From: a virus
Strand: one strand, 5' to 3'
IMG/VR virus record: IMGVR_UViG_3300019873_000003
Location: 1-38,313 of that record
Length of the DNA stretch: 38,313 nt
Below are positions 1 through 38,313 of the stretch, piece by piece; positions within the stretch are counted from its first letter, which is position 1, and each line of letters starts with the position of its first letter. The translations under genes were made by a program, and so were the position numbers. The notes under the pieces are model-generated. The model had not been told where the DNA came from. It worked only from the letters and a program-made list of their open reading frames with translations, and ran no database searches.

Positions 1-19
1 AAACAAGTTCAAAGTACCG
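1..19 (+). repeat. Terminal overlap, left copy
   Basis: Bases 1-19 match 38295-38313 except at position 12 (A here, G there). This fits a circular or circularly permuted genome represented as a linear record. Confidence 0.75.
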
Positions 20-1755
20 TAGGCAGTCTCCCAAAGACGATATTGAATACTGCAAATTTCGCCGGCAGTTTATTAGGCGGCAGTTCAAGTTCAGGTACTA
101 AAAAAAAATCTAGCGGTGGCTCTAGTGGTGGAGGTAGCTCTAAAAATTCAACAAACACTGTAAATTTTAATTCAAACACAGGACAAGCTCTTAAAACTGG
201 AGAAAGTTTCATAGACAATGCCACAGGACAGCGATTCACCCAGGGAGATATTTTTAGCCCCTCCACATATATGTCTAATCTGGGCGCAGGCACTCCAACC
301 ATAACAAATAAGGATGTAACCACTCCATACAATCCTGTGCCAAGTTATACTGATAGCACTGATTATAATTCTATTCTCGGAGGGATAAGCGCAGGCACTT
401 TAACTAACGCAGATGCCCTGCAAGCGATAAACGACACTGCTGGCAAGGAACAGAGCAGTTTATTCCAAAGCATGATTGAATCTATCGGCACTCCTCCTAG
501 TTCGGCTGAAGCATATAAGAAAGCTCAAAAGCAGACAGATATTTTAGCCAAACAACAAAAGGTATCTGATTTGACATCTCAATTAAACTCCATCACCGCC
601 CAAGGTCAAGCTAATCAATTAGCTGTTGTGGGACTAGGCAGGGGCATCCCAGAGGGCATTATAGGCGGTCAGCAAGCTCAATTCGCCCGTGAAACAGCTA
701 TTCAATCATTGCCCGTAGCCGCCCAATTATCGGCGGCGCAGGGGAATTTAGAATTAGCCCAACAAAACCTGGACACTCTTTTCAAATTATATTCGGATGA
801 TGCCACCAATCAATACAACTATAAGAAAGAAGTGGTCAAAGCAGTTTATGATTTTGCAACTAAACAACAACAGAATAAATTAGATTTGGCGTTAAAGTTG
901 GAAGATAGGGCATATCAAGAGCGAAAAGCGTCTTTAGCGGATGCAAAAGATTATGCCAAGATGGCATTTGAAAATGGACAATCAGCTCTAGGGTCGCAGA
1001 TAATGTCATTGGATATTAAATCTTCTACTTATAGGAATGATTTGAGTCAGCTTCTCTCGCAAATAAAGAGTCCGACTCTGGCATTGGACGTGGCTCTTAA
1101 AAACGCTCAACTGGCAAAACTACAAAAGGAAACTTCTTTATTAGGTGAACCAACTGCGGCAGATAGAAAAGCATTATTAGAAGCAAAGACATCCGCCAAA
1201 GCGGGTATTCCGATACTGGAGGATAAAATAGCGGCGGTGGATATTCTATCTAATCATCCCGCACTTTCTAATAGAGTTGGGACAAGTGTATTTACACGAA
1301 AAGCAGATGAATCAAATCTATCAGACATAATAGTAAGAGGATTTCCTCTAATCGGTTTGCCAAGTAATTTACAAGATATCTACTATGATACAACAGGTCA
1401 AGGTCAAGATTTTGCGGGTGGGGTTCATAAATTAACAAGCAAAGAATTTCTTGATGCTCTAATTGACGCTAAAGCTAGAGGAGCAACCTTCGGTTCTCTA
1501 ACTGAAAGAGAGGGGGATGCAATTAGAGCATCCGCTACTGCTATCAATGATTGGGAAATTAAAAATGACAAAGGTATAGGTATAGGTATTTGGAACATAG
1601 ACGAACAATCATTCAAACGAGAATTGGATAACATCAAGAGAGTCGCTCAGCGCTCTATATTGAATTATCAAGGTACGATTATCAATGAAGATGAACAATC
1701 AATGTTGGATGGAGTCTATAACAATATGGAAGCAGATCCCGCGCTTTATTATTAA
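1..1755 (+). CDS. Putative internal virion / DNA-ejection protein, 3' part (gene starts at 38169)
   Basis: The frame is open from base 1 and joins in frame with the gene beginning at 38169 once the 19-bp terminal overlap is collapsed, giving about 626 residues. A Ser/Gly/Lys-rich linker follows the junction. A GIPEGIIGGQQ motif lies near residue 257 of the joined protein, followed by a long Gln/Lys/Ala-rich helical, coiled-coil-like stretch (about 284-369). Motifs of this type, a GQQ segment followed by long helices, occur in ejection or internal core proteins of short-tailed phages. It sits between the nozzle/fiber genes and another large virion protein, which fits that role. A TTG at 43 could be mistaken for the start, but the frame is open upstream. 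A tape-measure-like role is the alternative. The family assignment is inference from composition and position. Confidence 0.6.
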   Translation, partial: KQVQSTVGSLPKTILNTANFAGSLLGGSSSSGTKKKSSGGSSGGGSSKNSTNTVNFNSNTGQALKTGESFIDNATGQRFTQGDIFSPSTYMSNLGAGTPTITNKDVTTPYNPVPSYTDSTDYNSILGGISAGTLTNADALQAINDTAGKEQSSLFQSMIESIGTPPSSAEAYKKAQKQTDILAKQQKVSDLTSQLNSITAQGQANQLAVVGLGRGIPEGIIGGQQAQFARETAIQSLPVAAQLSAAQGNLELAQQNLDTLFKLYSDDATNQYNYKKEVVKAVYDFATKQQQNKLDLALKLEDRAYQERKASLADAKDYAKMAFENGQSALGSQIMSLDIKSSTYRNDLSQLLSQIKSPTLALDVALKNAQLAKLQKETSLLGEPTAADRKALLEAKTSAKAGIPILEDKIAAVDILSNHPALSNRVGTSVFTRKADESNLSDIIVRGFPLIGLPSNLQDIYYDTTGQGQDFAGGVHKLTSKEFLDALIDAKARGATFGSLTEREGDAIRASATAINDWEIKNDKGIGIGIWNIDEQSFKRELDNIKRVAQRSILNYQGTIINEDEQSMLDGVYNNMEADPALYY

Positions 1756-1766
1756 CTTAAAATAAA

Positions 1767-4700
1767 ATGGCATTTAATCAGACAGAACAAAACATAATAA
1801 AATGGGGATTAAATAATGGAAAATCCAAAGAACAGGTTACTGCCGCCCTGACTAATTTTAGACTTGGAATTAAATCTCAACCTAAGCCAGAAGAACAACC
1901 AGGATTTGATTTGTTGTCAGGAGTTAAGGAAAGTCTATCAGGATTAGGCACTTTGTATGGCGGCGGGGAACAGGGGATTGCTTCAAAATTAGGACAAGAC
2001 ATTCAAGCGGGAGCAGAGGATATACAGAAAGGTGATGTCTTAAAAGGTATAGTCAAAGCTGGGTATCGTACTGCGGCGGATGTGGGAGGAACTATTTTTG
2101 CCCCTATCGGTGCTTTAATTGGCGCGACTGGATTAAATAAAGTAACTGACTACATTGGTTCTAAATATGATGACGCTCTTAGAGCTGTTACCGGAAGTGG
2201 ATTGTCTGACATACCGGAATTTCAGCAATTCGCAATGGAGCATCCTAACGCTGGAGAAGATTTCGGCAGAGGATTGAACTTAATTTTGGGAGCGGCAGAA
2301 AGAGGCACAATAGACCCTAAAACAATAATTCCACGAACGATTGAGCAAGTAAAATCAATCTTGCCGAAGTTGCCTCCGCCATCTCCCCCATCTCCTCCTG
2401 GAAGTTCTGAAACACCTACACAACCCCTACTTGATTTGTCTGAAGCGAAAGCAAAGATACAGGGTTTAATTACTCCTGTAAAAACAACTGAAGAAGCTGT
2501 GGGGCAAATTTCCCAAGGCAAAGCGGAAGATGTAAAAACTGTGCAAAACGCATTAGAATCTATTGATACTAAAGGCGTAGAAACATTCAAAGACTTACAA
2601 GACAGAATACGAGCAAGTATTCCTAATTATGCTCGGCAAGTTGATACAGAACTCTTAAAAGATACTGGAGTCTATAAATTAAAAGATTTGGCAATAAGGA
2701 GACAAACAAAAGGAGGCACGGTAGTATCTTCCGACTATGTTACGAAAGCTCTAGGTGATTTGAAAGAACTATATAGAAAAATTGGCGACCCAGTTTCAGA
2801 AGGTAACACAAAAGAGATATTGACTAAAGCTAAAAAGGAAGGATTGAGCAGAAAAGAAGTCAATGATATTTCCAGACAGTATGGAATAGAGTTTGGCTCT
2901 AAAGCATTTAATAAAATGGGAGAGCCACTGACTTCTGTCAATGCACAGGCGTTTGAAAATACCCGCTCTGGTCTAAAAACTGTCGCCAGAGAAGGATTAG
3001 GCGGAGCAGAAGCTAAACTATTGGATAAAAAACTCTCTGATTTATTTGATACTCAAAAACTAATAGATAGAAATGTGGAAGCGGTAAATAAATTAAAGCA
3101 AAGAATAAATGAGAGAGGCTTATTAGAGAGAGCTGGACATTTAGTAGCTAAATATGGGGATATGCTCACAGGTGGCTCAATTAGGGGCTTTGTAGGGGGT
3201 TTATTGCCCCGTGGGGCGGGCTATAAGGTAATGAACGCTTTAGACGTTGAACTGGCACTAAGAAAGAACCTAGACATTGTAGAAAGGGCATTTAAGGCAA
3301 AAACAGACGCTGAAATGCTAAAGATTCTTCAATCTTCAGATTCGCCTAAAAAGCCCCCATCAACGCGGTCTTCAACCTCCTTCCGTAAGGTAAAGGCAAA
3401 GATCACTACCAATAAAATTGCTAATAAAGCCATACCCAAGAGTATAGCACCTTCAAAGAAGAATGTCAAGGGGTTAAAAGGAAAAGGCGGAATCCTTGAA
3501 ACTATCAAAAACACTCCTAACAAAGAAGGTGGGTTTATTTCTATTAGTGGCTACAAAAATACAGGTGAATTAACCACTAAAATCTTAAAAGATTTAGAAG
3601 GTAGAACCACTGTCAGCCGACAATATATTTTAGATGCTACAAATCGTGGTGAATTGAAACAAGTGGAACGAGATTTAACTCGTGAAGTCTTATCTACAAT
3701 GAAAGGCGACACCATCAATGTCAAAGAGTTTGCAGATAAAGTGAAGGCGGAATTGTTGCCGTTAAAGAGAGTATCAGCAAGAGAAACTCAAAAAAGTGTT
3801 ACGGAGAGTGTAAATGTAACTAATCGTGGTCCGCGATATGAGAATGTTTCTTTACCAGACGAGTTACGAGGCAATGTAAAAAATTACGATGAATATATCT
3901 ACAATTCCCCTATTAAAACTTCGGCTGGAGGAATACATTTTAGTGGAAAAGAGAAAAACTACTTCGGTCATACCCGTGTAGAAGAAATGGCAGACAACAA
4001 AACCAGACGTGTCATAGAAGTTCAGAGTGATTTGTATCAGAAGGGGAATTTGGAGAGGGAAACTTTATTAAAAAAAGGTGACTCAACTTATGCTGGGAAT
4101 TCAGAACTTATGTCTCCTAATATTAAGAAAGCATATCTTAAACGACAATCAGAAGTGGCCAAACTCCAACAATACAACGACCCCACAGCTCACTTCCGTA
4201 TGATACGAGAAGAAATAAAACGGGCGGCTAAAGATGGTAAAACCAAACTCCAATTCCCTACAGGAGAGACTGCTATGAAGATAGAGGGGTTGGGAGATAA
4301 TACCGTGTGGTCATTAGATAATGCGACAGATGCTAGTCCAAGTGAATTAAAAGTTGGAAAAGAAATTTATAGAGGAAGCAGGGAAATTGGCACTGATGAA
4401 AATGATGCTTGGATAATCACCGATATCCTCGGAGATGGGAAGTTTAAGGCGGTAGATAAAAACTTCTATGATACTGTCCAATCTAAAAATAAAGCAGGAG
4501 AATACAAAAAAGGTGGGTTAGAAACTCTAATAAATGACAGAGCAGAAACCTTTGACATCTCTGGCAAAGTAGATAAAAACAATCCAATCTACAAATTCTA
4601 TGAAAAAGATGTAAGCAATTATCTAAAGAAGTTCGGAGGTAAAAGAATAACCGACAAACAAGGTGTGGAATGGACTGAAGTTCCTGTTAAGAAAGAATGG

Positions 4701-4814
4701 GGAAAAGAACCAGTTGATGCTTTCGGGAAGATAATGCTCAATCCATTGTTTCTTGGAGCTGGTATTGCCACTGCGGCGGTCGTTGGAGCTAACTTATTAA
4801 AGAAGAAAAAATAG
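1767..4814 (+). CDS. Large putative internal virion protein with polyvalent-type domain
   Basis: 1015 residues, starting 11 bases after the previous stop with no clear Shine-Dalgarno site. The N-terminus (about 1-35) is a small helical segment. A glycine/alanine-rich hydrophobic region follows near residues 100-125, then a proline-rich linker (PPPSPPSPPG) near 205, long charged helical regions, and a C-terminal hydrophobic segment followed by KKKK. Around residues 715-760 is a block with NYFGHTRVEEM and RRVIEVQSDLYQ. Similar 'GHTR...EIQSD' blocks occur in large polyvalent proteins carried in phage virions. By position and length it is probably injected with the DNA or forms part of the internal core. 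The enzymatic role of the EVQSD block is unknown to me. Confidence 0.55.
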   Translation: MAFNQTEQNIIKWGLNNGKSKEQVTAALTNFRLGIKSQPKPEEQPGFDLLSGVKESLSGLGTLYGGGEQGIASKLGQDIQAGAEDIQKGDVLKGIVKAGYRTAADVGGTIFAPIGALIGATGLNKVTDYIGSKYDDALRAVTGSGLSDIPEFQQFAMEHPNAGEDFGRGLNLILGAAERGTIDPKTIIPRTIEQVKSILPKLPPPSPPSPPGSSETPTQPLLDLSEAKAKIQGLITPVKTTEEAVGQISQGKAEDVKTVQNALESIDTKGVETFKDLQDRIRASIPNYARQVDTELLKDTGVYKLKDLAIRRQTKGGTVVSSDYVTKALGDLKELYRKIGDPVSEGNTKEILTKAKKEGLSRKEVNDISRQYGIEFGSKAFNKMGEPLTSVNAQAFENTRSGLKTVAREGLGGAEAKLLDKKLSDLFDTQKLIDRNVEAVNKLKQRINERGLLERAGHLVAKYGDMLTGGSIRGFVGGLLPRGAGYKVMNALDVELALRKNLDIVERAFKAKTDAEMLKILQSSDSPKKPPSTRSSTSFRKVKAKITTNKIANKAIPKSIAPSKKNVKGLKGKGGILETIKNTPNKEGGFISISGYKNTGELTTKILKDLEGRTTVSRQYILDATNRGELKQVERDLTREVLSTMKGDTINVKEFADKVKAELLPLKRVSARETQKSVTESVNVTNRGPRYENVSLPDELRGNVKNYDEYIYNSPIKTSAGGIHFSGKEKNYFGHTRVEEMADNKTRRVIEVQSDLYQKGNLERETLLKKGDSTYAGNSELMSPNIKKAYLKRQSEVAKLQQYNDPTAHFRMIREEIKRAAKDGKTKLQFPTGETAMKIEGLGDNTVWSLDNATDASPSELKVGKEIYRGSREIGTDENDAWIITDILGDGKFKAVDKNFYDTVQSKNKAGEYKKGGLETLINDRAETFDISGKVDKNNPIYKFYEKDVSNYLKKFGGKRITDKQGVEWTEVPVKKEWGKEPVDAFGKIMLNPLFLGAGIATAAVVGANLLKKKK

Positions 4815-4815
4815 T

Positions 4816-7800
4816 ATGGACGAAAAGAAACTGGACAAACTAAATAAACTTCTGGAAATCATGAAGGATGATGTGGTTTCACCTGCGGAAATCCAGAAAT
4901 TTCTCACCGTAGTTTTACAATTTATTACAAAGTCAAAAACTGAATTTCAAAATCTTTCACAAGAGAATCTGCAAAAAATAGACCAAGCCCTTAATAAAAT
5001 AGAACAAGACCACAAAGCTAATCTAGCCAGTGTTTCACAAGTAACATCCGAAACGGAGAAAAACATCACGACTGAATTTAACGCAAGAATAAAGGAAATC
5101 AAATCCTTGATGGAGGAAACTTTACTAAAAAAGCCAAAAGACGGACTTGATGCCCCTCCTGCGGATGAAAACAAAATTATAGAAAGTGTCATAGAAAAAC
5201 TACCAAAACATAAAGATGTAATTCTTGATAGTGGTGAAGAAATAAAAGTTAAACTAGAAATCTTAAAAGGAGAAGATAGACTTGACGCTTCAGCTATCAA
5301 GAATCTTCCTAAAGGCAAAGGTTTTTTTGGAGGCACAATGGGTATAAAAGAGATTGTCGCAGGAACTAATATCACTGTGGACAATACCAATTTAGGTTAT
5401 CCTGTAATAAACTCAACGGGTGGCGGCACACCAGGCGGTTCAAACACCCAAGTCCAATTTAACGATAGCGGAGCTTTTGGAGGCGATTCTGGCTTGGTCT
5501 ATAACAAACTTACCAAGACTTTAGGTATTGGACCGAATGTTACAGCAGACGCTCTATTTGGCTTGACCATAAGAGGATATGGCGGGGACGGAGAGTCCGG
5601 TATCAAGTTAGTCAATAGTGATTTTGGCAACTGGTCAATCAAAAATGGCGCAGGTTTTCAAACAAGCCTTTCTTTTTTTAGTGAAATTCTGAATGACGAT
5701 ACTTTCTCAATCGTGGTAGATCTTAATAATAATGTTCAAATCGGAGTCAAGAATATAAGTCCGACTGCTTCATTGCACTTGCCGGCTGTGGGAACAGGAG
5801 CTTCAACTGCGCCGCTTAAACTGACTCTTGGAGGAACTCTGATGACTACACCGGAGGCAGGGGCAATAGAAGCTATCAACACTCACTTGTACTGGACTAG
5901 CAGTGCTGGCACTAGATTTCAATTAGACCAACAAGGTAGCGGAGGTGGCGAAACACTAGCTCAAACTCTAGTGCTAGGTAATGCCACAGGCGGAACTTCA
6001 ATCACAATGACTTCTGGAGACAAGATTTTGAGTCCTAGCGGGGCGGGAGCGATTGTAGTTGAGGACACATTTCTTGACCTCTCAACCGATAGTGGCGTTC
6101 ACTCAACTCCCTACATTCGCATAGACACTACTTCTATCGGCTTGAACATTCCCTCTGGTGTGGGTCTTATTTATGCCAACGCCAGCAGTGCTTTACTCTC
6201 ACATACCACACTCATAAACTTTATTTCTCCTGCTGTCAGGTTTAGTTCTCTCACTGCCAGCACTGTGCCTTATCTAGACGCTTCTAAAAATCTAGTTTCA
6301 AGTGCTGTAACCCCGACACAATTAAGTTACCTTGACGCGACTAGTTCAATCCAAACACAAATAAACGCTTTGACTAGCGGTTTGGGAAGTTATCTGCCTT
6401 TAGCAGGCGGAACAATGACTGGGGATATTAAAATGGCGGCTAACAAGCTGATTACTTCCGCTAACGGCACTAGTATAGCTTTGGTTCTAAATAATTCATA
6501 CCTAAAACTTTCAACTGACGCTGACACTGACGATACTTCCTATCTTCAATTCACTCCCACTTCTTTTCAACTTAATCAAAAAGCTGGCGGTTCTCTAGTC
6601 TCCACCATTGATGTCAATTCAACTCGGATGTTTATTGCAGGCACTATCATTGAACTCGCCAGTCCTGTTAAATTAAGCCAAGTAGTAGGCACAGGAGCAG
6701 GCACAGCACCGCTTAAATTCGTTCTAGGCGGAACGCTAATGACCGCTCCCGAAGCTGGTGCGGTAGAAGCCACTAACACTCACCTTTATTGGACAAGCAG
6801 TGCAGGGACAAGGTATCAACTAGACCAACAGGGAGGAGGTGCAGGAACACTCTCGGCAACACTAGCTCTAGGCAATACGACAGGCGGACACAATATCGTA
6901 ATGACAGCAGGAGACTTCATTAAAAGTCCGAGTGGAACAGGCAGTGCTATTTCAGTGGAAGATTCTCTCTTAACACTCTCTAGCGATGGCGGAGTCAATA
7001 CCACTCCGCACATCTTTTTGGATGCTGGAGCTGTTTCCATTTATCAAGCGGCTAGTCGGGTAATCATCATGGATGCTTCTCATATTTCCATTAACGACCC
7101 GGCTCAAATACAATTCGTTGCTCCAGCGTATAATTTTAATTCTCTGACTCCTTCACAAATAGCGGCATTTGATGGAAGCAGTAATCTAGTTTCTCTCGCT
7201 GTGGCAACCTATCCTTCTCTCACCGAACTTTCGTATGTCAAAGGAGTTACTTCGGCTATCCAAACTCAATTAGGCACTTTGACTACTTCAGTTGCGGCTA
7301 AACTTCCTCTAGCAGGCGGAATAATGGTTGGGGATATTTATATGACCTCCAACAAGATTATTGGAGGTTCTACAACTACTTCTGACTTGTATTTGCAGAC
7401 TACCTCTGCTGTGGGAGCAACTGGTGCAGATATGCACTTTCTAGTGGGGAGCAACGGAGGGACGGAAGCGATGACGATTTTGAATAGCGGGTTCGTTGGT
7501 ATAGGAACGATAGCACCAAATACCAAGTTTCACGTTGAAAATAATGCAAACAGTAATACAGCTTTAGAAATTGTTAATACAACGAGCGGAACTTTGGCTC
7601 AAGAAACTATTTATTTATCACAACTTGTAAATCCAGGGACAACTTGTGGACAACTATCCCACTTTAATACGAGTTTTACGGCATCTGGGGTTTACCAACC
7701 AAACAGTACTATTCTTTTAAGTGCGGACACAGGCGGTTTATGGCTGGGAGCAAGCGATGGTGCAGGGAAAATTCATCTATTTACAGGAGGAGTAGCGGCG

Positions 7801-9048
7801 GGAAATGAAAGAATGACCATTGATTCCGCAGGTCTTGTCGGAATTGGAGTAACTTCGCCGACAGCTATACTTCATCTAAAGGCAGGAACAGCTACGGCAA
7901 ATACCGCACCGCTAAAGTTTAATTCAGGAACATTACTTGCAACGGCGGAGGCGGGGGGTGTGGAGTTCTTGACGGATAAATTCTACGGAACGATTACTAC
8001 TGGGGCGGCGAGAAAGACTTTTGCTTTCCTAGAAAGTCCAGTTTTTACCACACCATCACTCGGAGTCGCAACGGCGACAAGCATAAATGGAAATACATTT
8101 ACAACAGGAACATACACTTTGACTGGACAAGCAGGCAAGACATTAACTTTTAATGGCTCTATTACTCTCACAGGCACAGATGCTCAAACTTATACTTTCC
8201 CTACAACTACCGCAACACTTGCAAGAACAGATGCCGCCAATACTTTCACGGGAGCTTCCACTGCTTCGGCTTGGGTGCTTACTTCCCCGACTATCACTAC
8301 CAAGATTTCTCCCACAACTGATGATGGAGCACCATTAGGAGATACGACACATAATTTCTCTGATTTGTTTTTGGCTTCAGGAGGAGTTATCAATTTTGCA
8401 AATGGAAATGCAACTATAAACCACTCATCGGGTGTTATTTACTTTGATAGTGCTAATTTTGCAATTCAAAAAGGGTCAGGAGATATTGTTTTCAATATAG
8501 ACGCATTGGCTGGTTCAACAGCTACTGGAGGAATACTAATTAGAGGTGGTTCTTATGCTAATAGGTGGTATGTTTTCAAGGACGGAACTGCCGAATCAGG
8601 GTCAAATGTTGGTTCAGATTTTGCTATACAATCTTTTTCTGATGCGGGTTCGCTTTTGGCGACAGCTTTCAAGATTAAAAGAAGCAATGCTCAAATTACA
8701 ATGTCTAGTCTGGCTGGAACTGGCTCTCGTGCAGTGATAGCTGATGCTAACGGCGTACTCACCGCTCCAGTATCAGACTTAACAGTCAAGGAAAATATCG
8801 CACCGCTAGATTATGGCTTGAAAGAAATTATGGCTCTCAATCCTGTTTCCTTCACTTTCAAAGAAGGCTGGCAGAGTTATGGAGAAGGAAAACAAATCGG
8901 AGCGATTGCCCAAGAGGTGGAGAAGATAATCCCCGAAGTAACTTTTACCTCCCTGTCCACTGGCAAAATGGGCATTAGTTATGAGAAACTTATCCCAGTC
9001 TTAATCAAAGCCATCCAAGAATTACAAGAACAAATTAACAAAAAATAA
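4816..9048 (+). CDS. Tail fiber / receptor-binding protein with C-terminal S74 chaperone
   Basis: 1410 residues. The N-terminal 100 residues are charged and helical, probably the virion anchor. Next come a GGSNTQVQFNDSGAFGGDSG block (about 206-225) and a long beta-rich, Ser/Thr/Gly-rich shaft. The shaft has repeated modules containing TAPLK...GAxEx...LYWTSSAGTR at about residues 330, 630 and, more degenerate, 1030. The C-terminus (from about 1318) is an intramolecular chaperone of the peptidase S74 type: SDLTVKENI gives the Ser1320/Lys1325 pair expected for self-cleavage, then IGAIAQEVEKIIPEV and a final coiled coil. Such fibers trimerise and release the chaperone by autoproteolysis. This is the best candidate for the host-recognition protein. 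Confidence 0.9.
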   Translation: MDEKKLDKLNKLLEIMKDDVVSPAEIQKFLTVVLQFITKSKTEFQNLSQENLQKIDQALNKIEQDHKANLASVSQVTSETEKNITTEFNARIKEIKSLMEETLLKKPKDGLDAPPADENKIIESVIEKLPKHKDVILDSGEEIKVKLEILKGEDRLDASAIKNLPKGKGFFGGTMGIKEIVAGTNITVDNTNLGYPVINSTGGGTPGGSNTQVQFNDSGAFGGDSGLVYNKLTKTLGIGPNVTADALFGLTIRGYGGDGESGIKLVNSDFGNWSIKNGAGFQTSLSFFSEILNDDTFSIVVDLNNNVQIGVKNISPTASLHLPAVGTGASTAPLKLTLGGTLMTTPEAGAIEAINTHLYWTSSAGTRFQLDQQGSGGGETLAQTLVLGNATGGTSITMTSGDKILSPSGAGAIVVEDTFLDLSTDSGVHSTPYIRIDTTSIGLNIPSGVGLIYANASSALLSHTTLINFISPAVRFSSLTASTVPYLDASKNLVSSAVTPTQLSYLDATSSIQTQINALTSGLGSYLPLAGGTMTGDIKMAANKLITSANGTSIALVLNNSYLKLSTDADTDDTSYLQFTPTSFQLNQKAGGSLVSTIDVNSTRMFIAGTIIELASPVKLSQVVGTGAGTAPLKFVLGGTLMTAPEAGAVEATNTHLYWTSSAGTRYQLDQQGGGAGTLSATLALGNTTGGHNIVMTAGDFIKSPSGTGSAISVEDSLLTLSSDGGVNTTPHIFLDAGAVSIYQAASRVIIMDASHISINDPAQIQFVAPAYNFNSLTPSQIAAFDGSSNLVSLAVATYPSLTELSYVKGVTSAIQTQLGTLTTSVAAKLPLAGGIMVGDIYMTSNKIIGGSTTTSDLYLQTTSAVGATGADMHFLVGSNGGTEAMTILNSGFVGIGTIAPNTKFHVENNANSNTALEIVNTTSGTLAQETIYLSQLVNPGTTCGQLSHFNTSFTASGVYQPNSTILLSADTGGLWLGASDGAGKIHLFTGGVAAGNERMTIDSAGLVGIGVTSPTAILHLKAGTATANTAPLKFNSGTLLATAEAGGVEFLTDKFYGTITTGAARKTFAFLESPVFTTPSLGVATATSINGNTFTTGTYTLTGQAGKTLTFNGSITLTGTDAQTYTFPTTTATLARTDAANTFTGASTASAWVLTSPTITTKISPTTDDGAPLGDTTHNFSDLFLASGGVINFANGNATINHSSGVIYFDSANFAIQKGSGDIVFNIDALAGSTATGGILIRGGSYANRWYVFKDGTAESGSNVGSDFAIQSFSDAGSLLATAFKIKRSNAQITMSSLAGTGSRAVIADANGVLTAPVSDLTVKENIAPLDYGLKEIMALNPVSFTFKEGWQSYGEGKQIGAIAQEVEKIIPEVTFTSLSTGKMGISYEKLIPVLIKAIQELQEQINKK

Positions 9049-9049
9049 C

Positions 9050-9475
9050 ATGGGTATATTTTATTTTGGAACAAATGGGTTGAACGGAAGCATGGGTATA
9101 GCTTGGGCTAAATATAGTTTTGCAGTTGATGGCGGTGTAGTTAGCACGATAACACCTGGAGCTTTATTCAATACCACTATCCCAGCCAACGCAGTGCTGG
9201 TTGGAGGTGCGGTGAATGTTACCACGGCTGTTACTTCAGCAGGTTCAGCGACAGTAGCTATTGGGTGTTCGGGAGCAGGCGGTTCTACTACCACCTTGCT
9301 TGGAGCAACAGCTAAAACGGCTTTGGGATTAAATATAGTCTTGCCGACAATTACTACTTCGGCTGTTCCCAAAAAAATAACAGGAGCAGGACAAATAACA
9401 TTTACTATCGGAACGGCGGCTTTAACAGCTGGCGTTATTGAAGTATGGGTTCTATACTTCTTGGCATCGGCGTAA
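9050..9475 (+). CDS. Small virion or receptor-tip protein, unknown
   Basis: 141 residues, one base after the fiber stop. It is rich in Ala, Thr, Gly and Val with an alternating beta pattern and has no cysteine pair. After a short glycine-rich start it reads as a single beta-sandwich-like domain (about 15-141). Position directly behind the fiber and composition suggest an accessory fiber-tip or head-decoration protein. I do not recognise a named family. Confidence 0.55.
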   Translation: MGIFYFGTNGLNGSMGIAWAKYSFAVDGGVVSTITPGALFNTTIPANAVLVGGAVNVTTAVTSAGSATVAIGCSGAGGSTTTLLGATAKTALGLNIVLPTITTSAVPKKITGAGQITFTIGTAALTAGVIEVWVLYFLASA

Positions 9476-9492
9476 AAAATATAATTAAATTA

Positions 9493-9501
9493 TGTTATAA
9501 T
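9493..9501 (+). promoter_or_regulatory. Extended -10 promoter box (TGTTATAAT)
   Basis: A perfect extended -10 element ends 7 bases before the ATG at 9509. Transcription would start at or next to that ATG, so the mRNA would be leaderless. The same nine bases occur before the gene at 38169. Confidence 0.6.
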
Positions 9502-9508
9502 CCACGAA

Positions 9509-9883
9509 ATGAAGAAACCAAAGAAGAAGAAAGTAATATGTGATTGTCCGTGCAAGAGCGGTCGATGTATGGACTGTATAATAGAAGATTGGAATAAATA
9601 TATGCAAATAAATTTCAAAACAGAGCAGGAAAAGCAAGATGCGATTCTCGCTCAAACAGAACTAAACGCAACGGAAGTAATCTCGGCACAAGCTGTTTTC
9701 GACAAGCGTGTGGCGAGAGGAGTAGCCTTGTTGAATGACATCAGAAATGCGACAGTTGGAGCCATAGTTCCCGCCTCCAGCATTTTAGTTTCAGACGCTA
9801 CGGAAATCGTAAATAGAATCGTAACTGATACAACGCAGGCAAGCCAAGTGGTAGCTGAAATTACGGCAAAGGGTTCAAAATAG
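9509..9883 (+). CDS. Small Cys-rich N-terminus protein, unknown
   Basis: 124 residues. A basic start (KKPKKKK) is followed by CDCPCKSGRCMDC, five cysteines in 13 residues, probably a metal-binding knuckle. A helical, Ala/Thr/Val-rich domain (about 35-124) without further cysteines follows. The gene has its own extended -10 box and seems to start a leaderless transcript, which could separate it from the fiber operon upstream. A structured RNA lies immediately downstream. Function unknown. Confidence 0.6.
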   Translation: MKKPKKKKVICDCPCKSGRCMDCIIEDWNKYMQINFKTEQEKQDAILAQTELNATEVISAQAVFDKRVARGVALLNDIRNATVGAIVPASSILVSDATEIVNRIVTDTTQASQVVAEITAKGSK

Positions 9884-9893
9884 TTTCTATCAA

Positions 9894-9998
9894 GAGAGCA
9901 TCTCAATTCCCGTCTGTTCGTGGTAGAGCAAGAGGAGTATTCTACACCCCTCCCTCCTAAGTGAGGTAAAAGCCACGAACGGGGATTAAGGTGCTCTC
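9894..9998 (+). ncRNA. Candidate structured RNA with long closing stem
   Basis: The two ends pair: GAGAGCA (9894-9900) with TGCTCTC (9992-9998), AAT/CCC (about 9905-9911) with GGGATT (9982-9987), and GTTCGTGG (9916-9923) with CCACGAAC (9973-9980). About 21 pairs interrupted by small loops enclose a 49-base interior. The interior has a TAGA/TCTA hairpin (9924-9944) and a C/T-rich run (CCCTCCCTCCTAA, from 9948) that can pair with the nearby AGGAG at 9933-9937. It fills the gap between a virion-side gene and the lysis genes. It could be a stand-alone RNA, a processing site or a lysis-gene leader. No known class is recognised. Confidence 0.55.
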
Positions 9999-10002
9999 AA
10001 AT

Positions 10003-10098
10003 ATGGAAATTTTATTATTAGGTTTGGTCGCATTTTTAATCTTTGGTCTCGTCATCATCGGCATTGTTTGGTGGTGGATAGACAAAAATAGTCTATGA
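10003..10098 (+). CDS. Short single-pass membrane protein
   Basis: 31 residues, almost entirely one hydrophobic segment (residues 2-25) ending with WWWIDKNSL. It starts 4 bases after the RNA stem at 9894-9998, and its stop overlaps the next start (ATGA at 10095). It is the first of a series of small membrane proteins before the endolysin, so a lysis role (holin, antiholin or pinholin-like) is plausible but unproven. Confidence 0.5.
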   Translation: MEILLLGLVAFLIFGLVIIGIVWWWIDKNSL

Positions 10099-10304
10099 GT
10101 AAATCACAGTTAGGTTGGGGCATAGCTTTAATCGTAGCGATTCTTTTAATAGTTTGGTGGATTATTCAGGCAAGCAAAGCACCAGAGATGTCAGCTACGC
10201 CGACCATGAAATTCGCCGAGCCGGCACAAGCTGAAAATGGTATAGGCGAGCCAATAGGGGACACAGGCGAGGGCAATAATTTTAACAGTAACCTAGGGAA
10301 GTAA
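10095..10304 (+). CDS. Small membrane-anchored protein
   Basis: 69 residues: an N-terminal transmembrane segment (about 7-26, WGIALIVAILLIVWWII), then a polar, Pro/Glu/Asn-rich tail without cysteines. It is translationally coupled to the preceding small membrane gene and precedes an XhlA-like protein by one base. One membrane segment plus a soluble tail fits a spanin- or holin-accessory-like protein, but no family is recognised. Confidence 0.55.
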   Translation: MSKSQLGWGIALIVAILLIVWWIIQASKAPEMSATPTMKFAEPAQAENGIGEPIGDTGEGNNFNSNLGK

Positions 10305-10305
10305 A

Positions 10306-10521
10306 ATGGAGTACAATAAAAGGCAAGAAGATATAGACCTCGCAGTGGTTTCAGGTGATGTAAAATATCTAGTTAAACAGATAGACGGAATCAATGAATT
10401 GCTGAAGAACCACTACGTTACCCAAGACCAACTTGAACCGATTAAGAAAATCGTCTACGGAATGGTTGCGGTTATTTTACTCGCTTTTGTCGGAGCGGTG
10501 GTAGCTTTAATTATCAGATAG
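10306..10521 (+). CDS. XhlA/holin-like membrane protein
   Basis: 71 residues. The N-terminal 45 residues are charged and probably a coiled coil (QIDGINELLKNHYVTQDQLE). The C-terminal segment (about 48-70) is one hydrophobic helix ending in a single Arg. This order, coiled coil then C-terminal membrane helix, matches the XhlA/hemolysin-type phage lysis proteins. It lies 650 bases before the endolysin. The holin or holin-associated role is inference from architecture and location. Confidence 0.6.
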   Translation: MEYNKRQEDIDLAVVSGDVKYLVKQIDGINELLKNHYVTQDQLEPIKKIVYGMVAVILLAFVGAVVALIIR

Positions 10522-10534
10522 CGACTGCTAAATA

Positions 10535-11011
10535 ATGTTTCAACGAATGTTTTACATAATTAAACAAATAGACACGCCACTAGTGCAGAAAATATCTTTT
10601 TTAATCACTATTCTGGGTTCGTTGATGATTCTGTATGTTTCTTTCTTGCTCTTGTATGGGAACAATCCGATTACAATGGTGCAACCTTTCAAGGTCATTA
10701 CTTATTCAACGGGGCAGGGCGGGATAGTAAATTATGAAACGGAATACTGCTCCACTAGAGAGTTTTATTCTATTTTTAATAGGCAGTTAGAGAATATAGA
10801 GACAGGTGAACTTTGGGATGTGCCTGACCAGTTAAGACACATAACCAAAGGTTGCACTAAAGAAATGCGAAGTCTTCCAGTGCCGACAAAAATCGATTTT
10901 GGTACGTATAAACTCCACACGATTGTGAACATCAAGATAAATGCAATTAGGACAGAGCCGTTTGATTATGAGTCAGAAAGTTTTAATATCGGGAGCTACG
11001 ATGAAAAGTAA
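10535..11011 (+). CDS. Membrane-anchored protein with extracytoplasmic domain
   Basis: 158 residues. One strong transmembrane segment (about 18-42) follows a short cytosolic N-terminus. The rest is a soluble domain with two cysteines (Cys69 and Cys108) that could form a disulfide outside the cytoplasm. It sits between the holin-like gene and the endolysin in the lysis region. A later ATG at 10547 is also possible. A spanin-like or envelope-protection role is possible, but no motif decides it. Confidence 0.55.
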   Translation: MFQRMFYIIKQIDTPLVQKISFLITILGSLMILYVSFLLLYGNNPITMVQPFKVITYSTGQGGIVNYETEYCSTREFYSIFNRQLENIETGELWDVPDQLRHITKGCTKEMRSLPVPTKIDFGTYKLHTIVNIKINAIRTEPFDYESESFNIGSYDEK

Positions 11012-11171
11012 GCAACACAAAGGAATGGGCTGGAGGGAAGCAGACGACCACTGTGCTTACTGCGGGAGGTATGATGGAAGTATTGACTTCATAGTTCCGC
11101 TCAACAAGTTTTTGTGTGAATCCTGTTATCAATGGTTAATGAGTAAAGAGAAACAATGGAAACCAAATTAA
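11001..11171 (+). CDS. Small zinc-ribbon protein
   Basis: 56 residues starting at the ATG that overlaps the end of the preceding gene. An open frame extends upstream to 10941, but the 11001 start fits the compact spacing. CAYC (about 18-21) and CESC (about 40-43) form a four-cysteine zinc ribbon. The 3' end overlaps the endolysin start at 11156, so the two are probably translated together. Function unknown. Confidence 0.6.
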   Translation: MKSKQHKGMGWREADDHCAYCGRYDGSIDFIVPLNKFLCESCYQWLMSKEKQWKPN

Positions 11172-11869
11172 AATTAAAATATCCTATCAATCCTTTCTTC
11201 GTTAATTATGCTTTTGGGCGTGTAACTGATTTATACACCGCACAAGGAATGAAAGGACACAATGGCATTGACCTCCTTGCTTATCATGGACAACCTATCT
11301 ATGCCTCTCATGATGGAATTTGCTATCCTGAAATAGATAATGGCGGAGGCAATGGGGTTGTAATACGCTCCCTAGTGCCCTACGAGCTCCCTGACGGGGT
11401 TTGCTACATAAAAACTATTTATTGGCACTTAATCCAAGATGACGCTGTGGTGCAGACAGGGCAGAAAGTTAAAACTGGAGATTTGATTGGTTATGCGGAT
11501 AATACGGGAATTTCCACGGGCGACCACCTGCATTTCGGTCTCAAACCCATCGCTCAAGGCGAGGCAGATTTCACTTGGTATAACACGAAGCAAAAAAATG
11601 GATATTTCGGAGCGATTGACCCGATGCCTTATTTTGACGTTACCCCTGCTAAATTTATTTTCACCAAAATTCTACAAAAAGGAATGTGGAATAATGATGT
11701 CAAGGAGCTTCAGCAATTCTTAAACAAAGAAGGAAACAAACTTATTACTGATGGGATTTTCGGTGCCAAGACTGCTTATGCTCTCCAGAAGTTTCAATCC
11801 GCTCACGGACTTTTCCCAGATGCCGTGATGGGAAAATTAACTATGCAAATTATCAACAAGCTAGTATGA
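11156..11869 (+). CDS. Endolysin: M23 metallopeptidase plus peptidoglycan-binding domain
   Basis: 237 residues. The N-terminal domain has the M23 (lysostaphin/LytM-like) zinc motifs HNGID (about 36-40, the HxxxD pair) and HLHFG (about 123-127). The C-terminal domain (about 170-237) is a peptidoglycan-binding type 1 repeat: VKELQQFLNKEG, DGIFGAKTAYALQKFQ and a closing GKL helix. M23 enzymes cut peptide cross-bridges in peptidoglycan. There is no signal peptide, so export would need a holin, consistent with the membrane genes around it. A virion-associated lysin is less likely given the location. Confidence 0.88.
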   Translation: METKLKLKYPINPFFVNYAFGRVTDLYTAQGMKGHNGIDLLAYHGQPIYASHDGICYPEIDNGGGNGVVIRSLVPYELPDGVCYIKTIYWHLIQDDAVVQTGQKVKTGDLIGYADNTGISTGDHLHFGLKPIAQGEADFTWYNTKQKNGYFGAIDPMPYFDVTPAKFIFTKILQKGMWNNDVKELQQFLNKEGNKLITDGIFGAKTAYALQKFQSAHGLFPDAVMGKLTMQIINKLV

Positions 11870-11949
11870 ACGACGGCACAAACGCTTTAACAATTTTCAT
11901 GATTATCATTATCGTAGCTCTCTTATTTCTTATTATCGCAATCAAATAA
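11866..11949 (+). CDS. Very short membrane protein
   Basis: 27 residues with a single hydrophobic helix (about 9-25). Its ATG overlaps the endolysin stop (ATGA-type coupling), and its stop lies one base before the next gene. Its length and place are those of tiny lysis accessory proteins. The tight coupling is the main support that it is real. Confidence 0.45.
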   Translation: MNDGTNALTIFMIIIIVALLFLIIAIK

Positions 11950-11950
11950 A

Positions 11951-12148
11951 ATGCCCCGCTTCTATACAAATCAAGAAGAAGATTTAACAGGGATTATTGA
12001 GGAATCTTCAAAACCAAAAGAAACTCCTATCTACACAATAACTCTTATTTTAATTTTCTGTTGGTTATTACTTGGTTTATTTTCTAGCGGAATTATTTTG
12101 AATGGTTTGATGGCAGTAATTCTACTTCTAATGTTGAAGATGAGATGA
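11951..12148 (+). CDS. Small membrane protein
   Basis: 65 residues: a polar N-terminal half (about 1-24) and two adjoining hydrophobic stretches (about 26-45 and 47-62) that could make a helical hairpin. It ends the lysis group and overlaps the promoter of the RNA at 12161. A two-segment holin is possible. No family is recognised. Confidence 0.55.
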   Translation: MPRFYTNQEEDLTGIIEESSKPKETPIYTITLILIFCWLLLGLFSSGIILNGLMAVILLLMLKMR

Positions 12149-12154
12149 TATAAT
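12146..12154 (+). promoter_or_regulatory. Extended -10 promoter box (TGATATAAT)
   Basis: An extended -10 consensus sits at the very end of the preceding gene. No good -35 box is seen 17 bases upstream. It would start a transcript near 12161 that runs into the terminator at 12241-12276, giving a short RNA. Confidence 0.55.
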
Positions 12155-12160
12155 GGATAT

Positions 12161-12275
12161 GCAAAGTTTCTGATTAAAAATGTACAGTTAGTCGGAGCTT
12201 CGCACGGTTAGGTTAGGAGCAATCTGTACAACCAACAAGAAAAGTGCCACACCTACAAGGACTGTGGCATTTTTT
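12161..12275 (+). ncRNA. Candidate independent small RNA
   Basis: About 115 bases between an extended -10 box and an intrinsic terminator, with no convincing open frame. TGTACAG (12181-12187) pairs with CTGTACA (12224-12230), enclosing a 36-base interior with the repeated words GTTAGG/TTAGG. The 3' end is the terminator hairpin. It could be a regulatory small RNA or a leader that limits transcription into the zinc-finger genes downstream. The boundaries are inferred from the promoter and terminator. Confidence 0.5.
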
Positions 12276-12276
12276 C
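12241..12276 (+). terminator. Intrinsic terminator
   Basis: TGCCACA (12245-12251) pairs with TGTGGCA (12263-12269) around an 11-base loop. The stem extends by A-T pairs and is followed by six T residues. Confidence 0.8.
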
Positions 12277-12315
12277 TTTAAGTGTTAATTAAAAAATTTA
12301 TATTTACAGATAACA

Positions 12316-12324
12316 TGCTAAAAT
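12316..12324 (+). promoter_or_regulatory. Extended -10 promoter box (TGCTAAAAT)
   Basis: An extended -10-like element 28 bases before the ATG at 12353, after the upstream terminator. It would restart transcription for the two zinc-finger genes with a leader of about 22 bases that has no Shine-Dalgarno site. Confidence 0.4.
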
Positions 12325-12352
12325 CTTAAAAACAGTTCAACCAAACAAAACT

Positions 12353-12568
12353 ATGGAAAAACCTGAACCATTACTCTGTGGATGCGGTTGTGGTCGCCCA
12401 GTAACACAAGCTCTAGCTCTCTACGTTCCGAGCTTGGGCAAGTTCTATCATTCATTCGCTTGTTGGTCTCGCTACATTCAGAAAGCTACCAACGTGGAAA
12501 TCACAGACGACATGAAAGCGTTTGCTCTGTTGCCTCTAGTCCCTCCAGTTGAACCTCCTGCTGATTGA
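12353..12568 (+). CDS. Small zinc-finger protein (first of a related pair)
   Basis: 71 residues with CGCGCGRPV (Cys9, 11, 13) followed by ALYVPSLGKFYHSFACWSRY, in which a His and a Cys complete a likely treble-clef/TRASH-type zinc site. The C-terminal third is Pro-rich. The next gene repeats the core pattern 'AL.VP.L.K...SF.C', so the two are probably paralogs. The type of fold suggests a protein- or nucleic-acid-binding adaptor, but the target is unknown. Confidence 0.55.
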   Translation: MEKPEPLLCGCGCGRPVTQALALYVPSLGKFYHSFACWSRYIQKATNVEITDDMKAFALLPLVPPVEPPAD

Positions 12569-12572
12569 CAAT

Positions 12573-12767
12573 ATGGCAAAAACAATCCCGAAAGGTTGCT
12601 TGCTTTGCGACTACTGCCACAGAATTCTCCTAATAGAAAGTGCATTGCACGTTCCAAAATTGGAAAAGAAAGTCTGTAGTTTCCGTTGTGCCGACTTGCT
12701 TCTGAAATTGGCAGACGGCAGACGAGAATTAGACAGAATATATTTTGTGCATTTAAGGGGACGCTAG
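12573..12767 (+). CDS. Small zinc-finger protein (second of a related pair)
   Basis: 64 residues from the ATG at 12573; the frame extends to 12549 but would overlap the first gene. CLLCDYC (about 9-15) is followed by ALHVPKLEKKVCSFRCADLL, matching the second half of the preceding protein. Four or five cysteines are placed for one zinc. The stop codon lies inside the 5' arm of a hairpin that begins the downstream structured and terminator region. Confidence 0.55.
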   Translation: MAKTIPKGCLLCDYCHRILLIESALHVPKLEKKVCSFRCADLLLKLADGRRELDRIYFVHLRGR

Positions 12768-12806
12768 GGAGGTCAATCTAGCGGTGTGTTCCATACTACC
12801 ACCGCT
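12763..12806 (+). other. Tandem hairpins before a terminator
   Basis: GCTAG (12763-12767) pairs with CTAGC (12778-12782), with GGAGG in the loop. GCGGTG (12781-12786) pairs with CACCGC (12800-12805). The two hairpins share two bases, so they may be alternatives. They lead directly into the terminator stem at 12807. Confidence 0.45.
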
Positions 12807-12856
12807 CCCGCCTTATGCTTGCCCCATTAACTTGGGAGAGTAAAGGCGGGTTTTTT
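12807..12856 (+). terminator. Intrinsic terminator with branched loop
   Basis: CCCGCCTT (12807-12814) pairs with AAGGCGGG (12843-12850) and is followed by TTTTTT. The loop contains a smaller CCCA/TGGG hairpin. It ends transcription of the zinc-finger gene pair. Confidence 0.8.
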
Positions 12857-12873
12857 ATGCAAACAAAAAGGTG

Positions 12874-12879
12874 TATAAT
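12874..12879 (+). promoter_or_regulatory. -10 box (TATAAT)
   Basis: A consensus -10 hexamer 18 bases after the terminator T-run, in a non-coding stretch. A good -35 box is missing. It would start a transcript near 12886 that reads through the structured region to the HNH gene. Confidence 0.4.
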
Positions 12880-12885
12880 GACCTA

Positions 12886-13151
12886 GCACTCATTTTTTAA
12901 TTTGGATGAGCGCATCATTTTAAGAATCTTCAGTTTCATTTCTTCTGAAAGATTCTGCCGAGTTCACGAGCCGACCTTGCGAATTCGGTGAAGCGTGGCT
13001 GAACAAACTCCCTTGAATACGGAGTTAAGGCATTGGTGAAATATCCGAAGGGGTAAAGTAGTCAAGTTGGAAGTACTAAGATTAAAAAATTTAGTATTCA
13101 CTTTCTTGGGGAATTTTATTCTAGATACAAAATAAATTCCTCCGCTTCACC
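12886..13151 (+). ncRNA. Large structured RNA candidate upstream of an HNH gene
   Basis: No plausible gene lies in these 266 bases, but paired segments are dense: CTCAT/ATGAG (12889-12910); AGAATCTTCAG (12923-12933) with CTGAAAGATTCT (12945-12956, one bulge); CCGAGTTC (12958-12965) with GAATTCGG (12981-12988); AACTCC/GGAGTT (13006-13026); and AGTACTAA with TTAGTATT just after 13070. A long-range closing stem joins GGTGAAGCG (12987-12995) to CGCTTCACC (13043+100, i.e. 13143-13151). This looks like a folded multi-branch RNA. An HNH gene follows 53 bases later. Candidate classes are a group I-like element or an endonuclease-associated RNA. I could not find the conserved group I core, so the class is left open. 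Confidence 0.55.
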
Positions 13152-13169
13152 AAGTTTGTAAAATTAGTG

Positions 13170-13198
13170 TTGTAAATTAAAAAGATTTATGCTATATT
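13170..13198 (+). promoter_or_regulatory. Promoter of the HNH gene (TTGTAA-17-TATATT, extended -10)
   Basis: A -35 box TTGTAA (13170-13175), exactly 17 bases, then TGC-TATATT (13190-13198). The ATG at 13205 is 6 bases past the -10 box, so the transcript is probably leaderless. Confidence 0.65.
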
Positions 13199-13204
13199 AT
13201 AATT

Positions 13205-13639
13205 ATGGCATATAACAAAAAACATCAAATTGATTATTATCGAAGAAACATAGAAGAAATAAAAGAAAAACGGAGGAAATATTATTTACTTAACAAAAAA
13301 GCATTTAGAAAGAGACAATTAAAATATAAAGAAAAAGGATTAACTGTAAAATGGGCAAAAGAATGGGTTAAAAATCATAAAGAAAAAGTAAGAATTCAAT
13401 CAAATGAATGGAGAAGACAAAGGAGGCAACGGGTGATAGAAAAATTAGGAGGAAAATGTATTATATGTGGACATAATAATACAAGACATTTGGAAACTGA
13501 TAGAATAAAAGGGGGTAGACATTCAACAAGTTATGTTTTCACACATACGGAAGAATTTCAGATTTTATGTGCAAATCACCACAGTGAAAAAACTCTGTAT
13601 GGTAGTATAATATACGAGGGGAAAGAATATATCTTTTAA
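13205..13639 (+). CDS. HNH endonuclease-like protein, possibly catalytically altered
   Basis: 144 residues, very Lys/Arg-rich. The basic helical N-terminal half probably binds DNA. The C-terminal half is an HNH fold: CIICGH (about 86-91), RHLETDRI, then CANHH. In most relatives the central motif reads 'LxIDHI'; here the catalytic His position appears to be Arg (TDRI), so nuclease activity is doubtful. The gene is more AT-rich than its neighbours, stands alone behind its own promoter and follows a structured RNA, all typical of a mobile homing-endonuclease unit. Confidence 0.75.
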   Translation: MAYNKKHQIDYYRRNIEEIKEKRRKYYLLNKKAFRKRQLKYKEKGLTVKWAKEWVKNHKEKVRIQSNEWRRQRRQRVIEKLGGKCIICGHNNTRHLETDRIKGGRHSTSYVFTHTEEFQILCANHHSEKTLYGSIIYEGKEYIF

Positions 13640-13709
13640 CAATTCTAGACAAAAATTTTCTCCAGTCGGCTACTTTGTTCGTAAGTATTATTAGCTAATT
13701 ATAAATTCT

Positions 13710-13907
13710 ATGGAATCTATAAAGACTTTGTTTTCAAGCTCTCGTTTTCAAGGTGTACTCGCAATAGGAATCCTCCAAGCGTTGCTATTATTCAACATCA
13801 TCACTAACGTTCAAATGGAAGGTCTAGTGCAGATAATTCAGGGGATAATAGCGACAGCAGTGGTGATCAGGAGCGTTGATCGGATCGGCGACAAAATAGA
13901 GAAATAG
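13710..13907 (+). CDS. Holin-like small membrane protein
   Basis: 65 residues. A short polar start (MESIKTLFSSSRFQG) is followed by a hydrophobic segment (about 15-33), a second moderately hydrophobic segment (about 38-55) and a charged tail (DRIGDKIEK). The size and layout match small phage holins. It is 1.8 kb from the endolysin, separated by the RNA/HNH region, which may have been inserted between them. The 70 bases upstream are AT-rich and may hold a weak promoter. Confidence 0.5.
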   Translation: MESIKTLFSSSRFQGVLAIGILQALLLFNIITNVQMEGLVQIIQGIIATAVVIRSVDRIGDKIEK

Positions 13908-13936
13908 TTTATCCACACCCTATTATTTAGAAAAGA

Positions 13937-13965
13937 TTGCTATATTTTTTGGATAATGCTAATAT
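13937..13965 (+). promoter_or_regulatory. Promoter (TTGCTA-17-TGC-TAATAT)
   Basis: A -35 box TTGCTA (13937-13942) and an extended -10 box TGCTAATAT (13957-13965) with 17-base spacing. The expected start near 13972 puts the following hairpin at the 5' end of the mRNA for the DNA-binding and ParB-like genes. Confidence 0.6.
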
Positions 13966-13969
13966 CCTG

Positions 13970-14034
13970 AAAACACAAAAGACGCAACAAGCCTTTGGCG
14001 AGGTCGATATGTTGCGTCTCTAAAACGTGTTTTT
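13970..14034 (+). promoter_or_regulatory. Leader hairpin before the ParB-like operon
   Basis: AGACGCAACA (13980-13989) pairs perfectly with TGTTGCGTCT (14010-14019), and an outer stem joins AAAACAC (13970-13976) to GTGTTTT (14027-14033). A T-run follows. The outer stem covers a possible GTG start at 14027. It could be an attenuator, an mRNA stabiliser or a protein-binding site. Confidence 0.55.
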
Positions 14035-14044
14035 GCATTATAGC

Positions 14045-14503
14045 ATGAAACAACCAAAGAAAAAGCGACCCAGAGGTCGCCCGCAGAGCAAAATACTTCA
14101 AGTAGCTGTTGCAAGATTGCTTGGAGTGCTAGAGAACAACATTATTGAAGATAAAGACGAGTCGTGGAGGATAAATGACATTGTCGCCATTACGGCAGGC
14201 AATAGGCGCATCACGCCAGAAAAGAGACGAATAGCTTATCAAGCGATAGCAGTCGTTCGGGAAGTTATCCGGTCAAAATATGCCCGACTATTTTATTCAG
14301 TTCCAGGTAATGGGTATCGAATAATGGTTAGCATAGACGACCACAAACTGGTGTTTGAAAGATGGCACAGATATAGCAAAACCTTAATCACGAAAGTAAT
14401 TATTCCAGTCGTGCAAAATGGCAGATTGCTAGAGCCACAGCACCCTGAAATAAAAGAGGGACTGGACGAGATACGGGGATTACTAGGTCAATTACAAAAA
14501 TAA
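14045..14503 (+). CDS. DNA-binding protein candidate with AT-hook-like N-terminus
   Basis: 152 residues from the ATG at 14045; an in-frame GTG at 14027 lies inside a strong hairpin, so the ATG is preferred. The N-terminus KKKRPRGRPQSK resembles an AT-hook (RGRP core). The rest is helical, with a segment (about 35-100) that could be a winged helix, YQAIAVVREVIRSKYARLF followed by a GNGYRI wing-like strand. It lies 4 bases before the ParB-like gene, so the two probably act together, for example in genome organisation or early gene control. No named family is recognised. Confidence 0.5.
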   Translation: MKQPKKKRPRGRPQSKILQVAVARLLGVLENNIIEDKDESWRINDIVAITAGNRRITPEKRRIAYQAIAVVREVIRSKYARLFYSVPGNGYRIMVSIDDHKLVFERWHRYSKTLITKVIIPVVQNGRLLEPQHPEIKEGLDEIRGLLGQLQK

Positions 14504-14507
14504 AAAT

Positions 14508-15350
14508 ATGAAAATACCAATCAGTAAAATTAAAGCGAACCCTTTTCAAGAACGCAAAACTTTTGAAATAGCTGGTTCACTCGACTTATCCATAAAAAAA
14601 TATGGATTTTGGGGAAGTTTGATAGCGAGAAAAAAAGGAGACAATTATGAAATTGCTTTCGGAGAAAGAAGGTTGCTAGCGGCAAAAAAGGCAGGAGTTC
14701 AAGAAATTGACTTACAAATACAGGAACTTACTGATGAACAAATGATGGTATTAACTACCGTAGAAAATGTGCAAAGAGAAGAAGTTTTACCATTGGAACG
14801 TGCAGAACATATCGCAATGATTCAGAAGAAAATGGGATGGACAGTAAAAATGATAGGAATAAATTTAGGTATTGCTGTCGAAACTATAAAAGACTATCTT
14901 GATTTAGTCAAGGTGAGCTCACCTACTAAAAAACTAATCACCGAAGGCAAAATCGGTTGGTCGTCAGCAATGAAAGCCGAAAAAGCTGGCGGACAAGAAC
15001 TGGTTAAAACAGCCATTGAAGAAAATCTTACCCAGGACGACATCGCTGACATCAAGAAAGCGATTGAAGTCGCACCCGAACGCAAGAAAGAACTAATCAC
15101 ACGCCAGATACACCCTATCGAATTAGAAACGGAACGCATCAAGCGCAGTAAAGATTCGCCGGACGACAAGGCGGAAGAAATCATCCGCGCGATAGATTTA
15201 TGTTCTTCAAAGGTAAGATACCTTCAAACTATCTTTCACCGATTATCAGAGGTGAACCAACGCCGGGCGCTGATGTCATTGAAGATCCATAACAAAGTTT
15301 TCGCCGAATTGCATAAAAAGGGAGAAATGCTAAAAGTAACCAATAAATAA
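14508..15350 (+). CDS. ParB/Spo0J-like DNA-binding protein
   Basis: 280 residues. The N-terminal ParB/sulfiredoxin-type domain has KIKANPFQ, the AFGERRLLAAKKAG nucleotide-binding motif (about 51-64) and ENVQREE (about 86-92). A helix-turn-helix region follows (about 108-140, WTVKMIGINLGIAVETIKDY). The C-terminal part is charged and helical, perhaps for dimerisation. In chromosomes and plasmids such proteins bind parS and use CTP. There is no ParA here, so a role in phage gene control or replication is more likely than segregation. An intrinsic terminator follows the stop. Confidence 0.85.
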   Translation: MKIPISKIKANPFQERKTFEIAGSLDLSIKKYGFWGSLIARKKGDNYEIAFGERRLLAAKKAGVQEIDLQIQELTDEQMMVLTTVENVQREEVLPLERAEHIAMIQKKMGWTVKMIGINLGIAVETIKDYLDLVKVSSPTKKLITEGKIGWSSAMKAEKAGGQELVKTAIEENLTQDDIADIKKAIEVAPERKKELITRQIHPIELETERIKRSKDSPDDKAEEIIRAIDLCSSKVRYLQTIFHRLSEVNQRRALMSLKIHNKVFAELHKKGEMLKVTNK

Positions 15351-15363
15351 AGCTAGGAGCTAG

Positions 15364-15390
15364 AGAGTCCCCGTGAAGGCGGGGCTTTTT
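15364..15390 (+). terminator. Intrinsic terminator after the ParB-like gene
   Basis: CCCCG (15369-15373) pairs with CGGGG (15380-15384) around a 6-base loop, extended through one bulge, and is followed by a run of T. Confidence 0.75.
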
Positions 15391-15405
15391 AGTTTAGTTA
15401 TCCAC

Positions 15406-15435
15406 TTGCTGGCGCAAGCCAGAAAATCGTATAAT
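15406..15435 (+). promoter_or_regulatory. Promoter of the replication operon (TTGCTG-18-TATAAT)
   Basis: A -35 box TTGCTG (15406-15411) and a perfect -10 box (15430-15435) with 18-base spacing. The -35 box lies in the small inverted repeat CTTGC...GCAAG, a possible operator. The expected start is near 15442, the first base of a leader with a terminator hairpin. Confidence 0.65.
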
Positions 15436-15441
15436 AGACCT

Positions 15442-15528
15442 ATGGATAAAAGCTTTGACACTATTATAAATATAAATTCCCCACTGATGTTCCGTCAAAG
15501 CTCATCGGTGTGGGATTTTTGCGTGTAA
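15442..15528 (+). CDS. Possible 28-residue leader peptide
   Basis: An ATG lies 6 bases after the -10 box, the same leaderless spacing seen before other genes here. It opens a 28-codon frame (MDKSFDTIININSPLMF...) that spans the terminator hairpin. No run of one amino acid suggests classical attenuation. It may be translated as a sensor of ribosome passage, or may be chance. Confidence 0.25.
   Translation: MDKSFDTIININSPLMFRQSSSVWDFCV
15451..15520 (+). promoter_or_regulatory. Attenuator / riboswitch-like leader
   Basis: A terminator hairpin is formed by CCCCACTGATG (15479-15489) and CATCGGTGTGGG (15503-15514): 11 pairs, one bulge, one G-U pair, followed by ATTTTT. Its 13-base loop contains GTCAAAGCT (15494-15502), exactly complementary to AGCTTTGAC (15451-15459) upstream. 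No base separates the two 3' arms, so both stems cannot form fully at once. The layout suggests a switch between the upstream pairing and the terminator, placed just before the replication operon. Confidence 0.6.
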
Positions 15529-15533
15529 TTTTT

Positions 15534-15776
15534 ATGAAAGAAAACTCAAAAGAGTTATGGATGTTCATTGAGGGCGATACTATAAATATAAAAGTTAACT
15601 CTCACTATGTTTATGACGCACATGGTATTAAAAAAATGGGAAATGAAACTGATGTTCCGGGAACTTATAGCGCATGGGGATGGATAAATCATTTGCGAGA
15701 AAAAAATTGGTGGAGTTTTATAAATGAGGAAAAGTTTATTAGATTAGCCGAAAAAATATGTCTAAAAAAAGAATGA
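15534..15776 (+). CDS. Small unknown protein, first gene of the replication operon
   Basis: 80 residues from the ATG at 15534. A GTG at 15510 in the same frame falls in the terminator hairpin and is disfavoured. The protein is polar with several Trp residues (WGWINHLREKNWWSF), has no cysteine and looks like one small mixed alpha/beta domain. It overlaps the next gene by 19 bases, so translation is probably coupled. Family not recognised. Confidence 0.55.
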   Translation: MKENSKELWMFIEGDTINIKVNSHYVYDAHGIKKMGNETDVPGTYSAWGWINHLREKNWWSFINEEKFIRLAEKICLKKE

Positions 15777-16225
15777 TAGACACAAAATTTTGGCTGGACC
15801 CTTTTGTTTTAGATGAATTAGATTCTCTTGAAAAGCTGGTTTATATTTATCTTATCACAAATCCTTACACAAATATATGTGGTATCTATGAACTTCCCCT
15901 AAAAGTTATGGGAGTAGAAACAGGCATTGAAACTGAAAATCTAAAGAAAGTAATTATTCCAAGATTAGAAAAATTAGGGAAAGTTAAATATAAAAATGGA
16001 TGGATAGCGATAAAGAATTTTATTAAAAATCAAAATGTAGGAAGTGAGGATGTAAAGATTGGAATTAGAAGAGAATTAGAGTGTGTTCCTGACGAATTAC
16101 GAGAGTGGGTGGTAGGAGGGTCTAGGGAGGGTCTAGGGATGATGCCGGTAACTAAACCTAACTTAACTAAACTTATAAATGCTTCTGCTAAAGCAGAAGA
16201 TTCTCTAAAAAAAAACTCAAAATGA
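15758..16225 (+). CDS. Replication initiator-like winged-helix protein
   Basis: 155 residues. The N-terminal 90 residues (FWLDPFVLDELDSLEKLVYI..., NICGIYELP, a recognition-helix-like segment, then KNGWIAIKNFIKNQN) resemble the N-terminal winged-helix domain of phage replisome-organiser / DnaD-like proteins. The C-terminal tail is short and polar, so the usual second domain is missing or is supplied by the next gene. It directly precedes a possible loader and the DnaB-like helicase, which supports a role in origin recognition. Confidence 0.65.
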   Translation: MSKKRMIDTKFWLDPFVLDELDSLEKLVYIYLITNPYTNICGIYELPLKVMGVETGIETENLKKVIIPRLEKLGKVKYKNGWIAIKNFIKNQNVGSEDVKIGIRRELECVPDELREWVVGGSREGLGMMPVTKPNLTKLINASAKAEDSLKKNSK

Positions 16226-16584
16226 AAAAAAACACATGGAAATATAGTGAAAAAGACCATACCGATAAATACGAGGATGTAATAGACCTTAATAGTGGTA
16301 ATTTAATTGTGGATAAAGTGTCCGCGCCAAAAAACAAAATCGCTATGAAACTTATTAATGTTTTCTCGGATATGAGTTTGGATAGAATAAAAGTAAAACC
16401 AATGCCGACTAAGGGTTCATATTTTTTAATGCTTAATGTTTTGAAAGAATTAGAACCGAAGCAGATAGTGGAAATGATGGATGAGTGGTTCTCGAGTGGA
16501 AAAGAAAAAGCCGACTTGTTGCAAATTACCCAATGCCTGTCTGTGAACCAGGTTAATAGATATAAAGGAAGAAAAAATCAATGA
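16222..16584 (+). CDS. Possible helicase loader / second half of the initiator
   Basis: 120 residues, overlapping the neighbours on both sides by 4 bases. The N-terminal third is charged. The C-terminal part (about 40-120: KLINVFSDMSLDRI, LNVLKELEPKQIVEMMDEWF, QCLSVNQVNRY) is helical and could be a DnaD/loader-like helical domain. Placement between the initiator-like protein and the helicase is the main support; no catalytic motif is present. Confidence 0.5.
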   Translation: MKKNTWKYSEKDHTDKYEDVIDLNSGNLIVDKVSAPKNKIAMKLINVFSDMSLDRIKVKPMPTKGSYFLMLNVLKELEPKQIVEMMDEWFSSGKEKADLLQITQCLSVNQVNRYKGRKNQ

Positions 16585-17489
16585 AAGAACTAAAAGAAAT
16601 AATTAAATTAGAAGATAAACTTTTTAACTATCAAGGAGAGGATAAAATAATTTCTTCTCATGAGTTAAAAGAAGAATTGGATAAAACTCAAAGTGCGGTC
16701 TTTTCTTTCAAGACAGGAGTGCCGAGTATAGACCGAATCTTGCAAGGTGTGGAAGCGGGTGAACTGATTATTGTTTCTGGTCCGCCAGACGGAGGTAAGA
16801 CAACTCTGCTTTCTAGCATCACCAAAAATATCGCAGGAGAAATAAAAACGGCTTGGTTTTCTCTTGAAGTTACACAACGACAATTTATTAAAAGATTTGG
16901 CGAACCATTACCTTTATTTTATTTACCAGCTAAAAATACTGAAAATAATATCCAATGGCTCATAGAGCGAATTATTGAAGCGAAAGTTAAGTATGATGTG
17001 AAGATGATTTTTATAGACCACCTACACCAGATATTCTCCATTGACCGCTTTAATGGTAAAAACCTTTCACTAGAACTTGGTGATATTGTGGCAAAAATAA
17101 AACAGATAGCGATAGATTATAATTTAGTGATATGGTTGGTGGCACATTCCATAGATGCCAAAGAGGGTATAACACGAGAGCCAAGAATGGCGGATGTGCG
17201 GGATAGCGGAATGATAGTCCGGCTGGCGGATATAGTTATGGGGTTGTGGCGAATCCCGAATAGTTATGACGGCTCGGAAAATAACATCACCGAAACGGCA
17301 GAAAGCGATACAAGGGCAAAAGTAAGAATATGGAAAAATAGGCGTGAGGGTAAGCACGGATATTTTTTGATGCAGTTAGAAGGCAAGCATTTAATGGAGT
17401 TAGAACTTAGGGAAGATGAAAAGAAATCAACACCTCAAAAAAGATTAGAAAAATTTACGAAACAATTTGATGACCAAAAAAACTTTTGA
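16581..17489 (+). CDS. DnaB-like replicative helicase (RecA-type ATPase domain)
   Basis: 302 residues. Walker A is GPPDGGKT (67-74). The H1a-type motif AWFSLEVTQRQF follows (91-102), Walker B is MIFIDHLHQ (about 142-150), then WLVAHS and a late KNRREGKHGYF motif carrying the arginine-finger-like region. These match the C-terminal motor of DnaB/gp4-type hexameric helicases. The usual N-terminal primase-interaction domain is absent or very short, and no primase is seen. It would unwind the phage DNA 5' to 3' for the host polymerase. Confidence 0.85.
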   Translation: MKELKEIIKLEDKLFNYQGEDKIISSHELKEELDKTQSAVFSFKTGVPSIDRILQGVEAGELIIVSGPPDGGKTTLLSSITKNIAGEIKTAWFSLEVTQRQFIKRFGEPLPLFYLPAKNTENNIQWLIERIIEAKVKYDVKMIFIDHLHQIFSIDRFNGKNLSLELGDIVAKIKQIAIDYNLVIWLVAHSIDAKEGITREPRMADVRDSGMIVRLADIVMGLWRIPNSYDGSENNITETAESDTRAKVRIWKNRREGKHGYFLMQLEGKHLMELELREDEKKSTPQKRLEKFTKQFDDQKNF

Positions 17490-17793
17490 ACCAAAATACA
17501 AAGATGAGAAGTTAGATATCCGGCGCGCGTGGCTAGATTTCGCGAAGAAACTTTTAACGAATATAACGCAAATGGAACAGCGAGCTGAAAAAGATTACAT
17601 AAAAGATATTCAAAAAGATGCCCCATATTTAGACAGAAAAAAATTGCTCAATAAATTATCATGGTGCGAACGACAAAAAGAAAAAATCAATAGTCGTAAA
17701 ATTTTCGCCCTAGAAGAAATGGACTACGAAATAATAAACGAAAGGGGATTTGAAAATTGGTTTAGAAATTATGATGGATATTTATTTCAATGA
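17470..17793 (+). CDS. Small helical protein, unknown
   Basis: 107 residues from the ATG at 17470, overlapping the helicase end by 20 bases. It is lysine-rich and helical (WLDFAKKLLTNITQMEQRAEKDY, RKKLLNKLSWCERQKEKI), with a short aromatic C-terminus. Coupling to the helicase suggests a replication accessory role. No motif is recognised. Confidence 0.5.
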   Translation: MTKKTFEPKYKDEKLDIRRAWLDFAKKLLTNITQMEQRAEKDYIKDIQKDAPYLDRKKLLNKLSWCERQKEKINSRKIFALEEMDYEIINERGFENWFRNYDGYLFQ

Positions 17794-17885
17794 AAATCTT
17801 AACCAAAATACTTAAATTTATATATGAGATGACGATTGGCTTTAGAACCAGTAGAGGTCGTTACTTTGTCCGCAGAAAGAAATGA
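17790..17885 (+). CDS. Very short basic protein
   Basis: 31 residues, with a hydrophobic/aromatic half then a basic tail (RTSRGRYFVRRKK). Start and stop both overlap neighbouring genes by four bases, the pattern of a real coupled gene. Function unknown. Confidence 0.4.
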   Translation: MKILTKILKFIYEMTIGFRTSRGRYFVRRKK

Positions 17886-18268
17886 AACATGGCTTTTTAG
17901 AAAAAAGAATACACATGGGAGTTTTTGATTACAGTGTTATTTGTATTATTGGAGATTATAAAAAAACAGAAAAGTATGTCAGATGGAAGTTTGATGATAA
18001 AGATTTTACTGCTGATGATTGGGATATGGGATATGTCCCGCGAGGAAAGGTATTTTTTAGAAGAGGTTTTGTGCCTATTTTATGGATACCGCGCAAACCA
18101 AAAACCGCTAGAGAATACTCTACCCTCGCTCACGAAGCCCTGCACTGTGTCTATCACTTGTTTGAATGGGCGAATTTACCGATGAGCCGAGATACCGAAG
18201 AAGCGGCGGCGCATTCAATGGCTTATATTATAAATGAAATACTTGGTGGAAAACCTGAAAAAGATTAA
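17882..18268 (+). CDS. Small HExxH protein (putative zinc metallopeptidase-like)
   Basis: 128 residues. HEALH (84-88) is a zinc HExxH motif, and the downstream DTEEAAAHSMAYI offers a Glu (about 106-107) as third ligand. The N-terminal half is beta-rich. Short phage proteins of this kind are common but their substrates are unknown. A second unrelated-looking HExxH protein is encoded at 24417. Activity should not be assumed. Confidence 0.6.
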   Translation: MKHGFLEKRIHMGVFDYSVICIIGDYKKTEKYVRWKFDDKDFTADDWDMGYVPRGKVFFRRGFVPILWIPRKPKTAREYSTLAHEALHCVYHLFEWANLPMSRDTEEAAAHSMAYIINEILGGKPEKD

Positions 18269-18272
18269 GAAA

Positions 18273-18641
18273 ATGAATGGTTTTGAAATACAAAACCTAA
18301 TAGATTATTTAGAAAAAACCAAAGATAAGGATTGGATAGTTGATAGGGTGCGGACAAAAGATGGAAAGGGTTGCATTATGAGCCACATCTTTGACTTCGG
18401 CGGGGGAGACGAACGGGATGAAAGGGGATTTACCAAAGGCGGGCAGGCGTGGGATTACTTTGAGGAAGTCTGGGCGACCACTTATATGATTTACCCCGTG
18501 AACGATAAAGAGAATCCAAAATACCAGCAAGCTACTCCAAAACAAAGATGTCTTGCTTACATTAAAGATTTGCGTGATGGAAAAGAAAAAACCACGCAAG
18601 ATTATTGGAAAGAAGATGAGGAAAGAAGCGGAAGATATTAG
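18273..18641 (+). CDS. Unknown soluble protein
   Basis: 122 residues from the ATG at 18273, 4 bases after the previous stop; an ATG at 18234 would overlap the previous gene by 35 bases. A helical start (MNGFEIQNLIDYLEKTKDKDWI) leads into a central Gly/Asp-rich segment (FGGGDERDERGF). Two cysteines are far apart. It looks like one compact domain. No family is recognised. Confidence 0.55.
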   Translation: MNGFEIQNLIDYLEKTKDKDWIVDRVRTKDGKGCIMSHIFDFGGGDERDERGFTKGGQAWDYFEEVWATTYMIYPVNDKENPKYQQATPKQRCLAYIKDLRDGKEKTTQDYWKEDEERSGRY

Positions 18642-18656
18642 TAATGAAATGACCGG

Positions 18657-18700
18657 TAATAACCTCTTTTCTTGACAAGAAAGTTATTAACACACTTAAT
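18657..18700 (+). promoter_or_regulatory. Promoter with nested inverted repeats
   Basis: TTGACA (18672-18677), 17 bases, then CTTAAT (18695-18700). The -35 box is the centre of TCTTGACAAGA (18670-18680), a perfect palindrome around one base, enclosed by TAATAAC (18657-18663) and GTTATTA (18683-18689). This looks like an operator that would block the promoter when bound. The ribbon-helix-helix protein encoded 50 bases downstream is the obvious candidate. Confidence 0.5.
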
Positions 18701-18702
18701 GG

Positions 18703-18740
18703 TGCTAGGACTTGCACTATTGCACCGCTTATGCTAGGAT
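18703..18740 (+). promoter_or_regulatory. Second promoter with direct repeats TGCTAGGA
   Basis: TTGCAC (18712-18717), 17 bases, then TAGGAT (18735-18740) preceded by TGC. TGCTAGGA occurs twice (18703-18710 and 18732-18739), the second being the extended -10 box itself. The ATG at 18747 is 6 bases beyond. Confidence 0.5.
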
Positions 18741-18746
18741 AGGAAT

Positions 18747-18878
18747 ATGAGCAAAGTTATATTAAAAGTTTTGATTGAGGAGAAACAGAAGGAATGGATA
18801 GAAAAGTCCGCTAGGCGAGATAGAATCTCGGAGGCGGAGGTCGTGCGTTCTGTCTTAAAAGAAAAAATAGATAAATAA
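18747..18878 (+). CDS. Ribbon-helix-helix (Arc/CopG-like) regulator
   Basis: 43 residues. A short beta strand (KVILKVLI) is followed by helix, turn, helix (EKQKEWIEKSARRDRISEAEVVRSVLKEKI), the layout of an RHH dimer that reads DNA with paired strands. The length is typical for a minimal Arc-like repressor. The gene is preceded by two promoters with inverted and direct repeats, so autoregulation and early gene control are likely. Its -10 box is 6 bases from the ATG. Confidence 0.65.
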   Translation: MSKVILKVLIEEKQKEWIEKSARRDRISEAEVVRSVLKEKIDK

Positions 18879-18879
18879 T

Positions 18880-18984
18880 ATGGAAAAAGAAAATTGTAAA
18901 AAGTGCGGTTCATTACTAGGCAGACTTCCGAATGTGGAAGTAGAAGGCGGGCAACAGATATATATTTGCCCTTGTGAAAAATAA
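18880..18984 (+). CDS. Tiny zinc-ribbon protein
   Basis: 34 residues with CKKC (6-9) and CPC (30-32), a minimal metal-binding ribbon. It starts one base after the RHH gene's stop, and its stop overlaps the region of the next start. Short, but coupling and the cysteine pattern support it. Confidence 0.45.
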   Translation: MEKENCKKCGSLLGRLPNVEVEGGQQIYICPCEK

Positions 18985-18985
18985 T

Positions 18986-19237
18986 ATGAAAAATAATATG
19001 TTAGAAAAAGAAATATCTTTCAACGAACAAGAGCATACAGCAGGATTCCATGACACTTTCACCGAAAACTGCGGTATCTGTGGCAGTGAAAATGAAAGAA
19101 TCCAAAAGTTCCGCCAGAATGAATTAAGAATGGCGGGCGAGCAAGGAGAAAATGAAAAAGCAGAATGGGAAGGAACTCGCTACCAAGAACTGCACCGAGG
19201 TGATGACCCTCACTTTACTAGAAATCCCTTAGAATAA
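18986..19237 (+). CDS. Small acidic protein with CxxC
   Basis: 83 residues from the ATG at 18986; the frame has an earlier GTG at 18974 and a later ATG at 18998. It contains one CGIC pair (about 30-33) and several His, and is otherwise highly charged and probably flexible. The start lies in a 12-base direct duplication (GAAAAATAATAT twice), which makes the true start uncertain. Function unknown. Confidence 0.5.
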   Translation: MKNNMLEKEISFNEQEHTAGFHDTFTENCGICGSENERIQKFRQNELRMAGEQGENEKAEWEGTRYQELHRGDDPHFTRNPLE

Positions 19238-19238
19238 A

Positions 19239-19439
19239 ATGGCAACATTCAACGAAAAATCAGGAAATATAGACTTGTCTGTGGAAGATGTAGAGATGTT
19301 CAAAGAGATCGGAAGCAACTTTACTCCGAACGGAATTAGAACGCCGAACGCCGACAGAATAATTAAAGCGATTATGCCCGAAGAATTACAAGACCCTTTC
19401 TTAGATGAGAAAGGCAAAGACGACCAAAATGAAAGATAA
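19239..19439 (+). CDS. Small acidic protein, unknown
   Basis: 66 residues, acidic at both ends, with an amphipathic helix near ADRIIKAIMPEEL. It starts one base after the previous stop and overlaps the next gene by 11 bases. No motif is recognised. Confidence 0.5.
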   Translation: MATFNEKSGNIDLSVEDVEMFKEIGSNFTPNGIRTPNADRIIKAIMPEELQDPFLDEKGKDDQNER

Positions 19440-19590
19440 CTATATAGAAAAAGATGGCGAACAGCGAGCTTACGATGAACACAAGGACAGGAGCATAGAC
19501 TGTGAAAAATGCGGTCAAGAAGTCGGGCATAAAACGATTGGCGATGAATCTTATAATTACTGCAAAGATTGTAATTGGGTAACACACTAA
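19429..19590 (+). CDS. Small zinc-ribbon protein
   Basis: 53 residues from the ATG at 19429 (frame open from 19405). CEKC (about 25-28) and CKDC (about 45-48) form a classical four-cysteine ribbon. It is one of many small zinc proteins in this operon. Confidence 0.55.
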   Translation: MKDNYIEKDGEQRAYDEHKDRSIDCEKCGQEVGHKTIGDESYNYCKDCNWVTH

Positions 19591-19591
19591 A

Positions 19592-19684
19592 ATGAAAACA
19601 TTACAAAATAAAGAATTACAGGTGGTAGTTTTAATAGCAAGTTTCACTATGTTAGCAATTCTAGGGATTCTAATTTATGGCTAA
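19592..19684 (+). CDS. Very short membrane protein
   Basis: 30 residues, mostly one hydrophobic helix (about 11-29). It lies 1 base after one gene and overlaps the next start by 8 bases. Coupled spacing is the main support. Confidence 0.4.
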   Translation: MKTLQNKELQVVVLIASFTMLAILGILIYG

Positions 19685-20129
19685 ATACCAAATCACAAAT
19701 AAAATAGAGAAAGAGTGGAATGGCAAACCTTTCGTTGAAGCGACCTTGGATGACGGAGGCGATGAGCAATTCAAAGTCAGCGCGTGGAATAATGAGTTCG
19801 CCGGCGACTACTGGGAGGGCGAATTGGAAAAGAACGACAAAGGATATTGGAGGATAAAAAAGCCGACTACATCTAAGAAACCAAACTTTGACCGGATTAT
19901 AGAAAAGAAACAAGCAGGAATAGCGGAGGCGCAAATCGAGAAAGCAAAAAATATAGCTCTAGCCCAAGATAGGTCGGCTTGGATGTGGAGTAAAGTGAAC
20001 GCAAGTAATTTAATTGCCAATGGAAAGAAAGATGCTCTTGGAATTAGTTCATTGGACGAAATAGCCGATATGGTAATCGAACTAGCGACCAAGATATACA
20101 ATGGCGAGCCTAATAGTCCGTTCAATTAA
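19677..20129 (+). CDS. Single-stranded DNA-binding-like protein (OB-fold candidate)
   Basis: 150 residues. The N-terminal 62 residues are beta-rich with Trp/Tyr residues (YQITNKIEKEWNGKPFVEATL, FKVSAWN, YWEGELEKNDKGYWRI), as expected of an OB fold. The second half is helical and ends with a short acidic/polar tail. Context in a replication operon with helicase and NinG supports ssDNA binding. Sequence similarity to classical SSB is weak, so this is inference. Confidence 0.5.
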   Translation: MAKYQITNKIEKEWNGKPFVEATLDDGGDEQFKVSAWNNEFAGDYWEGELEKNDKGYWRIKKPTTSKKPNFDRIIEKKQAGIAEAQIEKAKNIALAQDRSAWMWSKVNASNLIANGKKDALGISSLDEIADMVIELATKIYNGEPNSPFN

Positions 20130-20195
20130 GCTGTAAAGTGACCACAGAGGGGTAAAAAGGCACATTTAAGCCATTTTTTGCCAAAATTCAACATT

Positions 20196-20654
20196 ATGCC
20201 TAGAATTGACTACAAAAACTACATAAGGCAATATAACAATATCACCCAAGCTGGTGCAAAAAATGGTGATTACCCTTGTTTTTATTGCGGTGTGCCCTCT
20301 AATTCAGTGGATCATTTCGTGCCCCAATCCTATCTTTCAATTATTCGTATGTTTCTTGATACTACTCCCGAAGGAAATGAGAAAGTAAAAAATGTCTATG
20401 AAAAAACAATTTTGAGTCAAGAGTTAATACCGGCATGCCGAGACTGTAATAGTCGGGCAAGTGATGGTGTATTCGACACCCCAGATGATAAGAAGTCTTT
20501 CGTAAAGGCGAAATTGCGAAAGAAATTTGAAAGAATTTTAGAACTTCCATACTGGAGCGACGGCGACATTAAAGAATTAGATTACGAACTACAACAGACA
20601 GTTTTGGGTGCTATTAGTCAGAAGAATCACATAGAGAAAAGATTAAAATGGTAA
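20196..20654 (+). CDS. HNH endonuclease
   Basis: 152 residues from the ATG at 20196; a TTG at 20178 is in frame. CFYCG (about 27-31), SVDHFVPQSYL with the DH catalytic pair (about 37-38), and CRDCNSR later make a complete HNH zinc fold. It is placed between the SSB-like gene and a small helical gene, with about 65 non-coding bases before it. This could be a homing endonuclease or a phage DNA-processing enzyme. Confidence 0.75.
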   Translation: MPRIDYKNYIRQYNNITQAGAKNGDYPCFYCGVPSNSVDHFVPQSYLSIIRMFLDTTPEGNEKVKNVYEKTILSQELIPACRDCNSRASDGVFDTPDDKKSFVKAKLRKKFERILELPYWSDGDIKELDYELQQTVLGAISQKNHIEKRLKW

Positions 20655-20992
20655 TGGCTGATGACATCATTAAAACCGATAATTACACTATGAAATTAAT
20701 AACGCTGATAACATCAGTCAAAGAGAAAAATCTCTCCAAAGAGCAGTTAGAAAGTTACGGCGACCAGATGTCAGAATTATTCGCGGAAATGATGCTGGAA
20801 ATGGCAGAGTTGGAAAAAGAAGAAGCTCTATTTATGGACAGTAAGCAAGAAAAACAATCGGTGGCGGAAATTAAAGTAAAATGGAAAGCTACACCAGGCG
20901 GGCAAAGACTGATTATGCTGAAAAGATATTGCCTGGCCACGAAAGAAATGATTTTGTCATTAAAAAGTAGAGTTTATAGATTGATTTATTAA
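20648..20992 (+). CDS. Small helical protein, unknown
   Basis: 114 residues (or 112 from the second ATG at 20654). Strongly helical with acidic heptads (EQLESYGDQMSELFAEMMLEMAELEKEEALF), probably a coiled coil or four-helix protein. It overlaps the HNH gene by 7 bases. No family is recognised. Confidence 0.5.
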   Translation: MVMADDIIKTDNYTMKLITLITSVKEKNLSKEQLESYGDQMSELFAEMMLEMAELEKEEALFMDSKQEKQSVAEIKVKWKATPGGQRLIMLKRYCLATKEMILSLKSRVYRLIY

Positions 20993-20993
20993 A

Positions 20994-21161
20994 ATGGAAA
21001 AGAAATACAACAAAATTCCCGCATTTAATCCCCACAACCACTGTGTGGGGCATTCCGTGTATATGTTAGATTGTGAATATCAAGAAGAGGCGGAACGCAA
21101 ATTATTATCAGAAGTAATCTCTCGCTACATTGAAACGGACAAAGTTGCGCAAGAAAAGTAA
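20994..21161 (+). CDS. Small protein upstream of NinG, unknown
   Basis: 55 residues with an N-terminal His/Cys-containing stretch (FNPHNHCVGHSVYMLDC) that could bind metal, then an acidic helix. It overlaps the NinG gene start. Translational coupling suggests it is made together with NinG. Confidence 0.45.
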   Translation: MEKKYNKIPAFNPHNHCVGHSVYMLDCEYQEEAERKLLSEVISRYIETDKVAQEK

Positions 21162-21513
21162 GCAGAAGATTCCGATTCTCAAAAGAAAACTCTGGAAAGT
21201 ATTTTCTGATTACATTAAGAAGAGGGATAAAAACATTTGTTTCACTTGTTCACGAAGATGTGAAGGTAGCGGGGCGCACGCCGGACATTTCATTCCAAAA
21301 AGTGTCGGTGGACTTGCTTTATACTTTGATGAAGACAATGTTCATACGCAATGCTTTAACTGCAACATCAATCTTTCCGGCAACCAATACATTTACGGAA
21401 TAAAGCTCGGCGAAGAAAAAGTAATTATGCTAAACATTCTAAAAACCGCCTATACAAAATGGAACGCTGAAGTATATTTAGAGAAAATTAATCATTACAA
21501 GAAATTATTATGA
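21130..21513 (+). CDS. ninG: NinG/Rap-like recombination protein
   Basis: 127 residues. CFTCSRRCEGSGAHAGHFIP (about 38-57) and DNVHTQCFNCNINLSGNQY carry the cysteine and His pattern of the lambda NinG (Rap) family, which cuts branched DNA such as Holliday junctions and D-loops. The start is a TTG at 21130, since no ATG is available before the conserved region. It overlaps the preceding small gene by 32 bases. It fits a recombination role together with the SSB-like protein. Confidence 0.85.
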   Translation: MKRTKLRKKSKQKIPILKRKLWKVFSDYIKKRDKNICFTCSRRCEGSGAHAGHFIPKSVGGLALYFDEDNVHTQCFNCNINLSGNQYIYGIKLGEEKVIMLNILKTAYTKWNAEVYLEKINHYKKLL

Positions 21514-21650
21514 AATACTTAATAAGCATTCCCATAGCTGGAATTATAGCCATCAATACTTACTGGCTCTCTTATTCCTTCCCTACTTACGCTTGGCACT
21601 TTGGCTGGCTAGGAGGGGCGTTAGCGGTGTATATTATTAAAAATATATGA
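21510..21650 (+). CDS. Small two-segment membrane protein
   Basis: 46 residues with hydrophobic stretches at about 3-21 and 28-45. Both ends overlap the neighbours by four bases (ATGA). The coupling supports it as a real gene. Function unknown. Confidence 0.5.
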   Translation: MKYLISIPIAGIIAINTYWLSYSFPTYAWHFGWLGGALAVYIIKNI

Positions 21651-21865
21651 AAACTATACTTGAAATATCACAAAGAAGATTAAAGAGTCAGAGTTGCCCT
21701 TTTTGCAGTAGAACTTTAACTTTACATAGTTGGTGGAATAGTGAAAGAAATGTATGGGAAGCACGATATGCGAGTTGCTTGGCTTGTATGAAAGTTTTTG
21801 GCATAGTAGGGAAAGAATTTACTGTGGATAGTATCGGTTATCACAATTTACATTTAGTTGCTTAA
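21647..21865 (+). CDS. Small zinc-ribbon protein
   Basis: 72 residues with CPFC (about 17-20) and CLAC (about 45-48), plus Trp and Tyr residues between. It is a classical ribbon of the kind used in nucleic-acid-binding adaptors. Its start overlaps the previous membrane gene. Confidence 0.55.
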   Translation: MKTILEISQRRLKSQSCPFCSRTLTLHSWWNSERNVWEARYASCLACMKVFGIVGKEFTVDSIGYHNLHLVA

Positions 21866-21889
21866 TGGAGGTTTTATTATTAAATAGTT

Positions 21890-22300
21890 ATGGGTTATCA
21901 AATATATCAAGTAGGTAATAGATGGGGTGGATATGGTGTTCCCGCTATTTGTGAGCAACCTGAATGCAAAGTGAAAATTGATAGGGGGATGTCTTATGCT
22001 TGTGGAGGCAAACCTTTTAGCGAATATGGCTGTGATAGATATTTTTGCGGGAAACATATGGAATATACTTCTTTTGATGTAGAAGAAGATGATGGAATAT
22101 GCAAACATGAAGATGATTGTGAATGTCCAGTCGCCGAAGTATGCGAAAGATGTGCTAAAGGTGAATCCCCATTTCCTTATAAGCCAGAAGTAAAAAAGTG
22201 GGTGAGATTCTTATTAAAAGATAAAAGTTGGGCGGAATGGAGAAATAAAAATCCGCATAAAGTAAAAGAATTAAGTATATTATTAAAAATATATGAATGA
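21890..22300 (+). CDS. Cys-rich zinc-binding protein
   Basis: 136 residues. The first 100 contain about ten cysteines and several His (CEQPEC, ACGG, GCDRYFCGKH, CKHEDDCECP, CERCA), enough for two or more zinc sites, possibly a treble-clef or RING-like pair. The C-terminal 40 residues are helical (VKKWVRFLLKDKSWAEWRNK). Function unknown. Confidence 0.55.
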   Translation: MGYQIYQVGNRWGGYGVPAICEQPECKVKIDRGMSYACGGKPFSEYGCDRYFCGKHMEYTSFDVEEDDGICKHEDDCECPVAEVCERCAKGESPFPYKPEVKKWVRFLLKDKSWAEWRNKNPHKVKELSILLKIYE

Positions 22301-22679
22301 ACCAGAAATATTTTACACACATAAAAGAGTAAGTGCTCCCATTTTATGGGAGAAAATTTATTATAATCAAGAATTGATTGATGGTTCTAAAAACTTGCAA
22401 GGACAGAAAACAGGCGAGTGGCGAGGAATAGCATTTCTTTATAGATTTTTAATTCTTAAAGGTATAAACAAGAATAGATTTCTAATTAAACCTTTTATTG
22501 AAGAATATGGAGGAAATAACGAAGAAGAGATGGTCGTAGCTCTTGAAAAGTTGGTAGAAGGAAAAGAAGAATGGGATACTAAAGGAAAGCATTTTAAGGA
22601 AGCAAATTTTTTCCCCGAAGAAGTGAACCAAAAATTATTAGAATTTAATTTAGAAAAATATGTCAAAAAAATATCCTAA
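22293..22679 (+). CDS. Unknown soluble protein
   Basis: 128 residues, helical, with no cysteines. It overlaps the preceding gene by 8 bases and the next by 20. Aromatic residues in YYNQELIDGSKNL and the central helices suggest a compact domain. No family is recognised. Confidence 0.5.
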   Translation: MNEPEIFYTHKRVSAPILWEKIYYNQELIDGSKNLQGQKTGEWRGIAFLYRFLILKGINKNRFLIKPFIEEYGGNNEEEMVVALEKLVEGKEEWDTKGKHFKEANFFPEEVNQKLLEFNLEKYVKKIS

Positions 22680-22827
22680 AGTTATTTTCGTGCAATGTCA
22701 AGGAGAAGAAGGTGAAGAGTATTTTGAAGGTTATGAAAACTTTGAAGAATTGCGTGATGATGGAAAGATAGGCGTTTATGTTTTAAAAGAAATAAAAAAT
22801 CGCAGAACAGAAATAAAACTTGAATAG
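22660..22827 (+). CDS. Small acidic protein
   Basis: 55 residues: a beta-like start (KVIFVQC), an acidic middle (GEEGEEYFEGYENFEEL) and a basic C-terminus. It overlaps the preceding gene by 20 bases. The density of neighbours on the same strand supports it. Function unknown. Confidence 0.45.
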   Translation: MSKKYPKVIFVQCQGEEGEEYFEGYENFEELRDDGKIGVYVLKEIKNRRTEIKLE

Positions 22828-22859
22828 TTTATTAAAAGATTTATCAAGAGCATAAAGAA

Positions 22860-22961
22860 ATGAAAAAGAAATGCAAACACAATAGCGGAAAAGGATATTG
22901 GAATAATATAAAAGGTGCTGTATGTTTGAAATGTGGTAAAGAAATTAAAATTAAGAGTTAA
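22860..22961 (+). CDS. Tiny zinc-knuckle protein
   Basis: 33 residues with a CKH and a CLKC pair, a possible single metal site. Small and only weakly supported. Confidence 0.35.
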   Translation: MKKKCKHNSGKGYWNNIKGAVCLKCGKEIKIKS

Positions 22962-22979
22962 TTGCGTAGATTAAAGAAA

Positions 22980-23162
22980 ATGAAAGAAGACTTGAATTTA
23001 ATAGATGGATACTTATGGGGAGTAGGAATTACTGTTCCTGTTTTTATGCTCATAGATAATAATCCGCTAAAGATATTCTTTTTGATGCTGGCAATTCATC
23101 CAATCGTGATGATAGGAATTATTCTTTTAAGAAAGAAATATAATGTACCCCCGCTCTCATAG
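22980..23162 (+). CDS. Small membrane protein
   Basis: 60 residues from the ATG at 22980 (a TTG at 22962 is in frame). Two hydrophobic stretches, about residues 10-27 and 31-50, are separated by a short NNPLK turn. It resembles a helical hairpin membrane protein. No family is recognised. Confidence 0.5.
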   Translation: MKEDLNLIDGYLWGVGITVPVFMLIDNNPLKIFFLMLAIHPIVMIGIILLRKKYNVPPLS

Positions 23163-23174
23163 AGAGATAAATAT

Positions 23175-23417
23175 ATGGAAGAAGAAATAATAGAAAATTC
23201 GCCTCCCGAAGAAGCAGAAGAAACGATAATGGATAAGAGTTTGAGACATTACAATTATATTCAAGCTAAAAAGAAGGCAGACATAGGAGACGGGTTTCGC
23301 TGGAGTAATTCTTTGAATAATGTTAAAATGCCCTTGTATGTTCCTTCCAAAGTGGAAAAGAAAAAGGTCGGCTGGAAGGTATTTTTCAAGGAAATGTTTA
23401 AGAATTTAAGAATATGA
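23175..23417 (+). CDS. Small charged protein, unknown
   Basis: 80 residues, with an acidic N-terminus (EEEIIENSPPEEAEE) and a basic C-terminus (KVEKKKVGWKVFFKEMFKNLRI). It overlaps the next gene by four bases. No motif is recognised. Confidence 0.45.
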   Translation: MEEEIIENSPPEEAEETIMDKSLRHYNYIQAKKKADIGDGFRWSNSLNNVKMPLYVPSKVEKKKVGWKVFFKEMFKNLRI

Positions 23418-23530
23418 AAGAATCAATATTTCTTCTGTTTCTGATTATATTATTATCTCTGATGTTTACAGTACACGAAATAAAACAAGATAAAATACTA
23501 TTCCCGATTGATGCGGATACTGGAGAATGA
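23414..23530 (+). CDS. Very short membrane-anchored protein
   Basis: 38 residues with one hydrophobic helix at the N-terminus (about 4-20), then a polar tail. Both ends overlap neighbours by four bases, which supports it as a coupled gene. Confidence 0.4.
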   Translation: MKESIFLLFLIILLSLMFTVHEIKQDKILFPIDADTGE

Positions 23531-24093
23531 AAAAGTACCAAATAATTTACGCTGACCCGCCGTGGGCATATCGGAATATGGGAAATATACAAGCGACTGC
23601 TAATTCACATTATCCCACTATGGCTAACGAAGATATTTGTAAATTACCCATAGCGGAAATGGCGGACGATAATTGTATTTTATTCCTTTGGGCGACATTT
23701 CCTAAACTTCAAGAAGCGTTAGATGTGATAAAAGCATGGGGGTTTGAATACAAGACAGTTGGTTTCACTTGGATAAAGAAAAATAAAAATGGGAGTAATT
23801 TCTTTGGAGTAGGATGGTACACTAAATCAAATGCGGAAGTATGCTTAATCGGCGTGAAGGGCAAAGCTCCTAAAATCAGCAATAAGATTTCAAGTATAAT
23901 TGAAACTACAAGAGAGGAACATTCAAGAAAGCCAGATATTGTTAGAAAAAGAATTGTAGAGTTTTGCGGAGATTTACCTAGAATAGAACTTTTCGCCCGC
24001 AATAATGGAAGCAAGAATCTATTTAATGAAAATCCCCTTGATGGATGGTTGGCGTGGGGAAATGAAGTTAAAAGTGATATAATTATCAATTAA
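23527..24093 (+). CDS. MT-A70-type DNA adenine methyltransferase
   Basis: 188 residues. The DPPW catalytic motif is at residues 10-13 in YADPPWAYRNMG, followed by HYPTM, the ILFLWATFPKL segment and the later EHSRKPDIV and ELFARN motifs typical of MT-A70 / Ime4-like N6-adenine methyltransferases in phages. Such enzymes modify phage DNA against host restriction. No partner nuclease is seen nearby, so it is an orphan modification enzyme. It overlaps the preceding small membrane gene by four bases. Confidence 0.85.
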   Translation: MKKYQIIYADPPWAYRNMGNIQATANSHYPTMANEDICKLPIAEMADDNCILFLWATFPKLQEALDVIKAWGFEYKTVGFTWIKKNKNGSNFFGVGWYTKSNAEVCLIGVKGKAPKISNKISSIIETTREEHSRKPDIVRKRIVEFCGDLPRIELFARNNGSKNLFNENPLDGWLAWGNEVKSDIIIN

Positions 24094-24104
24094 CATAAAG
24101 TAAA

Positions 24105-24389
24105 ATGAAAATAAACGCACTACAAGAATTACAAAGTTTAGATGGAAAACCATTAAGATCAGGTGAGGAAGTTTTAACATTAGGCAAAGCAATTTCTAAT
24201 ATACTTCTTTCAGATGAAACTGGTGGCAAAATGAAATTATTTGTTTTAGCTCAAAAGTTTTATAATGAAGCAAGCATAGATCTTGATACTTCCGATTTAG
24301 CTTTAGTTAAAAACGCAGTAAGTAAAACAAAGATATACAATGCTCTAGTAGCTGGTCAATGTGAAACTATACTAGAAGAATTGAAATAA
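24105..24389 (+). CDS. Small helical protein, unknown
   Basis: 94 residues, with no cysteines, and helices throughout (LQELQSLDGKPL, LTLGKAISNILL, VLAQKFYNEASI, LALVKNAVSKTKIYN). The pattern of a short loop then four helices recalls small phage proteins of unknown function. Its 3' end contains the -35 box of the next promoter. Confidence 0.55.
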   Translation: MKINALQELQSLDGKPLRSGEEVLTLGKAISNILLSDETGGKMKLFVLAQKFYNEASIDLDTSDLALVKNAVSKTKIYNALVAGQCETILEELK

Positions 24390-24409
24390 GTTGTTTAGGG
24401 TGGGATAAT
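24381..24409 (+). promoter_or_regulatory. Promoter (TTGAAA-17-GATAAT)
   Basis: A -35 box TTGAAA (24381-24386) and a -10 box GATAAT (24404-24409) with exactly 17 bases between. Transcription would start about at the ATG at 24417, again leaderless. Confidence 0.6.
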
Positions 24410-24416
24410 GTTAAAA

Positions 24417-24794
24417 ATGAAAGTAATGGAGCAAAAATTCTTTCCTTTACTGGAAGAATACAAAAAGTATTTCAAAGTTAATGACGAGACAATCTTTGCT
24501 TTTGATGATATAATATATGTAAATGGCGAATTGCCCGTAGATTTGTTGCTTCATGAGCAAGTCCACCTCGACCGCCAGAAGAAATTAGGAGCAGAATCAT
24601 GGGTAAAACTTTATTTAACAGACAAAAGTTTTAGAAAGAATGAAGAAATATTGGCATACCGCGCCCAATTAAAATCACTAAAAGACCGCGAGCTAAGAAA
24701 TAAAATACGTATAGAATCTGCAAGAAATCTCTCCTCTCCACTTTACAAATTAGATTTAACTTATGATGAAGCATGGAAACTCTTAAAAGTGTGA
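24417..24794 (+). CDS. Small HExxH protein (putative zinc metallopeptidase-like)
   Basis: 125 residues from the ATG at 24417; an ATG at 24408 overlaps the -10 box and is less likely. HEQVH (46-50) is an HExxH motif, with FRKNEEILAYRAQ about 25 residues later supplying a possible third-ligand Glu. It lies just before the terminase genes behind its own promoter. The substrate is unknown, and it differs from the HExxH protein at 17882. Confidence 0.6.
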   Translation: MKVMEQKFFPLLEEYKKYFKVNDETIFAFDDIIYVNGELPVDLLLHEQVHLDRQKKLGAESWVKLYLTDKSFRKNEEILAYRAQLKSLKDRELRNKIRIESARNLSSPLYKLDLTYDEAWKLLKV

Positions 24795-24802
24795 TTAAAT
24801 AA

Positions 24803-25117
24803 ATGGATGAACTTGAAATACAAGCTGAAAACAAGCCAAAAAGAGATGAGAAAGGGAGATTACTTCCTGGTAATACCGCTAACCCTAATGGCAGACCTCG
24901 CGGAAAAACACTTAAAGAATATCAAGCCGAAGTCTTTAAGTCTTGGACTGACGAACAGAAGGCAAACTTCCTAGAAGATATAAGCAAAGATATAAAATGG
25001 AGAATGGCTGAAGGAAATCCTCACCAATCCAGTGAAATGGAAGTTAAAGGGAGTTTAATCTTACAGTTTGATAAAGACTTTCAAAGAGATGTTGAAACCC
25101 CACCCAAAGCAGAGTGA
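24803..25117 (+). CDS. Small terminase subunit candidate
   Basis: 104 residues. The N-terminal segment KGRLLPGNTANPNGRPRGKT (about 15-34) is the basic 'GN..NPNGRPKG' motif often found at the start of phage small terminase or DUF5681-type proteins. The middle is helical. It directly precedes and overlaps the large terminase gene by 29 bases, which is the strongest support. The usual DNA-binding helix-turn-helix is not obvious. Confidence 0.6.
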   Translation: MDELEIQAENKPKRDEKGRLLPGNTANPNGRPRGKTLKEYQAEVFKSWTDEQKANFLEDISKDIKWRMAEGNPHQSSEMEVKGSLILQFDKDFQRDVETPPKAE

Positions 25118-26528
25118 TATAATACGCTCTAACGCTAGATTCAAAGTGATTAGGGCAGGAAGAAAAGGAGGGAAAACTTCTCTCGAAGTGGAGAATATAT
25201 GTTTTATCGCTTCAGCTGGAATAAAAAGATTAAAGTTAGCCAAAGATATATTTACCACAGGCAGGAAAGTCATCTACATTGCGCCCACAATAGACCAAGC
25301 CAGAAAGATAGTTTGGGAAGCATTAAAGAATCGTCTGCAAGGAATTGGCAAAGGAAATGAACAAAGGTTAGAAATGAAAGTGCCTAATGAGGATGGAGAG
25401 TTTACGACCATAATGGTTGGTGGCTGGGAGAATAGAGAAAACTATCGAGGACTAACTGATGTTATTCACATAACCTTTGATGAAGTTGATACGCTTCGGA
25501 ACTTCTTTCTCTCATGGCACGATATATTCAGACCAATGTTTCTTGACACGGGTGGTACAGCAGACTTTATAGGCACGCCTCAAAAGGAATCTAGGAATCT
25601 GCAAAGACTGGAAAAAGAATTTGCCGAAATGAAACTAGACAGCCAATCTTTTCATTTTACTTCCAAAGACAATCCGCACCTCTCTAAGAAAGAACTGGAC
25701 TTAATAGAAAAGGAATACGCCAATGATAGAACTTCTTATCGTCAAGAAATCTTAGCCGAGTACGTAGAAAACCAAGGAGCTTTATTTTCTTTCACCGCTC
25801 TAGTAGATGTATTCTCAAACACCATAGTCAAGAGCAATGAGAAGTATCTAATCGTGGACATAGCTGATGATGGCTCGGATAAAACTATTTTCTCTTTCTG
25901 GGAAGGGCTGGAAGAATATCGTAGGGAAGAATTTGAGAGATTGAACACTGAACTAATTATCGGGAAGATACGAGAATATGCGGCAGACCAAAGAATACCT
26001 TATTCACACATTGCGGTAGACGCTATTGGAGTCGGGGCAGGCGTGGCAAGCTCTTCAATGCTCGATGGTATTGTAGGATTCAAAAGCTCTTATGCTCCGA
26101 TTAAGACAGACATCAATCCGGTCCTCTTACCGAATGTCAGATACTTAACCAATCCAATCGTGCCTTTAACTTCTGATTACAAGAATCTTCGCTCGCAATG
26201 TATTTTTACTCTAGCTTCTCTAGTGAATGAAAGAAAAATAGCTAGCCGAGTAACAGGTAGGCAGAAAGAAGTAATCATTGAGGAGCTAAGTAGTTACCAG
26301 GATGTCAGCGTGGGCGATGGCAAGCGAATGGCAATGACAAAAGAAGAAATCAAAGATATAATTGGAAGAAGCCCAGACGCAAGCGATTGTTTTATCATGC
26401 GAATATATTTCCATATCATCGAACGAATGTTGCCAGCTCAAAGCGAGCAACAAAATCTAATCGCCGTCAAAATGAGAAATCAATTTGATATTAGAAAAGC
26501 AAACTATGAACTTAACTCAAACAAATGA
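25089..26528 (+). CDS. terL: Large terminase subunit (packaging ATPase/nuclease)
   Basis: 479 residues from the ATG at 25089; an in-frame TTG at 25068 would add 7. The ATPase domain has Walker A RAGRKGGKTS (about 22-31), Walker B VIHITFDEVD (about 131-140) and the coupling motif FIGTPQ. The nuclease domain has acidic clusters LIVDIADDGSDKT, IAVDAIGVGAGV and SPDASDCF. This is the motor that cuts and pumps DNA through the portal. Packaging strategy (headful, cohesive or repeat ends) cannot be read from the sequence alone. Confidence 0.92.
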   Translation: MLKPHPKQSDIIRSNARFKVIRAGRKGGKTSLEVENICFIASAGIKRLKLAKDIFTTGRKVIYIAPTIDQARKIVWEALKNRLQGIGKGNEQRLEMKVPNEDGEFTTIMVGGWENRENYRGLTDVIHITFDEVDTLRNFFLSWHDIFRPMFLDTGGTADFIGTPQKESRNLQRLEKEFAEMKLDSQSFHFTSKDNPHLSKKELDLIEKEYANDRTSYRQEILAEYVENQGALFSFTALVDVFSNTIVKSNEKYLIVDIADDGSDKTIFSFWEGLEEYRREEFERLNTELIIGKIREYAADQRIPYSHIAVDAIGVGAGVASSSMLDGIVGFKSSYAPIKTDINPVLLPNVRYLTNPIVPLTSDYKNLRSQCIFTLASLVNERKIASRVTGRQKEVIIEELSSYQDVSVGDGKRMAMTKEEIKDIIGRSPDASDCFIMRIYFHIIERMLPAQSEQQNLIAVKMRNQFDIRKANYELNSNK

Positions 26529-26716
26529 AACATCCTACTTTAGACAACAAACCATTTGATAAGCTTCGTAAGGAAGATTTTGACGCTTGGAGGAAACACA
26601 TTGCCTTCGTTATCAAGTTATCCGAAACTAAACTAACCCAGACTGAAATAGAAACTGTCGCTTGGAATGTAGCTTTTGAAATAGTCAGCCAAAGTTGTTT
26701 CCAAAGAGGAGGTTAA
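26525..26716 (+). CDS. Small protein between terminase and structural genes
   Basis: 63 residues, with a helical core (DKLRKEDFDAWRKHIAFVIKLSETKLTQTEIETVAWNV) and one cysteine. It overlaps the terminase stop by four bases and is followed by a promoter. Function unknown. Confidence 0.5.
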   Translation: MKHPTLDNKPFDKLRKEDFDAWRKHIAFVIKLSETKLTQTEIETVAWNVAFEIVSQSCFQRGG

Positions 26717-26718
26717 GG

Positions 26719-26727
26719 TGCTATAAT
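26719..26727 (+). promoter_or_regulatory. Extended -10 promoter box (TGCTATAAT)
   Basis: A perfect extended -10 box 42 bases before the GTG at 26770, the start of the virion operon. The leader contains a Shine-Dalgarno-like GGTGAGGA ending 8 bases before that start, one of the few good ribosome sites in the window. The same nine bases occur at 30655. Confidence 0.6.
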
Positions 26728-26769
26728 GTAAACATATAAATATAATAAAAAATTGGTGAGGAATATAAC

Positions 26770-28239
26770 GTGGATTATCAGATAATGAGAACAGTGTCAG
26801 GTTCAACTTCACAGGTTGTAACCGAGAGCGGTTTAATAAAAGAAAGTCAAGGAGTTTTAAGAGGGATTTTAGTAACCGCCACCAGCAGTGGCACTTTGAA
26901 ATTTATAGATGGCACAGAGTCTAGCGTAGCCGCTAGTTCTGTTTTAACTTCGGCTGGAGCTTGTGCTCCCGCTTCGCACGCCATTAGCGAGCTTGTCTCC
27001 ACAGGAGCGTATGTCGCTGGAACGCATCCAGTTTCTGTATTTACATCTAGCGGTGTTGTCGTGGATGGACAAACCATTACGATCGGCACAAAAGTTTATC
27101 GAGCGAAAGCTGTTCCGAGCGCGGTCAATGACGTGGCAATGGGAGCTAACGCTCAAGCGTTTCTAGCTAACTTAAAAGCCACTATCAATGGAACTTATAC
27201 CCCAGTCCAAGCATACGGAGGAACAATAGCTCATACGCTAGTTGTCGCGACCGCATCAGACGCAACTACACTAACCATTCGTGGCAGAGTACCAGGCACA
27301 TCGCTTAACGCCACGCCAACCACAGAAACATTCACCAATGGTTCGTGGGCTGATACAACGCTAGGCGGAGGCACTGGAGCTTCTGATGCTGGAGTAACCA
27401 CAGCAGGGGCGACAGTAACTATTGGAACAACTGTTTATACTTTCGTAGACGCTTTGTCAGAAACTTATGGAGCAACCCCGATTCCCTACCAAGTTTTAGC
27501 TGGAGCGACTGTGGCGATTTCACTGGACAACCTTAAACTCGCTATAAATGGAACTGGCACTGGAACTCAATATTCCACAGGCACAGTAGCTCATCCTAAT
27601 GTTGTGGCTACCACTAATACTGATACAGCACAAACGATTGTCGCAAGAGTCCCAGGCACAGTCCCTAACACGATTGCTACTACCGAAACGCTGGCTAATA
27701 CAACTTTTGCTGATACGACATTAGGAGGAGGCACAGGTAATAGTAATCCAGGCATAACAACAGCCGCCGCTACTTTAACAATAGGCACAAGAGTCTATAC
27801 AGCTGTTATAGAGCTTTCCGAGACTTCAGGGGCAAGCGCTATCGCTGACCAAATTCTATGGACAACAAGCGAGGCAGTCTTCTTGGATAACATAAAGAAA
27901 GCGATTAACTCTACTGGTATTGCAGGCACAGATTACTCCACAGGAACAACAGTCAATACGCAAGTCATCGCAACAACCAATACAGATACCCAGCAAACGA
28001 TTGTCTCTCGCTTGCTAGGAGCTTCACAAAATGCGATTGCTACGAGTACGACTCTAGCCAACTACTCATGGACAAGCACTGTCCTAGCTTCTGGTACAGG
28101 AGCAACTGGTAAAATCATACTAGATACATTTACACCATCTGTATTAAATAATACTAATTTATTTAATCTTGAGTTTGAAAGAGGATTATTCTGCATTGTA
28201 GGCGGAACATCCATTTCTGCTTCAGTTATATTCAAATAA
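26770..28239 (+). CDS. Virion surface protein with three inserted repeats
   Basis: 489 residues, starting with GTG preceded by GGTGAGGA. Residues 1-94 and 443-489 read like the two halves of a small virion protein (LRGILVTATSSGTLKFIDG at one end; GKIILDTFTP and FERGLFCIVGGTSISASVIF at the other). Between them are three tandem repeats of about 108-115 residues (95-202, 208-322, 328-442). Each has TIGTxVY, a helix with NLKxAIN, a Thr/Val strand, VPGT..N and TTLGGGTG. These repeats are known in phage structural proteins as Ig-like or carbohydrate-binding decorations. It probably sits on the capsid surface, between terminase and portal genes. Confidence 0.65.
   Translation: MDYQIMRTVSGSTSQVVTESGLIKESQGVLRGILVTATSSGTLKFIDGTESSVAASSVLTSAGACAPASHAISELVSTGAYVAGTHPVSVFTSSGVVVDGQTITIGTKVYRAKAVPSAVNDVAMGANAQAFLANLKATINGTYTPVQAYGGTIAHTLVVATASDATTLTIRGRVPGTSLNATPTTETFTNGSWADTTLGGGTGASDAGVTTAGATVTIGTTVYTFVDALSETYGATPIPYQVLAGATVAISLDNLKLAINGTGTGTQYSTGTVAHPNVVATTNTDTAQTIVARVPGTVPNTIATTETLANTTFADTTLGGGTGNSNPGITTAAATLTIGTRVYTAVIELSETSGASAIADQILWTTSEAVFLDNIKKAINSTGIAGTDYSTGTTVNTQVIATTNTDTQQTIVSRLLGASQNAIATSTTLANYSWTSTVLASGTGATGKIILDTFTPSVLNNTNLFNLEFERGLFCIVGGTSISASVIFK
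27052..28095 (+). repeat. Three tandem protein-coding repeats
   Basis: Copies at about 27052-27375, 27391-27735 and 27751-28095 encode the repeats inside the surface protein. Copies 2 and 3 are more alike than copy 1, with diverged third codon positions, so this is not a very recent expansion. Confidence 0.7.
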
Positions 28240-30063
28240 ATGCCAAATCAAAGTGAACAAAATAGCGTCTGCGAGTTAGTCAGAAAGAATGAATCTGACT
28301 TCATAAGTGGGAATACAATTATTTCCAAGTATGTCAATTTCTCTTTATCGGATAACCTAGATAAGATAGACGCTTACATCAATAGCAAGCATACATCAGG
28401 CGAGACAGATAGCTTAGGCAGGGAGAAACCCTTTTTTAATATCTGCACTGCGGCAATAAATATCTGGTATCGGGCTACGGACATCGATAGAAAGAACATC
28501 AAGATAAAGGCCACCAAGAGCAGTGATATGTTCACTTCTTTTCTAGCCACTATTCATTTACAGGACTGGATGCGCAGAGACAACTTTGGAATCTTCTTGA
28601 ATGAATGGGGTAGAACTTTGGCTCGCTATGGCTCGGCAGTGATTAAGTTTATCGAAAGCGAAGGCAAACTTCACTCAATGGTAATCCCATGGAATAGATT
28701 GATTGTGGATGCGGTGGATTTTGACAATGACGCAGTAATAGAAGTATTGGAACTCACTCCCGCCCAGTTAAAGAAAAAGAAAGGTTACGACCAAGAGATA
28801 GTAGAGAAACTGATAGATGCCGTAACTGCTAGAGAAACCACAGGTAAACAAAGAAAAGATAACAAAACTAACTTCATTAAGCTCTACGAGGTTCATGGAG
28901 AACTGCCCCTATCCTATTTAACAGGCAAAGCGAAAGACGAAGAAACTTATACACAGCAAATGCACGTTGTGTCTTTCGTGGCAGGCAAGGAAAAGGGTGA
29001 ATATGACGATTATTGTCTGATTAAGGGCAAGGAAGCTAAGAACCCCTACATGATTACTCATTTAATCAAGGAGGATGGCAGGACGCAGGCAATAGGGGCG
29101 GTGGAGCATTTATTCGAGGCGCAATGGATGCTTAATCACACCGCTAAACAGATAAAAGACCAATTAGATTTGGCTTCCAAGTTAATCTTTCAAACTTCGG
29201 ACGGCAACTTTGTGGGACAAAATGCCTTAACTTCGATTGAGTCGGGAGATATAATGATTCACCAAATAAATCAACCTCTCACCCAACTGGCTAATAATTC
29301 ACATGATATAACTTCTTTACAGAATTTCGGTCAGCAATGGAAAGCGTTAGGCAATGAAATAACGGGAGTATCGGAATCGATGATGGGCGATACCGCGCCA
29401 GCCGGCACAGCGTGGAGACAGGTAGAAGCTCTCTTACAGGAATCCCACTCTCTCTTTGAATTGATGACAGAGAATAAAGGATTGCATATTGAAGAAATGA
29501 TGAGAGAGTATGTCATACCCTTTGTCAAAAAGGAGATGGATACTTCGGAGGAAATTACCGCGACACTTGAATCGCAACAACTGGAGAAAATAGATAAACA
29601 GTATCTGCCCTACGAGGCAACTAAAAGATTGGCAAAAAAGATAATCAGCCACATAATCATGACAGGCGAAGTGCCAATCATAGATGAGCAGATGTGGGCA
29701 ACAGAAGTGAACCAAGTAAAAACAGAACTAGACTCGCAAGGCAATCAAAGATTCTTTTCTCCCGATGAATTAACCGATATGCCTTGGAAAGAAGTCTTAA
29801 TAGATTTAGAATGGGAATTAGAAGTGGACATCACCGCCGAGCAAAAAAACAATCAAGCAGATATGGCAACTCTCTCAACTGTCTTTCAAACTGTGGCAAC
29901 TAACCCAATGGCTTTACAAAATCCTAATGCCAAGCTATTATTTAACAAGATATTAACCCTTACAGGAACAGTCTCGCCCCTTGAGTTAGCTGAAAATCAA
30001 ACGCAAAGCCCATCCCCGATTCAAAGTACGCCATTAGAAGTTCCACAATTAACACCACAATGA
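28240..30063 (+). CDS. Portal protein
   Basis: 607 residues. Length and layout fit the portal of short-tailed phages: a helical/beta N-terminal wing (about 1-250), a central stem/crown region with AIGAVEHLFEAQWMLNHTAKQIKD, and the hallmark MMGDTAPAGTAWRQVEALLQESHSLFELM segment (about 380-410). It ends with a polar, Pro/Gln-rich tail (about 575-607). It forms the dodecameric ring for DNA entry. It begins directly after the surface protein with no spacer and precedes the scaffold and capsid genes. Confidence 0.8.
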   Translation: MPNQSEQNSVCELVRKNESDFISGNTIISKYVNFSLSDNLDKIDAYINSKHTSGETDSLGREKPFFNICTAAINIWYRATDIDRKNIKIKATKSSDMFTSFLATIHLQDWMRRDNFGIFLNEWGRTLARYGSAVIKFIESEGKLHSMVIPWNRLIVDAVDFDNDAVIEVLELTPAQLKKKKGYDQEIVEKLIDAVTARETTGKQRKDNKTNFIKLYEVHGELPLSYLTGKAKDEETYTQQMHVVSFVAGKEKGEYDDYCLIKGKEAKNPYMITHLIKEDGRTQAIGAVEHLFEAQWMLNHTAKQIKDQLDLASKLIFQTSDGNFVGQNALTSIESGDIMIHQINQPLTQLANNSHDITSLQNFGQQWKALGNEITGVSESMMGDTAPAGTAWRQVEALLQESHSLFELMTENKGLHIEEMMREYVIPFVKKEMDTSEEITATLESQQLEKIDKQYLPYEATKRLAKKIISHIIMTGEVPIIDEQMWATEVNQVKTELDSQGNQRFFSPDELTDMPWKEVLIDLEWELEVDITAEQKNNQADMATLSTVFQTVATNPMALQNPNAKLLFNKILTLTGTVSPLELAENQTQSPSPIQSTPLEVPQLTPQ

Positions 30064-30097
30064 AGCGAAAGAAGAAAAAGAAAATAACATATTGACC

Positions 30098-30211
30098 ATG
30101 CCTTTCAAATCAAAGAAACAAGAAAAATATCTTTGGGCGAAACATCCCGCAATAGCCCGCAAATGGGAAAAGAAATATGGGACATTTAAGAGTAAGAAGA
30201 AACGAAAATGA
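30098..30211 (+). CDS. Small conserved-type basic phage protein
   Basis: 37 residues, almost all one motif: FKSKKQEKYLWAKHPAIARK and a basic end. Very similar short proteins ('FKS..Q...F...HPE.A..W') are common beside head genes of many phages. Its role is unknown, perhaps a head-assembly peptide. It overlaps the next start by four bases. Confidence 0.6.
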   Translation: MPFKSKKQEKYLWAKHPAIARKWEKKYGTFKSKKKRK

Positions 30212-30537
30212 ATAGATCACAAATGCGCATCACAGACGCGGAGTTATCACTAATCAAAATAACTTTCGCTGACAATGAAGTTTTACTAAAACTTTTAAGG
30301 AAAGTATTTTTGCCTGAAATATCCGCAGACGCTCCACTCGGACAAAATATCGATTTGTGGATGACAGTCAAGATAGAAGATATGACTCCCGAACAAGCCC
30401 TAATAAACTTAAAAGCTAGAAATACCCTTATTTCTCATATTGAAATGTGCCTTCAACAACTAAACATCTTAGCTGGAATTAAGACTGAAAGCGTGGAACA
30501 GACTAAGGAAAGATTAAAAAAAGACTCAAGCAAATAG
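30208..30537 (+). CDS. Small helical protein in the head region, unknown
   Basis: 109 residues, helical (LSLIKITFADNEVLLKLLRKVFL, MTPEQALINLKARNTLISHIEMCLQQL), with a single Cys. It lies between the portal and the scaffold. Similar proteins at this place often serve as head-assembly or minor head proteins. No motif is decisive. Confidence 0.5.
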   Translation: MNRSQMRITDAELSLIKITFADNEVLLKLLRKVFLPEISADAPLGQNIDLWMTVKIEDMTPEQALINLKARNTLISHIEMCLQQLNILAGIKTESVEQTKERLKKDSSK

Positions 30538-30570
30538 GTCGCCCATTAGAATAATTAAGTAGAAAAATTT

Positions 30571-30648
30571 ATGAGTGATACAACAGGAACACCAATACCT
30601 GAAGCACCAGTAGAATCTACACCAGCTACGCCAGAAGCAACTTCGTAA
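30571..30648 (+). CDS. Possible 25-residue Pro/Thr-rich peptide
   Basis: 25 residues, nearly all Pro, Thr, Ala, Glu and Ser. No Shine-Dalgarno is seen. It may be a small virion-associated peptide or a chance frame before the scaffold promoter. Confidence 0.3.
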   Translation: MSDTTGTPIPEAPVESTPATPEATS

Positions 30649-30654
30649 AATTTG

Positions 30655-30663
30655 TGCTATAAT
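30655..30663 (+). promoter_or_regulatory. Extended -10 promoter box (TGCTATAAT)
   Basis: A perfect extended -10 box, identical to the one at 26719, about 58 bases before the scaffold ATG. It gives a separate promoter for scaffold and capsid, needed in large amounts. Confidence 0.6.
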
Positions 30664-30721
30664 TTAAAAGTAATAGAGAAGTCTAACTCATAAAAAGGAC
30701 ATCGAGCCACGCTCACAATCT

Positions 30722-31252
30722 ATGGAAGAAGAAAACAAAGAGATTCTCGACTCACAAAACGAGACAGAGACAATTGAAAACACAGAGGAGACACCTGAAG
30801 TGCAAGAAGAAGTAGATTTGGATGCGGAGATTAAGAAAGCTACCGCCCCGCTCTACGCTAGAATGAAGAAAGCTGAAGAAGATGCTAAAGAAGCGAAAGC
30901 CCAATTAGCTCAAAAGTCAGAGACTTTCAAAGACAATCTTTCCACGAAAGATATTTATGCCTTAATGGAAGCAAAAGTTCCCGAAGAAGATATTGATGAG
31001 GTCAGAGAATATGCGACTCTCAAAAAAGTATCTATCTCGGAAGCCCTTAAATCCAATTTGGTTAAAAGTATTTTGAGCGAGAAAGCTGAACAGCGCCAAA
31101 CTGCGGAAGCCGCCAACATAGGAGCTTCCAAAAGAGGCACAGGCAAGATACCCGATGATATTCTTCTAAAAAAAGCGTCAAAAGGTGAAATGCCAGACAA
31201 CGATGTAGACCTTGACCGGCTTGTCCGCCTCCGCAAAGGCTACCGCAACTAA
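30722..31252 (+). CDS. Capsid scaffold protein
   Basis: 176 residues. A very acidic N-terminus (about 1-38), a long charged helix (ATAPLYARMKKAEEDAKEAKAQ) and a basic C-terminal tail (RLVRLRKGYRN), as in phage scaffolding proteins that bind capsid subunits through a basic tail. It lies between portal and major capsid protein. An HNH gene now separates it from the capsid gene by 708 bases. Confidence 0.7.
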   Translation: MEEENKEILDSQNETETIENTEETPEVQEEVDLDAEIKKATAPLYARMKKAEEDAKEAKAQLAQKSETFKDNLSTKDIYALMEAKVPEEDIDEVREYATLKKVSISEALKSNLVKSILSEKAEQRQTAEAANIGASKRGTGKIPDDILLKKASKGEMPDNDVDLDRLVRLRKGYRN

Positions 31253-31286
31253 TTCTTTGAAAACTTTATAGTTATTGACTAAGATA

Positions 31287-31295
31287 TGATACAAT
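31287..31295 (+). promoter_or_regulatory. Extended -10 promoter of the first capsid-flanking HNH gene (TGATACAAT)
   Basis: An extended -10-like box ends 6 bases before the ATG at 31302, predicting a leaderless message made independently of the capsid operon. Confidence 0.55.
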
Positions 31296-31301
31296 GTTCA
31301 A

Positions 31302-31925
31302 ATGCCTTCAGGGGTCTATAAGAATAGAAAAAATGTAGGTTATTGGTTAGGTAAAAAAAGACCTCATCTATCATATCAAGCAAAGAAAAAATTATCTCTT
31401 TTTTGGAGAGGTAAGAAAAAACCTCCTTTTACAGAAGAACATAGAAAAAAAATAGGTGAGAATAGTCGCAAAAGGATAGGACAACTACATCCACAATGGA
31501 AAGGCGGTAAAGAAAGATTCAAATGTATTGATTGTAAAATAATTATTGCAAATGCTTACGCTAAAAGGTGTCGTAGGTGCGATAGTGAATTAAGAAAAGG
31601 GGAAAAGTGTAATTTTTGGAAGGGTGGAGTTACCCCTGTGAATCATAGGATAAGAACCTCTCGTGAATATCGTCTATGGAGAGAAGCAGTATTTAAGAGA
31701 GATAACTGGACTTGTGTTTGGTGTGGAGCAAGAGGCAAAATAAATGCTGACCACATAAAACCTTTTGCATATTTTCCCGAATTTCGCTTTGCGATAGATA
31801 ATGGAAGAACTCTCTGTATAGAGTGTCATAGAAAAACTGATACTTGGGGAAATCGTGCTTTAGTCAATAACTATAAAGTAGAAAGAAAAAAAACTGGTGA
31901 GAACATTAACAGAATTAACTACTGA
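31302..31925 (+). CDS. HNH homing endonuclease with NUMOD3-like motifs
   Basis: 207 residues. Two repeated DNA-contact motifs of the NUMOD3 type lie near the N-terminus (GKKRPHLSYQAKKKLS, GKKKPPFTEEHRKKIGENS). A zinc cluster follows (CIDCKI, CRRC), then the HNH core (CVWCGARGKINADHIKPF, with the DH pair, and CIECHRK). This layout is typical of free-standing phage homing endonucleases. The gene is AT-rich, has its own promoter and sits between scaffold and capsid genes, where such elements often insert. Confidence 0.85.
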   Translation: MPSGVYKNRKNVGYWLGKKRPHLSYQAKKKLSLFWRGKKKPPFTEEHRKKIGENSRKRIGQLHPQWKGGKERFKCIDCKIIIANAYAKRCRRCDSELRKGEKCNFWKGGVTPVNHRIRTSREYRLWREAVFKRDNWTCVWCGARGKINADHIKPFAYFPEFRFAIDNGRTLCIECHRKTDTWGNRALVNNYKVERKKTGENINRINY

Positions 31926-31960
31926 TTATAAAAAATAACATAATATAATTAGGACACACA

Positions 31961-32824
31961 GTGAATACTTTGTCAACAAAGACCTATCGGGATAAATACC
32001 GAATGGCGAGTCTTGAAACAGCCCTCCGCAATGGATTAGTAGCGGAGAAAATCTGTCAAGTGGACAGAACAGACGCAAAAACTATCCAATCACCTTATCA
32101 GACAGCCCCAACGACAGTCGTGCAAGCACTAACTGGGACTTATACACCAGCCGCTTACACAATTACCGATGACACGCTGACAGTTGCAGATGAATTTATC
32201 GTAGCCGAACATATCTATGATTTTGAATCAACTCTTTCAAAGTTTGATATTTTCGCCGCACGTCAAGACGACATGAACTACTCGGTCATGGCGGCAATAG
32301 ATAAATTCGTAGTCAATACAGTTACCGAAGATGGCACTGGTTCTTATACAACCCCAGTTGGAGGGTTCAACACGGCGGCTAATATCCCTGTGATTATTTC
32401 CAACCTAGCTTCCAAAGTAATGGGTTTTGCCGAATCTTACAATGGGATGTATCTAGTCATCGAGAATACCGATGTGCCTGGCTTCGTTCAAGCACAACTA
32501 ACTTCAGGTTTCTCCTATGCGGACGCGGCTCTCAATAATGGCTTTATGACCTCCTATGCAGGAGTGGATATTTATGTAGTTCGTTCAGGCACTTTCGTGG
32601 ATGAGACAGCTTCGACAGTTTCAGGTACGAAAACTTGGACTAATCTTGGACACAGACTATTCGGTGTTAAGAATATGACTACTTATGCCGCCCCAAGAGG
32701 AGTGCAATTCGAGGAAAAGGGCGTATCAGGTAAGACAGGAAAAGAAGTAGTAGTCTTTGGCTACTGCGGTGTACGCGTCTGGGCGCCCAAAGCAACTCTG
32801 ACAATAGACATCACATTAGCATAG
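31961..32824 (+). CDS. Major capsid protein
   Basis: 287 residues from the GTG at 31961, which has AGGA 7 bases upstream; that fits high-level translation. The mixed alpha/beta sequence with the long N-terminal arm and the TYTPAAYTITDDTLTVADEF, NTDVPGFVQAQLTSGF and PRGVQFEEKG segments is of the HK97-type major capsid style found in phages with short coat proteins. Location between scaffold and head proteins supports the call. Fold confirmation would need a profile or structure search. Confidence 0.75.
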   Translation: MNTLSTKTYRDKYRMASLETALRNGLVAEKICQVDRTDAKTIQSPYQTAPTTVVQALTGTYTPAAYTITDDTLTVADEFIVAEHIYDFESTLSKFDIFAARQDDMNYSVMAAIDKFVVNTVTEDGTGSYTTPVGGFNTAANIPVIISNLASKVMGFAESYNGMYLVIENTDVPGFVQAQLTSGFSYADAALNNGFMTSYAGVDIYVVRSGTFVDETASTVSGTKTWTNLGHRLFGVKNMTTYAAPRGVQFEEKGVSGKTGKEVVVFGYCGVRVWAPKATLTIDITLA

Positions 32825-32860
32825 TTGTCAATAGTTAAGCTAGTTTGACACAACAAAAAA

Positions 32861-32869
32861 TGGTATAAT
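32861..32869 (+). promoter_or_regulatory. Extended -10 promoter of the second capsid-flanking HNH gene (TGGTATAAT)
   Basis: A perfect extended -10 box 6 bases before the ATG at 32876. A TTGACA lies at 32845-32850 but is only 13 bases from the -10 box, too close for a usual -35. Confidence 0.6.
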
Positions 32870-32875
32870 CTAGGT

Positions 32876-33493
32876 ATGCCATATAAAGACCCAATAAAAG
32901 CTAGAGAGGCAAGTCGTAAGTCTTCATTGAAGTATTATTACAACCACACGCCTACTCCTGAACAGGAAGCAAGAAAAAAGATTGCTCGCAAAGCGTGGGA
33001 AATTAAAAATGCTTCAAAACTTTCCGACTACCAACACAAAAGATGGTTACGAGATAAAGATAAGATGAGTCTGCGTAAGAAAAATTACAAAATGAATAAT
33101 GAGGAAAAAGTTTCTCAACAAAAGAAAAATTCTTATCAGAAATATAGGGAGCAAATACTTTCAAGACCTAGTTTCAAACTTTACGGATATAAAAAATCTG
33201 CTAAAGAAAGAGGATATGAATTTAATCTTTCGACAGAAGACTTTAACAAATTATTGCTAGAGAATTGTCATTACTGTGGGAAAGAAAAATCTAATGGTGT
33301 AGACAGGAAAGAGAATAGTCTAGGATATTTTGCTGAAAATGTAGTTCCTTGTTGTAAAACTTGTAATTTTATGAAACGAGATTTGTCTTATCGAGAGTTC
33401 AAAGAACACATTAAGAAAATTCATTCTCATTTAGTCAATGAGAAAAATCTCCTTTCGGGGAGATTCGAGCATAGAGTTTTTCTCACCAGTTAA
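32876..33493 (+). CDS. HNH homing endonuclease
   Basis: 205 residues. The N-terminal half is very basic, with long helices (DNA binding). The HNH core has CHYCGK, NGVDRKENSLGY, the CCKTCNFMK zinc cluster and a final helix, as in many free-standing phage endonucleases. The gene has its own leaderless promoter and its 3' end runs close to the next head gene. Together with the endonuclease at 31302 it brackets the capsid gene. Confidence 0.8.
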   Translation: MPYKDPIKAREASRKSSLKYYYNHTPTPEQEARKKIARKAWEIKNASKLSDYQHKRWLRDKDKMSLRKKNYKMNNEEKVSQQKKNSYQKYREQILSRPSFKLYGYKKSAKERGYEFNLSTEDFNKLLLENCHYCGKEKSNGVDRKENSLGYFAENVVPCCKTCNFMKRDLSYREFKEHIKKIHSHLVNEKNLLSGRFEHRVFLTS

Positions 33494-33504
33494 TCTCTAT
33501 GTTC
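33467..33504 (+). other. Inverted repeat at the end of the HNH gene
   Basis: GAGCATAGAG (33467-33476) pairs with CTCTATGTTC (33495-33504) with one G-U pair, spanning the HNH stop. A smaller AATCTCC/GGAGATT hairpin is at 33446-33465. Both might slow transcription or protect the downstream head mRNA. They are not typical terminators. Confidence 0.35.
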
Positions 33505-33536
33505 TAACCTCTCCAAAAGGATTAACTCTAAAATAT

Positions 33537-33965
33537 ATGTCTACAACACAAACAACAAATCCTACTTTGGACGGAATATGGTACAGACCATTTCTAGTGC
33601 GCCCTGCTTTGGTGGTAACTCCTTCCACGACTGGATTGACTAACGCTATCCCCGCTACGATAAAAACTGTGGATGTGGGAGCAGTCGCCAATGACGCAAA
33701 TGATTGGATTACCCTACCCTCACTAGCTGATGTCCCGAATGGACATGAGATAACTATTCTCTGCAACGCAGGTGCTAACTTCGAACTTCGCACTCCAGCC
33801 GCTTCTAATGAGAAGATAAACAACCAAGATTCAGATGGAACGAAGGAAGCATTGATGACCGACACAGAAATAGCAAAGGTCGTTAAATTAAATAATACGA
33901 CTGGCTGGGTACTATGGAGTTTTACCGCTCTCGGTGCTAAATCGACAGCAGTCGTGCCAGACTAA
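33537..33965 (+). CDS. Head protein, tandem paralog 1
   Basis: 142 residues from the ATG at 33537. It shares with the next protein the order NP.LDG, VPNGH.ITIL, E.RTP, KIN, KVVKLNNT.GW and a final TAVVPD. The beta-rich composition fits a capsid decoration or head-completion protein. The two genes lie one after another, so an ancient tandem duplication is likely. Confidence 0.65.
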   Translation: MSTTQTTNPTLDGIWYRPFLVRPALVVTPSTTGLTNAIPATIKTVDVGAVANDANDWITLPSLADVPNGHEITILCNAGANFELRTPAASNEKINNQDSDGTKEALMTDTEIAKVVKLNNTTGWVLWSFTALGAKSTAVVPD

Positions 33966-33966
33966 A

Positions 33967-34380
33967 ATGCCCCAAGCAAATAGAACAAATCCAGTTTTAG
34001 ATGGAGTGAGAATTGAACCAGTGTCAATTACTCCAAATAGCACCGATGTGGCAGGAAACACCATACCCGCTGTTTGTCAAGTAGTTTCTCTAACGGCTAA
34101 CGCCAATGGAGTAAATGATTATTTCCTATTGCCTGCTCTCACAGAAGTTCCTAATGGACATAAAATAACTATCCTAGCTGGTGCGGCTAACTGTGAAATG
34201 CGTACTCCGCAAGTAACGACTGATAAAATAAACGCGGTAGATACCAGCGACAATGCTGTCGAGTATTTGGTTACTGCTTTAGATGTGGTTCATGTAACCA
34301 AGATAAATAACACAGTTGGCTGGGAAGCCCATAGTGTTACCCAACTTGGAGCGGATAGGACAGCTGTAATACCTGATTAA
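33967..34380 (+). CDS. Head protein, tandem paralog 2
   Basis: 137 residues starting one base after the previous stop. It shares NPVLDG, LTEVPNGHKITIL, EMRTP, DKIN and KINNTVGW with its neighbour, and ends in TAVIPD. Divergence in the N-terminal third suggests different contacts, for example two kinds of capsid sites. Confidence 0.65.
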   Translation: MPQANRTNPVLDGVRIEPVSITPNSTDVAGNTIPAVCQVVSLTANANGVNDYFLLPALTEVPNGHKITILAGAANCEMRTPQVTTDKINAVDTSDNAVEYLVTALDVVHVTKINNTVGWEAHSVTQLGADRTAVIPD

Positions 34381-34384
34381 ACTA

Positions 34385-35104
34385 ATGACTCAATTCAGCG
34401 ACACCACAACAAATAGCGGCATCCTTCAGCAAGCAAGAGATTTAATGCGGGTGGATGCGACACAATGGTCTACGCAAAAAGTAGTAAATTCTTGCAATAA
34501 CTGGCTAGATAAAATCGTGGGGTACGCTATCGGTGCAGACAAGAAGTTCCAATGGGATGACTCCAACCATACGAAAATGCCTATCGGCACAACCAATTTG
34601 GGGATTAACCAATCGGAGTACTCTTTTCTATTGGATGAGCAGGGAAACAAGATTATCACTTTGACCAGAATTGACATAAAGGATAGCGCGGGGAACTGGA
34701 CACAGTTAAAATTGATCGATCAAGCGGAGATACCAATGGCTTTAGACGAGTATGAAAAAACAGCAGGCACTCCCAAGTTCTATGACAAGACAGCTGACAA
34801 TGTAATTAAACTTTATCCTAAACCCAATGCCACAGTAATCGCAGGGCTTAAATTCTATTTTCAAAGAACTCCCTCATATTTTGTGGCTACCGATACCACC
34901 AAAGAGCCAGGAGTTTCACCGCTCTTACATAGAGGATTCATTGTGGCTTCGGCTTATGATGGAGCTTTGACTTTAGGTTTAGGCAATTTACAGCCCTTAT
35001 CCATAGAGCAAGGAAAGGAAGAATCAAAGATGATTGCTTATTTTAGCGACAGGAATAGAGATGAGAAATCTCGCATGATTCCTAAAGTTGAAAATACAAG
35101 ATGA
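34385..35104 (+). CDS. Head-tail adaptor protein candidate
   Basis: 239 residues. The helical start (GILQQARDLMRVDATQW, VVNSCNNWLDKIVGYA), the beta-rich middle (YSFLLDEQGNKIITLTRIDIKDSAGNW, VIKLYPKPNATVIAGLKFYF) and a helical end fit phage adaptor proteins (T7 gp11 or P22 gp4-like) that attach the tail to the portal. Place after the head proteins and before the nozzle protein supports this. No decisive motif is seen. Confidence 0.6.
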   Translation: MTQFSDTTTNSGILQQARDLMRVDATQWSTQKVVNSCNNWLDKIVGYAIGADKKFQWDDSNHTKMPIGTTNLGINQSEYSFLLDEQGNKIITLTRIDIKDSAGNWTQLKLIDQAEIPMALDEYEKTAGTPKFYDKTADNVIKLYPKPNATVIAGLKFYFQRTPSYFVATDTTKEPGVSPLLHRGFIVASAYDGALTLGLGNLQPLSIEQGKEESKMIAYFSDRNRDEKSRMIPKVENTR

Positions 35105-35247
35105 CCACGATTATTACAAATCAAGATAAGCCGACCAATTTTTCTTTCATATTTTTATTGCAGGAGAGCGGCGATTTCCTATTATTAGAAACAGGAGACA
35201 AGATAATTCTTGCTACTCCAATTATGATTAACCAACCTAGACCTTAA
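35101..35247 (+). CDS. Small phage structural protein
   Basis: 48 residues with the frequently seen phage motif FLLLETGDKIILAT. Such short proteins lie in tail regions of many phages. It overlaps the previous gene by four bases. Function unknown. Confidence 0.55.
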   Translation: MTTIITNQDKPTNFSFIFLLQESGDFLLLETGDKIILATPIMINQPRP

Positions 35248-35323
35248 ATATGTGAATAATGGAAGAAATAGTCAGCTTTTATTATTCACTAGATAGAGCA
35301 TTATCAATTTAACTAATAATACT

Positions 35324-36148
35324 TTGGCAGACTCCAAAATTAGTGATTTAACGAACTACACAACTCCCCTAGATGCGGATGTTATTCCTATTGTAGATGT
35401 ATCCAATGGCATAACCAAGAAAATGCCTATTAGCGCAATCTTTCCCACTTCCTCCACTGACAATGCCATCATTCGCTTCGATGGTATTACAGGAAAATTA
35501 TTACAGAACAGCAGTCTAATGATTACCGATATAATTGGCGGTTCAATCGGCATACATCCTGCCGCCAAGTCAGGAGTTGGAACATCTGTTGGGTATGAGG
35601 CGGGAGCGAGTACTGATGATAATGGCGGAGATGCTGGAGTAACAGGCGGAGCGGCGACAGGTGGAAATAAAGTTGGTGGAACTGGCGGGGTTTATGGTGG
35701 AGCAGGATTCGGTTCTGGAGCAGGAGGTCTTGCGCAGACTGAAGGCGGGGATGCTGGAGCAACAGGAGTAGGAGGTATTGCTAGAGTTCTAGGAGGTCAA
35801 GGTGGGGCAGTGAGTGGAGCTGGTGGCGATGCTGATATCCTCGGTGGCTTTGCCATAGCAGGAAACTCTAATGGCGGAGGTGTGAATATCGCTCCGGGGA
35901 ATAAAACAGGGGCAGGCGCAGTAGGAACGATAAATTTAAAATACTATGACGGAATTGCTAACTTTGCGACTTTAGATTTGTCTTTGATTGCCGCTTCTAG
36001 CAAGACATTCACTTTCCCGAATCTTACAGGAACGTTTGTCGTAGCTTCAGCAGTCAATACAGTCAATCCAACTTCTCCGAACAGAACGCTCACCATAAAT
36101 GTCGGCGGGACTCTATATTATATTTCAGCTAAGACGACTAATGATTAA
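35324..36148 (+). CDS. Small fiber-like protein with Gly-rich region
   Basis: 274 residues from the TTG at 35324; no ATG fits. The N-terminal module (ADSKISDLTNYTTPLDADVI...TKKMPISAI) is the usual start of phage fiber proteins that bind a baseplate or tail knob. Residues about 90-200 are a glycine-rich stretch (repeated GGDAG, GGxGG and similar). The C-terminal part is a beta domain. It may be a tail fiber or appendage, distinct from the 1410-residue fiber at 4816. Confidence 0.65.
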   Translation: MADSKISDLTNYTTPLDADVIPIVDVSNGITKKMPISAIFPTSSTDNAIIRFDGITGKLLQNSSLMITDIIGGSIGIHPAAKSGVGTSVGYEAGASTDDNGGDAGVTGGAATGGNKVGGTGGVYGGAGFGSGAGGLAQTEGGDAGATGVGGIARVLGGQGGAVSGAGGDADILGGFAIAGNSNGGGVNIAPGNKTGAGAVGTINLKYYDGIANFATLDLSLIAASSKTFTFPNLTGTFVVASAVNTVNPTSPNRTLTINVGGTLYYISAKTTND

Positions 36149-36151
36149 AAG

Positions 36152-37906
36152 ATGAGCAATCAAGTTGAAATAAAACAAAATTCATGGTCGGGAGGTGTTT
36201 CCGATGATAGCAGGGCTATATCGCAGAATGGTTTTTTAATTTGCAAGCATTTTGATATTTTTAGTAATCCTAACCGATTAACACCTTATCGTTCTTTTGA
36301 AGCTGATGCTAATGATGGAAATACGATGGATGGCTTGAAACAATACGCAGTCAAAGATTTTCTCTATGCTTCGGCTTCAGCTAAACTCTTTGGCTTAGGG
36401 AAAACAGGAGCAGGATTGACTAAAATTGTCTATAAAGCAGATGCCGCCAGTGGAATTTGGACTCTCCCTGCCTCCTCTGAAGGCAACGGAGCGGTCAAGA
36501 ATGGAACATTAGTTGAATACAAAGATTATCTCTGGGGCTTTCAAGGCACTACCCAAGTGTGGAAATGGGGATTACTATCAGGGTCGCCTTCAATAACCAA
36601 CACAGCAGGCACAGTTGGGATTGTTTATAGCACAGTTACAGCCGTGGCAGTCAATGCTGGCGGCACTGGTTACAACATAAATGATATTTTAACTTTAATT
36701 GGGGGTTCGAATACCGCCACAGTTATTGTTACCACAGTTGCGGCTGGAGTAATTACAGCAGTGGCTATTGTAGACCCTGGATATAACTACACCACAGGTT
36801 CTAAAGCAACTACGGTTACTCCATCGGGCGGAACTGGAGCAACTATCACAGTTTCCACAGTTGGAAATACAACTACCACGATTGCTTCTAACGCCCAAGG
36901 ATTGATTGCTAGAGACGATAACCTATATTTGCCTTACAACAATATCTTGGTTCGAGTTTATGAAAATGGCACAGTGCAAGACCAAGCTCTCAAACTTCCC
37001 ACTAATCTTAAAATTACTTCTATCTGCAATTATGGGAACTATATGGCAATCGGCTGTTCGCCAGTTTCAATCTATAACGGTGTCTCGAAAGTATTTTTGT
37101 GGAATCTAACCTCTCCCGATATTCAAGAAGTCATAGACTGGGGCGAGGGAGAACTTCGGGTCATAGAAACGATTGAAGGGATGCTCTTAGGAATAACCGA
37201 CAGGTATCTAAACAATGCTTCGGGGGCAGGGCGCGGTTCAATGATTGTTCAAGGATATTCGGGAGGCGTGCCGCAAGTCTTAAAGGAAGTATTCACCGCT
37301 AAATTAAATGGAATAGGCATCCCACTTTCTAAAACTGTCAAGAACAATAGACTATTCTTTGCTTGCAAGATTTTAACTAATGACGCAGGCACGGAATACA
37401 ACGAGGGAATATGGTCTTTTGGCAGGAAGAACGCTAACTACCCATGGGCTTTGAGTTTAGATTACATAGACGAAAATGTTTCAACAGGGGGGATTCAAGC
37501 GTTTGATTCGGCAGGCAATTTCTTTTTCATCGCTCATAGTGCTAACGGAAGCGTGGACAAAACCAATGATGCGGCGGTCTATTCTTTTACTTCTATTTTA
37601 GAAACTCAAATTTATAACTTTGGAGATACTTCCACTGACAAAAGATTGGATAGCATAAAAATTTCTTGCCGAAAAATGTTAATCGGTGAAAGTATAGCTG
37701 TGAAATATAAAATAGATGGAGCAAGTTCATTTACCACAGTCGGGATATTCAGCACAGCAGGCGCTATTTCGCATACTTTTCTAAGAGAGGAAACAAACGA
37801 CAAAGATTTTGCTTCTGGTCGGGAGTATTTATTTAGAATTGAATCTACTGGCGGCGCGGAAATTACAGAATTTAGTGTTAAAGCTACTTTCTACAATACA
37901 CCTTAA
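36152..37906 (+). CDS. Tail nozzle / tubular-type protein with inserted domain
   Basis: 584 residues. The start (VEIKQNSWSGGVSDDSRAIS) and repeated blade-like strands resemble T7 gp12-type nozzle or stabilisation proteins built as a beta-propeller. Between about 153 and 241 a Gly/Thr/Val-rich module with AVNAGGTGYNINDILTL and AVAIVDPGYNYTT is inserted. The same kind of module occurs in other phage appendage proteins. It sits between fiber and ejection proteins, as a nozzle gene would. Confidence 0.6.
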   Translation: MSNQVEIKQNSWSGGVSDDSRAISQNGFLICKHFDIFSNPNRLTPYRSFEADANDGNTMDGLKQYAVKDFLYASASAKLFGLGKTGAGLTKIVYKADAASGIWTLPASSEGNGAVKNGTLVEYKDYLWGFQGTTQVWKWGLLSGSPSITNTAGTVGIVYSTVTAVAVNAGGTGYNINDILTLIGGSNTATVIVTTVAAGVITAVAIVDPGYNYTTGSKATTVTPSGGTGATITVSTVGNTTTTIASNAQGLIARDDNLYLPYNNILVRVYENGTVQDQALKLPTNLKITSICNYGNYMAIGCSPVSIYNGVSKVFLWNLTSPDIQEVIDWGEGELRVIETIEGMLLGITDRYLNNASGAGRGSMIVQGYSGGVPQVLKEVFTAKLNGIGIPLSKTVKNNRLFFACKILTNDAGTEYNEGIWSFGRKNANYPWALSLDYIDENVSTGGIQAFDSAGNFFFIAHSANGSVDKTNDAAVYSFTSILETQIYNFGDTSTDKRLDSIKISCRKMLIGESIAVKYKIDGASSFTTVGIFSTAGAISHTFLREETNDKDFASGREYLFRIESTGGAEITEFSVKATFYNTP

Positions 37907-37911
37907 TTATT

Positions 37912-38151
37912 ATGGATGAATTAACACAACAATTAGTCAAATTAAGAAAGGATGTAGACTCTCTGCGACAGGAATTTTACAAAAATAACTTTTCCGCCAA
38001 TCAAGACTTCACCAAAAAGAGTAGTTTCATCACTACCTTGAAAGTTCCTCATAAAAATTTATTTCCATTAGTCGGAGAAGTGGGAGAAATTATTGAAATA
38101 GGCGGAATTTTGTATATTTGTTCGTCTAAAAATGTTTTCACGGCAGTATAA
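37912..38151 (+). CDS. Small coiled-coil tail protein
   Basis: 79 residues. An N-terminal coiled coil (LTQQLVKLRKDVDSLRQEFY) is followed by a small beta domain (GEVGEIIEIGGILYICSS) like the short fiber or tail-tip modules of phages. It probably trimerises and decorates the tail. It is 6 bases after the nozzle gene. Confidence 0.55.
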   Translation: MDELTQQLVKLRKDVDSLRQEFYKNNFSANQDFTKKSSFITTLKVPHKNLFPLVGEVGEIIEIGGILYICSSKNVFTAV

Positions 38152-38160
38152 TGTTATAAT
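38152..38160 (+). promoter_or_regulatory. Extended -10 promoter box (TGTTATAAT)
   Basis: A perfect extended -10 box 8 bases before the ATG at 38169, identical to that at 9493. It would give a nearly leaderless message for the ejection genes. Confidence 0.55.
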
Positions 38161-38168
38161 GTAATAAA

Positions 38169-38313
38169 ATGCCAACAACTTCCACAACTAAACCAAAGAC
38201 AATCGCTCAAACAGCCGCACAAGCGGCGGCTAGTTGGAGTACAGCGGCTAAAAATGTTGGAAGTGCAGTTGGAGGACTCTTTTCATCCACTGCTAAACAA
38301 GTTCAGAGTACCG
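38169..38313 (+). CDS. Putative internal virion / DNA-ejection protein, 5' part (continues at base 1)
   Basis: The ATG opens a frame of 48 full codons reaching the end of the window: MPTTSTTKPKTIAQ, then an Ala/Ser/Gly-rich stretch and STAKQVQST. KQVQST is also the first translation at base 1 (KQVQSTVGSL), and codon phase is kept only if the 19-bp overlap is collapsed. The gene is therefore cut by the linear representation. The N-terminal segment is small-residue rich and may be the virion-anchoring or membrane-active end. Confidence 0.65.
   Translation, partial: MPTTSTTKPKTIAQTAAQAAASWSTAAKNVGSAVGGLFSSTAKQVQST
38295..38313 (+). repeat. Terminal overlap, right copy
   Basis: The partner of bases 1-19, with one mismatch. 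It is too short for a T7-type packaging repeat, and collapsing it restores one continuous gene. Confidence 0.75.

Follow-up and report, generated by a model that had tools for sequence, protein, structure and literature searches.

The manA RNA (Rfam RF01745) was found in marine metagenomes, cyanophages and two gamma-proteobacteria, and it was classed as a cis-regulatory element, possibly a riboswitch (Weinberg et al. 2010, PMC2864571). It often adjoins tRNAs and shows a weak link to the tRNA model (PMC3692125), and it is also present in cyanophage S-CREM1 (PMC9964418). Our literature search found no paper on the function of manA, on copies in Streptomyces phages or on a link between manA and HNH genes. 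The other described systems to be considered are the HEARO and OMEGA RNAs of IscB, which share with the locus studied here the position of a structured RNA 5' of an HNH gene.

The folded RNA and its surroundings

We have analysed a viral DNA of 38,313 nucleotides (IMG/VR record IMGVR_UViG_3300019873_000003, hereafter the window), in which a stretch at 12886-13151 precedes an HNH endonuclease gene. The features of this locus, all on the + strand, are the following:

12807..12856 (+), intrinsic terminator just 5' of the RNA: CCCGCCTT (12807-12814) pairs with AAGGCGGG (12843-12850) and is followed by T6; read directly from the sequence
12874..12879 (+), -10 box TATAAT with a poor -35 box, predicted start near 12886; assigned by analogy with the 5' promoters of relatives
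12886..12957 (+), 5' extension absent from classic manA, including a hairpin (about 12923-12956); from the fold
12958..12988 (+), P1 hairpin: 12958-12965/12981-12988, inner pairs 12967-12970/12976-12979; from the fold
12972..13152 (+), manA-like RNA domain: RF01745 model positions 1-192, 26.5 bits
12987..12995 (+), 5' strand of the closing stem P2, partner 13143-13151
12998..13031 (+), conserved core GC-UGAACAA-(P3 hairpin)-UAAG-GC; from the Rfam alignment and comparison with relatives
12998-12999/13030-13031 (+), two-pair mini-helix: G-C, C-G in the window and A-U, C-G in classic manA
13007-13011/13021-13025 (+), P3 hairpin ACUCC/GGAGU inside the core
13042..13055 (+), short middle hairpin UAUCC-GAAG-GGGUA; read from the sequence
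13073..13097 (+), P7-like hairpin; from the fold
13108..13142 (+), P8-like hairpin abutting P2: 13108-13116/13134-13142; from the fold and relatives
13143..13151 (+), 3' strand of P2
13205..13639 (+), AT-rich HNH endonuclease gene, 144 aa; from the ORF list and matches to PHROG and phage proteins

The first-pass annotation had described 266 non-coding bases closed by a long-range stem of nine pairs, and both points hold: the ORF list places no ORF of at least 50 aa inside 12886-13151, and GGTGAAGCG (12987-12995) pairs perfectly with CGCTTCACC (13143-13151). The predicted fold of 12980-13160 reaches -49.2 kcal/mol (z=-3.80), with none of 200 dinucleotide shuffles as good, and that of 12886-13200 reaches -81.1 kcal/mol (z=-3.95), with none of 100 as good. 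Since the fold beats all the shuffles and relatives carry compensatory changes, we consider that the window contains a real structured RNA. The terminator at 12807-12856 was missing from the terminator scan output because its loop is longer than the limit of the scan. A perfect 7-pair hairpin (AGCGGTG/CACCGCT) lies directly 5' of it, at 12780-12806. This terminator followed by TATAAT makes the start signal before the RNA clearer than the one before the HNH gene, with a weak -35 box in it; directly 3' of the RNA there is no terminator in the window.

Relationship to manA

The RNA had been presented as unclassified and possibly a new class, with an Rfam scan proposed as a check. The scan returned nothing in the window at the gathering threshold, which for RF01745 is a curated score of 55.2 bits; on an E-value threshold, it returned a full-length RF01745 match at 12972-13152, with 26.5 bits and E=1.2e-4 when 1 kb was compared with all families, and E=1.1e-6 when the whole record was compared with RF01745 alone. 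The alignment spans model positions 1-192 with both ends included, and RF01745 gives no second match anywhere else in the window. Thus, instead of representing a new class, the window holds a distant, sub-threshold relative of manA.

Both RNAs are located in phages, are about 180 nt long and have the same order of helices: a 5' hairpin, the closing stem, the two-pair mini-helix, a hairpin beside the core and a terminal hairpin abutting the closing stem. They share the core GUGRCUGAAYAAACU...UUAAGGY, and its GUG(A/G)CUGAAYAAACU...UUAAGG part is found in the window at 12995-13030; classic manA reads GUGACUGAAUAAACUU...UUAAGGUGAUG and the window GUGGCUGAACAAACU...GUUAAGGCAUUGG. The closing stem, the mini-helix, P3 and P8 are all paired in the window and show double changes with respect to relatives. 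The P1 hairpin of the window may be homologous to that of manA, given that both lie directly 5' of P2, a placement taken from the predicted fold of the window that differs from the one set by the Rfam alignment. Unlike manA, the window RNA has a longer closing stem (9 pairs), an extra 5' segment and a score below the threshold, no sign of a cyanophage was seen, and its multi-hairpin middle domain is shrunk: the three hairpins of manA are not found there, and the short hairpin at 13042-13055 appears to occupy their place.

As a control, the pattern CTGAAYAAACT-N-TAAGG retrieved 80 viral records, 29 of them with manA above the cut-off. Beyond those 29, a single record reached E<=0.1, with 7.4 bits, most of the 80 carrying the pattern by chance. 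Because records that have only the pattern score almost nothing, the RF01745 score of the window reflects more than the short core. Judged by sequence and predicted structure, the element is a divergent member of the manA class or a close relative of it.

Relatives in other phages

Core patterns derived from the window variant retrieved sub-threshold relatives in phage contigs, scoring 31-45 bits: 45.4 for L200, 42.0 for L188, L190 and L199, 38.7 for L164, and 31.7-33.1 for L189 and L195. The nearest to the window RNA is L164, from an uncultivated phage, whose closing stem has 16 pairs (UUUAAAAUCUGAAGCG/CGCUUCAGAUUUUAAA; fold z -4.33). Like the window, it has the TGAAGCGTGGCTGAAYAAACT 5' part, an identical CGCTTCA 3' strand and the G-C/C-G mini-helix, and the two outer closing pairs, G-C and G-C in the window, are U-A and C-G in L164, a compensatory change. 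Unlike the window, it has no HNH gene, and its surroundings are phage genes, with a short ORF of the same direction close upstream. Across 13 sequences, double changes in P2, P3 and P8 are numerous and above almost all shuffles; these shuffles ignore relatedness, and the strands and pairs of P8 were chosen by eye, so that its statistic is flattering. The MAFFT alignment of distant copies is poor in the middle domain, and blastn of the window RNA against phages gave short matches only (E>=0.6).

The core pattern in genome contigs identified one real manA, in a Prochlorococcus record (L159); two other matches, L160 and L161, gave no manA score and were discarded. A possibly more distant branch is formed by L162 (near 3734) and L193 (near 34), tentative cases with the core GGCTGAATAARCTGCTACGCA-GGTTAAGGYAC and either 12.3 bits or no score; in L162, a probable major capsid gene and then a terminator directly precede the core. 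In addition, the phage contig L179 has a manA-like core with a long insert (5416-5714, - strand, 29.3 bits) and L180 is likewise manA-like; in both, a tmRNA gene follows shortly after the core, with tRNA genes nearby.

Several cultured Streptomyces phages (Blueeyedbeauty, Faust, Sham, TunaTartare and others) carry an RNA with the same architecture as that of the window. In Blueeyedbeauty (NC_048720.1), positions 65412-65569 (L201:2913-3070) match the full RF01745 model with 45.2 bits and E=1.0e-11; the annotation of this record does not name the RNA. It begins 4 nt after tRNA-Gln, which ends at 65407, and its end is the first base of tRNA-Trp (65569). Eleven records of related phages carry it at 86-100% identity, and it adjoins a tRNA in all five of the Streptomyces phage genomes that we opened. 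Among four aligned variants, P2, the mini-helix and further stems differ in a compensatory manner. These copies differ from the window RNA in their GC-rich core (CGGAACGCC...GGUAACGC) and in their location between tRNA genes, which suggests that the RNA works as a free-standing molecule. A gene for a Ro-like RNA-binding protein is found about 2.5 kb downstream of the RNA in Blueeyedbeauty.

Genomic context of the manA-like loci

We have collected 64 distinct manA-like loci (68 for the promoter count), which are related and were chosen with our own patterns, so that the counts are not independent. The RNA usually lies between two genes, at a short distance from each, and annotated cyanophages have one copy each. 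The flanking genes are very varied, including major capsid protein, pstS, regA and ferredoxin genes on the 5' side and, on the 3' side, a T4-type single-strand-binding protein gene (repeatedly), transaldolase, purine genes and many unknowns. A promoter matching at least 10 of 12 positions was found at the 5' end of the RNA in 45/68 loci (1.15 in shuffles), and for most of these promoters some 27-39 nt separate the -10 box from the core. There is a terminator directly 5' of the RNA in 28 of the 64 loci, and the window, with its terminator, TATAAT box and RNA, repeats this common order. In cyanophage loci such as L020, L081 and L102, the terminator, 60-30 nt before the core, overlaps the promoter, and in many cyanophages its loop holds the -35 box TTGACA. 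Directly 3' of the RNA, 9/64 loci have a terminator, compared with 0.4 in shuffles; L173, of classic manA type (172 bits), has a terminator behind the RNA and then a predicted ORF in the opposite orientation. L189 and L198 show a gap of 600-900 nt before any further ORF is predicted in the orientation of the RNA.

Proposed role of the RNA

We propose, with a probability of roughly 0.6, that the window encodes a divergent manA-type RNA that acts in trans as a free-standing phage RNA. A stand-alone RNA is favoured over a system of RNA plus endonuclease because of its position in tRNA arrays, its own promoter, its own terminator in some copies and its varied neighbours. Transcription would start near 12886, from the promoter behind the terminator, and the transcript would fold into P1 followed by P2, with the conserved core and four arms (P3, the middle hairpin, P7 and P8) held inside P2. 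The RNA would then act in trans, perhaps also after release from longer transcripts in a tRNA-like manner, and, as a guess, the invariant core CUGAAYAAACU...UUAAGG might dock on either a protein or the translation machinery. Read-through into the following gene, here HNH, would be incidental. The score under the gathering threshold, the reduced middle domain, the weak -35 box and the missing 3' terminator in the window are points against this reading.

The strongest alternative, which we nevertheless regard as unlikely, is that the RNA is a riboswitch-like leader at the 5' end of an mRNA, controlling in this case the HNH gene. Rfam types manA as Cis-reg, and the original description rates it as cis-regulatory and a probable riboswitch (PMC2864571). 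The leader model stays alive because in 55/58 loci the gene that follows has the same direction as the RNA, often at 30-60 nt from it, and because the T4-type ssb genes recur as neighbours, both of which fit a 5' leader; in addition, the window and the ssb-type loci have the same spacing between core and start codon (208 nt and about 196-212, respectively). However, different phages have unrelated genes downstream, some copies are closed by a terminator of their own, others sit inside arrays with tRNAs on both sides, and the predicted fold of the window leaves the HNH start region unpaired with the RNA. The cis-regulatory label of the manA class is, in our opinion, doubtful.

Much less probable is a portable 5' stabiliser or insulator, in which a promoter, a 5'-terminal hairpin and a compact fold would protect strongly expressed phage transcripts. 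The promoter start at the P1 hairpin, and the terminator that shields the preceding gene in many cyanophages, agree with it; yet such a device has no need for an invariant single-stranded core, and the copies in tRNA arrays are not at the 5' end of an mRNA. We give slightly less credit still to a different class of RNA that has converged on the same short core, as the different middle domain and the sub-threshold score could suggest, since this conflicts with the full-length match to the model, the continuous series of intermediates and the same order of P1, P2, mini-helix, P3 and P8.

The neighbouring HNH gene

With its start at 13205, the HNH ORF lies 53 bases past 13151; its 144-aa product matches PHROG HNH families (best 2.5e-7) and phage HNH endonucleases (best 2e-10), with no Pfam match. 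The first-pass annotation had credited this gene with its own promoter, and the candidate TTGTAA-17-TATATT matches 9 of 12 positions and ends at 13198, 7 nt before the ATG; comparable matches in this AT-rich region number 9, with 4.5 +/- 2.1 expected by chance, and the promoter is unproven. The GC content of the gene is 22-34%, compared with about 40% around it, which fits a mobile gene; it is a separate gene of the next interval, and probably a mobile one. Direct repeats around the RNA and the gene are weak and AT-rich, none of them convincing as the ends of an insert.

A motif search that recognises the gene of the window found an HNH ORF within 2.6 kb of the RNA in 1/64 loci, the window alone, and the closest phage HNH homologue checked (Blueeyedbeauty 2352-2690) is about 63 kb from the manA-like RNA of that phage. 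These two observations, like the varied, unrelated neighbours, lend no support to the functional link between RNA and HNH gene that had been suggested. Further HNH-like genes occur in the window at 20178-20654, 21130-21513, 31302-31925 and 32876-33493. One of the four is NinG-like, and the last was named from its residues, Pfam giving no HNH match for it; at least three are of HNH type, and none of the four has a manA-like RNA. Considering the single locus in 64, the mobile-type AT-rich gene and the other HNH genes of the window, the adjacency is probably incidental, HNH being a neighbour and not a partner. The HNH protein as bait found no relatives in viral contigs; a search for syntenic phages with a ParB-like protein encoded nearby was equally negative, and thus no HNH-free sister genome was obtained.

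Even with an HNH gene 53 nt downstream in the window and another about 180 nt upstream in Streptomyces phages, beyond tRNA-Gln, a mobile or guide system of RNA plus HNH, be it HEARO/OMEGA-like or the degenerate intron that the annotation had ventured (group I, with its endonuclease), is the least credible reading and very improbable, since Rfam gives no match to group I introns, HEARO or OMEGA at E<=10, the HNH proteins of the window and of the Streptomyces phages are dissimilar (E=61), no IscB/IsrB-type protein was found downstream but a tiny one matching phage HNH families only, and the pairing of RNA and gene is not conserved.

Significance

Since 2010, the manA of marine phages has been listed as probably cis-regulatory, a label that is now in question. 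The window, the sub-threshold relatives and the unannotated Streptomyces phage copies stretch the family well past cyanophages and reveal a diversity that is at present hidden by the Rfam threshold. The cultured Streptomyces phages provide isolates with a genome sequence where the RNA can be knocked out. Tentatively, and with less confidence than in the reading of the window itself, manA could be the marine tip of a wide superfamily of phage RNAs, free-standing instead of serving as leaders for particular genes, with their own promoter and sometimes placed in tRNA arrays, which would act in trans on the translation or RNA machinery of the host.
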